A stretch of DNA of 37,518 nucleotides, from NCBI GenBank assembly GCA_025351005.1, contig JANXWS010000061.1, positions 1-37,518 on the forward strand, read 5' to 3'. Positions 1 to 37,518 of the stretch are shown here, piece by piece; the first letter of the stretch is position 1; every line of letters starts with the position of its first letter. This DNA is from Pseudomonadota bacterium (lineage in GTDB: Bacteria; Pseudomonadota; Gammaproteobacteria; Steroidobacterales; Steroidobacteraceae). The notes beneath the pieces are model-generated. The model was given only the letters and a program-made list of their open reading frames with translations. It was not told the DNA's origin and searched no databases. The translations under genes and the position numbers were made by a program.

Positions 1-239
1 CGACCGCCGCGGCTACTGCGACCGACCCGGCGCCGCGCAAGCGCCGCCGCCGGCGTCGCGGGCGCGGCGGCGGCGCGTCATCGGCGCCGGCGCCGGCGGC
101 CGAGGCCACGGCAACCGGCGAGCGCAGCGCGCCCGGCACAGGCATTGCCGCGGCACGGCCCGGCGCCCGCCGACTCGCTCTGATCGCCGCCGCCCTGCTT
201 GGCGCGGCGACCGTCGCCTGGCTCGTGCTCGCGCGCTGA
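1..239 (+). CDS. C-terminal part of an Arg-rich, tail-anchored protein of unknown function (5' truncated)
   Basis: A reading frame is open from the window edge (codons from base 3) to a TGA at 237-239. It encodes an Ala/Thr/Pro-rich stretch, a run of basic residues (RKRRRRRRGRGGG), another Ala/Pro-rich linker and a final hydrophobic segment of about 18 residues (LALIAAALLGAATVAWLV) that ends three residues before the stop. This looks like a low-complexity cytoplasmic linker with a C-terminal membrane anchor. The stop lies 7 nt before the convergent stop of yrfG, typical gene packing here. No enzymatic domain is visible because the N-terminus is outside the window, so I cannot name a family. 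In DNA this GC-rich an open frame of 78 codons is only moderate evidence; the antisense frame is also open. Confidence 0.45.
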   Translation, partial: TAAATATDPAPRKRRRRRRGRGGGASSAPAPAAEATATGERSAPGTGIAAARPGARRLALIAAALLGAATVAWLVLAR

Positions 240-246
240 CAGCCGA

Positions 247-912
247 CTACAGCAATTCGGCCACCGTGTCGATGCCGACGAAGCCGGCGGTGTCATGCGC
301 CGGCCGTCCCGAGTCCGGCCGGCGCACGGCGCGCAGCCACCGCACGCCGAAGTCGCGGGCTGCGGCCAGCACCGGCAGGCTGTCGTCGACCATCAGGGTG
401 CGGCGGGGATCGATGGGCGTGGCGGCCGCGAGGCTCGACCAGAAGGCGGGATCCGCCTTCGGCGCGCCGAACGGATGGCTCGAGTAGACCGCGTCGAGGT
501 GCCCGATCAGGTCCACGCGCTCGTCCTTGATCGCGAGGGTCTCCGGGTGGGCGTCGGTGACCAGCACGCAGCGCTTGTCGAGCGCCTTCAGCCGCCTGAG
601 GAAAGCTTCGGCGCCGCCTAGCCAGGCGACCTTCTCGCGCACGCCGCGCTTGAGCGCGCGCACGTCGAGCTCGAGCTCGCGGGTCCAGTAATCGATGCAG
701 TACCAGTCGAGGCTGCCACGCGCCGACGCGAAGCGCGGCATCAGCGCCGCCTGCGCCGCCTCGAAGGACAGCCCGCGGGCGCGGCCGTACGCCGCCGGCA
801 CGTGTTCCTGCCAGAACCAGTTGTCGAAACGCAGATCGAGCAACGTGCCGTCCATGTCGAGCAGCACCGTGTCGATCTCATCCCAGGGCAATGGCGCGGT
901 CGGCGGACTCAC
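247..912 (-). CDS. yrfG: HAD-superfamily GMP/IMP nucleotidase (YrfG type)
   Basis: The 221-residue protein is a HAD hydrolase, a family that dephosphorylates nucleoside 5'-monophosphates through an aspartyl-phosphate. Visible motifs are motif I DMDGT (residues 19-23, nucleophile and acid/base Asp), motif II Thr in LVTDAHP (about 119), the motif III Lys in GAPKADP (about 152) and motif IV MVDDS (174-178). Length and the sequence LDLRFDNWFWQEHVP after motif I match YrfG, whose E. coli member acts on GMP and IMP. The start chosen is GTG at 910-912: there is no ATG before the catalytic Asp, and the frame further upstream runs antisense through cysQ. The gene diverges from cysQ, as nudE/cysQ/yrfG genes commonly cluster in gammaproteobacteria. 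An AT-rich box begins only 6 bases upstream of the start, so the message may be leaderless or nearly so. Confidence 0.85.
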   Translation of the reverse strand: MSPPTAPLPWDEIDTVLLDMDGTLLDLRFDNWFWQEHVPAAYGRARGLSFEAAQAALMPRFASARGSLDWYCIDYWTRELELDVRALKRGVREKVAWLGGAEAFLRRLKALDKRCVLVTDAHPETLAIKDERVDLIGHLDAVYSSHPFGAPKADPAFWSSLAAATPIDPRRTLMVDDSLPVLAAARDFGVRWLRAVRRPDSGRPAHDTAGFVGIDTVAELL

Positions 913-916
913 GCCT

Positions 917-926
917 CTATGATATA
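917..926. promoter_or_regulatory. AT-rich shared -10 region between yrfG and cysQ
   Basis: The 36 bases between the two divergent starts hold one AT-rich island. On the plus strand it reads TATGAT (918-923, 5/6 to the sigma70 -10) and would place cysQ transcription about 20 nt before its ATG. On the minus strand it reads TATCAT (919-924), which would place the yrfG start at or next to its GTG. No good -35 is visible on either side, so this is a candidate only. Confidence 0.4.
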
Positions 927-948
927 ACCGAGCACTCCCCGGCCCCCA

Positions 949-1746
949 ATGCACCCTTCTCCCCCTCTGCTGCTGTCCGACGTCGTCGCCCTCGCCCGCG
1001 CCGCCGGCGAGGAGATACTCGCGGTCTACGCAGGGGAATTCACGGTCACGCGCAAGGGCGACGACTCCCCGCTGACGGTCGCGGACCTGCGGGCGCAGCG
1101 CGTGATCAGCGCCGGGCTCGCGAGCCTCACCCCCGACGTCCCGGTGATCTCCGAGGAAGCGCCGGTCCCGCCGCTTGCCGAGCGCAGCCGCTGGGAGTGG
1201 CTGTGGATGGTCGACCCTCTCGACGGCACCCGCGAGTTCGTCGAGCGCAGCGGCGAGTTCACGGTCAATATCGCGCTGGTGCACCGCCACGCACCGGTGC
1301 TCGGCGTACTGCACGTGCCGCTGACCGGAACCGACTACTACGCGGCGGCCGGCGCGGGGGCCTTCCGTCAGGGCCCCGGGACCGTCGCCGAGCGGATCGT
1401 CGCGCGTGCGCTCATCGCGGGTACGCCCCGGTTGATCGCGAGCCGCTCACACCGTGGCGACCGGCTGAACGGCTTCATCGAGCGCATCGGACCGCACCTC
1501 TTCGAGCCGCTGGGCAGCGCGGTCAAGTTCGGCCGCATCGCCGACGGCAGTGCCGACGTCTATCCGCGCGTTGGTCCGACGTCCGAGTGGGACACCGCCG
1601 CCGGCCAGGCTATCGCGGAAGTCGCCGGCGCCCACGTCGTCGGCCGCGACGGCAATGCGCTTCGCTACAACGCGCGCGAGACGATGGTGAATCCCGACTT
1701 CGTCTGCTACGCCGACGGGTCGCGTCCGTGGCACGAGTACCTGTGA
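949..1746 (+). CDS. cysQ: 3'(2'),5'-bisphosphate nucleotidase CysQ
   Basis: CysQ hydrolyses 3'-phosphoadenosine 5'-phosphate (pAp), the by-product of sulfate assimilation and of 4'-phosphopantetheine transfer, to AMP. The 265-residue protein shows the lithium-sensitive inositol-monophosphatase fold motifs: the metal-binding Glu in ISEEA (67-71), DPLDGTREF (89-97) with two metal-binding Asp, and WDTAAGQ (214-220). The Lys-Gly-Asp-Asp-Ser-Pro-Leu-Thr stretch near residue 36 is also typical of CysQ. Length is as expected and the ATG at 949 is the first plausible start. It heads a plus-strand operon: the DUF3301 gene starts 8 nt after its stop, followed by a PHP phosphatase that may act on the same nucleotide. 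Activity is inferred from family; the motifs are complete. Confidence 0.93.
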   Translation: MHPSPPLLLSDVVALARAAGEEILAVYAGEFTVTRKGDDSPLTVADLRAQRVISAGLASLTPDVPVISEEAPVPPLAERSRWEWLWMVDPLDGTREFVERSGEFTVNIALVHRHAPVLGVLHVPLTGTDYYAAAGAGAFRQGPGTVAERIVARALIAGTPRLIASRSHRGDRLNGFIERIGPHLFEPLGSAVKFGRIADGSADVYPRVGPTSEWDTAAGQAIAEVAGAHVVGRDGNALRYNARETMVNPDFVCYADGSRPWHEYL

Positions 1747-1753
1747 GCGGGCG

Positions 1754-2077
1754 TTGAGTGGACTGCTGTACCTGGCGCTGCTCGGCGGCGTGCTCGCGCT
1801 GGCCTGGAAGGTCAATGTCGAGGCACGCACGGCCGCGAACGAGGCCGCGCACGACGCCTGCGAGCGCGACGGCCTGCAGCTGCTCGACGGCACCGTTGCC
1901 TTCAAGTCGTGGCGCGTCGACCGCGATCGCCGCGGCCGCGTCGCGCTCCGACGCACGTACGTGTTCGACTACAGCGACGACGGCACCTCGCGCCGGCAGG
2001 GGTTCGTGATTCTGCGCGGCCGCGAGGTCGAGATCGTGGGCCTCGGGCCCACGCTGGTGCACGCCAAGAGCGCATGA
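1754..2077 (+). CDS. DUF3301 membrane-anchored protein
   Basis: This 107-residue protein has an N-terminal hydrophobic segment (residues 3-19) and a soluble domain with the DUF3301 pattern: Ala-rich helix, a conserved Cys (about 36), QLLDGTV (41-47), a basic stretch, and RRTYVFDYSDDG (65-76) leading to beta strands. DUF3301 proteins are short gammaproteobacterial membrane proteins without an assigned function, often beside cysQ, as here. The start is TTG at 1754; no in-frame ATG or GTG exists earlier, and the membrane segment begins directly after it. The stop overlaps the next start by ATGA (2074-2077), so translation is probably coupled to the PHP gene. Confidence 0.8.
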   Translation: MSGLLYLALLGGVLALAWKVNVEARTAANEAAHDACERDGLQLLDGTVAFKSWRVDRDRRGRVALRRTYVFDYSDDGTSRRQGFVILRGREVEIVGLGPTLVHAKSA

Positions 2078-2931
2078 ACGCCGGCGTCGACCTGCACCTG
2101 CACTCGAACTGCTCCGACGGCGTGCTGGCGCCGGCGGCGCTCGTCGAGATGCTCGCGAGTTCCGGAATCGGGCTGTTCGCGCTCACCGACCACGACAGCG
2201 TCGCCGGCCTCGCAGCCGCTGCGGCGGCCGCCCTGCATCACGGCCTCGCCTGCGTGTCCGGCATAGAACTCTCGGCGCGCTGGCGCGGCCGGACGGTGCA
2301 CGTCGTCGGCCTCGGCGTCGACGCCGCCGCGCCGGCACTCGGGCGCGGCGTCACCGCACGCCGCAACCTGCGCTGCGCGCGCGCGCTCGCGATTGCCGCC
2401 CGCCTCGAGCAGGCCGGCGCGCCCGGCGAGGCGGCCCTTGCCGCCCTCGCCGGCGTCGAGGTGCCAACCCGGACGCACTTCGCACGCGCGCTCGTTGCCC
2501 TCGGCGCCGCGCCCGACGTGGCCGCCGCATTCGAACGCTGGCTTGGCCGCGGCCGAGCGGGCGACGTCGGTGCCGACTGGCCGGGGCTCGGGGAAACGGT
2601 CGCGACCATCACCGCGAGCGGCGGCGTGGCGGTGCTCGCGCACCCGCTTCGCTACCGGCTCTCTGCCGGCCAGCGGCGCGCGCTGGTGGCGGAGTTCCGG
2701 GGCGAGGGCGGCGCTGCGCTCGAGGTGGTCACCGGCGGCGCCGCACCGCACCAGGTCGACACGGCGCTCGGGCTCGCGTTGCGGGCGGGTCTCGAGGGCT
2801 CGGTGGGCTCGGACTGCCACGACCCCGCGCTGCCGTGGCATCGACCGGGGCGATTGGCTAAGCTGCCTGAGGCTGTCGTGCCGGTCTGGGACCGGTGGGT
2901 CGCGGAACCGCGGCGGGCACTCGAGGCATGA
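2074..2931 (+). CDS. yciV: PHP-domain 3',5'-nucleoside bisphosphate phosphatase / RNase AM (YciV/TrpH family)
   Basis: The 285-residue protein is a PHP-fold metal-dependent phosphoesterase. All metal-ligand motifs are present: DLHLHSNCSDG (6-16), LTDHDS (38-42 region), GIELSA (63-68), LAHPLRY (188-194) and GSDCHD (245-250). The E. coli homologue (YciV, RNase AM) removes 3'-phosphate from 3',5'-bisphosphonucleotides and trims RNA 5' ends; the older name TrpH is positional. The ATG at 2074 overlaps the upstream stop (ATGA), and its own stop overlaps the DUF465 start in the same way (2928-2931). Being in one operon with cysQ suggests a shared role in removing pAp and short RNA products. The precise substrate is inferred from the family. 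Confidence 0.88.
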   Translation: MNAGVDLHLHSNCSDGVLAPAALVEMLASSGIGLFALTDHDSVAGLAAAAAAALHHGLACVSGIELSARWRGRTVHVVGLGVDAAAPALGRGVTARRNLRCARALAIAARLEQAGAPGEAALAALAGVEVPTRTHFARALVALGAAPDVAAAFERWLGRGRAGDVGADWPGLGETVATITASGGVAVLAHPLRYRLSAGQRRALVAEFRGEGGAALEVVTGGAAPHQVDTALGLALRAGLEGSVGSDCHDPALPWHRPGRLAKLPEAVVPVWDRWVAEPRRALEA

Positions 2932-3152
2932 CGGACACAAGCGACAAGGTCAACACCGAGCTGTTCGAGCGCCTCGAACGACTCCGCGAACTGCGCATCG
3001 AGCACCGTGACCTGGACGATGTCATAGAGCGCCTGCAGCTGGACCTGCGGATCGACGAACTGCGGCTGAAGCGCCTGAAGAAACGCAAGTTGCTGCTCAA
3101 GGACCAGATCACCCGGCTCGAGAGCGAGCTGATCCCCGATCTGAACGCCTGA
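2928..3152 (+). CDS. DUF465 (YdcH-like) small coiled-coil protein
   Basis: A 74-residue, highly charged, almost wholly helical protein. The ATG at 2928 overlaps the stop of the PHP gene (ATGA), which decides the start over an in-frame ATG 33 bases upstream inside the PHP gene. Residues 10-70 show heptad-like Leu spacing with RLERLRELRIEHRDLDDVI, then many Leu/Lys/Arg residues (RLKRLKKRKLLLKDQI) and a closing Glu-rich helix. This is the pattern of DUF465/YdcH proteins, which form helical hairpins and have no established function. It is the fourth gene of the cysQ operon; mscS follows after 27 nt. Confidence 0.8.
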   Translation: MTDTSDKVNTELFERLERLRELRIEHRDLDDVIERLQLDLRIDELRLKRLKKRKLLLKDQITRLESELIPDLNA

Positions 3153-3179
3153 CGCGGGCGCACGCCGGACACGAGCCGC

Positions 3180-4589
3180 ATGAACGACTTTGCCACCGAC
3201 GCGACCCTGCTTGCCCGCGCCTGGCTGACGGCCGGCACGCTGGCCGGCCTGCTGCTGCTCGGCCTGTCGCTCGCCGCCGGCTGGCTGGCGGCGCGACTGG
3301 TCGCGCGTTCGGCGCGCACGGCCCGCTCGACCGACGATGCGCTGCTGAGCGAGGCGTCGTCGCTCGGCGTCCCGTACGCGATCGTGCTGGCCGCGCTGCT
3401 CGCCGGCCGCGGCCTGATCGGCCTCACGAGCCTGGACACCCGGTTGCTGGACCTGTGCCTCGCGCTGTTCGGCTCGCTGGTCGCGATCCGCTTCGTCGCC
3501 TTTCTGCTGCGCGTCTCGCTCGGCCGCAACGGGCCGCTGCGCGCCTGGGAGCTCCGGGCGGCGCTGTTCGTCTGGTTCTTCGTCGCGATGCACCTGCTCG
3601 GCTGGCTGGAGGCCGTGATCGGCTCCCTCGACTCGATCGCGGTGACTCCGACCAAGTCCGGCGAGGCGCCGCTGACGCTGTGGTCGATCATCCGCTCGCT
3701 GTTCACCGTCATCGCCTTTGTCATCGTCGGCGCCTGGATCGGTCGCGCGCTCGACCGTCGCATTGCCACGATCAAGGGCCTTGCGGCCAACACCCGGATC
3801 GCGGTCGGCAAGTTCGCCTACGCATTCCTGATCGGCTTCGGCGTGCTGCTCGGCCTGTCGGCGTCCGGCCTCAATCTGGGCGCACTAGGCATCTTCGGTG
3901 GCGCGCTCGGCCTTGGCCTCGGTTTCGGCCTGCAGGCGATCGCCGCCAACTTCGTCAGCGGCTTCGTGCTGCTGATGGACAAGTCGATCAAGCCGGGCGA
4001 CGTGATCAGCTTCACCGGCACGATCGGTACCAGCACCGAGGGCTTCGGCTGGGTCGAGGAGCTGCGCGGCCGCTACGTCGTGGTGCGCGATCGCGACGGA
4101 GTCGAAACACTGGTGCCGAACCAGAACCTGATCACCAACCAGGTGATCAACTGGAGCTACAGCGACAAGCGCGTGCGGCTCAAGCTGCCGGTGCGCGTCA
4201 GCTACGACGACGATCCGGAGCGCGCGATGGACGTGCTGCTCGAGGCGGCCAAGTGCTCGCCGCGGATCCTGCGGGATCCGCCGCCGGTCGCGCGCCTGAT
4301 GGGCTTCCACGACTACGGCCCCGACCTCGAGCTGCGCTTCTGGATTGCCGACCCGGAAGGCGGCGTCAACAACGTGCGCTCGGACGTCAACCGCGCGATC
4401 TGGCGGCTGTTCAAGCAGCACGGCATCACCATTCCGCGGGCGCAGCTCGACGTCCGCATGTACGACGCCGACGGTCGCATCATCGGCGTCGGCGCATTGC
4501 CGGTGCGCGAGCGAGTCACGGCGCCGGGCTCGCTGCCGGCCCAGGGGCAGCCGCCGGCGAGCGGTGGCGGCCACCCGTTCGGCGCCTGA
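3180..4589 (+). CDS. MscS-family mechanosensitive channel
   Basis: A 469-residue inner-membrane protein. Hydrophobic segments lie near residues 17-40, 65-82, 92-112, 127-146, 170-188 and 213-262. The last one is the pore-lining helix with the Gly/Ala-rich pattern LGIFGGALGLGLGFGLQAIA (about 236-255), followed by NFVSGFVLLMDKSIKPGDVI, the junction with the beta domain and the clearest family signature. The rest matches the cytoplasmic MscS vestibule (VVVRDRDGVETLVPNQNLI; RVSYDDDPERAMDVLLEAA). It is longer than E. coli MscS (286) because of extra N-terminal membrane helices, so it belongs with the larger YbdG/YnaI-type channels. Such channels release solutes on hypo-osmotic shock. The start ATG has only a weak ribosome-binding site. 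Confidence 0.9.
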   Translation: MNDFATDATLLARAWLTAGTLAGLLLLGLSLAAGWLAARLVARSARTARSTDDALLSEASSLGVPYAIVLAALLAGRGLIGLTSLDTRLLDLCLALFGSLVAIRFVAFLLRVSLGRNGPLRAWELRAALFVWFFVAMHLLGWLEAVIGSLDSIAVTPTKSGEAPLTLWSIIRSLFTVIAFVIVGAWIGRALDRRIATIKGLAANTRIAVGKFAYAFLIGFGVLLGLSASGLNLGALGIFGGALGLGLGFGLQAIAANFVSGFVLLMDKSIKPGDVISFTGTIGTSTEGFGWVEELRGRYVVVRDRDGVETLVPNQNLITNQVINWSYSDKRVRLKLPVRVSYDDDPERAMDVLLEAAKCSPRILRDPPPVARLMGFHDYGPDLELRFWIADPEGGVNNVRSDVNRAIWRLFKQHGITIPRAQLDVRMYDADGRIIGVGALPVRERVTAPGSLPAQGQPPASGGGHPFGA

Positions 4590-4590
4590 G

Positions 4591-5013
4591 GTGGGCATCG
4601 AGCTCGCGCCCGGTCTGACGGTGCCGGACGACGAGATCGAATTCGATTACATCCGCTCGCCGGGTCCCGGCGGCCAGAACGTCAACAAGGTCGCGAGCGC
4701 CGTGCAGCTGCGCTTCAACGCCGGCGCGTCGGTGGTCCTCGACGAGTGGAGCCGGGCGCGGCTCGCGACGCTCGCCGGGCGGCGCCTGGCCCGCGACGGC
4801 TGGCTGGTGCTGAGCGCGCACCGCCATCGCAGCCAAGAAGGCAACCGCCGCGATGCGCTGCAGCGGCTCGCCGACCTGGTCCTGGCTGCGCGGCAGCGCC
4901 CGAAGCCGCGGCGCGCAACCCGGCCGACGCGCGGCGCACGCGAGCGCCGCCTCGAGGGCAAGAAGCAGCGCACCCGCGTCAAGGGCCTGCGACGGCCGCC
5001 CGGCGTCGACTGA
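4591..5013 (+). CDS. arfB: Alternative ribosome-rescue factor ArfB (YaeJ)
   Basis: The 140-residue protein is a codon-independent peptidyl-tRNA hydrolase that frees ribosomes stalled on messages without a stop codon. It carries the release-factor motif SPGPGGQNVNK with GGQ at 27-29, then VASAVQLRF, and ends in the basic tail typical of ArfB (GARERRLEGKKQRTRVKGLRR), which enters the empty mRNA channel. Length equals the family norm. The start is GTG at 4591, one base after the mscS stop (4587-4589), so the two are probably coupled. It closes the cysQ operon and is followed by a convergent gene after 7 nt. Confidence 0.93.
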   Translation: MGIELAPGLTVPDDEIEFDYIRSPGPGGQNVNKVASAVQLRFNAGASVVLDEWSRARLATLAGRRLARDGWLVLSAHRHRSQEGNRRDALQRLADLVLAARQRPKPRRATRPTRGARERRLEGKKQRTRVKGLRRPPGVD

Positions 5014-5020
5014 GCGGACG

Positions 5021-5890
5021 CTAGAGCCGGGTCGACGGCGGCGCGGCGGGCTGCGGGACGACGGGCTCCGCCGCTGCGGCGGCAGACCGCGAGTGATCCT
5101 TCAGGTACCCGTCCCAGGCTCGTGCGACCGACAGCAGTTCCTCGCCGCAGCGCGGCGCCCGCTCGGGCGCGATGATGCCGCGGCTGAGCGACCGCGCATG
5201 GCGGGCCGGCGCGTTGCCGTAGAGGATGCAGGCCACGGTCTCGAGCCGCGCGCGGGTGAAGGCATGCGACTCGAGATACTCGAAGCCCGACTCCGGCTGC
5301 TCGAGGGCACTGTCGTAGAACTCGATCGCGGCCGCGGCGCTCGGATCGCCGTCCTGCTCGGCAGCCGCCAGCGTGATCGCCGCGAACTCGTCGCTGGCGC
5401 GCTCCGCACCCTGCGGCACGGGCAGGCCGTAGAGCCCGACCAGCGCGCGCCCGACCTCGGCAAAGAGCGCGAAGGTGACCGCGCCCGAGAACAGCTGTTC
5501 GGCGTGCTCGGCGCTGGCTCCGCTCTCGCCCGCGATCACGAGTACCGCGTCCAGGAACTCGTAGCAGATCGTGACCGTGCGAGTCCCGGCGCTCCAGCTG
5601 GTCGTGCTGTGGCCACACTCGGCGATCGTCAGCGTCACGGTCGCGGGCAGCGCGAGCACGCGGTTCAGCTCTTCCGCGACCGATTCGAGGAAGCGCTGGT
5701 GTCGCAGCTCCTCGTAGTAGACCTCGTAGTCCGCGGTCGCCGGGCGCTGGTACGACGTCACGAAGTCGACCCGATCGTCGCCCGCTGCGGCCGCGCTCGC
5801 CGGCAGAGCCGCGAGCAGCAATACCGCCAGAGCGCCGTACCCGACACCGGCGACCACCCGCCCGGCGACCGGGACGACGACGTTGCGCAT
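5021..5890 (-). CDS. DUF4344-like secreted protein with a degenerate metallopeptidase motif
   Basis: A 289-residue protein with a hydrophobic N-terminal signal (about 17-36, ALPASAAAA cleavage region). The body resembles DUF4344 putative zinc metallopeptidases: YYEELRHQRFLE (58-69), a conserved ECG (91-93), an ICYEFLD stretch (108-114), then the helix where the family carries HExxH followed by LPVxGxxEDxAD. Here that helix reads LFAEVGRAL (142-150) and GAERASDEFA (161-170). The Glu and the downstream Asp remain, but both zinc-binding His are replaced by Ala and Arg, so it is probably not an active protease. Low similarity means the family assignment itself is moderate. It lies downstream of the TonB-dependent receptor on the same strand, beyond a long hairpin, and may be separately transcribed. 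Confidence 0.6.
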   Translation of the reverse strand: MRNVVVPVAGRVVAGVGYGALAVLLLAALPASAAAAGDDRVDFVTSYQRPATADYEVYYEELRHQRFLESVAEELNRVLALPATVTLTIAECGHSTTSWSAGTRTVTICYEFLDAVLVIAGESGASAEHAEQLFSGAVTFALFAEVGRALVGLYGLPVPQGAERASDEFAAITLAAAEQDGDPSAAAAIEFYDSALEQPESGFEYLESHAFTRARLETVACILYGNAPARHARSLSRGIIAPERAPRCGEELLSVARAWDGYLKDHSRSAAAAAEPVVPQPAAPPSTRL

Positions 5891-5956
5891 GGATCCCGCG
5901 TCGGCCTCGCGATGCAGCGGCCAGAATTCCGGACTTGCCGCGCCGGCGACCGCGGC

Positions 5957-6002
5957 GACCGGCCGATCGCGCGCTTGGGGATCAAGCGCGCGATCGCCGG
6001 TC
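5957..6002 (-). terminator. 20-bp hairpin directly after the TonB-dependent receptor gene
   Basis: Two arms, 5957-5977 and 5983-6002, are perfectly complementary over 20 pairs apart from one bulged C, and enclose the 5-base loop GGGAT. On the minus strand the hairpin starts 7 nt after the receptor's stop codon (6009-6011). There is no T-tract on either side, so it is not a standard intrinsic terminator; it may act with Rho, protect the mRNA 3' end, or both. It is the strongest inverted repeat I found in the window. Confidence 0.55.
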
Positions 6003-6008
6003 CAGGGA

Positions 6009-8492
6009 TCAGAACTTCCGGTGCAGCGAGATGCCGAAGGTGCGGGGCTGGTTGGGGTAGGCGGAGACGCTGCCGCTCTGCGCCACCGACGGGAACGCCA
6101 GCAACAGGTACTGGTCGTCGGTCAGGTTGCGCGCCCAGAGCGTGAGGTCCCAGCCCGAGACGGAGAAGCCCGCGGCCGCATTCAGCGTGCTGACCTTCTG
6201 CGAGGCGACCGACTTCGGGATGTTGTCGACCAGCTGGTCCGTGTCGGTGAACTCGCCGTCGATGCGGAAGAACCCGTGCAGGCTGTCCTGACCCCAGAAG
6301 AACGTCACGGCGGGATCCAGGATCATCGTGTGGATGCCCGCCGGCCGCTGGCCGGACAAGTCGACGGTGCCGTTCGGGCCGAGCGCATTCGGGTACGAGT
6401 CGTAGACCGGCGACATGACCGTGCCGTTCAACGCCAACTCGATGGCCGGGACCGGCTTCCACAGCGTCTCGAACTCGACGCCCTTGGTCGACTGCTTGCC
6501 GGCATTGGCCAGGTAGAAGCCGACGCCCTGGAACAAGTTGGACTGGAAGCCCCTGATCGCCTGGTTGAAGACCGCAATGTTGACGACGGCCGTCTGCCAC
6601 TGCGACTTCATGCCGAGCTCGTACACGGTCGACTTCTCCGGGCTTGCGAACCGCGAGCCGTAGCGGCCGTAGTACGGATTCGGGAAGCCGCCCAGCGGCG
6701 AGCGGTCCATCGTCGCCGGCGGCAGTGGCTTGCTGTCGATCGACAGGTTCCAGGACGTCGCCTTGAAGCCGGTCGACGCGCCGACGTAGAAGTTGATGTT
6801 GTCGGTCGCGGTCCACGCCAGTCTGGTCGTGTACGTCGCCTGGTTGTCGTTCGAGCTGTCCGCGAACGGCACCACCGGCGGCAGGAACTGCAACGGATAG
6901 AGTCCGAGCGCCGCGTTGCAGCCCGGCGGCGGATGGGCAGCCGAGCAGGGCGTGACACTGAGGAAATCCGCCAGTCCGGCCTGGGCCGGATGGGTCGCGA
7001 TGTTGGCCGGTGTCGGCGGCAAGCCGGTGAGCGCGGCAAACGCACCGCCGAAGCCGATGTTGACCAGGTTCAGCGACGAGAAGACGTCCGTATCCGCCTG
7101 CGAGATGGCGACGTCCTTCTTGTCGGTCGAATAGGCGACCCCGACCGTCAGCTTGAGGCGCTCGGCAAACTTCCAGTCGATCTGGCCGAAGATCGTCGAC
7201 GCCTTGCTCTTCTGCGTGGTGTCGACCGTCAGTCCCTGGCCCTGGCCGAAGAACGTGCCGACCGGCAGGCCGAGCGAGGTCTCGAGGCCGGGCAGCGTGA
7301 GCGGGCTGCCGCCGGCGCCCACGATCAGGCCGGTCGCGTAGTTACGGAAGTCGGCGCCCTGCAGCACGGAGTTGTTGTAGGTGACGTTCTCGTCGTTGTA
7401 GTAGCCGCCGATCATCCAGCCGATCGGGCCGTCCTTGTTGGAGGCGAGCCGGATTTCCTGGGTAAACGTGCGGATGTGCTGGTCGTTGAAGTCGTTCGCC
7501 AGGTCGGCGCTCGTGAAGTCCGCGTCGTAGGTGAAGTCCAGCTTCTGCTGGCGCAGCGCCGTGATCGACGTGAGTCGCACCGCGTCCACGTCCCAGTCGA
7601 GGTGCAGCGACACACCGCGGTTGTCCAGGGAATTCGTCGGCTCGTAGTTGTAATCCGCCTTGCGGTCAAAGAAGGGTCCGGTGTAGACCTTGCCGCCGAT
7701 GGCCTGGATCAGGGGTACCGTCGGGCCCGGCAGCAGCATCGAGACGCCGCAGCAGATCTCGTTGATCTTGCCGATGTCGCCGATCAGCCGGACCGTGAAC
7801 GTGTCGCTCGCCTTCCACAGCAACTGGGCACGGAGGTCCCAGCGATTGCGGTCGTTGGTCTTGCGACCGGTGTTGACGTCGTTGAAGTAGCCGTCACGCT
7901 TTTCGTAGGAGCCGGCCAAGCTGAACGCGAGGCTGTCGGCGAGCGGACCCGTGATCCGCGCCTTCGCCTGCTTGAAGCCGTAATCGCCGATGCCGACCTC
8001 GGCGTCACCGCCGAACTTGAACTCCGGCAGCTTCGAGATGATGCTGATGACACCCGCCGACGCGTTCTGGCCGAACAGCGTGCTCTGCGGCCCGCGCAGC
8101 ACTTCGACCCGCTCGACGTCGACGAGATCGCCGATCGCGCCCGCCGACCGCGAGCGGTAGACGCCATCGACGAACACGCCGACCGACGGCTCGATGCCCG
8201 GGTTGTTGGCGCCGTTGCCGAAGCCGCGGATCTCGAAGTTCGTCTGGGTGGAGGTCTGCTCCTGCAGTACGTGCAACGACGGCACCACCGACTGCAGGTC
8301 GTTGAGGTCGTGGATCTGTGCGCGCTCGATCGTCGCCGCCTGCGTCACGGTCACCGCGACCGGGACCTCCTGCAGGGTCTGTTCGCGCTTGGTCGCCGTA
8401 ACGACGACCTCCTCGAGCTGCGCGTAGGCCGGCGGCGCGAACAGTGCGATCGCCAGCACTCCCGCGCGAATAAGGTCCGTCTTAGTTACCAC
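6009..8492 (-). CDS. TonB-dependent outer-membrane receptor
   Basis: The 827-residue product is an outer-membrane beta-barrel importer energised by TonB. The start chosen is GTG at 8490-8492 because AGGGGGG lies 5-6 nt upstream; it gives a clean signal peptide (to about AYA-Q at 24/25). The mature protein begins with a TonB-box-like EEVVVTATKREQTLQEVP, then a plug domain with LNDLQSVVPSLHV, FEIRGFG, SVGVFVDGVYRSRS and VERVEVLRGPQSTLFGQNA (the standard plug signature). The barrel ends with aromatic FGISLHRKF, the usual C-terminal insertion signal ending in Phe. Two close Cys pairs (EICCG; PCSAAHPPPGC) probably lie in extracellular loops. The substrate cannot be read from sequence: no siderophore or B12 gene is adjacent. 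Confidence 0.92.
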   Translation of the reverse strand: MVTKTDLIRAGVLAIALFAPPAYAQLEEVVVTATKREQTLQEVPVAVTVTQAATIERAQIHDLNDLQSVVPSLHVLQEQTSTQTNFEIRGFGNGANNPGIEPSVGVFVDGVYRSRSAGAIGDLVDVERVEVLRGPQSTLFGQNASAGVISIISKLPEFKFGGDAEVGIGDYGFKQAKARITGPLADSLAFSLAGSYEKRDGYFNDVNTGRKTNDRNRWDLRAQLLWKASDTFTVRLIGDIGKINEICCGVSMLLPGPTVPLIQAIGGKVYTGPFFDRKADYNYEPTNSLDNRGVSLHLDWDVDAVRLTSITALRQQKLDFTYDADFTSADLANDFNDQHIRTFTQEIRLASNKDGPIGWMIGGYYNDENVTYNNSVLQGADFRNYATGLIVGAGGSPLTLPGLETSLGLPVGTFFGQGQGLTVDTTQKSKASTIFGQIDWKFAERLKLTVGVAYSTDKKDVAISQADTDVFSSLNLVNIGFGGAFAALTGLPPTPANIATHPAQAGLADFLSVTPCSAAHPPPGCNAALGLYPLQFLPPVVPFADSSNDNQATYTTRLAWTATDNINFYVGASTGFKATSWNLSIDSKPLPPATMDRSPLGGFPNPYYGRYGSRFASPEKSTVYELGMKSQWQTAVVNIAVFNQAIRGFQSNLFQGVGFYLANAGKQSTKGVEFETLWKPVPAIELALNGTVMSPVYDSYPNALGPNGTVDLSGQRPAGIHTMILDPAVTFFWGQDSLHGFFRIDGEFTDTDQLVDNIPKSVASQKVSTLNAAAGFSVSGWDLTLWARNLTDDQYLLLAFPSVAQSGSVSAYPNQPRTFGISLHRKF

Positions 8493-8570
8493 TGGAACCC
8501 CCCTGAGCGTGTTGATTTCGGGCAACAACTTCATTCTTGTGACGAGCGGCATCGGTGCCCGCGAGCGCTC

Positions 8571-8576
8571 ATTATA
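8571..8576 (-). promoter_or_regulatory. Consensus -10 box for the TonB-dependent receptor
   Basis: The minus strand carries a perfect TATAAT, striking in this GC-rich DNA, 79 bases upstream of the GTG start and preceded by GGGCCG. It predicts a leader of about 70 nt. No -35 consensus is visible at 16-18 bp; that place is filled by a tandem GGCGCGCCC, so an activator may be needed. Confidence 0.5.
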
Positions 8577-8789
8577 CGGCCCGGCGCGCCCGGCGCGCCC
8601 CCTCGTACGAGTTGTGCCGCCGCCACATCCCTCTCGACCACGCGGCCGTGGCAGCGCTCGCCCGGGTTAGGTTAAACGCGCCGCCGCCGCCGCGGAACAG
8701 CCTGGGAGTATATCCGCGCCGGCGCGCCACCTCGCCGCCGCCCGCGCGCATCGCGTGCTGCAGTGCGAGAACGCAACCGGTGGCCGCGG
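8577..8789. other. Non-coding gap between the receptor promoter and the end of plsB
   Basis: About 210 bases without a supportable gene. It contains three copies of the palindrome GGCGCGCC (8583-8590, 8592-8599 and one near 8723-8730), a short AT-richer patch (GTTAGGTTAAAC near 8664) and an isolated TATAT near 8710. I see no convincing terminator for plsB. Confidence 0.4.
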
Positions 8790-11249
8790 TCAGCCGTGCG
8801 TCACCTGCAGGATGCTGTGGCGGATCTGCTCGGACAGCACGAACTGCGCGTCGGCGGCGACGTCGAGCAGTGCCTGGTCGTACCCGAGGCAGCCGCCCGC
8901 GCCGACCTGGACGACGTCCCGTTCGCGCAGCAGGTCGAGGAAGCCCCTGAACAGAGTCTTGTCGAAGAACTGCGGCGAGCGCAGCTCGTAGAGCAGCGAC
9001 ATCCGGCTCGCCATCAGGTGGCAGCGGTTTTGCAGTGCGTCCTGGGTGATCGAGCCGGGGCCGGCCTTCAGCAGCAGCGCAATCGCCAGGTAGTAGCGCT
9101 CGATCACCTCGAGCGTCGCGTGCGCGAGCACCGACAGCTGCACCGCCTCGGTCGCGCCGGTGCGCGGCCGGCGCCAGACCGACCGGTCCGCGGAGCGCTC
9201 GAGGAGCCCCTGCTCGCCGAGCGTCTCCAGCAGTGCATCGACCACTGCCGGCACCTCCGCCTCCGACCAGCGCAGGAACAGTTCCTGCGCGATGTACGGG
9301 TAGATTCGCCAGGCGAGCCGCTGCACGTCCTCGCTGCGCAGGGCCGGGTTGTTCATGAACGCGCAGGCGATCAACGACGGCAGCGCGTACAGGTGCAGGA
9401 TGTTATTGCGGTAGTAGGCCGCGAGCACCGCGTTCTCCTCGCTCATCCGCACCACCGGGCCGAGTGCGTGCGACACCGTCTCGACCATGCCGAGGCTGTG
9501 GCCGTACTCGATGATGGCGGCGCCGTCGTGCGGCGTGCACCAGACGTCGGCTGCGTAGGGCGCGCGCGCGGCCAGACGCCGGTACAGGTCGAGCTGGCGC
9601 ACGAGGTCGGCCTCCGGCATCGCCTGGCGCGGCGTCGCGAGCAGCGCAAGCGCGAGCAGCGACACCGGCGAGATCGCCGCCGCCGAGTTGATCCGCGACT
9701 GGATCGCGAGCGCCAGCGAGTCGACGGCCCTCGGCAGCCACGCCGGCCGGCCGGCCGCCGCCGCCGCGCGCCATTCCGGCGCCTGACTATCGAGATGCTC
9801 CACGAGCGACAGCGGCTCGCCGAAACTGACGTAGACGCGGCCGAAGCGCCTGCGCAGCACGCCGAGGCCGCGCACGAGGCCGCGCACGCTCTCGCTCTGC
9901 TTGGGCGTGCCGGACAACTCGCCGATGTAGGTTTCGGCCTCGACCAGCCGTTCGTAGCCGAAGTAGACCGGCACGAACACGACCGGCCGCGTCGGGCCGG
10001 CGAGGAAGCTGCGCAGCGTCATCGCGAGCATGCCGGTCTTCGGCTGCAACAGCCGGCCGGTGCGGCTGCGACCGCCCTCGATGAAGTACTCGATCGGATG
10101 GCCGCGCTGCATCATGACGCTGACGTAGGTCGTGAACACGACCGGATAGAGAGCGTTGCCCCTGAAGCCGCGGCGCAGGAAGAACGCCCCGGCCTTGCGC
10201 AGGAAGCGGCCGATGACCGGCAGGTTCAGGTTGACGCCCGCGGCGATGTGGGGCACGGCAAAGCCGCGCGTGTAAATCACGTACGACAGCAGCAGGTAGT
10301 CCATGTGGCTGCGGTGACAGGGTACGTAGACGACCTGGGCGCCCTCCGAGGCGAGCTCGAGGCGCTCGGCGTGCAGCACCTCGACACCGTCGTAAAGCCG
10401 GTTCCAGACGCGCGTCAGCACGCCTTCCATTACCGCTACGAATCGCGGCGAGTAGTCGGCCGCTATCTCGAGCGCATAGCGGCGCGCCAGCTGCAACGCG
10501 TCGCGGCGGCTGAGGTGGCGGTCGCGCACCTCGGCCGCGACGGCCACGCGCACCGGGCGCTTGCGCAACACCTCGGCGATCACCGTGCGCCGGTGCGAAA
10601 GGTCGGGTCCGATGACTGCCGCGCGCGCGTTGCGGAACTCGAGGCGCATCGCCCGCGTCGCGCGGCGCGCCGGGCGTCGCGCGTCCTCGTCGCCGGGCGC
10701 CGTGAACGCACCGAGCGCCACCGGCTCGCCATAGCGCACGAGCGAGGCGCGCCCGTTGACGAACGTCGACAGCAGGCGGCGCACAGGGCCCACCAGCGTC
10801 CAGTCCTCGCTGAACAGCAGCCGGAACCAGGAGCGCTCCTTGGCTGGCGCGCGGCCCCAGAACACCGACACCGGCACGAAGTCGACGTCGCAGTCGTGCG
10901 CCGCGAGCGCCGCGGCGACCAGTCGCCGCAGGCGGCCCGGTACGCGCCGGTCGACGCGCGGGCGCAGCCAGCCGCGGTTGCGCTCGAGGAAAATCGTGGC
11001 GAGCGGCTCGCGGGCGGCGCCGAGCTGGAACCGTCGCGCCGGCGACGGCAGCCCGAGGCTGCGGCAGACGAGCGTGAGTGCCAGCAGGTCGGCGAGCGAG
11101 CGGTGCTCGAGCACGTAGAGCACCCGCCGGCCGCGACCGCGCAGCCCCTCGGCCTGCTCGAGCGGCAGCGCGGTGGGCCGCACCCACAGACTCGTCAGGC
11201 GACCGAGCAGCCACAGCAGGGTCCGGTCGAGCCCGAACAGGCCGGTCAC
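8790..11249 (-). CDS. plsB: Glycerol-3-phosphate 1-O-acyltransferase PlsB
   Basis: PlsB transfers an acyl chain from acyl-ACP or acyl-CoA to position 1 of glycerol 3-phosphate, the first step of phospholipid synthesis, at the inner membrane. The 819-residue length equals the gammaproteobacterial enzyme (E. coli 807). The acyltransferase blocks are in order: CHRSHMDYLLLSY with H312-x4-D317, RRGFRGNALYP (359-369), EGGRSRTGRLLQPKTGML (391-408) and VVFVPVYFGYE. The N-terminal 300 and C-terminal 300 residues are the helical regions expected for PlsB. The start is GTG at 11247-11249, overlapping the stop of the upstream GIY-YIG gene (GTGA), so the two are coupled. Confidence 0.95.
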   Translation of the reverse strand: MTGLFGLDRTLLWLLGRLTSLWVRPTALPLEQAEGLRGRGRRVLYVLEHRSLADLLALTLVCRSLGLPSPARRFQLGAAREPLATIFLERNRGWLRPRVDRRVPGRLRRLVAAALAAHDCDVDFVPVSVFWGRAPAKERSWFRLLFSEDWTLVGPVRRLLSTFVNGRASLVRYGEPVALGAFTAPGDEDARRPARRATRAMRLEFRNARAAVIGPDLSHRRTVIAEVLRKRPVRVAVAAEVRDRHLSRRDALQLARRYALEIAADYSPRFVAVMEGVLTRVWNRLYDGVEVLHAERLELASEGAQVVYVPCHRSHMDYLLLSYVIYTRGFAVPHIAAGVNLNLPVIGRFLRKAGAFFLRRGFRGNALYPVVFTTYVSVMMQRGHPIEYFIEGGRSRTGRLLQPKTGMLAMTLRSFLAGPTRPVVFVPVYFGYERLVEAETYIGELSGTPKQSESVRGLVRGLGVLRRRFGRVYVSFGEPLSLVEHLDSQAPEWRAAAAAGRPAWLPRAVDSLALAIQSRINSAAAISPVSLLALALLATPRQAMPEADLVRQLDLYRRLAARAPYAADVWCTPHDGAAIIEYGHSLGMVETVSHALGPVVRMSEENAVLAAYYRNNILHLYALPSLIACAFMNNPALRSEDVQRLAWRIYPYIAQELFLRWSEAEVPAVVDALLETLGEQGLLERSADRSVWRRPRTGATEAVQLSVLAHATLEVIERYYLAIALLLKAGPGSITQDALQNRCHLMASRMSLLYELRSPQFFDKTLFRGFLDLLRERDVVQVGAGGCLGYDQALLDVAADAQFVLSEQIRHSILQVTHG

Positions 11250-11515
11250 GGCGGCAGCGCCGCCGGCGCCGCGATCAGCGCGAGCTTGGCGCGCCGGCCG
11301 AGGCGGCGGATCTCGGCCTCGCGCCGCTGCGCGCAGCCCTGGTCGCGCGCGGCCTCGACGTAGCGCAGGCGCGCCGGACGCCCGAGCCTGAAGAACCGTG
11401 CACCGCGCCCGGCGTGCGCGGCGTGCTCGGCGAGCCGCCGCAGGATGGAGGTCGTGACGCCCGTGTACAGCGCGCCGCGCTCGTTCTCGACGATGTACAC
11501 GACCCAGCCGGTCAT
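11246..11515 (-). CDS. GIY-YIG domain protein (UPF0213/YhbQ type)
   Basis: An 89-residue single-domain protein. It shows the GIY-YIG nuclease fold signature as VYIVE (6-10) and LYTGVTT (16-22), followed by ILRRLAEH with a conserved Arg, and the conserved Glu in RREAEIRRLGRR (about 68). YhbQ/UPF0213 proteins are of this size and are presumed DNA-processing enzymes. The ATG at 11513-11515 gives the full domain. It sits between a small lipoprotein gene (2-nt gap) and plsB (overlap), so it is probably co-transcribed, though no functional link to phospholipid synthesis is evident. Confidence 0.85.
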   Translation of the reverse strand: MTGWVVYIVENERGALYTGVTTSILRRLAEHAAHAGRGARFFRLGRPARLRYVEAARDQGCAQRREAEIRRLGRRAKLALIAAPAALPP

Positions 11516-11517
11516 AC

Positions 11518-11748
11518 TCAGCGCGGGCGGTCGGCCGGCGTCGCGCCGTTGGCCGCGTCGTCCTGCCGGTGGAGTTCCTCGATGTGCTCGCGCTGCGCCT
11601 TCTCGATGTCGGCGGGGATGGTCCGCTCCTTGTTGATCATGGTGTCGAACACGGTCGGCTGAGGCTTCGCGGGCGGCGGCGGTTCGCGATCGCCGCAAGC
11701 CGCGGCCAGCAGCGCCGCCAGTATCGTCAGGGCAACCAGCTTGTGCAT
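11518..11748 (-). CDS. Small lipoprotein of unknown function
   Basis: A 76-residue protein with a lipoprotein signal peptide (MHKLVALTILAALLAAAC; lipidated Cys 18), a Pro-rich linker and a charged helix (INKERTIPADIEKAQREHIE, 38-57). A strong ribosome-binding site, GGAGGG, precedes the ATG by 6 nt, which fixes the start. Asp at position +2 after the Cys would, by the E. coli rule, favour retention in the inner membrane. The helix pattern resembles small uncharacterised lipoproteins found in related gammaproteobacteria, but I know no function. It is followed after 2 nt by the GIY-YIG gene and plsB. Confidence 0.8.
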   Translation of the reverse strand: MHKLVALTILAALLAAACGDREPPPPAKPQPTVFDTMINKERTIPADIEKAQREHIEELHRQDDAANGATPADRPR

Positions 11749-11774
11749 GCGAGACCCTCCGGGGCGGCGGGTCG

Positions 11775-12287
11775 TTAGCCGCCGAAACGGTCCAGTGTCA
11801 CCAGGAAATACTCGAACTGGCAGCAGATGTCGCGGATGCAGTCCTGCAGCCGATGGTCGCTGTCGAGCAGGTGCAGCGTCGCGCGGTGCTCGCGCGCGAA
11901 GCGCACGCTGCCGTCGACCGGCACGACCTCGTCGCGCCAGCCGTGCACGATCGTGATCGGGCAGTCCGGCGGCTGCGGCGTCTGGTCCTCGTAGCCCGGC
12001 ATGTAGAACGCAGGCGCCATCAGGAACAGGCCCGCCGCGCGCAACAGGCGCGAGCCCGCGGTGGCCACGTACCCGCCCATGCTCGAGCCGACCAGCACCA
12101 TGCGGCCCTGCAGCTCGCGGCAATAACCGAGCAGGCGCGTCACCCGCTCGTTCGGGTCGTCGATGCCGCGGTAGTCGACCGACTCCGGCTGCCAGCCCTC
12201 GGCGCGCGCGATCTCGGCGAGCGCCGTTATCTTGGCGCCCCACGGGCCGGACTCCTTGCCGTGCGAGAAGACAACGTATCGAGTCAC
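11775..12287 (-). CDS. YqiA-like alpha/beta-hydrolase (putative esterase)
   Basis: A 170-residue compact alpha/beta-hydrolase. The nucleophile elbow is VGSSMGGYVA with Ser 69, the acid is Asp 119 in HGWRDEVVP, and the base is His 145 in LDSDHRLQD, so the triad is complete. An early FSHGKESGPWG (7-17) forms the oxyanion region. The size and missing lid fit YqiA/UPF0227 esterases, which act on short acyl esters. The start is GTG at 12285-12287, with GAGG 9 nt upstream; no ATG fits. Natural substrate is unknown. The small lipoprotein gene follows after 26 nt on the same strand. Confidence 0.82.
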   Translation of the reverse strand: MTRYVVFSHGKESGPWGAKITALAEIARAEGWQPESVDYRGIDDPNERVTRLLGYCRELQGRMVLVGSSMGGYVATAGSRLLRAAGLFLMAPAFYMPGYEDQTPQPPDCPITIVHGWRDEVVPVDGSVRFAREHRATLHLLDSDHRLQDCIRDICCQFEYFLVTLDRFGG

Positions 12288-12318
12288 CTGGCCGCGCCTC
12301 GCTCTGCGAGCACGAATC

Positions 12319-12696
12319 TTAACAGCCGCCGCCCCACAGCAGCGCGTCGAGATCTGCGGCGCGCGGCAACCGCACTCGGCCGCGCACGACGACGATGCCC
12401 TCGGCGACGAGCCGCCGGCGCTGCTCGCGGTAGGCCGCGCTGCCCGGCTTGAACGCGATCCGCCCGCCGGCGGCGACGACCCGGTGCCATGGCAGGTCGA
12501 GCGAGCGCGGCGCCATGCGGAGCGCCGCGCCGACGTATCGCGCTCGCCGTGGCAGGCCGGCCCGCGCGGCGACCGTCCCGTAGCTCGCGACCGTGCCGCG
12601 TCGCAGGGCCGCGACCACGCGCCAGATCGCGGCGATCGCCGCGTTCGGCGCCGCGCTGCTGCCGGCTTCCGTCCGTCTTGCGGCCGCCATCGCCAT
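12319..12696 (-). CDS. Alkyltransferase-like protein (ATL; MGMT homologue lacking the active Cys)
   Basis: The 125-residue protein matches the DNA-binding domain of O6-methylguanine-DNA methyltransferase: VASYGTVAARAGLPRRARYVGAALR (helix-turn-helix with the Tyr and Arg that flip the base) and then PWHRVV (69-74) where the repair enzyme has PCHRV. Replacement of the acceptor Cys by Trp defines ATL proteins, which bind O6-alkylguanine and flag it to nucleotide-excision repair instead of removing the group. Length is about that of E. coli YbaZ. Two in-frame ATGs are possible (12694-12696 or 12688-12690); GGAGG lies 3 nt before the first and 9 nt before the second, so the second is somewhat more likely. 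It diverges from the cNMP/patatin gene. Confidence 0.88.
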   Translation of the reverse strand: MAMAAARRTEAGSSAAPNAAIAAIWRVVAALRRGTVASYGTVAARAGLPRRARYVGAALRMAPRSLDLPWHRVVAAGGRIAFKPGSAAYREQRRRLVAEGIVVVRGRVRLPRAADLDALLWGGGC

Positions 12697-12763
12697 CGAC
12701 CTCCGCGCGGCCCCTGCCGCGCTGCAACCGCGGTAATGTAGTGCAGCCGACCGAGGGGCGCGA

Positions 12764-14530
12764 ATGGAAGGCGATCCTGGCCAGACACTCGCTTGGCGCG
12801 ACCCGGTCGCGCTCCTGAACGCGTCCTCGATCTTCCGCGACCTCGACCACGAGACGCTGCGCTCTATCGGGTCGACCCTCGGCTGGCTGTCGCTGCCGGG
12901 CGGGGCGACTCTGTTCGAGGCGGGCGAGCCTGCGGATTCGCTCTACCTCGTGATCAGCGGCTGCGTCGGGGCCTACGCCGGCGACCCGCCGCGCCTGTTC
13001 GCGCGCATCCCGGCCGGCGAAACCGTCGGCGAGATGGGGCTGCTGTCGGGGCGGCCGCGCAGCGCGACGGTGCGCGCGCTGCGCGACTCGGACCTTGCGC
13101 GCCTGCCTCGCGAAGCGTTCGAGCGTGTGATCCTGCCGCACCCGGCGGCGCTGCTCCGCCTCACGCAGCTGCTCGTCGCGCGGCTCGAGGCGCGCGAGCG
13201 GCGCCCCACCGGCACCGGCTCGCGCACGTTCACCGTGGTGCCGCATGATGCGGGCGTCGAGCTCGACGCCTTCGCCACCGAGCTCGTCGCCGCGCTCGGC
13301 ACCCACGGTCGCACCGAGCTCGTCCGCAGCGAGCACGGCGCCGATCACACGAGCGCGTGGTTCCACCGCGTCGAGAGCGCCAACGACTACGTCGTGTACC
13401 TCGCCGACGCGGGGCCAACCAGCTGGAGCAAGCTTTGCGTGCGCCAGGCGGACGCGCTGCTGATGCTGGCGCACGCCGCGACCGCCGCCGCCGCCTGGCC
13501 ACTCGGCAGCGACGCCGGGCTGCTGGCGACGATCGGCGCACGCGCCGAGCTCGTGCTGCTGCAGGGGGCCGCGCACGCGGGCGGCGCCGCGAGCCGCTGG
13601 TGCGACGTGCTGCCCGACGTGCCGCACCACCACGTGCAGGGCCGCGGCGACGTCCTGCGGCTCGCCCGTCTGCTGACCGGGCGAGCGGTCGGGCTCGTAC
13701 TCTCCGGCGGTGGCGCGCGCGGCTTCGCGCACATCGGCGTGGTGCGCGCGCTGCGCGACGCGGGCGTGCCGATCGACCTGGTGGGCGGCACCAGCATCGG
13801 CGCGATCATGGGCGCAGGCGTCGCCGCGGGCTGGACGACCGAGGAGATGATCGAGCGCTTCCGCCGCACCTTCGTCAGCACCAACCCGCTCAGCGACTAC
13901 ACGCTGCCGATCGTCTCGCTGGTCGCAGGCCGCAAGGTGAGCCGCCTGCTGCGGCAGGAATTCGGCGAGGTCGCGATCGAGGACCTGCGGCTGCCCTTCT
14001 ACGCCGTCTCGGCCAATCTGACGACGGGACGCAGCAGCGTGCACCGGCGCGGCGAGCTGTGGCGCTGGCTGCGCGCCTCGGTGGCAATACCCGGCGTGCT
14101 GCCGCCGGTGTTCCACGGCGGCGAGGTGCACGTCGACGGCGGCGCGATCAACAACCTGCCGGTCGACGTCATGCGGGCGGCGAACCGCGGTGCCGTGATC
14201 GGCGTCGACGTCGGCAGCGACACGACGTTCACGGTCCCCATCCAACAGGTCGATCTGCCGCCGTTGTGGCAGATGTTCGACTGGTTTCGCCGTCACCGGC
14301 GCCGCCCGTCGATCCTGCAGATCCTGTGGCGCGCCGGCATGATCAACAGTGACGCCGCCACTGCCGCCGGTCGCGAGCTCACCGACCTGCTGCTGCAACC
14401 ACCGCTCGCCGACGTCGACCTGTTGGACTGGCACGCCTTCGAACGCGCAATCGAGGCGGGCTACCGGCATGCCAGCCGTCGCCTCGCGGAGCTCGAGCGC
14501 GCCGATCGCGCGCGGCTCGGGCTCAGCTAG
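12764..14530 (+). CDS. Cyclic-nucleotide-binding domain / patatin-like phospholipase (NTE-type)
   Basis: A 588-residue serine lipase with a regulatory domain. Residues 15-145 are a cNMP-binding fold (PGGATLFEAGEPADSLYLVI, 45-64; PAGETVGEMGLLSGRPRSAT, 83-102, the phosphate-binding cassette). Residues about 155-300 resemble the degenerate nucleotide-binding domain found between these parts in neuropathy target esterase (TFTVVPHD; DYVVYLAD; CVRQADALL). The patatin domain follows: oxyanion loop SGGGARG (314-320), nucleophile GGTSIG (Ser 344) and catalytic Asp in VDGGAINNLP (Asp 458). All catalytic residues are present. Bacterial members hydrolyse (lyso)phospholipids. A GAGGGG stretch 6 nt upstream supports the ATG. 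The 5-oxoprolinase gene follows after 49 nt. Confidence 0.9.
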   Translation: MEGDPGQTLAWRDPVALLNASSIFRDLDHETLRSIGSTLGWLSLPGGATLFEAGEPADSLYLVISGCVGAYAGDPPRLFARIPAGETVGEMGLLSGRPRSATVRALRDSDLARLPREAFERVILPHPAALLRLTQLLVARLEARERRPTGTGSRTFTVVPHDAGVELDAFATELVAALGTHGRTELVRSEHGADHTSAWFHRVESANDYVVYLADAGPTSWSKLCVRQADALLMLAHAATAAAAWPLGSDAGLLATIGARAELVLLQGAAHAGGAASRWCDVLPDVPHHHVQGRGDVLRLARLLTGRAVGLVLSGGGARGFAHIGVVRALRDAGVPIDLVGGTSIGAIMGAGVAAGWTTEEMIERFRRTFVSTNPLSDYTLPIVSLVAGRKVSRLLRQEFGEVAIEDLRLPFYAVSANLTTGRSSVHRRGELWRWLRASVAIPGVLPPVFHGGEVHVDGGAINNLPVDVMRAANRGAVIGVDVGSDTTFTVPIQQVDLPPLWQMFDWFRRHRRRPSILQILWRAGMINSDAATAAGRELTDLLLQPPLADVDLLDWHAFERAIEAGYRHASRRLAELERADRARLGLS

Positions 14531-14579
14531 GCGCCGGCTGTTGGCAGCTGCAGCAAGTCCCCGCGCCGCGACGCCGAGA

Positions 14580-18184
<3,605 letters not shown>

Positions 18185-18188
<4 letters not shown>

Positions 18189-19807
18189 CGCTGCAGGTGC
18201 TCGTGCAGCACGGTCGCCACGTCGAAGTCCGGATCAAACGGCGGTCGGCCGCCGGCCGACTGCAGCCGGTTGAGACTGACCGGCTGCACGCGGCTGCCGC
18301 GCGCCCCGTGGCTGACGAGCCAGCAGTGCCAGTCGCCTTCCCGGGACGCCGCGAAGCCGAACAACAGGTTGACGTCGCGCTGCTCGGGCCTCGGGTTGAC
18401 ACGATGGTCGCAGATCGAGAACCAGGGCTGCGTGCCGGGGCGGGTCGGAAAGGCCTCGTCGCGCGCCAGTGACTCCAGGAACTGTGCCACCTGCTGCTCG
18501 GCGCGGAACCACACGACCGCGCCCGGCTGCTCGAACAACACCCAGCGCGTGCCGCGGGCGATGCTGTCGGTTACCAGGAGCGCGATGCGCTTCAGTCCGA
18601 GGTAGCGCCAGTCGGCGCTCGGCGTGTGCGGTCCCGCAAGCGTTCGCGCAGTCAGCAGGCGCCGGCCGCGAACCGCCTGCAGCGTATTGACGCCTGCGTC
18701 CGCGAGCCGCGCCCGCCACTCGTCGGCGACCACGCAGGCCGGCCGGAGTCCCGGCCGCAGCGGCCCGTCCTCGGGCTCGGCCGGCGACCAAAACGGCCGC
18801 TCGGCCCCGAGCCGCGCCAGCATTCCCGTGGCCGCCGGTCCGGGCGCGAACGACTCGAAGCGTCCTCGCAGCCGGTCATAGGCCTGGATCCACGGGAAGT
18901 ACATGACCGCGTTGTCGCTCGCGAACTCGAAGCGGCGCAGGCCCTGCAGGGCAATCGCCGGCGAGCTCCAGTCGGACGGCGGGTCGACGACCAGCAGTGC
19001 GCGTCGCTCGCGACACAGCCGCGCCGCGACCAGCAGCGTGCTCGCGCCGATCGAGTGGTCGCGCGACAGCGGCGGTATGCACAGGAAGTTGAAGGCGTCG
19101 CCCTCGCCGAGCGCGAACAGCCCGGTGCGTTCGCTGGCCGAGCCGATGATGTCGTAGTCGGTCAGTGGACCGCCGTCGTCGGCGTCGGGGTTCGAGCTGA
19201 CGTAGGCGGCGAGCGTCCGGCCGTCGCCGCGGTGGGTCGGCAACGGCCGGTCCAGCGGCAACGAGCCGCGCGTTCGCACCAACGCCGAGTCGGCGAGCAG
19301 CACCGCGACGTGCCGCGCCGAGTCCGGGTCGACGGACAGGCGCGCATAAATCTCCTGGTCCTCGACGTGCTCGGAGCCGGGCGCCCGGACACGCTGGATC
19401 ACGAGGTTAAACTTGTCGCCGTCGCCGCGCGCGAGGTTGTCATAGTCGACCGCGGCACGCAGGAACTCGCGTGTTCCGGGACAGAGCGCCTCGACGGTCA
19501 GCGCGCCGTGCGAGGCCTGCAGCGTCAGCGTCGCCGGTCGGGCGCCGTTGACGACCCGCACCACCCGCGCGACGCGGCCGCCGTTCTCGAAGTACTGCTC
19601 GATGGCGTAAGAGAGCGTGCTCGGCTGCCACAGGCCGCCGAACACCGACTGGAAGTCGACGAAGCTAGTGACCGTGACGGCGTGGTTGACCGGGCCGCGC
19701 AGCGCCCGGCCGATGAAGGCGACGGTGGCGGTGTCGACGCGCGCAATCGCCTGCCCAGCGCCGACTTCTTCAGCAACGTGAATGCCGGGTACCAGTCCTT
19801 CTCGCAA
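18185..19807 (-). CDS. Contractile-tail sheath protein, orphan
   Basis: A complete 540-residue homologue of phage/contractile-injection sheath proteins. The N-terminus has the typical handshake strand and domain start LVPGIHVAEEVGAG, then TATVAFIGRALRGPVNHAVT and SFVDFQSVFGG, SYAIEQYFENGG and RVVRVV. The C-terminal sheath domain is clear: YLGLKRIALLVTDSI, RGTRWVLFEQPGAVVWFRAE, QVAQFLESLARDEAF, and a final NLLFGFAASREGDWH. In known systems this protein forms the contracting outer tube around the Hcp/tube protein. No tube, baseplate, spike, AAA+ or lysis gene is present in the window. The start is TTG at 19805-19807 with GAGGGG 8 nt upstream. It lies downstream of a glycosyltransferase and a 54-residue gene on the same strand. 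It has no frameshift, so it is probably kept for a function. Confidence 0.85.
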
Positions 19808-19889
19808 CCCGGAGTCCCCTCACCCAGTTGCCTGAGCGTAGCACACACCCGGCGATCTCCTGATGGGCGCCGGGCCGTGCGGAGTCCGG

Positions 19890-20054
19890 TCAGGTGCCCT
19901 TCGGCCGCGGCGTGCGCGCCACTGCGCCGGGCCCGGGCGTGACCGCGGCGTGCAGCCGCGCCGCGTCGCCTGCGGCGGCCGCGCGCGCCGCGGCGGCCTC
20001 GCGGCGCTTGCGCGCGACTTCCTCGAGCATCACTCGGAGCCACTCGGTAGGCAC
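19890..20054 (-). CDS. Small basic helical protein of unknown function
   Basis: A 54-residue reading frame starts with GTG at 20052-20054, preceded by GAGGGAGA 4-5 nt upstream, a good ribosome-binding site. The product begins PTEWLRVMLEEVARKRREAA, an amphipathic charged helix, continues Ala/Arg-rich and ends with a Pro/Gly/Arg tail. Its start overlaps the last 25 bases of the glycosyltransferase gene, and the sheath gene starts 82 nt after its stop, so the three may be one transcript. I do not recognise the family. The ribosome-binding site and the packing support it; its short length and Ala-rich composition argue for caution. Confidence 0.55.
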   Translation of the reverse strand: MPTEWLRVMLEEVARKRREAAAARAAAAGDAARLHAAVTPGPGAVARTPRPKGT

Positions 20055-21256
20055 GTCGTCTCCCTCGCCACGGCGGTCGCCGCCCGACTATAGCGCGGCC
20101 GGACCGCCCGGCTGACGAGCTCCGCGTAGAGCGCCGCCAGCCGTTCCGCCATCGCCGGCGCCGACCAGGACGCCGCGTCGGCAGGCCCGGCGGCGGCGAG
20201 CTCGGCGCGCAGCCGCGGCTCCTGGAGGACGCGCGTCGTGACGGCGGCGAAGCCCTCGACCTCGTCCGGCGCGATGAGCGCGCCGCGCACGCCGCGCAGC
20301 ACGTCTGCAGTGCCCATGATCGCCGTCGAGACGACCGGCACGCCGAGCGCGAGCGCCTCGAGCAGCACCAGGCCCTGCGTTTCGGTGCGCGAGGCGAACA
20401 CGAACGCGTCGCCGGCCCGGTAGCAGTCGAGCAGCGTCGTGCCGCGATCGAGGTAGGCGACGAACAGCACGTTCTGCTGCAGGCCGAGCCGGCCGGCGAG
20501 CCGGCGCAGGTGCCCGAGCGCGGGGCCCTCTCCGGCGACGACCAGCAGCACGTCGGGGATGTGGCGGCGCACGAGCGAAACTGCCGCGAGCACGAAGTCG
20601 ATGTTCTTCTCATGGGCGACGCGCGAGATGTGCAGCAGCAGCGGCCGCGCGCGGTCGATGCCGTAGCGCGCGCGGAACGCCGGGCCGTCACCGCCGCGGA
20701 AGCGGCCCAGGTCCAGCCCGGTCGGTAGCACCTCGGTGCGCGCCGTGACGCCATAGCTCTGCAGCCGGGCGAGCATCTGCGAAGACGGAACGATCAGCGC
20801 ATCGACCGCCCGGCACTGCGTGACGCTCATGCGCCGCGCCAGCAGTCGCGTCAGCGCCCGCGGCAGCAGCGGCACGTAGTGGTACAGGTATTCCTCGAAA
20901 AACGTGTGGTAGGTTTCGACCACGGGCAGGCCGAGCTGCTCGCCGAGCGCGACGCCGGCGTAGTGGGCGACGAACGGTGTGTGGATGTGGACCAGGTCGT
21001 AGCCCTGCGTCTTGAGCCCTGGCGCGAGCGCGACGATCCGGCGCCGGCTCATCATCCGGTCCTCGGGGTCACGCGGCACCGCGAACGACGGCATGCGGAT
21101 GACGTCCGGCTCTTCGGGCGAGGCCGCCGGATAGGCCGGGGCGATCAGCGTCGTCTGGTGGCCCTGCTCGAGGAGACTCTGACGGAACGTCGCGATCGAC
21201 GTCGATACACCGTTGACCCGCGGGAAGCTGACGTCGGACACCATCAATATGCGCAA
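20030..21256 (-). CDS. GT4-family glycosyltransferase (GT-B fold)
   Basis: The 408-residue enzyme has both Rossmann domains of a GT-B glycosyltransferase. The N-terminal domain starts MRILMVSDVSFPRVNGVSTS, with VHIHTPFVAHYAGV and VVETYHTFFEEYLYHY, typical of GT4 enzymes making glycolipids or mannosides. The donor-binding domain has LLLHISRVAHEKNIDFVLAA, VVAGEGPA and the EX7E motif in SRTETQGLVLLEALALGVPVV (split here at about residues 315-335). Relatives transfer glucose or mannose to diacylglycerol or phosphatidyl-inositol-type acceptors, but acceptor and donor are not readable. The ATG at 21254-21256 gives the family's usual N-terminus. It leads a run of three minus-strand genes ending with the sheath gene. 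Confidence 0.88.
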   Translation of the reverse strand: MRILMVSDVSFPRVNGVSTSIATFRQSLLEQGHQTTLIAPAYPAASPEEPDVIRMPSFAVPRDPEDRMMSRRRIVALAPGLKTQGYDLVHIHTPFVAHYAGVALGEQLGLPVVETYHTFFEEYLYHYVPLLPRALTRLLARRMSVTQCRAVDALIVPSSQMLARLQSYGVTARTEVLPTGLDLGRFRGGDGPAFRARYGIDRARPLLLHISRVAHEKNIDFVLAAVSLVRRHIPDVLLVVAGEGPALGHLRRLAGRLGLQQNVLFVAYLDRGTTLLDCYRAGDAFVFASRTETQGLVLLEALALGVPVVSTAIMGTADVLRGVRGALIAPDEVEGFAAVTTRVLQEPRLRAELAAAGPADAASWSAPAMAERLAALYAELVSRAVRPRYSRAATAVARETTCLPSGSE

Positions 21257-21379
21257 GACGACCTCGGCCGGAGCGGATGGCCGCGGCGCACGCTAGGCGC
21301 ACTTCATGACGGCCGTGTGGCATGGACGGCGGGACCGCAGCCGCATGCCCTATCATCAGGTGCCCCGCGAGGAACCCCG

Positions 21380-21871
21380 ATGCCCACTCCGGACCCAATC
21401 GAGGCGCTGCGCGCCCGCGCCCAGACGATCCCGCTCGATGCCCCCGCGCGCCGGCGGATCGAGGAGCGTCTCAACGGCCTCGCCTCGATGCGGCTGATGG
21501 GCGCGCGGCTCGACCTCGGCGATCCGGACGTCGTGCGGATCGGGCTCGCCGAAGTGGCCGAGCATCATCTCGGCGGCCTCGGCACGGGTGCGGTCAACGG
21601 CGCCGTGATCGCGGGCCTGTTCGACGTGGCTCTAGGCGTCGCCGGCACGCTGCAGTTCGGCGGCCAGCGCGCCGGCACGGCTGAGTTGTCGGTCAAGCTG
21701 ATGCGGCCCGCCTTCGAGCCACCGCTCGAGGTGCTCGCGATCACGGTCAAGCACTCGCCGCACCTCGCCTTCACGGCCGCCGAGCTGTACTCGGACCGGC
21801 GCCTGTGCGCGATCGCGACCGGCATCGTTGCGCTCGCCACCAGCCAGCAGGACGGTGATTCCTACTGGTAG
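21380..21871 (+). CDS. PaaI-like hotdog-fold thioesterase
   Basis: A 163-residue hotdog-fold protein. The helix-strand core reads EHHLGGLGTGAVNGAVIAGL, then FDVALGVAGTLQFGGQ with the Asp usual in PaaI-type thioesterases, followed by AELSVKLMRPA and AFTAAELYSDRRLCAIATG, the standard strands 3-5. Members hydrolyse acyl-CoA thioesters; the substrate is not evident. GAGGA lies 6 nt before the ATG at 21380, which fixes the start. The last 10 bases overlap the end of the convergent L,D-transpeptidase gene. A TATCAT at 21351-21356 could be its -10 box but has no clear -35. Confidence 0.83.
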   Translation: MPTPDPIEALRARAQTIPLDAPARRRIEERLNGLASMRLMGARLDLGDPDVVRIGLAEVAEHHLGGLGTGAVNGAVIAGLFDVALGVAGTLQFGGQRAGTAELSVKLMRPAFEPPLEVLAITVKHSPHLAFTAAELYSDRRLCAIATGIVALATSQQDGDSYW

Positions 21872-23115
21872 CCGCGCGCGGACGGTGCCGGGGGCGGCTG
21901 CGCCGGGCCAGCGGCCGGCGGCGGCGCCTCGCGCGCGCCCAGCATCTCCGCGAACTGCTTCTCGTCGACCAGCAGGCCGGACTGACCGTCCCACGTGGCG
22001 CCCTCCGGCAGCTCGTCGCGAACCCGGCGTGCGGATGCGACAACGGCCGCGGCGCTATCCCGGTCGCCGCGCATCACAGACACCGGGATGCCGCGCGACG
22101 CCTCGGCGAGCGCGCGGGCGCGCTCCCAGTCGATCTCCGCATCGTGGCTCGAAATCCGTTGCCATAGCGGCGTTCGGCCCGATTTTCGCAGCAGCGACGT
22201 CGGTCCGTGCTGCCACGCACGCCGGTCGTCCTCGAGCGGGCCGTAGGCCTGCACCAGCAACGTGTCGCCGTGCCAGCCAAGCAGGTACGGCTGGTTGACG
22301 ACCCGCACCGGCGTGCCGAGCGGCACGATCTGGTAGAGGATCGCGATGTCCTCCGGGTAGAGCCGCACGCAGCCGTGGCTCGAGCGCATGCCGACGCCGT
22401 AGGCCTTGTTTGTGCCGTGGATCAGGTAGCTCGGCCAGCCGAGACGGAACATGTAGGCGCCGAGCGGGTTGTCGGGCCCGGCCGGCACCGTCGGCGGCAG
22501 GTCGTCGCCGTCGTCGTGGTGCTCCTTGCGCACCGAGCGCGGCGGCACCCACACCGGATCCTTGACCCGCGCGACGATGCGGGTCACGCCTTCGGGCGTC
22601 TGCCAGCCGATCTTGCCGATGCCGATCGGATGCGTGATGACGACCAAGGGCTCGCCCTTGGCGCGCTTCGGGTAGTAGAAGAGCCGCATCGCGGCGACGT
22701 TGATGACGACGCCCTCGCGCGGCGCGTCCGGCAGCACGAAATGCGTCGGCACCACGATCTCGCGGCCGGCGCCAGGCAGCCATGGGTCGATGCCGGGGTT
22801 GGCGCGGACCATCTCCTCGTAGCCGACGTTGAAGCGCCGCGCGATGTCCGGAAACGTGTCGTCGGCGCCTGCGACCGTGACCTGCAGCTCGCCGACGACG
22901 TCCTCGCCCGAGGCGTCGATGGTGAAGCGGTGCATGGCGACGGCACGCTCGAGCACCGGCGCCGGTGGCGCCGGCGGCTTGGCGGCCACCACGGGCGGCG
23001 GTGGCGGCCGGGACCGGAGCAGTGAGCAGCCAGCGAGCGCGATCGTCGCCAGCAGCGCCGCGACGCCGATCCCGGTGCTACAGCAGCGTCGGCCGGTCGG
23101 GGAGCTCATTGCCAT
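21862..23115 (-). CDS. L,D-transpeptidase (YkuD), lipoprotein
   Basis: The 417-residue protein is a peptidoglycan L,D-transpeptidase. A lipobox (ALAGC, Cys 30) follows the signal peptide, then a Pro-rich linker, a LysM-like segment (TFPDIARRFNVGYEEMVRAN, 87-106) and the YkuD catalytic domain with SYLIHGTNKAYGVGMRSS and SHGCVRLYPED (catalytic Cys 249, His 247 beside it). A further 150-residue extension follows the domain. Such enzymes make 3-3 cross-links or attach proteins to murein in the periplasm. Two ATGs are possible (23113-23115 or 23107-23109), both overlapping the end of the upstream TPM gene by about 30-38 bases, so it is probably translated by coupling and is the fourth gene of the lemA cluster. 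Confidence 0.9.
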   Translation of the reverse strand: MAMSSPTGRRCCSTGIGVAALLATIALAGCSLLRSRPPPPPVVAAKPPAPPAPVLERAVAMHRFTIDASGEDVVGELQVTVAGADDTFPDIARRFNVGYEEMVRANPGIDPWLPGAGREIVVPTHFVLPDAPREGVVINVAAMRLFYYPKRAKGEPLVVITHPIGIGKIGWQTPEGVTRIVARVKDPVWVPPRSVRKEHHDDGDDLPPTVPAGPDNPLGAYMFRLGWPSYLIHGTNKAYGVGMRSSHGCVRLYPEDIAILYQIVPLGTPVRVVNQPYLLGWHGDTLLVQAYGPLEDDRRAWQHGPTSLLRKSGRTPLWQRISSHDAEIDWERARALAEASRGIPVSVMRGDRDSAAAVVASARRVRDELPEGATWDGQSGLLVDEKQFAEMLGAREAPPPAAGPAQPPPAPSARGYQ

Positions 23116-23578
23116 CGCGACCGGAGCCCGGGAAATGTCGGCTCAGCAGCCGTGCCGCGGCCTCGACGCCGGCCAGCGCGCCGTGCTCCCAGCGACCTTG
23201 TCGGAATTCGAGCTGCATCGCCCGCGACACCTCGGCCCATTCGGTCGCCGTGACGAGGCCGTTGAAGCCGCGATCGGCGACGATCTCGACGGCGCGGTCG
23301 GCGAACAGCACATAGATGAGGACGCCGTTGTTCTGCTCCGTGTCCCACACGTGCAGACCGGCGAACACCTCGAGGGCGCGCTGCCGGGGCGTCTTGCCGG
23401 CCGCGATCGACCAGACGTCGAGGTCGGTCTCGACGACGAGCCGCAATTCGCCCTGGTGTCCCTGCTCGGCGCGCGCAACCGCCGCCTCGACGTGGTCGAG
23501 CACGGTGCTCGTGAACCGGCGCCGCGTCGCGAGCCGCGTCTCGAACAGGTGCCGGAGGATGCGCAGGACGCGGGTCAT
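23078..23578 (-). CDS. Soluble TPM-domain protein
   Basis: A 166-residue protein of the TPM (TLP18.3/Psb32/MOLO-1) family without signal peptide. Recognisable elements: AAVARAEQGHQGELRLVVET (about 32-51), RALEVFAGLHVWDTEQNNGVLIYV (67-90, the core strand with NNGVLIYV), FADRAVEIVADRGF and a C-terminal helix (VSRAMQLEFRQG). It is the short partner of the membrane TPM protein that starts 3 nt upstream, an arrangement common beside lemA. No catalytic role is proven; plant members assist photosystem repair and some have phosphatase activity. The ATG at 23576-23578 is clear. Confidence 0.83.
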   Translation of the reverse strand: MTRVLRILRHLFETRLATRRRFTSTVLDHVEAAVARAEQGHQGELRLVVETDLDVWSIAAGKTPRQRALEVFAGLHVWDTEQNNGVLIYVLFADRAVEIVADRGFNGLVTATEWAEVSRAMQLEFRQGRWEHGALAGVEAAARLLSRHFPGSGRDGNELPDRPTLL

Positions 23579-23581
23579 CGT

Positions 23582-24457
23582 TCACCAGCTCCCAGACGCG
23601 CCGCCGCCGCTGAAGCCGCCGCCGCCGCCGCTGAAGCCACCGCCGCCGAAGCCGCCACCGCCGAAGCCGCCACCGCCGAAGCCGCCAAAACCGCCACGGC
23701 CGTTGGTCCAGCCACCGCCGCCGAGGCCGCCGAGCAGTGTCAGCACGAATCCGGCGATCGCGGCCAGCACCGCGAAGCTCGCGACGCCGAGCAGCGCGAA
23801 GATGAGCCCGCCGGCGATGCCGCCGGTCGCCAGCGCGCCGACCGGGCGGCCGAGCAGGCGACGCAGCACCGGCCCCGCGACCAGGCCGAGCAGCAGCAGC
23901 ACCGGCAGCGCGCCCTGGAAGCCGGGTGCGCCGCGGCGCGTCGCGTGCGCGGGCACCGGTGGCAGGGCCTCGCCGTCGACGAGCGCGATCAGCCGGTCGA
24001 CGGCGCGATCGATGCCACCGTAGAAATCACCGGCGCGGAAGCTGGGCCGCAGGTACTCGTCGAGCACGCGGTTTGCGGCGAGGTCGGTGACGGCACCCTC
24101 GAGCCCCCGGCCGACCTCGATCCGCATGCGACGGTCATCCTTGGCGATGATCACGATCAGGCCGTCGTCGACGCTCTTGCGGCCGAGCTTCCACTGATCG
24201 ACGACGCGGATACTGTAGCCGGCGATGTCGTCGGGCGCGGTCGAAGGCACGATCAGCACCGCGATCTGGCTGCCCTTGCGCGCCTCGAACGCGGCGAGCT
24301 TTCGGTCGAGCGCCGACTGCTGCTCGGCCGACAGCGTCCCGGTCAGGTCGCTGACCCTGGCCACCGGCGGCACGGCGACCTCAGCCCGCGCCGCCGGCAG
24401 CGCGAGGGCTGCCCCCAGCAGCACGGCGGCGGCGCGAAGCGGCACGGCGGACGCCAC
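23582..24457 (-). CDS. Secreted/membrane TPM-domain protein (YgcG type) with Gly-rich tail
   Basis: A 291-residue protein with a signal peptide (to about residue 25, PAARA-EV), a TPM domain (about 30-160: VSDLTGTLSAEQQSALDRKL; QIAVLIVPST; DDGLIVIIAKDDRRMRIEVG; LEGAVTDLAANRVLDEYLRP), hydrophobic segments around 185-200 and 213-245, and a Gly/Phe/Ser-rich tail of about 45 residues. This is the YgcG architecture: an extracytoplasmic TPM domain held by transmembrane helices with a low-complexity tail. The start is GTG at 24455-24457, giving the signal peptide. It lies 17 nt after lemA and 3 nt before the second TPM gene. Confidence 0.85.
   Translation of the reverse strand: MASAVPLRAAAVLLGAALALPAARAEVAVPPVARVSDLTGTLSAEQQSALDRKLAAFEARKGSQIAVLIVPSTAPDDIAGYSIRVVDQWKLGRKSVDDGLIVIIAKDDRRMRIEVGRGLEGAVTDLAANRVLDEYLRPSFRAGDFYGGIDRAVDRLIALVDGEALPPVPAHATRRGAPGFQGALPVLLLLGLVAGPVLRRLLGRPVGALATGGIAGGLIFALLGVASFAVLAAIAGFVLTLLGGLGGGGWTNGRGGFGGFGGGGFGGGGFGGGGFSGGGGGFSGGGASGSW
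23648..23692 (-). repeat. 15-bp tandem repeat coding the Gly-Phe tail of the TPM protein
   Basis: The unit GAAGCCGCCACCGCC (plus strand) begins at 23648, 23663 and 23678, the last copy diverging to CCAAAACC. On the coding strand it gives the repeat GGGGF. Slippage could change copy number between strains. Confidence 0.65.
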
Positions 24458-24474
24458 GTTGCCGGGTCGCGTGT

Positions 24475-25092
24475 TCAGGTACCCGGCTTGGCAGCCGGCG
24501 CCGCGGTAAAGTCCACCGGCGGCGGCTTCGAGATCTGAGCTTCGTTCTCGACGCTGAAGTTCGGCTTGACCTTGTAGCCGAACATCATCGCCGTCAGGTT
24601 GACCGGGAACTGACGGACGTTGACGTTGTACTGCTGCACGGCCTGGATGTAGCGGTTGCGGGCCACCGTGATCCGGTTCTCCGTGCCCTCGAGCTGGGCC
24701 TGCAGGTCGCGGAAGTTCTGGTCGGACTTGAGCTCCGGATATCTCTCGACGACCACCATCAGTCGCGACAGCGCGCCCGACAGCTCGCCCTGCGCCTGCT
24801 GGAACTGCTTCAGCGACTCCGGGTTACCGGCGTCGACCTTGACCGAGGTCGCCTTGGCGCGCGCTTCGGTGACGCCGATCAGGACCTGCTGCTCCTGCTG
24901 CGCGAAACCCTTCACGGTGTTGACCAGGTTCGGGATCAGGTCGGCACGCCGCTGGTACTGGTTCAGCACCTCCGACCAACCGGACTTCGTCTGTTCATCG
25001 AGGTTCTGGATGCTGTTGTAGCCACAGCCCGACAACAGGGCACCGGCCGCCAGCACCGCGACTAGCCACGAGGTACGCAGGATCGATCGCAT
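24475..25092 (-). CDS. lemA: LemA family lipoprotein
   Basis: The 205-residue protein is a canonical LemA: lipoprotein signal with LLSGC (Cys 23), then GYNSIQNLDEQTKSGWSEVLNQ, YQRRADLIPNLVNTVKGFA, a long helix with Lys/Glu-rich segments, RLMVVVERYPELKSDQNF, LQGTEN-type LEGTENRITVARNRY, and QYNVNVRQFPVNLTAMMFGY at the end. LemA proteins are helical-bundle envelope proteins without a known enzymatic function. GGAGG lies 4-5 nt upstream of the ATG (25090-25092). It is the first gene of a lemA - TPM - TPM - L,D-transpeptidase run and has its own promoter-like box within the end of the upstream methyltransferase gene. Confidence 0.93.
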   Translation of the reverse strand: MRSILRTSWLVAVLAAGALLSGCGYNSIQNLDEQTKSGWSEVLNQYQRRADLIPNLVNTVKGFAQQEQQVLIGVTEARAKATSVKVDAGNPESLKQFQQAQGELSGALSRLMVVVERYPELKSDQNFRDLQAQLEGTENRITVARNRYIQAVQQYNVNVRQFPVNLTAMMFGYKVKPNFSVENEAQISKPPPVDFTAAPAAKPGT

Positions 25093-25127
25093 GAGCCCTC
25101 CTTGCGGCCCGGACGGCCGCCGCCGCC

Positions 25128-25158
25128 ACTATATGGGACCTGGGCGGCCGAGACGCAA
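25128..25158 (-). promoter_or_regulatory. Candidate promoter of the lemA cluster
   Basis: On the minus strand TATAGT (25128-25133) matches the -10 consensus at 5/6 and includes the TAG stop of the methyltransferase gene. TTGCGT at 25153-25158 is a possible -35 at a rather long 19-bp spacing. Predicted leader to the lemA ATG is about 28 nt and contains the ribosome-binding site. Confidence 0.4.
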
Positions 25159-25878
25159 GTGGATCGGCCAGCGGAGCCGTCGGGTGGTGCCCTCCGGCCA
25201 CAGCGGGGCGAGCGCAGCGGCGACGTCGGGCAGCGGGTCGCGGCCTTCGGCGGCGCGGTAGCGGTCGACCGCGGACCAGGTGCCGAAATAGCCGAGCGTG
25301 CGCTCCAGAGTCCAGTCGGCCGTGAGCTCGAACGGCGGCGTCGGGAGCGCCGTGAACGGAAACGGCAGCGAGCGGTAGCCGGACTCGACGTGACGACGCT
25401 CGGGCGGCCAGTAGCTGCCGACGACGTCCTGGTAGAAGTGCTCGACCGCGGCGTCGATCGCGGCGTCGACGCGGAAGCGCTCGTAGGCCCACAGCGCGAC
25501 CAGGCCATCGGGCCGCAGCACGCGCCTCGCCTCCGGGTAGAAGCGCGCGAGCTCGAACCAGTGCGCGGCCTGCGCCACGACCAGCAGGTCCGCGACGCCC
25601 GCGGCGAGCGGCAGCCGCTCGGCGCCATGACGCAGGTAGCGGACGCGCGGGTGCGCCGTGGCGTGGGCGAGCTGCGTCGCGCTCGCATCGCTCGCGAGCA
25701 CCAGCTCGAAATGCTCGGCGAGCGCGAGCGCCGCCTGGCCGTTGCCGGTCGCTACGTCGAGCGCGAGGTCGTGCCCGCGCGCCTGCGCGGCAACGTAGGC
25801 CACGAGCTCGGGCGGGTAGCGAGGCCGGAACAGTCCGTAGTCGGCGGCCTGGCGGGAAAAGTGGTCCTTGAACCCCAC
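25129..25878 (-). CDS. Class I SAM-dependent methyltransferase
   Basis: The 249-residue protein has the Rossmann-fold methyltransferase motifs: LALDVATGNGQAALALAEHF (motif I, 38-57), LVLASDASATQL (acidic residue after strand 2), AERLPLAAGVADLLVVAQAA (motif for strand 4) and VLRPDGLVALWAYERF. N-terminal FSRQAADYGLFRPRYPPEL is the pattern of the group that includes yeast Crg1/trans-aconitate-type enzymes (YxxxRPxYP). The substrate is probably a small carboxylic molecule by analogy, but this is a weak inference. The ATG at 25876-25878 starts the family-typical MGFKDHFS. It precedes lemA on the same strand. Confidence 0.85.
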   Translation of the reverse strand: MGFKDHFSRQAADYGLFRPRYPPELVAYVAAQARGHDLALDVATGNGQAALALAEHFELVLASDASATQLAHATAHPRVRYLRHGAERLPLAAGVADLLVVAQAAHWFELARFYPEARRVLRPDGLVALWAYERFRVDAAIDAAVEHFYQDVVGSYWPPERRHVESGYRSLPFPFTALPTPPFELTADWTLERTLGYFGTWSAVDRYRAAEGRDPLPDVAAALAPLWPEGTTRRLRWPIHLRLGRPGPI

Positions 25879-25915
25879 GGTCGCATGCTACCCGACCGGC
25901 GGTGGCAGCGGCCGC

Positions 25916-25946
25916 AAAAAAAACCCCAGGCGAGTGGCCTGGGGTT
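25916..25946 (-). terminator. Intrinsic terminator of the 64-residue gene
   Basis: Perfect 10-bp stem: 25922-25931 (AACCCCAGGC on plus) pairs with 25937-25946, loop of five bases, followed on the minus strand by a run of eight T (complement of 25916-25923). It lies about 50 nt after the stop of the small minus-strand gene at 25997 and in front of the methyltransferase, and is the best Rho-independent terminator in the window. Confidence 0.9.
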
Positions 25947-25996
25947 GGAACAGCGGACCTGTCGACTGATAGAGGGAAGCGGTCCGCTAGGGGGAT

Positions 25997-26191
25997 TCAG
26001 TGCACGCGCGACCATTGCAGGACGCGGATCTCCTCGGCCTCGAGCTCAAGGTCGCGCGCCAGCAGCAGCGCGATGCGGCGCGGGTCCGTCGGTACCGCGT
26101 CGCAGCCGCCAAGTTCGACGATTCCGGTGTACTCGCTCGGTCCCGTCGAGCCGAGATCGGCGACGAATCGCGCATAGAACTTGACGCTCAT
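25997..26191 (-). CDS. Conserved-looking small protein of unknown function
   Basis: A 64-residue protein beginning MSVKFYARFVADLGSTG and continuing with PSEYTGIVELGGCDAVPTD and a helical end (RRIALLLARDLELEAEEIRV, then LQWSRVH). The amino-acid mix is normal, not Ala/Arg-skewed like spurious frames here, and a strong terminator follows it, so I judge it real. The ATG at 26189-26191 is chosen; the same frame could start at an ATG 29 codons upstream, but that extension would run into the greB start. No signal peptide or membrane segment. The closing Trp-Ser-Arg-Val-His and alternating strand/helix pattern suggest a small alpha/beta fold. I recognise no family. Confidence 0.65.
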   Translation of the reverse strand: MSVKFYARFVADLGSTGPSEYTGIVELGGCDAVPTDPRRIALLLARDLELEAEEIRVLQWSRVH

Positions 26192-26277
26192 GGGGACCAA
26201 GCTTAGGGTCCGGAACCCGGCGAATCCGTGATTGATGTCCCAATCCGGGCGTGGTGAACGAGACGGGGGTTCGCACA

Positions 26278-26803
<526 letters not shown>

Positions 26804-26826
<23 letters not shown>

Positions 26827-28243
26827 ACTGCCACGGATCCGATGTGTCGAGGTCCTCGGGGAACAGCCGCGCGCGGTCGTGCAGCGGATTCCACTCGGTG
26901 TACTCGCCGACCATCGGGCCGAGGTAGGGCTGGCAGATCTCGAGATTGCGGCGGAAATCCATCTCGTCCGGCTCGACCACGCCGCGGCTCGGGTTCTCGA
27001 TCGCCCAGACCAGCCCCGCCAGCACCGCCGCGGTAACCTGCAGGCTGGTCGCGTTGTTATGGGGCGCGAGCCGGCGCGCCTCCTCGATCGACAGCTGCGA
27101 GCCGAACCAGTAGGCGTTCTTCTTGTGCCCGGCCAGCAGAACGCCCAGCTCGTCGATGCCGCCCGGCTCGATCTCGTCCATCAGGATCCGCTTCTGGTCC
27201 TGCAGCCGCCAGTTGCGGCCGGCGAACTCGTGCATCGACATCACAGCCGAGTCGCACGGGTGATAGGCGTAGTGCGCGGTCGGCCGGTAGAGCAGCTGCT
27301 CGCCGTCCCTGACGGTGTAGTAATCGGCGATCGAGATCGCCTCGCCGTGCGTGATCAGGAACCCGTGGAAGAAGCCCGCCTTCGGCGTCCAGGTGCGGAC
27401 CCGGGTGGCGGCACCCGGCTGCATCAGGTATATCGCGCAGCCGCCGCCGAAGTCGTGCTTTCGGCCGTCGCGCGGAAAGTTGCGCTCGTGCGAGCCCCAG
27501 CCAAGCTCGGCCGGCTGGCAGCCTTCGCTGACGAATCCCTCGACCGACCAGGTGTTGACGAACTCACCCATCCGCTTCGGGATGCCTGGAACCTGGGTGT
27601 CGCGCTCGGCGATGTGCACGACCTTGACGCCGACGCTGCGGGCGAGCGCCGCCCAGTCCTCGCGGCTCTGCGGGTCGCCGGCGTCGAAGCCCAGGTCGGC
27701 GGCGACGTTCAGCAGCGCCTGTTTCAGGAAATGCTGAACGAGGCCGGGGTTCGCGCCGTGGGTCAGCACCGCGGTCGGCCGCGGCGTCTTGTCCTTGTCC
27801 TTGAGCTTGCGCAACGCGAGCGCCTCCTCGCGCAGCGCGTAGTTCGAGCGCTTCGACGGCGACAGCGACGGATCGGTGTAGCCGCCCGGCCACGGCTCGA
27901 TGCAGGTGTCGAGGTACAGCGCGCCCCGCTGCCAGCAGAACTTGATCAACGCAATCGACGACACGTCGACCGAGACGTTCAGCAGGAAGTCGCCCCGGCC
28001 CACCAGCGGCTCGAGCAACTGGCGGAAGTTCTCGCGGGTCAGCGGCTGGTTCAGCAGGCGCACCCCGAACTCCCTGGCGCATTCGAGTCCGGCGTCGTCG
28101 GCGGTCACGATCGTGATGCGGTCGCGGGCGAGACCGCCGACGTGGCGCAGGATCAGCGGCAGCACGCCCTGGCCGATGCTGCCGAAGCCCACCAGGACGA
28201 GCCGCCCCGGAAAGGTGACGTGAACCTTGTATTGCGTGCTCAT
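26804..28243 (-). CDS. hss: Homospermidine synthase
   Basis: The 479-residue enzyme makes sym-homospermidine from two putrescines (or putrescine and spermidine) with NAD+ as a recycled hydride carrier. It has the Rossmann loop VGFGSIGQGVLPL (18-30), followed by LNQPLTRENFRQLLEP, LLNVSVDVSSIALIKFC, LYLDTCIEPWPGGY, THGANPGLVQHFLKQAL, NTWSVEGFVSEGCQPAELGW and TAAVLAGLVWAIENP, the hallmark stretches of bacterial homospermidine synthases that separate them from saccharopine reductases. Length equals characterised enzymes (about 470-480). ATG at 28241-28243. The nearby speA gene supplies agmatine toward putrescine, so the two probably belong to one pathway. No agmatinase is seen in the window. Confidence 0.92.
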
Positions 28244-28432
28244 GATCCTCTGGCTACCGGCGGCACCGCCGACCTACGCCGTCGGCACGGCAGAGACTCG
28301 CTCGCTCCGGCGCGAGCGGCGGTTACTCTACCTCAACCCGCCCGATACGCGCCGGTGCCGCGGCCCGGCCGGGATTGTCGTCGCCCGCGCCAGCCACGGC
28401 GTTACACTGAGCGCGCCGTGCGGAGGCTCACG

Positions 28433-29281
28433 ATGAGCTATCAGCTTCTGATCGACGTACCGACGCTGAAGGCGCACCTCGCCGACCCGAATTTCCGCGT
28501 CGTCGACTGTCGCTTCGAACTCGGCGAGCCTGGCGCCGGCCGCGCCGTCTATGCTCGCGGCCACATTCCCGGCGCCAGCTACGCGCATCTCGACGACGAC
28601 CTGTCCGGACCGCGCACGCCGTGGACGGGCCGCCATCCGCTGCCGGACGCCGCGGCGCTGGCCGCGACCTTCGGCCGGCTTGGCATCGACGCCAACACCC
28701 AGGTCGTTGCCTACGACGACTCCGGCGGCGCGTACGCGGCGCGGCTGTGGTGGCTGCTGCGCTGGCTCGGCCACGTGTCGGTCGCGGTGCTCGACGGTGG
28801 CCTCGCCGCCTGGCAGGCCGCCGGCCTGCCGTTGTCGACGTCGGCGACGTCGGTGAGCGCGCGCCGCTTCGTGGCCGGCGCGCCGGTGGCGGCGCAGGTC
28901 TCGGCCGACGATCTTGCGCTGCTGCTCGCGCAGAAGGCCTGCCGGCTGCTCGACGCGCGCTCGACGGAGCGCTTCGAGGGGCGCATCGAGCCGCTCGACC
29001 CGCGCGCCGGCCACATTCCGGGCGCCACCAGCCATCCGTTCGCGCGCAACCTCGGCGCTGACGGCCGCTTCCTCGCGCCAGCGGCGCTGCACGACCAGTA
29101 CTCGCGCCTGCTGCGCGGCCGGCCGGCGGCGGAAGTCGTCAGCATGTGCGGCTCGGGCGTGACGGCCTGCCACACGCTGCTGGCGCTGGAAATCGCCGGC
29201 CTTTCCGGCGCGCGGCTGTACGCGGGTTCCTGGAGCGAATGGTGCCGCGACCCGGCGCGGCCGGTCGCCATCGGCCCCTGA
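28433..29281 (+). CDS. sseA: 3-Mercaptopyruvate/thiosulfate sulfurtransferase (two rhodanese domains)
   Basis: The 282-residue protein contains two rhodanese repeats. The inactive N-terminal one shows FRVVDCRFELGEP, ARGHIPGASYAHLDDDLSG and VVAYDDSGGAYAARLWWLLR; the active C-terminal one has RLLDARSTERFEG, GHIPGATSHPF and the catalytic loop MCGSGVTACHTLL with Cys 239. CGSG(V/I)T is typical of mercaptopyruvate sulfurtransferases; classical rhodaneses have CRKGVT. It moves sulfur from 3-mercaptopyruvate or thiosulfate to thiol acceptors or cyanide in the cytoplasm. CGGAGG lies 6 nt before the ATG and decides the start. It stands between homospermidine synthase (divergent) and speA (same strand, 73 nt away). 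Confidence 0.92.
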   Translation: MSYQLLIDVPTLKAHLADPNFRVVDCRFELGEPGAGRAVYARGHIPGASYAHLDDDLSGPRTPWTGRHPLPDAAALAATFGRLGIDANTQVVAYDDSGGAYAARLWWLLRWLGHVSVAVLDGGLAAWQAAGLPLSTSATSVSARRFVAGAPVAAQVSADDLALLLAQKACRLLDARSTERFEGRIEPLDPRAGHIPGATSHPFARNLGADGRFLAPAALHDQYSRLLRGRPAAEVVSMCGSGVTACHTLLALEIAGLSGARLYAGSWSEWCRDPARPVAIGP

Positions 29282-29293
29282 GTCTCAAAGCGG

Positions 29294-29321
29294 TTTACTT
29301 GCGGCGTCGTTTTGCTATGGT
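29294..29321 (+). promoter_or_regulatory. Candidate sigma70 promoter of speA
   Basis: TTTACT (29294-29299) and TATGGT (29316-29321) are spaced 16 bp, and TGC directly before the -10 makes an extended -10. The region is AT-richer than its surroundings and gives a leader of about 27 nt before the GTG start. Confidence 0.5.
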
Positions 29322-29354
29322 GCGCGCGTTCGTGCCGCCGCGGCGAGGACGCTC

Positions 29355-31316
29355 GTGAACAGTACCGCCCCGAAATTCGCTGCACCGCTCGGCTGGAAGG
29401 TCGACGACGCGACGCAGCTCTATCAGGTCGACGCGTGGGGCGGCGCCTACTTCGGCATCAACGATGCCGGCCACGTCGTCGTCCGCCCCGACCAGCAGCC
29501 CGGCCGCGAGATCGACCTGCTCGAGGTGGTCGAGGGTCTTAAGGCGCGCGACCTGACGGCGCCGGTCGTGATCCGCTTCTCCGACATCATCGCCCACCGC
29601 CTGAAGAGCCTGAACGACGCCTTCGCGCTCGCGATTGCCGAGAACGACTACCGCAACCGCTACGCGGCCGTGTTCCCGATCAAGGTCAACCAGCAGCGGC
29701 TGGTGGTCGAGGAGGTCTATCGCAGCGGCAAGGAGTACGGCTTCGGACTCGAAGTCGGCTCGAAGCCGGAACTCTTGGTCGTGATGGCCATGACCGAGGA
29801 CTCACCCGACAGGCTGATCATCTGCAACGGCTTTAAGGACGACAGCTACATCGAGACGGTGACGCTCGCCGCCAAGCTGGGGCGCCGGATCATGCCGGTG
29901 GTCGAGAACTTTCTCGAGCTTGGCCTGATCCTCAAGCACGCCCAGAAATACGGTGTCCGGCCGACGATCGGCGTCCGCGTCAAGATCGCTGCGGACGGCG
30001 CCGGCCGCTGGCGCGAGTCGGCCGGCGAGAAATCGAAATTCGGCCTGTTCATCACGGAGATCCTCGAGCTCGTCGAGGTGCTGCGGCAGCAGGACATGCT
30101 CGACTGCCTCAAGCTCGTGCACTGCCATACCGGCTCGCAGCTGCAGGACATCCGGCGCGTCAAGGATGCGGTCACCGAGCTCGCCCATGTCTACGCCGAG
30201 CTCAAGCTGCTGGGCGCCGGCGTCGAGTACATCGACATCGGCGGCGGCCTCGGCGTCGACTACGACGGCAGCGGCACCAACTACGAATCCTCGATGAACT
30301 ACACGCTCAACGAGTACGCGAGCGACGTCGTCTACCGGATCGCCAGCGTCTGCAACGCGCGGCGGATCCCGCATCCGACGATCATCAGCGAGTCGGGCCG
30401 CGCGATCGCCGCGCACCACTCGGTACTCGTCTTCAACGTGCTCGGCGCGAGCGCACTCGACCAGTTCCGCGTCGCGAACCGGCTCGAGGAGGACTGCCGC
30501 GACGGGGGCGAGATCCCGCAGCCGGTGCGCGACCTGTTCGACGCCTACCGTTCGGTCAGCGAGCGGCGACTGGTCGAGTGCTGGCACGACTCGCTGCAGG
30601 CGCGCGAGCAGGCTTTGCAGATGTTCAACCTGGGCTACCTGAGCCTCGCCTACCGCGGCCTCGCGGAACGCCTGTACTGGGCAACCTGCGCGCGCATCCG
30701 CGACCTGTGCCGCAGGCTGGAGACGATCCCCGAGGAGCTCGAGGGCCTCGAGACGATCCTGTCGGACATCTACTTCTGCAACTTCTCCGTGTTCCAGTCG
30801 CTGCCCGACTCGTGGGCGATCGGCCACCTGTTCCCGATCATGCCAGTCCACCGTCTGGCCGAACGGCCGACCCGCAACGCCGTGCTCGCCGACATCACGT
30901 GCGACTCCGACGGCAAGATCGACCGCTTCGTGTCGCTGCGCGAGTCGAAGCGCACGCTCGAGGTGCACGAACTCCGCCCCGCCGAGGACTACTACCTCGC
31001 AGCGTTCCTGGTCGGTGCCTACCAGGAGACGCTCGGCGACCTGCACAACCTGTTCGGCGACACGCACGTGGTGCACATCCGGCTGCTCGAGGAAGGCGGC
31101 TGGTGGATCGAGGAAACGGTCAAGGGCGACACCGCGCTCCAGGTGCTGGGCTATATGGAATACGACACCGACGAGCTGTATCCGCGGCTCGCGCGCGATT
31201 GCGAGCGCGCGGTCCGCGAAGGGCGCCTGTCGGTGCCGGAGAGCCAGCGGCTGAAGCGCTTCTACGAGGCCGAGCTCCACGGCTACGCCTATCTCGAGCC
31301 CGACAACGAAACGTGA
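29355..31316 (+). CDS. speA: Biosynthetic arginine decarboxylase SpeA
   Basis: SpeA decarboxylates arginine to agmatine, the first step of putrescine synthesis. The 653-residue length matches E. coli SpeA (658). Visible features are the fold-III PLP barrel with the Lys in YAAVFPIKVNQQ (Lys 110), LEVGSKPEL, GVRVKIAADGAGRW and EKSKFGLFITEILEL, HCHTGSQLQDI, YIDIGGGLGVDYDGS and HPTIISESGRAIAAHHSVLV, and the C-terminal active-site Cys in LADITCDSDGKID. The start is GTG at 29355 with GAGGA 5-6 nt upstream. Together with homospermidine synthase it points to homospermidine as an end product. Its mRNA probably ends in the hairpin near 31415-31444. Confidence 0.96.
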   Translation: MNSTAPKFAAPLGWKVDDATQLYQVDAWGGAYFGINDAGHVVVRPDQQPGREIDLLEVVEGLKARDLTAPVVIRFSDIIAHRLKSLNDAFALAIAENDYRNRYAAVFPIKVNQQRLVVEEVYRSGKEYGFGLEVGSKPELLVVMAMTEDSPDRLIICNGFKDDSYIETVTLAAKLGRRIMPVVENFLELGLILKHAQKYGVRPTIGVRVKIAADGAGRWRESAGEKSKFGLFITEILELVEVLRQQDMLDCLKLVHCHTGSQLQDIRRVKDAVTELAHVYAELKLLGAGVEYIDIGGGLGVDYDGSGTNYESSMNYTLNEYASDVVYRIASVCNARRIPHPTIISESGRAIAAHHSVLVFNVLGASALDQFRVANRLEEDCRDGGEIPQPVRDLFDAYRSVSERRLVECWHDSLQAREQALQMFNLGYLSLAYRGLAERLYWATCARIRDLCRRLETIPEELEGLETILSDIYFCNFSVFQSLPDSWAIGHLFPIMPVHRLAERPTRNAVLADITCDSDGKIDRFVSLRESKRTLEVHELRPAEDYYLAAFLVGAYQETLGDLHNLFGDTHVVHIRLLEEGGWWIEETVKGDTALQVLGYMEYDTDELYPRLARDCERAVREGRLSVPESQRLKRFYEAELHGYAYLEPDNET

Positions 31317-31414
31317 TGCGCTGCCGCAGTCGCGCTGCGTCATGCCGTGGTTGGGAGCCGTACCCCGGTCCTGTTCCGCTCCGCTGACGGGCAATCCGGG
31401 TCCGGGCGACCGGC

Positions 31415-31444
31415 GTTGCGCTGACGCAACGTAGCAACTTTTTT
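31415..31444 (+). terminator. Candidate terminator after speA
   Basis: GTTGCG (31415-31420) pairs with CGCAAC (31425-31430), and GTTGC can alternatively pair with GCAAC at 31434-31438, which is immediately followed by six T (31439-31444). Either stem is short, so termination efficiency is uncertain. Confidence 0.45.
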
Positions 31445-31484
31445 GCACTGCGGATCCAATGTCGTTGAATTGCAACGCGGAAAA

Positions 31485-31513
31485 TTGCGTGGTTTATGGG
31501 GACCGCGTAGGAT
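31485..31513 (+). promoter_or_regulatory. Candidate promoter for the RRM gene
   Basis: TTGCGT (31485-31490) and TAGGAT (31508-31513) are separated by 17 bp. Matches to consensus are 3/6 and 4/6. The location at the end of the only AT-richer patch in this gap favours it. Confidence 0.4.
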
Positions 31514-31660
31514 CATTCGCGGTTGTTCTCGCCGCATCTGCTTAACCGGGCGATCGCGTCGGTTGTTGCGAAAGTGTCCTATTTCCGTCGACGTTGCTAC
31601 GAATCACCCGCACGAGTCGATCAGCGCACGACCTACGGTTCGGGCCCGGGCCGCCGCGGG

Positions 31661-31676
31661 CGTACAGTCCTGTACG
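31661..31676 (+). repeat. Perfect 7-bp inverted repeat CGTACAG-TC-CTGTACG (cold-box-like)
   Basis: The two arms are perfectly complementary with a 2-base spacer. The left arm with its flank (GGGCGTACAGT) matches 8 of 11 bases of the enterobacterial cspA cold box TGACGTACAGA. The spacer is too short for an RNA hairpin using all pairs, so a protein-binding dyad is equally possible. Confidence 0.45.
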
Positions 31677-31764
31677 CATGCGTCACGCCTGCGGTCCGTG
31701 GTTGCAGCACGCGATGCAGTCGGGCCCGGCCCCGCATGCACGCCTGAGCGAGTGAGATGATTCG

Positions 31765-32145
<381 letters not shown>

Positions 32146-32176
32146 GGCGCGGCCCGACCCACGGCAAGACTCCCGA

Positions 32177-32199
32177 CCCCGCCGCTAGGCGCGGTTTTT
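32177..32199 (+). terminator. Intrinsic terminator after the RRM gene
   Basis: A GC stem (left arm 32177-32183, right arm 32188-32194, loop GCTA, one bulged base) is followed directly by five T (32195-32199). It lies about 30 nt after the RRM stop codon. Confidence 0.75.
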
Positions 32200-32332
32200 C
32201 ATCGGCCCCGGCTGTCGCCGTCGGACCGCACCCGCAGCGCTTGGACCGGCGATGCATCAATGCTCGCTGCGGCGCGATTCGCCCCGGGGCGACCCCAGTC
32301 GGGCCGGGACCGTTCAAAGGAGGTTTACCCGG

Positions 32333-33247
32333 ATGAAGCGCGCCGCCCGGATCCCGTCATCGCTCGGCTGCGCGCTGATCGCGGCCCTCGCCGCCGGCTG
32401 CGCCACCGCGCCCGACCGTTCCGCGGCGGCGCCACCGCCGGCGGCCCCGGCTGCACCTCCTGTCGTGCCGCTGCCGAGCAGCGACGCCGCGACGCTCGCG
32501 GCGCTCGACCGCGTGATCGCCGGCCCGCATCGCTCCGACGCAAGCCGCGCCCGCGACGTCTACCGGCATCCGCGCGAGACGCTCGCGTTTTTCGGCATCC
32601 GCGAGGACATGACCGTGCTCGAGGTCTGGCCCGGCGCCGGCGGCTGGTACACGGAGCTGCTGGCGCCGCTCCTCAGGGAGCACGGCCGCTACATCGCTGC
32701 GGGCCTGGACCCGAAAAATGACAGCAAGTTCGCGCGCGACAGCGTGCGCGCGTTCCGCGTGATGCTCGACGCGACGCCGGAGCTCTACGACAAGGTCGAG
32801 GTCACGGCCCTGGATTACCCGGGCGCGCTCGCGCCGGTGCCCGCGGCGTCGGCAGACCTCGTCGTCACGTTCCGCAACCTGCACAACTGGCTGGCGCGCG
32901 ACGGGGCGGCGCCCGCGATGCTGGCCGCGGTCTACGCGGCGCTGAAGCCCGGCGGGATTCTCGGCGTGGTCGACCACCGCGCGGATCCGGCCGCGGCCGT
33001 CGATCCGAAGGCCAAGAGCGGTTACGTCAATGAGCGGCTCGCGATCGAGCTCGTCGAACACGCCGGCTTCGAGTTCATCGGCGCCTCTGCGGTCAACGCC
33101 AACGCGAAGGATGACCACGACCACGAACTCGGCGTCTGGACCCTGCCGCCGACCTGGCGGCTCGGCGACCGGGACCGCGCCAAGTACGCGGCGATCGGCG
33201 AGAGCGACCGCTTCACGCTGCGTTTCCGCAAGCCCGCGACCCCCTGA
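32333..33247 (+). CDS. Exported methyltransferase-like lipoprotein (COG4798 type)
   Basis: A 304-residue protein with a lipoprotein signal (LAAGC, Cys 23), an Ala/Pro linker and a class I methyltransferase fold: DVYRHPRETLAFFGIREDMT, motif I VLEVWPGAGGWYTELLAP (95-112, with GxGG), then YIAAGLDP, FRNLHNWLARDG, AVYAALKPGGILGVVDHRAD and GFEFIGASAVNAN. The family is annotated as predicted methyltransferase and members commonly have signal peptides, although S-adenosylmethionine is not known to be available outside the cytoplasm; real activity is unknown. AAAGGAGG lies 9 nt before the ATG, an excellent site. It stands alone between the RRM terminator and the convergent FAD oxidase gene. Confidence 0.82.
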   Translation: MKRAARIPSSLGCALIAALAAGCATAPDRSAAAPPPAAPAAPPVVPLPSSDAATLAALDRVIAGPHRSDASRARDVYRHPRETLAFFGIREDMTVLEVWPGAGGWYTELLAPLLREHGRYIAAGLDPKNDSKFARDSVRAFRVMLDATPELYDKVEVTALDYPGALAPVPAASADLVVTFRNLHNWLARDGAAPAMLAAVYAALKPGGILGVVDHRADPAAAVDPKAKSGYVNERLAIELVEHAGFEFIGASAVNANAKDDHDHELGVWTLPPTWRLGDRDRAKYAAIGESDRFTLRFRKPATP

Positions 33248-33268
33248 CGCCGGCGCCGGGCCGCGTCT

Positions 33269-35191
33269 TCAGGCGTCGAGCAGCTCCTCGACCGCGCGCG
33301 CCGCCTGGTCGATCGCCGCGTCCATGTAGGAACTCGCGCCGGCGTCCGAGTTCGCGATCACGATCGCGCCGCGGCGCGCGCGGCCCAGTACGTGCGGCTG
33401 CTCGGCCTCCGGCAGCAGCCGGTCGAACAGCGGATTGAACTCGTGCGCATAGCCGTGCGGCCAGCGATTGACCGTGATGCCGAGGATGTCGCGGGCAGGA
33501 TCGAAGCCACCGGGCCCGAGCATCCGCCCGAGCTGCCGGCGCACTTCCGCCTCAAAGCGCTCGAGCGACGTCGCCAGGATTTCGGTGCGACCGAGCCGGT
33601 TCTGCTCGTGCTCCGGCAGGCCCGGCGCGCATGGTACGCGCAGCAGCCGTAGCAGAGTCGGCTGGTCCGGCGTGCGCGGCGTCGCGTAGCGACCGATCGC
33701 GACCGCCTCGTTCAGGGACATGTCGGAGAAATATCCGCCCGGCGCGTGGATGTTCGCGACGCCAAGCCGCGCCAGGGACTGCCAGTTGCGGATCGCGACG
33801 CTGGTGTAGATGAGTGGTATTTTGGTCGCCGCGCGCAACGCGGCGCGCTGCGCGGCCGGCAGTTCCGGGCACAGGTACGGAATCACCGCATTCCAGCAGG
33901 CCAGCACGCAGTGGCGGCCGAGCACCGCATGGCCGCGGCCGGCGCGCATGTAGTTGACGCGCACGCCCTCATCGCCGGCGCCAAGGTTGGCGACCTTGAC
34001 GACGGTGGCGCCGAGACGAATGCGCGTGGCGCTGCCGGCGCGGTCGAGCGCCGCGTAGTCCGCGCGCGCGCTGACCAGCGCGTCGAGGTCCGGAACCGCC
34101 AGAGCCTCCGGCGCAAGCGCCCGCACCAGTGCCCGCGCGATGGTCGCGCCGCCGTCCGGAAAGTGCAGGTCCACCGAACCGCCGGTCTCGAGGTAGCCGG
34201 CGGCCGACGTTCCCATCAGCGGCGTCGCGGTGCGGGGCAGCGCGAGGCCGGCGAAGCCGGGCAGTTCCGGATAGCCCCAGGCATCGAGCGCCGGCACCGC
34301 GTCGATGCCGACCCCCCAGATGTCATGGGTGCGCTGCTGGTAGAACGCGACAGCCTCCGGGCCGATGCGGACGTGGTCCCTCAGGAAATCCCGGTAGCTG
34401 ATCCGCCCGAGGCGTGCCTGCTTGTCCACGACCGACAGACCGGTCAGGTAGTCGGCCGTCGATTCCTCTAGCCGCACGATGTCGTCGCGCGCCCGCAGCG
34501 ACAAGGGCGCGTCGGCGAGTGTCTGCGACCACCGTGCTCCCGGATCCCGCCGCACCAGCCGGTCGCCGCCGAAGGTCGGCTGGTCAAAAAAATAGCCGTT
34601 GACGAGTCCGAGCGACGCGTAGTAGCCGGTCTGCTGAATCCGGTTGGCGAGCGCCGGCGCGTCGATGCCAAGCCGCCGCAACAGCGCGTCGGCGACCGCG
34701 CTGTAGGGACGCGGGCTCTGAATGCTGAGCGTCCCGCCGTTCAGCAGCTGCAGCTCGCCGTCGAGTCGGAACTCGTTGCGTTTGGCGTGGCCGCCGAAGT
34801 CGTCGTGGTTCTCGAGCACGAGCACCGTCGCCGCCGGCCGGCGCTCGCGGTAGAGAAACGCCGCCGCCAGTCCGCTGATGCCGCCGCCAACGACGACGAG
34901 GTCGTAGGCCTCGCCGGTGCTCGCGGCGTTCGGCAGCGCGCGCCCGTCGCGCAGCGCGTGTGCGGACTCGAACGAGCCCGGGTGGCTACCCCGCAGCCCC
35001 TGCAGCGCCGGCGGATAGTACGCCGGCAGGTCCTGCGCGCCTGCGGCGGCGGCGCCCGGGTCCGTCCCGCAGCCGGCGACCCCCGCGGGCAGCAGCGCGG
35101 CGCCGGCACTGGCCGCGACCCCTTGGAGGAAACCGCGGCGTGAGCACCGTGGCTGGTCGTTGCTTGCCCGGCTGTGCCTGCGTCGCGGCAT
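33269..35191 (-). CDS. Tat-exported FAD-dependent oxidoreductase, spermidine dehydrogenase (SpdH)-like
   Basis: A 640-residue flavoprotein exported folded: the twin-arginine motif SRRGFLQG (17-24) precedes a hydrophobic stretch, and VAGC (Cys 41) could be a lipidation site. Then comes YYPPALQGLRGSHPGSFESA (58-77), a stretch I associate with SpdH-type proteins, and the FAD-binding fold YDLVVVGGGISGLAAAFLYR (96-115) with ENHDDFGGHAKRNEF. The middle has LLNGGTLSIQSPRPYS, YFFDQPTFGGDRLV and YRDFLRDHVRIGPEAVAFYQ; the end carries the second FAD motif (GAIVIANSDAGASSYMDAAI). P. aeruginosa SpdH oxidises spermidine in the periplasm. With SpeA and homospermidine synthase nearby, a polyamine substrate is plausible but inferred. 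GAGGGA 6 nt before the ATG fixes the start. Confidence 0.75.
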   Translation of the reverse strand: MPRRRHSRASNDQPRCSRRGFLQGVAASAGAALLPAGVAGCGTDPGAAAAGAQDLPAYYPPALQGLRGSHPGSFESAHALRDGRALPNAASTGEAYDLVVVGGGISGLAAAFLYRERRPAATVLVLENHDDFGGHAKRNEFRLDGELQLLNGGTLSIQSPRPYSAVADALLRRLGIDAPALANRIQQTGYYASLGLVNGYFFDQPTFGGDRLVRRDPGARWSQTLADAPLSLRARDDIVRLEESTADYLTGLSVVDKQARLGRISYRDFLRDHVRIGPEAVAFYQQRTHDIWGVGIDAVPALDAWGYPELPGFAGLALPRTATPLMGTSAAGYLETGGSVDLHFPDGGATIARALVRALAPEALAVPDLDALVSARADYAALDRAGSATRIRLGATVVKVANLGAGDEGVRVNYMRAGRGHAVLGRHCVLACWNAVIPYLCPELPAAQRAALRAATKIPLIYTSVAIRNWQSLARLGVANIHAPGGYFSDMSLNEAVAIGRYATPRTPDQPTLLRLLRVPCAPGLPEHEQNRLGRTEILATSLERFEAEVRRQLGRMLGPGGFDPARDILGITVNRWPHGYAHEFNPLFDRLLPEAEQPHVLGRARRGAIVIANSDAGASSYMDAAIDQAARAVEELLDA

Positions 35192-35246
35192 CCGTCTTCC
35201 CTCGCCGTCGGCCGTCCGCCGGCGGACGCTAGCACGCGCCGCCGGC

Positions 35247-37328
35247 TCAGTCCCACAGCGCCCGCAGACGTGCCCCCACGTCGACGCGGCTGGCGGGCCC
35301 CGCGACGGCTGCCTCGCTCGCGGCCGCAGCGGTCGCGGCGATCGGCTCGAGCGTCGCGCGCACGCGCTCGCCGAGGAAGCGGCTGGCCGCGCCGTAGACG
35401 TGCGCATCGCCGAAGCGCGGCTGCTGGGTCACGTAGTAGCGCAGCGGCGTCACCAGGTGCAGCGCATCGCGGGCCCGGGTGATGGCGACGTAAAGCAGCC
35501 GCCGCTCCTCCTCGAGCAACTCGGGCGAGCCCGCCGCGAACTCCGACGGAAAGTTGCCGTCGTTGACGTTGAGCAGGTACACCGACTGCCACTCCTGGCC
35601 CTTGGCAGAGTGCACCGTCGACAACACCAGATAATCCTCGTCCAGCAGCGGGCTGCCGGCCAGGTCGCCGCTCGCCCGCGGCGGGTCGAGCGCGAGCTCG
35701 GTCAGGAACCGCTCGCGGGTCGCATAGCCGCCAGCAATGCGCACCAGCTGCTCGATGTCGCCGGCCCGCACGGTGGCGGCGTCGTAGCTGCGCTCGAGGT
35801 GCGGCCGATACCAGTCGCGGACGCGCTCGACCTGTCCGGGCCACGGCGCGGACGCGAGCGCGCCGTAGAGGTCGACGAGCGAGGGCCAATCCGCGCGTGC
35901 CGCGGCCGGCGCCGCGAACGCAGCGAGTCCGGCGCGCAACCCGCCTTCAGCCGCGAGTGCGGCCAGGCAGCGGTCGCTGTGCGCGGGCCCCATGCCCGGC
36001 AGCAGCTGCAGCACTCGAAACGCGGCGATGCGGTTCCGCGGGTTCTCGGCCCAGCGCAGCACCGCGAGCAGGTCCTTGACGTGCGCCGCCTCGAGGAACT
36101 TGAGGCCGCCGTACTTCACGTAAGGGATGTTGCGGCGGACCAGCTCGACCTCGAGGAAGTCGCTGTGGTGGCTCGAGCGGAACAGTACGGCCTGGCGCCG
36201 CAGCAGCACGCCCGCCTCGCGGGCCGCGAGCACCTCGGCGATCACGTAGTCGGCCTGGCCCCGATCATCCTCGACGCTGACGAGCCGCGGGCGGGCGCCG
36301 CTGCCGCGGCACGCGCGCAGCGCCTTCGGGTATTGGCACGCGGCGTCCAGCATCAGCGCATTGGCCGTGTCCAGGATCGGCTGCGTCGAGCGATAGTTGT
36401 CGAGCAGCGTGATGACGGTGCCCCGTGGCGCGAACTGCTCCGGGAACGCCAGGATGTTGTCGACCGTGGCCGCCCGGAACGAGTAGATCGACTGGGCGTC
36501 GTCGCCGACCACCGTGAGTCCTGCGCCGGCCGGCTTCAGCGCGCGCAGGATCTCCGCCTGCAGGCGGTTGGTGTCCTGGTATTCGTCGACCAGCACGTGG
36601 TCGAAGAGCGCGCCGATCCGGTCGGCGAGCGATGGCTCGGCGACCAGGCCGTGCCAGTACAGCAGCAGGTCGTCGTAGTCGAGCAGGTGCTCCGACTGCT
36701 TGCGCAGGACGTAGGCGCGGTACAGCCGGTTCAGGTCCGGCTCGAACTCGGCACACCACGGCCAGTGCTCCGCCAATGTCGCGGCCAGCGGCCGCTGCGT
36801 GTTGACGCGGTGCGAGTAGATCGCGAGGCAGGTGTCCTTGCGCGGAAAGCGCTTGTCGCGCGCCGACAGTCCGAGTTCGTGGCGCACGACGTCGAGCAGG
36901 TCGGCGCTGTCGCCGCGGTCGAGCACGCTGAACGCCGGGTCGAGCCCGACCTGCTGCGCGTGCATCCGGAGCAGCCGATTGCCGACCGAGTGGAAGGTGC
37001 CGGCCCACGGCAGCCGCACCGGCTGCGGCCGCGGGCGCGCAGCCGCCGCCGCCGCCGCGCCGAGACGTGCGGCGACGATGCGCTCGGCGCGCCTCGTCAT
37101 CTCCTCTGCGGCGCGGCGCGTGAACGTCAGCAGCAGGATCCGCGCCGGATCGACGCCCTGCAGCACGATGTGCGCGACCCGGTGCGCGAGCGTGTGGGTC
37201 TTGCCGGTGCCGGCGCCGGCGATGACCAGCAGCGGCCCCGCGGCAAAGCCGCGGGCCGCGACGGGCTTGCCGAAGGTGACGGCGGCGCGCTGCTCGGAAT
37301 TCAGCGCTTCGAGCGGGTCGGCGGACAT
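35247..37328 (-). CDS. UvrD/Rep-family ATP-dependent DNA helicase
   Basis: A 693-residue SF1A helicase moving 3'-5' on DNA. Motifs are in order: Q motif LNSEQRAAV (9-17), Walker A AGAGTGKTHT (37-46), Ia LLTFTRRAAEEM, Walker B VDEYQDTN, III GDDAQSIYSFRAA, IV DNYRSTQPI, V STVHSAKGQEW, and VI LLYVAITRARD. All catalytic residues are present. The length is near Rep/UvrD (670-720), but the C-terminal Tudor-like part of UvrD is absent and the N-terminal motif Ia-Ib insert is Ala-rich, so it is better called UvrD/Rep-like than UvrD. Role is in repair or restarting replication. The ATG is 37326-37328; a GATAAT box ending 7 nt upstream suggests a leaderless mRNA. Confidence 0.92.
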   Translation of the reverse strand: MSADPLEALNSEQRAAVTFGKPVAARGFAAGPLLVIAGAGTGKTHTLAHRVAHIVLQGVDPARILLLTFTRRAAEEMTRRAERIVAARLGAAAAAAARPRPQPVRLPWAGTFHSVGNRLLRMHAQQVGLDPAFSVLDRGDSADLLDVVRHELGLSARDKRFPRKDTCLAIYSHRVNTQRPLAATLAEHWPWCAEFEPDLNRLYRAYVLRKQSEHLLDYDDLLLYWHGLVAEPSLADRIGALFDHVLVDEYQDTNRLQAEILRALKPAGAGLTVVGDDAQSIYSFRAATVDNILAFPEQFAPRGTVITLLDNYRSTQPILDTANALMLDAACQYPKALRACRGSGARPRLVSVEDDRGQADYVIAEVLAAREAGVLLRRQAVLFRSSHHSDFLEVELVRRNIPYVKYGGLKFLEAAHVKDLLAVLRWAENPRNRIAAFRVLQLLPGMGPAHSDRCLAALAAEGGLRAGLAAFAAPAAARADWPSLVDLYGALASAPWPGQVERVRDWYRPHLERSYDAATVRAGDIEQLVRIAGGYATRERFLTELALDPPRASGDLAGSPLLDEDYLVLSTVHSAKGQEWQSVYLLNVNDGNFPSEFAAGSPELLEEERRLLYVAITRARDALHLVTPLRYYVTQQPRFGDAHVYGAASRFLGERVRATLEPIAATAAAASEAAVAGPASRVDVGARLRALWD

Positions 37329-37334
37329 CCGCGG

Positions 37335-37363
37335 ATTATCGGGCGCGCCTGTATGTTTATCCA
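37335..37363 (-). promoter_or_regulatory. Candidate promoter of the helicase gene
   Basis: On the minus strand TGGATA (37358-37363, 4/6) and GATAAT (37335-37340, 5/6) are 17 bp apart. Transcription would begin at about 37328, the A of the start codon. The -35 lies about 17 bases from the inferred IS end. Confidence 0.45.
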
Positions 37364-37379
37364 GTCCTGGCCCGGATCG

Positions 37380-37518
37380 GGGAATTCAATTGATCAGCGC
37401 AACACATCATCCTCAGCATTGGAGGTGTGGAATGCGAAGGCTACCGAAGCGTGGTCCCGCGGAGGCGATCCGCAGCCAGATCTGGGATCGATGGGAAGCA
37501 GGTCTGTGCATGGGCGAT
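37380..37518 (+). mobile_element. Left end of an IS30-like insertion sequence (continues beyond the window)
   Basis: A sharp fall in GC begins near 37350. GAATTCAATTGATCAGCGCA (37382-37401) followed by ACAC resembles terminal inverted repeats of IS30-family elements (AATTGGTCAGCGCAACA type). The transposase start follows about 50 bases inside. The exact end and target duplication cannot be fixed without the right end. Confidence 0.5.
37432..37518 (+). CDS. N-terminus of an IS30-family transposase (3' truncated by the window)
   Basis: GGAGG lies 6 nt before an ATG that opens a frame to the window edge (29 codons). The residues MRRLPKRGPAEAIRSQIWDR and WEAGLCMGD follow the IS30 transposase pattern in which a basic start leads to an (I/L)W-x-RW-x-AG helix of the N-terminal helix-turn-helix. 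Only this part is visible, so the DDE domain cannot be checked. Confidence 0.6.
   Translation, partial: MRRLPKRGPAEAIRSQIWDRWEAGLCMGD

Follow-up and report, generated by a model that had tools for sequence, protein, structure and literature searches.

A contractile-sheath protein without its machine: a conserved, probably domesticated gene of the Steroidobacteraceae

A contractile-sheath gene that stands alone is carried by 186 of 217 genomes of the Steroidobacteraceae, in 25 of 25 genera (family-wide search). Its product has the sheath fold, is widely distributed at a syntenic locus that lacks a tube gene, remains under purifying selection and shows an inverted pattern of constraint along its length. 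We interpret it as the sheath of a contractile injection system (CIS) that was domesticated, lost its tube and partners, was inherited vertically at one place and changed its function, and we give this whole explanation a probability of about 0.7. Domestication with a changed function, taken by itself, is likely. Probably one part of a machine has turned into a near-universal protein of the family, and of much of the order, with a function other than injection, and the surface that does the work has shifted from the core facing the tube to the middle domain. A domesticated sheath with another role was among the readings offered by the first-pass annotation of this DNA, and it is the one that distribution, synteny, tube absence and inverted constraint support.

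The window, that is, the whole stretch of DNA analysed, is the complete contig C38 (37,518 bases) of a 2.71 Mb MAG that is 85.8% complete. The features used below are as follows, with counts referring to 63 solitary loci that were compared, some of them short contigs.

8790..11249, minus strand: glycerol-3-phosphate acyltransferase (PlsB-like), a syntenic marker on the downstream side, present on the same strand in 32 of 63 loci.
11775..12287, minus strand: alpha/beta-hydrolase-like gene, a syntenic marker on the downstream side, present on the same strand in 38 of 63 loci.
14580..18188, plus strand: hydantoinase/oxoprolinase, convergent with the sheath gene and overlapping it by 4 bases (25 of 63 loci, on the opposite strand every time).
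18185..19807, minus strand: solitary sheath-derived protein of 540 amino acids with a TTG start (profile, fold, distribution, tree, constraint).
19890..20054, minus strand: small helical protein of 54 amino acids with the motif EWLxVMLEEIxRKR, the next gene upstream of the sheath (relatives and model).
20030..21256, minus strand: GT4-family glycosyltransferase, with its 3' end running 25 bases into the small ORF (19 of 63 loci).
21862..23109, minus strand: L,D-transpeptidase (YkuD) (53 of 63 loci; same strand and upstream in 53 of 53).
23078..25092, minus strand: TPM, TPM and LemA genes, in the same syntenic block as the sheath (HMMs).

The sheath ORF is intact, and a GAGGGG sequence was read by eye 8 nt 5' of its TTG start. 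Residues 6-453 matched the tail-sheath profile PHROG_23 at 8.2e-32. In a sequence search of the PDB, the Streptomyces CIS sheath 8bky was the best match (2.9e-30), Pvc2 was found at 9.3e-11, and the matches at E <=0.1 were CIS, eCIS and phage sheaths. Neither Pfam nor NCBIfam recognised the window protein as a sheath. When the alignment A1 of 18 proteins was searched, PF04984 matched five of them and PF17482 four, with a best value of 2.1e-06, and among five more distant solitary sheaths one (L091) was above a Pfam cut-off, that of PF17482. The AlphaFold2 model, built with 18 sequences, had a pLDDT of 75.7 and a pTM of 0.70. Foldseek placed a Halogeometricum sheath first (2.4e-26), followed by the T4, Streptomyces CIS, P1 and pyocin sheaths; all of the 50 PDB structure matches listed were sheaths or tail/CIS assemblies, with TM-scores of 0.41-0.57 by query length, and phage sheaths from a viral structure library matched the model as well. 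By profile match and fold, the protein belongs to the contractile tail-sheath superfamily, and its earlier description as a full-length, frame-intact sheath homologue holds. A promoter/terminator scan and an Rfam search around the locus gave nothing useful.

The other parts of a contractile machine were missing. The first-pass annotation had reported no tube, baseplate, AAA+ or lysis gene within 18 kb of the sheath. A Pfam scan of the 33 products of the window revealed, apart from the sheath, no gene for a tail, baseplate or lysis function and no further phage gene; the sole AAA-type match was a UvrD-like helicase (35247-37328). Because the window is a whole contig, the statement on "within 18 kb" reaches only as far as the contig does. 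The rest of the genome was also searched, and neither a tube of the PF06841, PF04985 or CIS type (HMM) nor a gp25-type gene (PF04965) was detected. No second sheath was found there by protein search, on which this result rests because PF04984 fails to recognise the window sheath itself. A prophage or tailocin was rejected on the gene content of the window and on a search with the sheath against 50,697 phage records, which gave no match. Membership in a complete CIS was rejected because the tube, gp25 and other CIS genes (clusters c42, c20 and c35) and the C-terminal arm motif are all missing at the window sheath.

This absence extends to the relatives. We searched 98 genomes, the window's own included. 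PF06841 found a tube in seven of them (G033, G044, G045, G056, G065 and G067, with a partial match in G081), PF04985 in none, and the gp25-type gene was present in 13, nine of them sheath-bearing, a count that lumps T6SS, phage and eCIS together. Because PF06841 missed all of 14 control genomes, the tube search was repeated on 80 genomes with an HMM (A2) made from a CIS-tube alignment, which detected both positive controls (G404 and G173) at 1e-104 or better. It matched 4 of the 78 sheath-bearing genomes (G033, G044, G056 and G065) and none of the other 74; among the 59 high-quality sheath-bearing genomes, three matched. Clusters c42, c20 and c35 were found beside the sheath in 0 of 63 solitary loci, some of which are short contigs.

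The first-pass annotation had also considered that the sheath might complement tail genes located elsewhere. Three of the four tube-positive genomes (G033, G044 and G065) do have eCIS loci on other contigs and G056 has a lone tube-like gene, but each of those eCIS loci comes with sheaths of its own (L102, L103 and L105), and even with the partial PF06841 match in G081 a tube is missing from nearly all genomes that carry the solitary gene. Complementation of this kind is thus very improbable.

The eCIS loci in the order are sporadic multi-gene loci (L102, L103, L104 and L105, in G033, G044, G067 and G065, respectively), each with two tubes and two sheaths. The tube-like gene of G056, a 6.3 Mb genome, lies at L111:10835-11317 with no adjoining sheath, and the solitary sheath is elsewhere in that genome.

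Among the 98 genomes, many of which are fragmented drafts, 80 matched the sheath. Within the window's family the figure was 57 of 60 searched genomes (the misses were G012, G026 and G045), and in the family-wide search 101 of 114 high-quality genomes carried the gene. Elsewhere in the order, 23 of 38 genomes matched and 21 of the 38 had the solitary type, in nine further families; the matches in G067 (eCIS) and G074 (weak) were of other types. The solitary sheath was therefore carried by 10 of 16 sampled families of the order, with none found in the sampled genomes of families f6, f9, f12, f13, f14 and f16. Two sheath matches occurred in 10 of the 186 positive family genomes; of the five such genomes in which they were located, four had fragments on two contigs and one had two pieces of one frame. 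The in-match stop of the G079:C3 sheath is where an intact frame of 516 residues naturally ends, that of the G088 sheath is taken to be a natural end too, judged from its 531-residue open frame, and among the family-wide matches listed that of G570 contains one in-match stop.

The gene can be lost. At least 14 genomes of genus g13 lack it (G026, G045 and G590-G601) and two have it (G606 and G609); among the 20 unmatched family genomes listed, of 31 in all, 12 belong to this genus. The g13 losses show that the sheath is dispensable, which counts against the explanation preferred below, and they could be dated and compared within a single genus.

A remnant kept intact was another reading put forward earlier. 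A decaying relic of a prophage or injection system, whole here by chance, would account for the lack of any other tail gene on the contig or in the genome, but it does not fit a gene that 186 of 217 family genomes carry, with regional median dN/dS values of 0.21-0.32 among close relatives and, within genus, a rate of change about that of its neighbours. On these grounds it was ruled out, its probability being close to nil.

Neighbouring genes were located in stretches fetched from the relatives, and calls of presence or absence rest on six-frame HMM searches. Wherever they were found among the 63 loci, the L,D-transpeptidase, hydrolase, PlsB and glycosyltransferase genes shared the strand of the sheath, and so did LemA (33 loci) and the two TPM genes (35 each). 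Two sheath-less genomes of the family, G026 and G045, retain LemA-TPM-TPM-transpeptidase on one side and hydrolase-PlsB on the other, and no sheath or small ORF was detected between the transpeptidase and the hydrolase; about 15 bases separate these two matches in G026, and about 0.7 kb is left in G045. The place is therefore fixed and the gene can be lost from it. Since the whole block is syntenic and the transpeptidase is retained where the sheath is missing, the neighbourhood is weak evidence of a shared function, and the block synteny points to vertical inheritance more than to such a function. Within genus, the identity and dN/dS of the sheath follow those of the transpeptidase and TPM genes; beyond genus, it is somewhat less conserved than the transpeptidase in most loci (for instance, 39% against 48% identity in L091). 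This comparison covered 17 loci.

The small ORF was found in 36 of the 98 genomes, all of them sheath-bearing (36 of 78), and in all 36 it lay on the same contig as the sheath, at most about 1.2 kb upstream. Families f2 and f7 have it as well, with other genes between it and the sheath. Its model is one helix (residues 3-38), and it matched nothing in Pfam, PHROG, NCBIfam or PADLOC. The earlier proposal of a three-gene unit of sheath, small ORF and glycosyltransferase is partly borne out: the small ORF accompanies the sheath in under half of the sheath-bearing genomes, two other families included, and the glycosyltransferase is present in under a third of the loci; the L,D-transpeptidase is the more widespread upstream neighbour.

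In a class-wide sample of 369 genomes, 37 matched the sheath, five of them within the order. We inspected nine of the best among the 32 relatives outside the order: a tube gene followed the sheath in 9 of 9, and other CIS genes were also present in eight, the ninth locus (L145) being a 3.5 kb contig. The tube gene follows the sheath likewise in Ensifer, Novosphingobium and Streptomyces plasmid loci. A quick maximum-likelihood tree of 84 rows, drawn with an arbitrary midpoint root for display only, placed 60 solitary sheaths on one branch (SH-aLRT 97), and 12 tube-linked CIS rows together with the orphan sheath L095 on a separate one (SH-aLRT 99). Two f5 rows and L110 fell outside both branches. 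On this phylogeny the simplest reading is that one domestication event would lie behind the 60-row branch.

The cytoplasmic CIS sheath of Streptomyces coelicolor (8bky, 8bl4, 9gtp and 9gts), the gammaproteobacterial CIS sheaths (L142-L150) and that of Ensifer (L058) are among the closest relatives of the window protein by sequence and are similar to it in length. The sheaths of L058, L060 and L142-L150 adjoin a tube and three other CIS genes (the short contig L145 excepted), none of which accompanies the window sheath, and they keep the canonical arms. The Halogeometricum borinquense sheath 9ezm, the best Foldseek match (TM-score 0.53 by query length) and second-best PDB sequence match, was solved in a contracted state, whereas no contraction is known for the window protein. 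The eCIS sheaths (Pvc2, Afp2 and those of the G033, G044, G065 and G067 loci) belong to the same superfamily, but differ from the solitary sheath in occupying a distinct part of the tree and in being encoded in multi-gene loci, where two tubes and two sheaths occur together.

The sheath of L095 (8688-10208), from G079 of the same order, is a second sheath in that genome. It has canonical CIS arms and groups with the tube-linked sheaths, with no tube nearby, nor in the genome by HMM A2. We take it for an independent orphan, perhaps a younger one.

A comparison of constraint separated the solitary sheaths from those of machines. A common alignment held 60 solitary and 11 CIS-type rows (10 tube-linked rows and the orphan L095), and 185 of its positions were at least 90% conserved among the latter. 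These positions numbered 19 in the stretch 1-39, 53 in 40-319 and 113 from 320 onward (position numbers there run +4 relative to the protein numbering), and fewer than 20% of solitary rows had kept the CIS residue at 9, 3 and 46 of them, respectively. Conversely, at 28 positions the solitary rows were conserved to 80% or more and a different residue was the commonest in the CIS rows; 22 of these positions lay within 75-270. Mean pairwise identity was then compared over four regions (N-arm 1-28, 29-110, 111-320 and 321-500). It was 0.26, 0.63, 0.55 and 0.42 in 42 solitary rows of the family (overall 0.50), and 0.67, 0.44, 0.34 and 0.72 in nine non-redundant CIS-type rows including L095 (overall about 0.53-0.54), a small comparison set; without L095, the eight tube-linked rows gave 0.69, 0.44, 0.34 and 0.74 (overall 0.54). 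Constraint is thus inverted: tube-linked sheaths conserve the N-arm and C-half most, and solitary ones the middle domain. Because the overall identities are alike (0.53 or 0.54 against 0.50), divergence does not account for these opposite trends. The delta for the middle exceeded that for the C-half in 200 of 200 subsamples both with and without L095; Mann-Whitney p values of about 5e-31 and 9e-32 serve as a guide only, as the columns are non-independent. Eight eCIS sheaths showed the usual pattern (middle 0.22, C-half 0.41).

Median dN/dS over the same regions was 0.21, 0.23, 0.27 and 0.32 among solitary sheaths paired within genus (20 or 21 of 21 pairs usable) and 0.02, 0.17, 0.22 and 0.08 among CIS sheaths, for which only 7-10 of 21 pairs were usable; dS approaches saturation where pairs are distant. 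The single close CIS pair (L143 and L144) gave 0.00, 0.06, 0.05 and 0.04, with no contrast from middle to C-half. Purifying selection thus remains over all regions of the solitary sheath. Several positions were near-invariant in the 60 solitary rows (Q151 in 60, R139 and D219 in 59 each, D123 in 58 and E114 in 57); at the position of R139, the 11 CIS-type rows had D in nine, E in one and a gap in one. We infer from the strand register of the model that E114, R139 and E149 would sit next to one another on three adjacent strands.

In working sheaths, contact with the tube and assembly of the tail are ascribed to a core made up of N- and C-terminal portions (PMC9230969), and in the Streptomyces sheath insertions after G25, in the N-terminal linker, are reported to block contraction (PMC10066040). 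The C-terminal arm motif, which was defined from the CIS rows themselves, was present in 12 of 12 CIS, 7 of 8 eCIS and 0 of 61 solitary rows. The N-terminal arm motif was found in 12 of 12 CIS rows, 2 of 61 solitary rows and only 2 of 8 eCIS rows; the N-arm of the window protein is near-canonical. Beyond the position of H500, the solitary sheaths carry an extra C-terminal tail after the last arm strand, with a median of 38.5 residues against 7 in CIS-type rows.

These changes bear on the strongest rival, in which a tubeless sheath still polymerises into tubules or rings in the cytoplasm and serves as a filament or scaffold, with no injection. The myophage sheath protein FV3 gp053 can likewise exist without a tube: sheath proteins are described as self-assembling without other viral proteins, and gp053 as still assembling polysheaths after removal of up to 25 N-terminal and 100 C-terminal residues (PMC6357053). 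The overall sheath fold is kept in the solitary protein, too. However, constraint fell in the N-arm and C-half, which belong to the core held responsible for contacting the tube and assembling the tail, and the extra C-terminal tail also speaks against such assembly. The gp053 polysheaths are recombinant phage proteins; the window sheath is a conserved chromosomal single gene. We consider polymerisation of this kind unlikely, at roughly one chance in four by our reckoning.

The same pattern weighs on the idea of a decoy, whereby the protein would co-polymerise with the sheaths of incoming tailocins, injection systems or contractile phages and so poison their assembly. A kept sheath-like fold, the lack of a CIS-type tube in 74 of 78 genomes and the dispensability of the gene would suit an immunity function of this sort, but constraint is low where a fit to other sheaths would be needed, the place is fixed and syntenic, and no PADLOC model matched the sheath or the three genes upstream of it. 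An immunity role is improbable.

Domestication of a CIS sheath with a change of function is the reading that we prefer. A CIS sheath gene would have been domesticated, most simply once, in an ancestor of much of the order; the tube and other CIS partners would have been lost, and the gene would then have passed on vertically at one chromosomal place. The solitary sheath presumably no longer coats and fires a tube. Its old core may have been retained as a scaffold, and the region around residues 30-320, with its new invariant polar positions, may bind a partner or ligand, for which the small helical protein would be the likeliest candidate where it is present. As a guess, and one that we hold tentatively at somewhat below even odds, the protein could be a cytoplasmic scaffold or adaptor linked to the envelope. 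An envelope-linked role is our best guess because LemA, TPM and L,D-transpeptidase genes adjoin the sheath and by analogy with the CIS of Streptomyces, whose firing is reported to require a membrane protein (PMC12237407).

The case resembles the domestication of entire phage tails into secretion systems such as the T6SS in that the host took over phage-tail parts; those systems, as described in PMC8987985, kept the whole machine, and the solitary sheath is one part alone. Studies of contractile systems usually deal with the whole machine; here, a family and much of its order have retained a single part. A literature search, which covered papers outside subscription, found no account of a solitary sheath. 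Such orphan sheaths may have gone unseen because of this focus on whole machines and because at least one large survey of contractile systems discards loci without tube or baseplate genes (PMC12210884). The family offers a natural experiment in which the sheath surfaces needed for contraction can be told from the roles of a sheath without contraction.

Relatives of the sheath were also found on three viral contigs in IMG/VR, at 36-37% identity. On two of these contigs (L182 and L184) a CIS-type sheath is followed by a tube gene, and near them lies what looks by eye like a Zot-like gene of filamentous phages.
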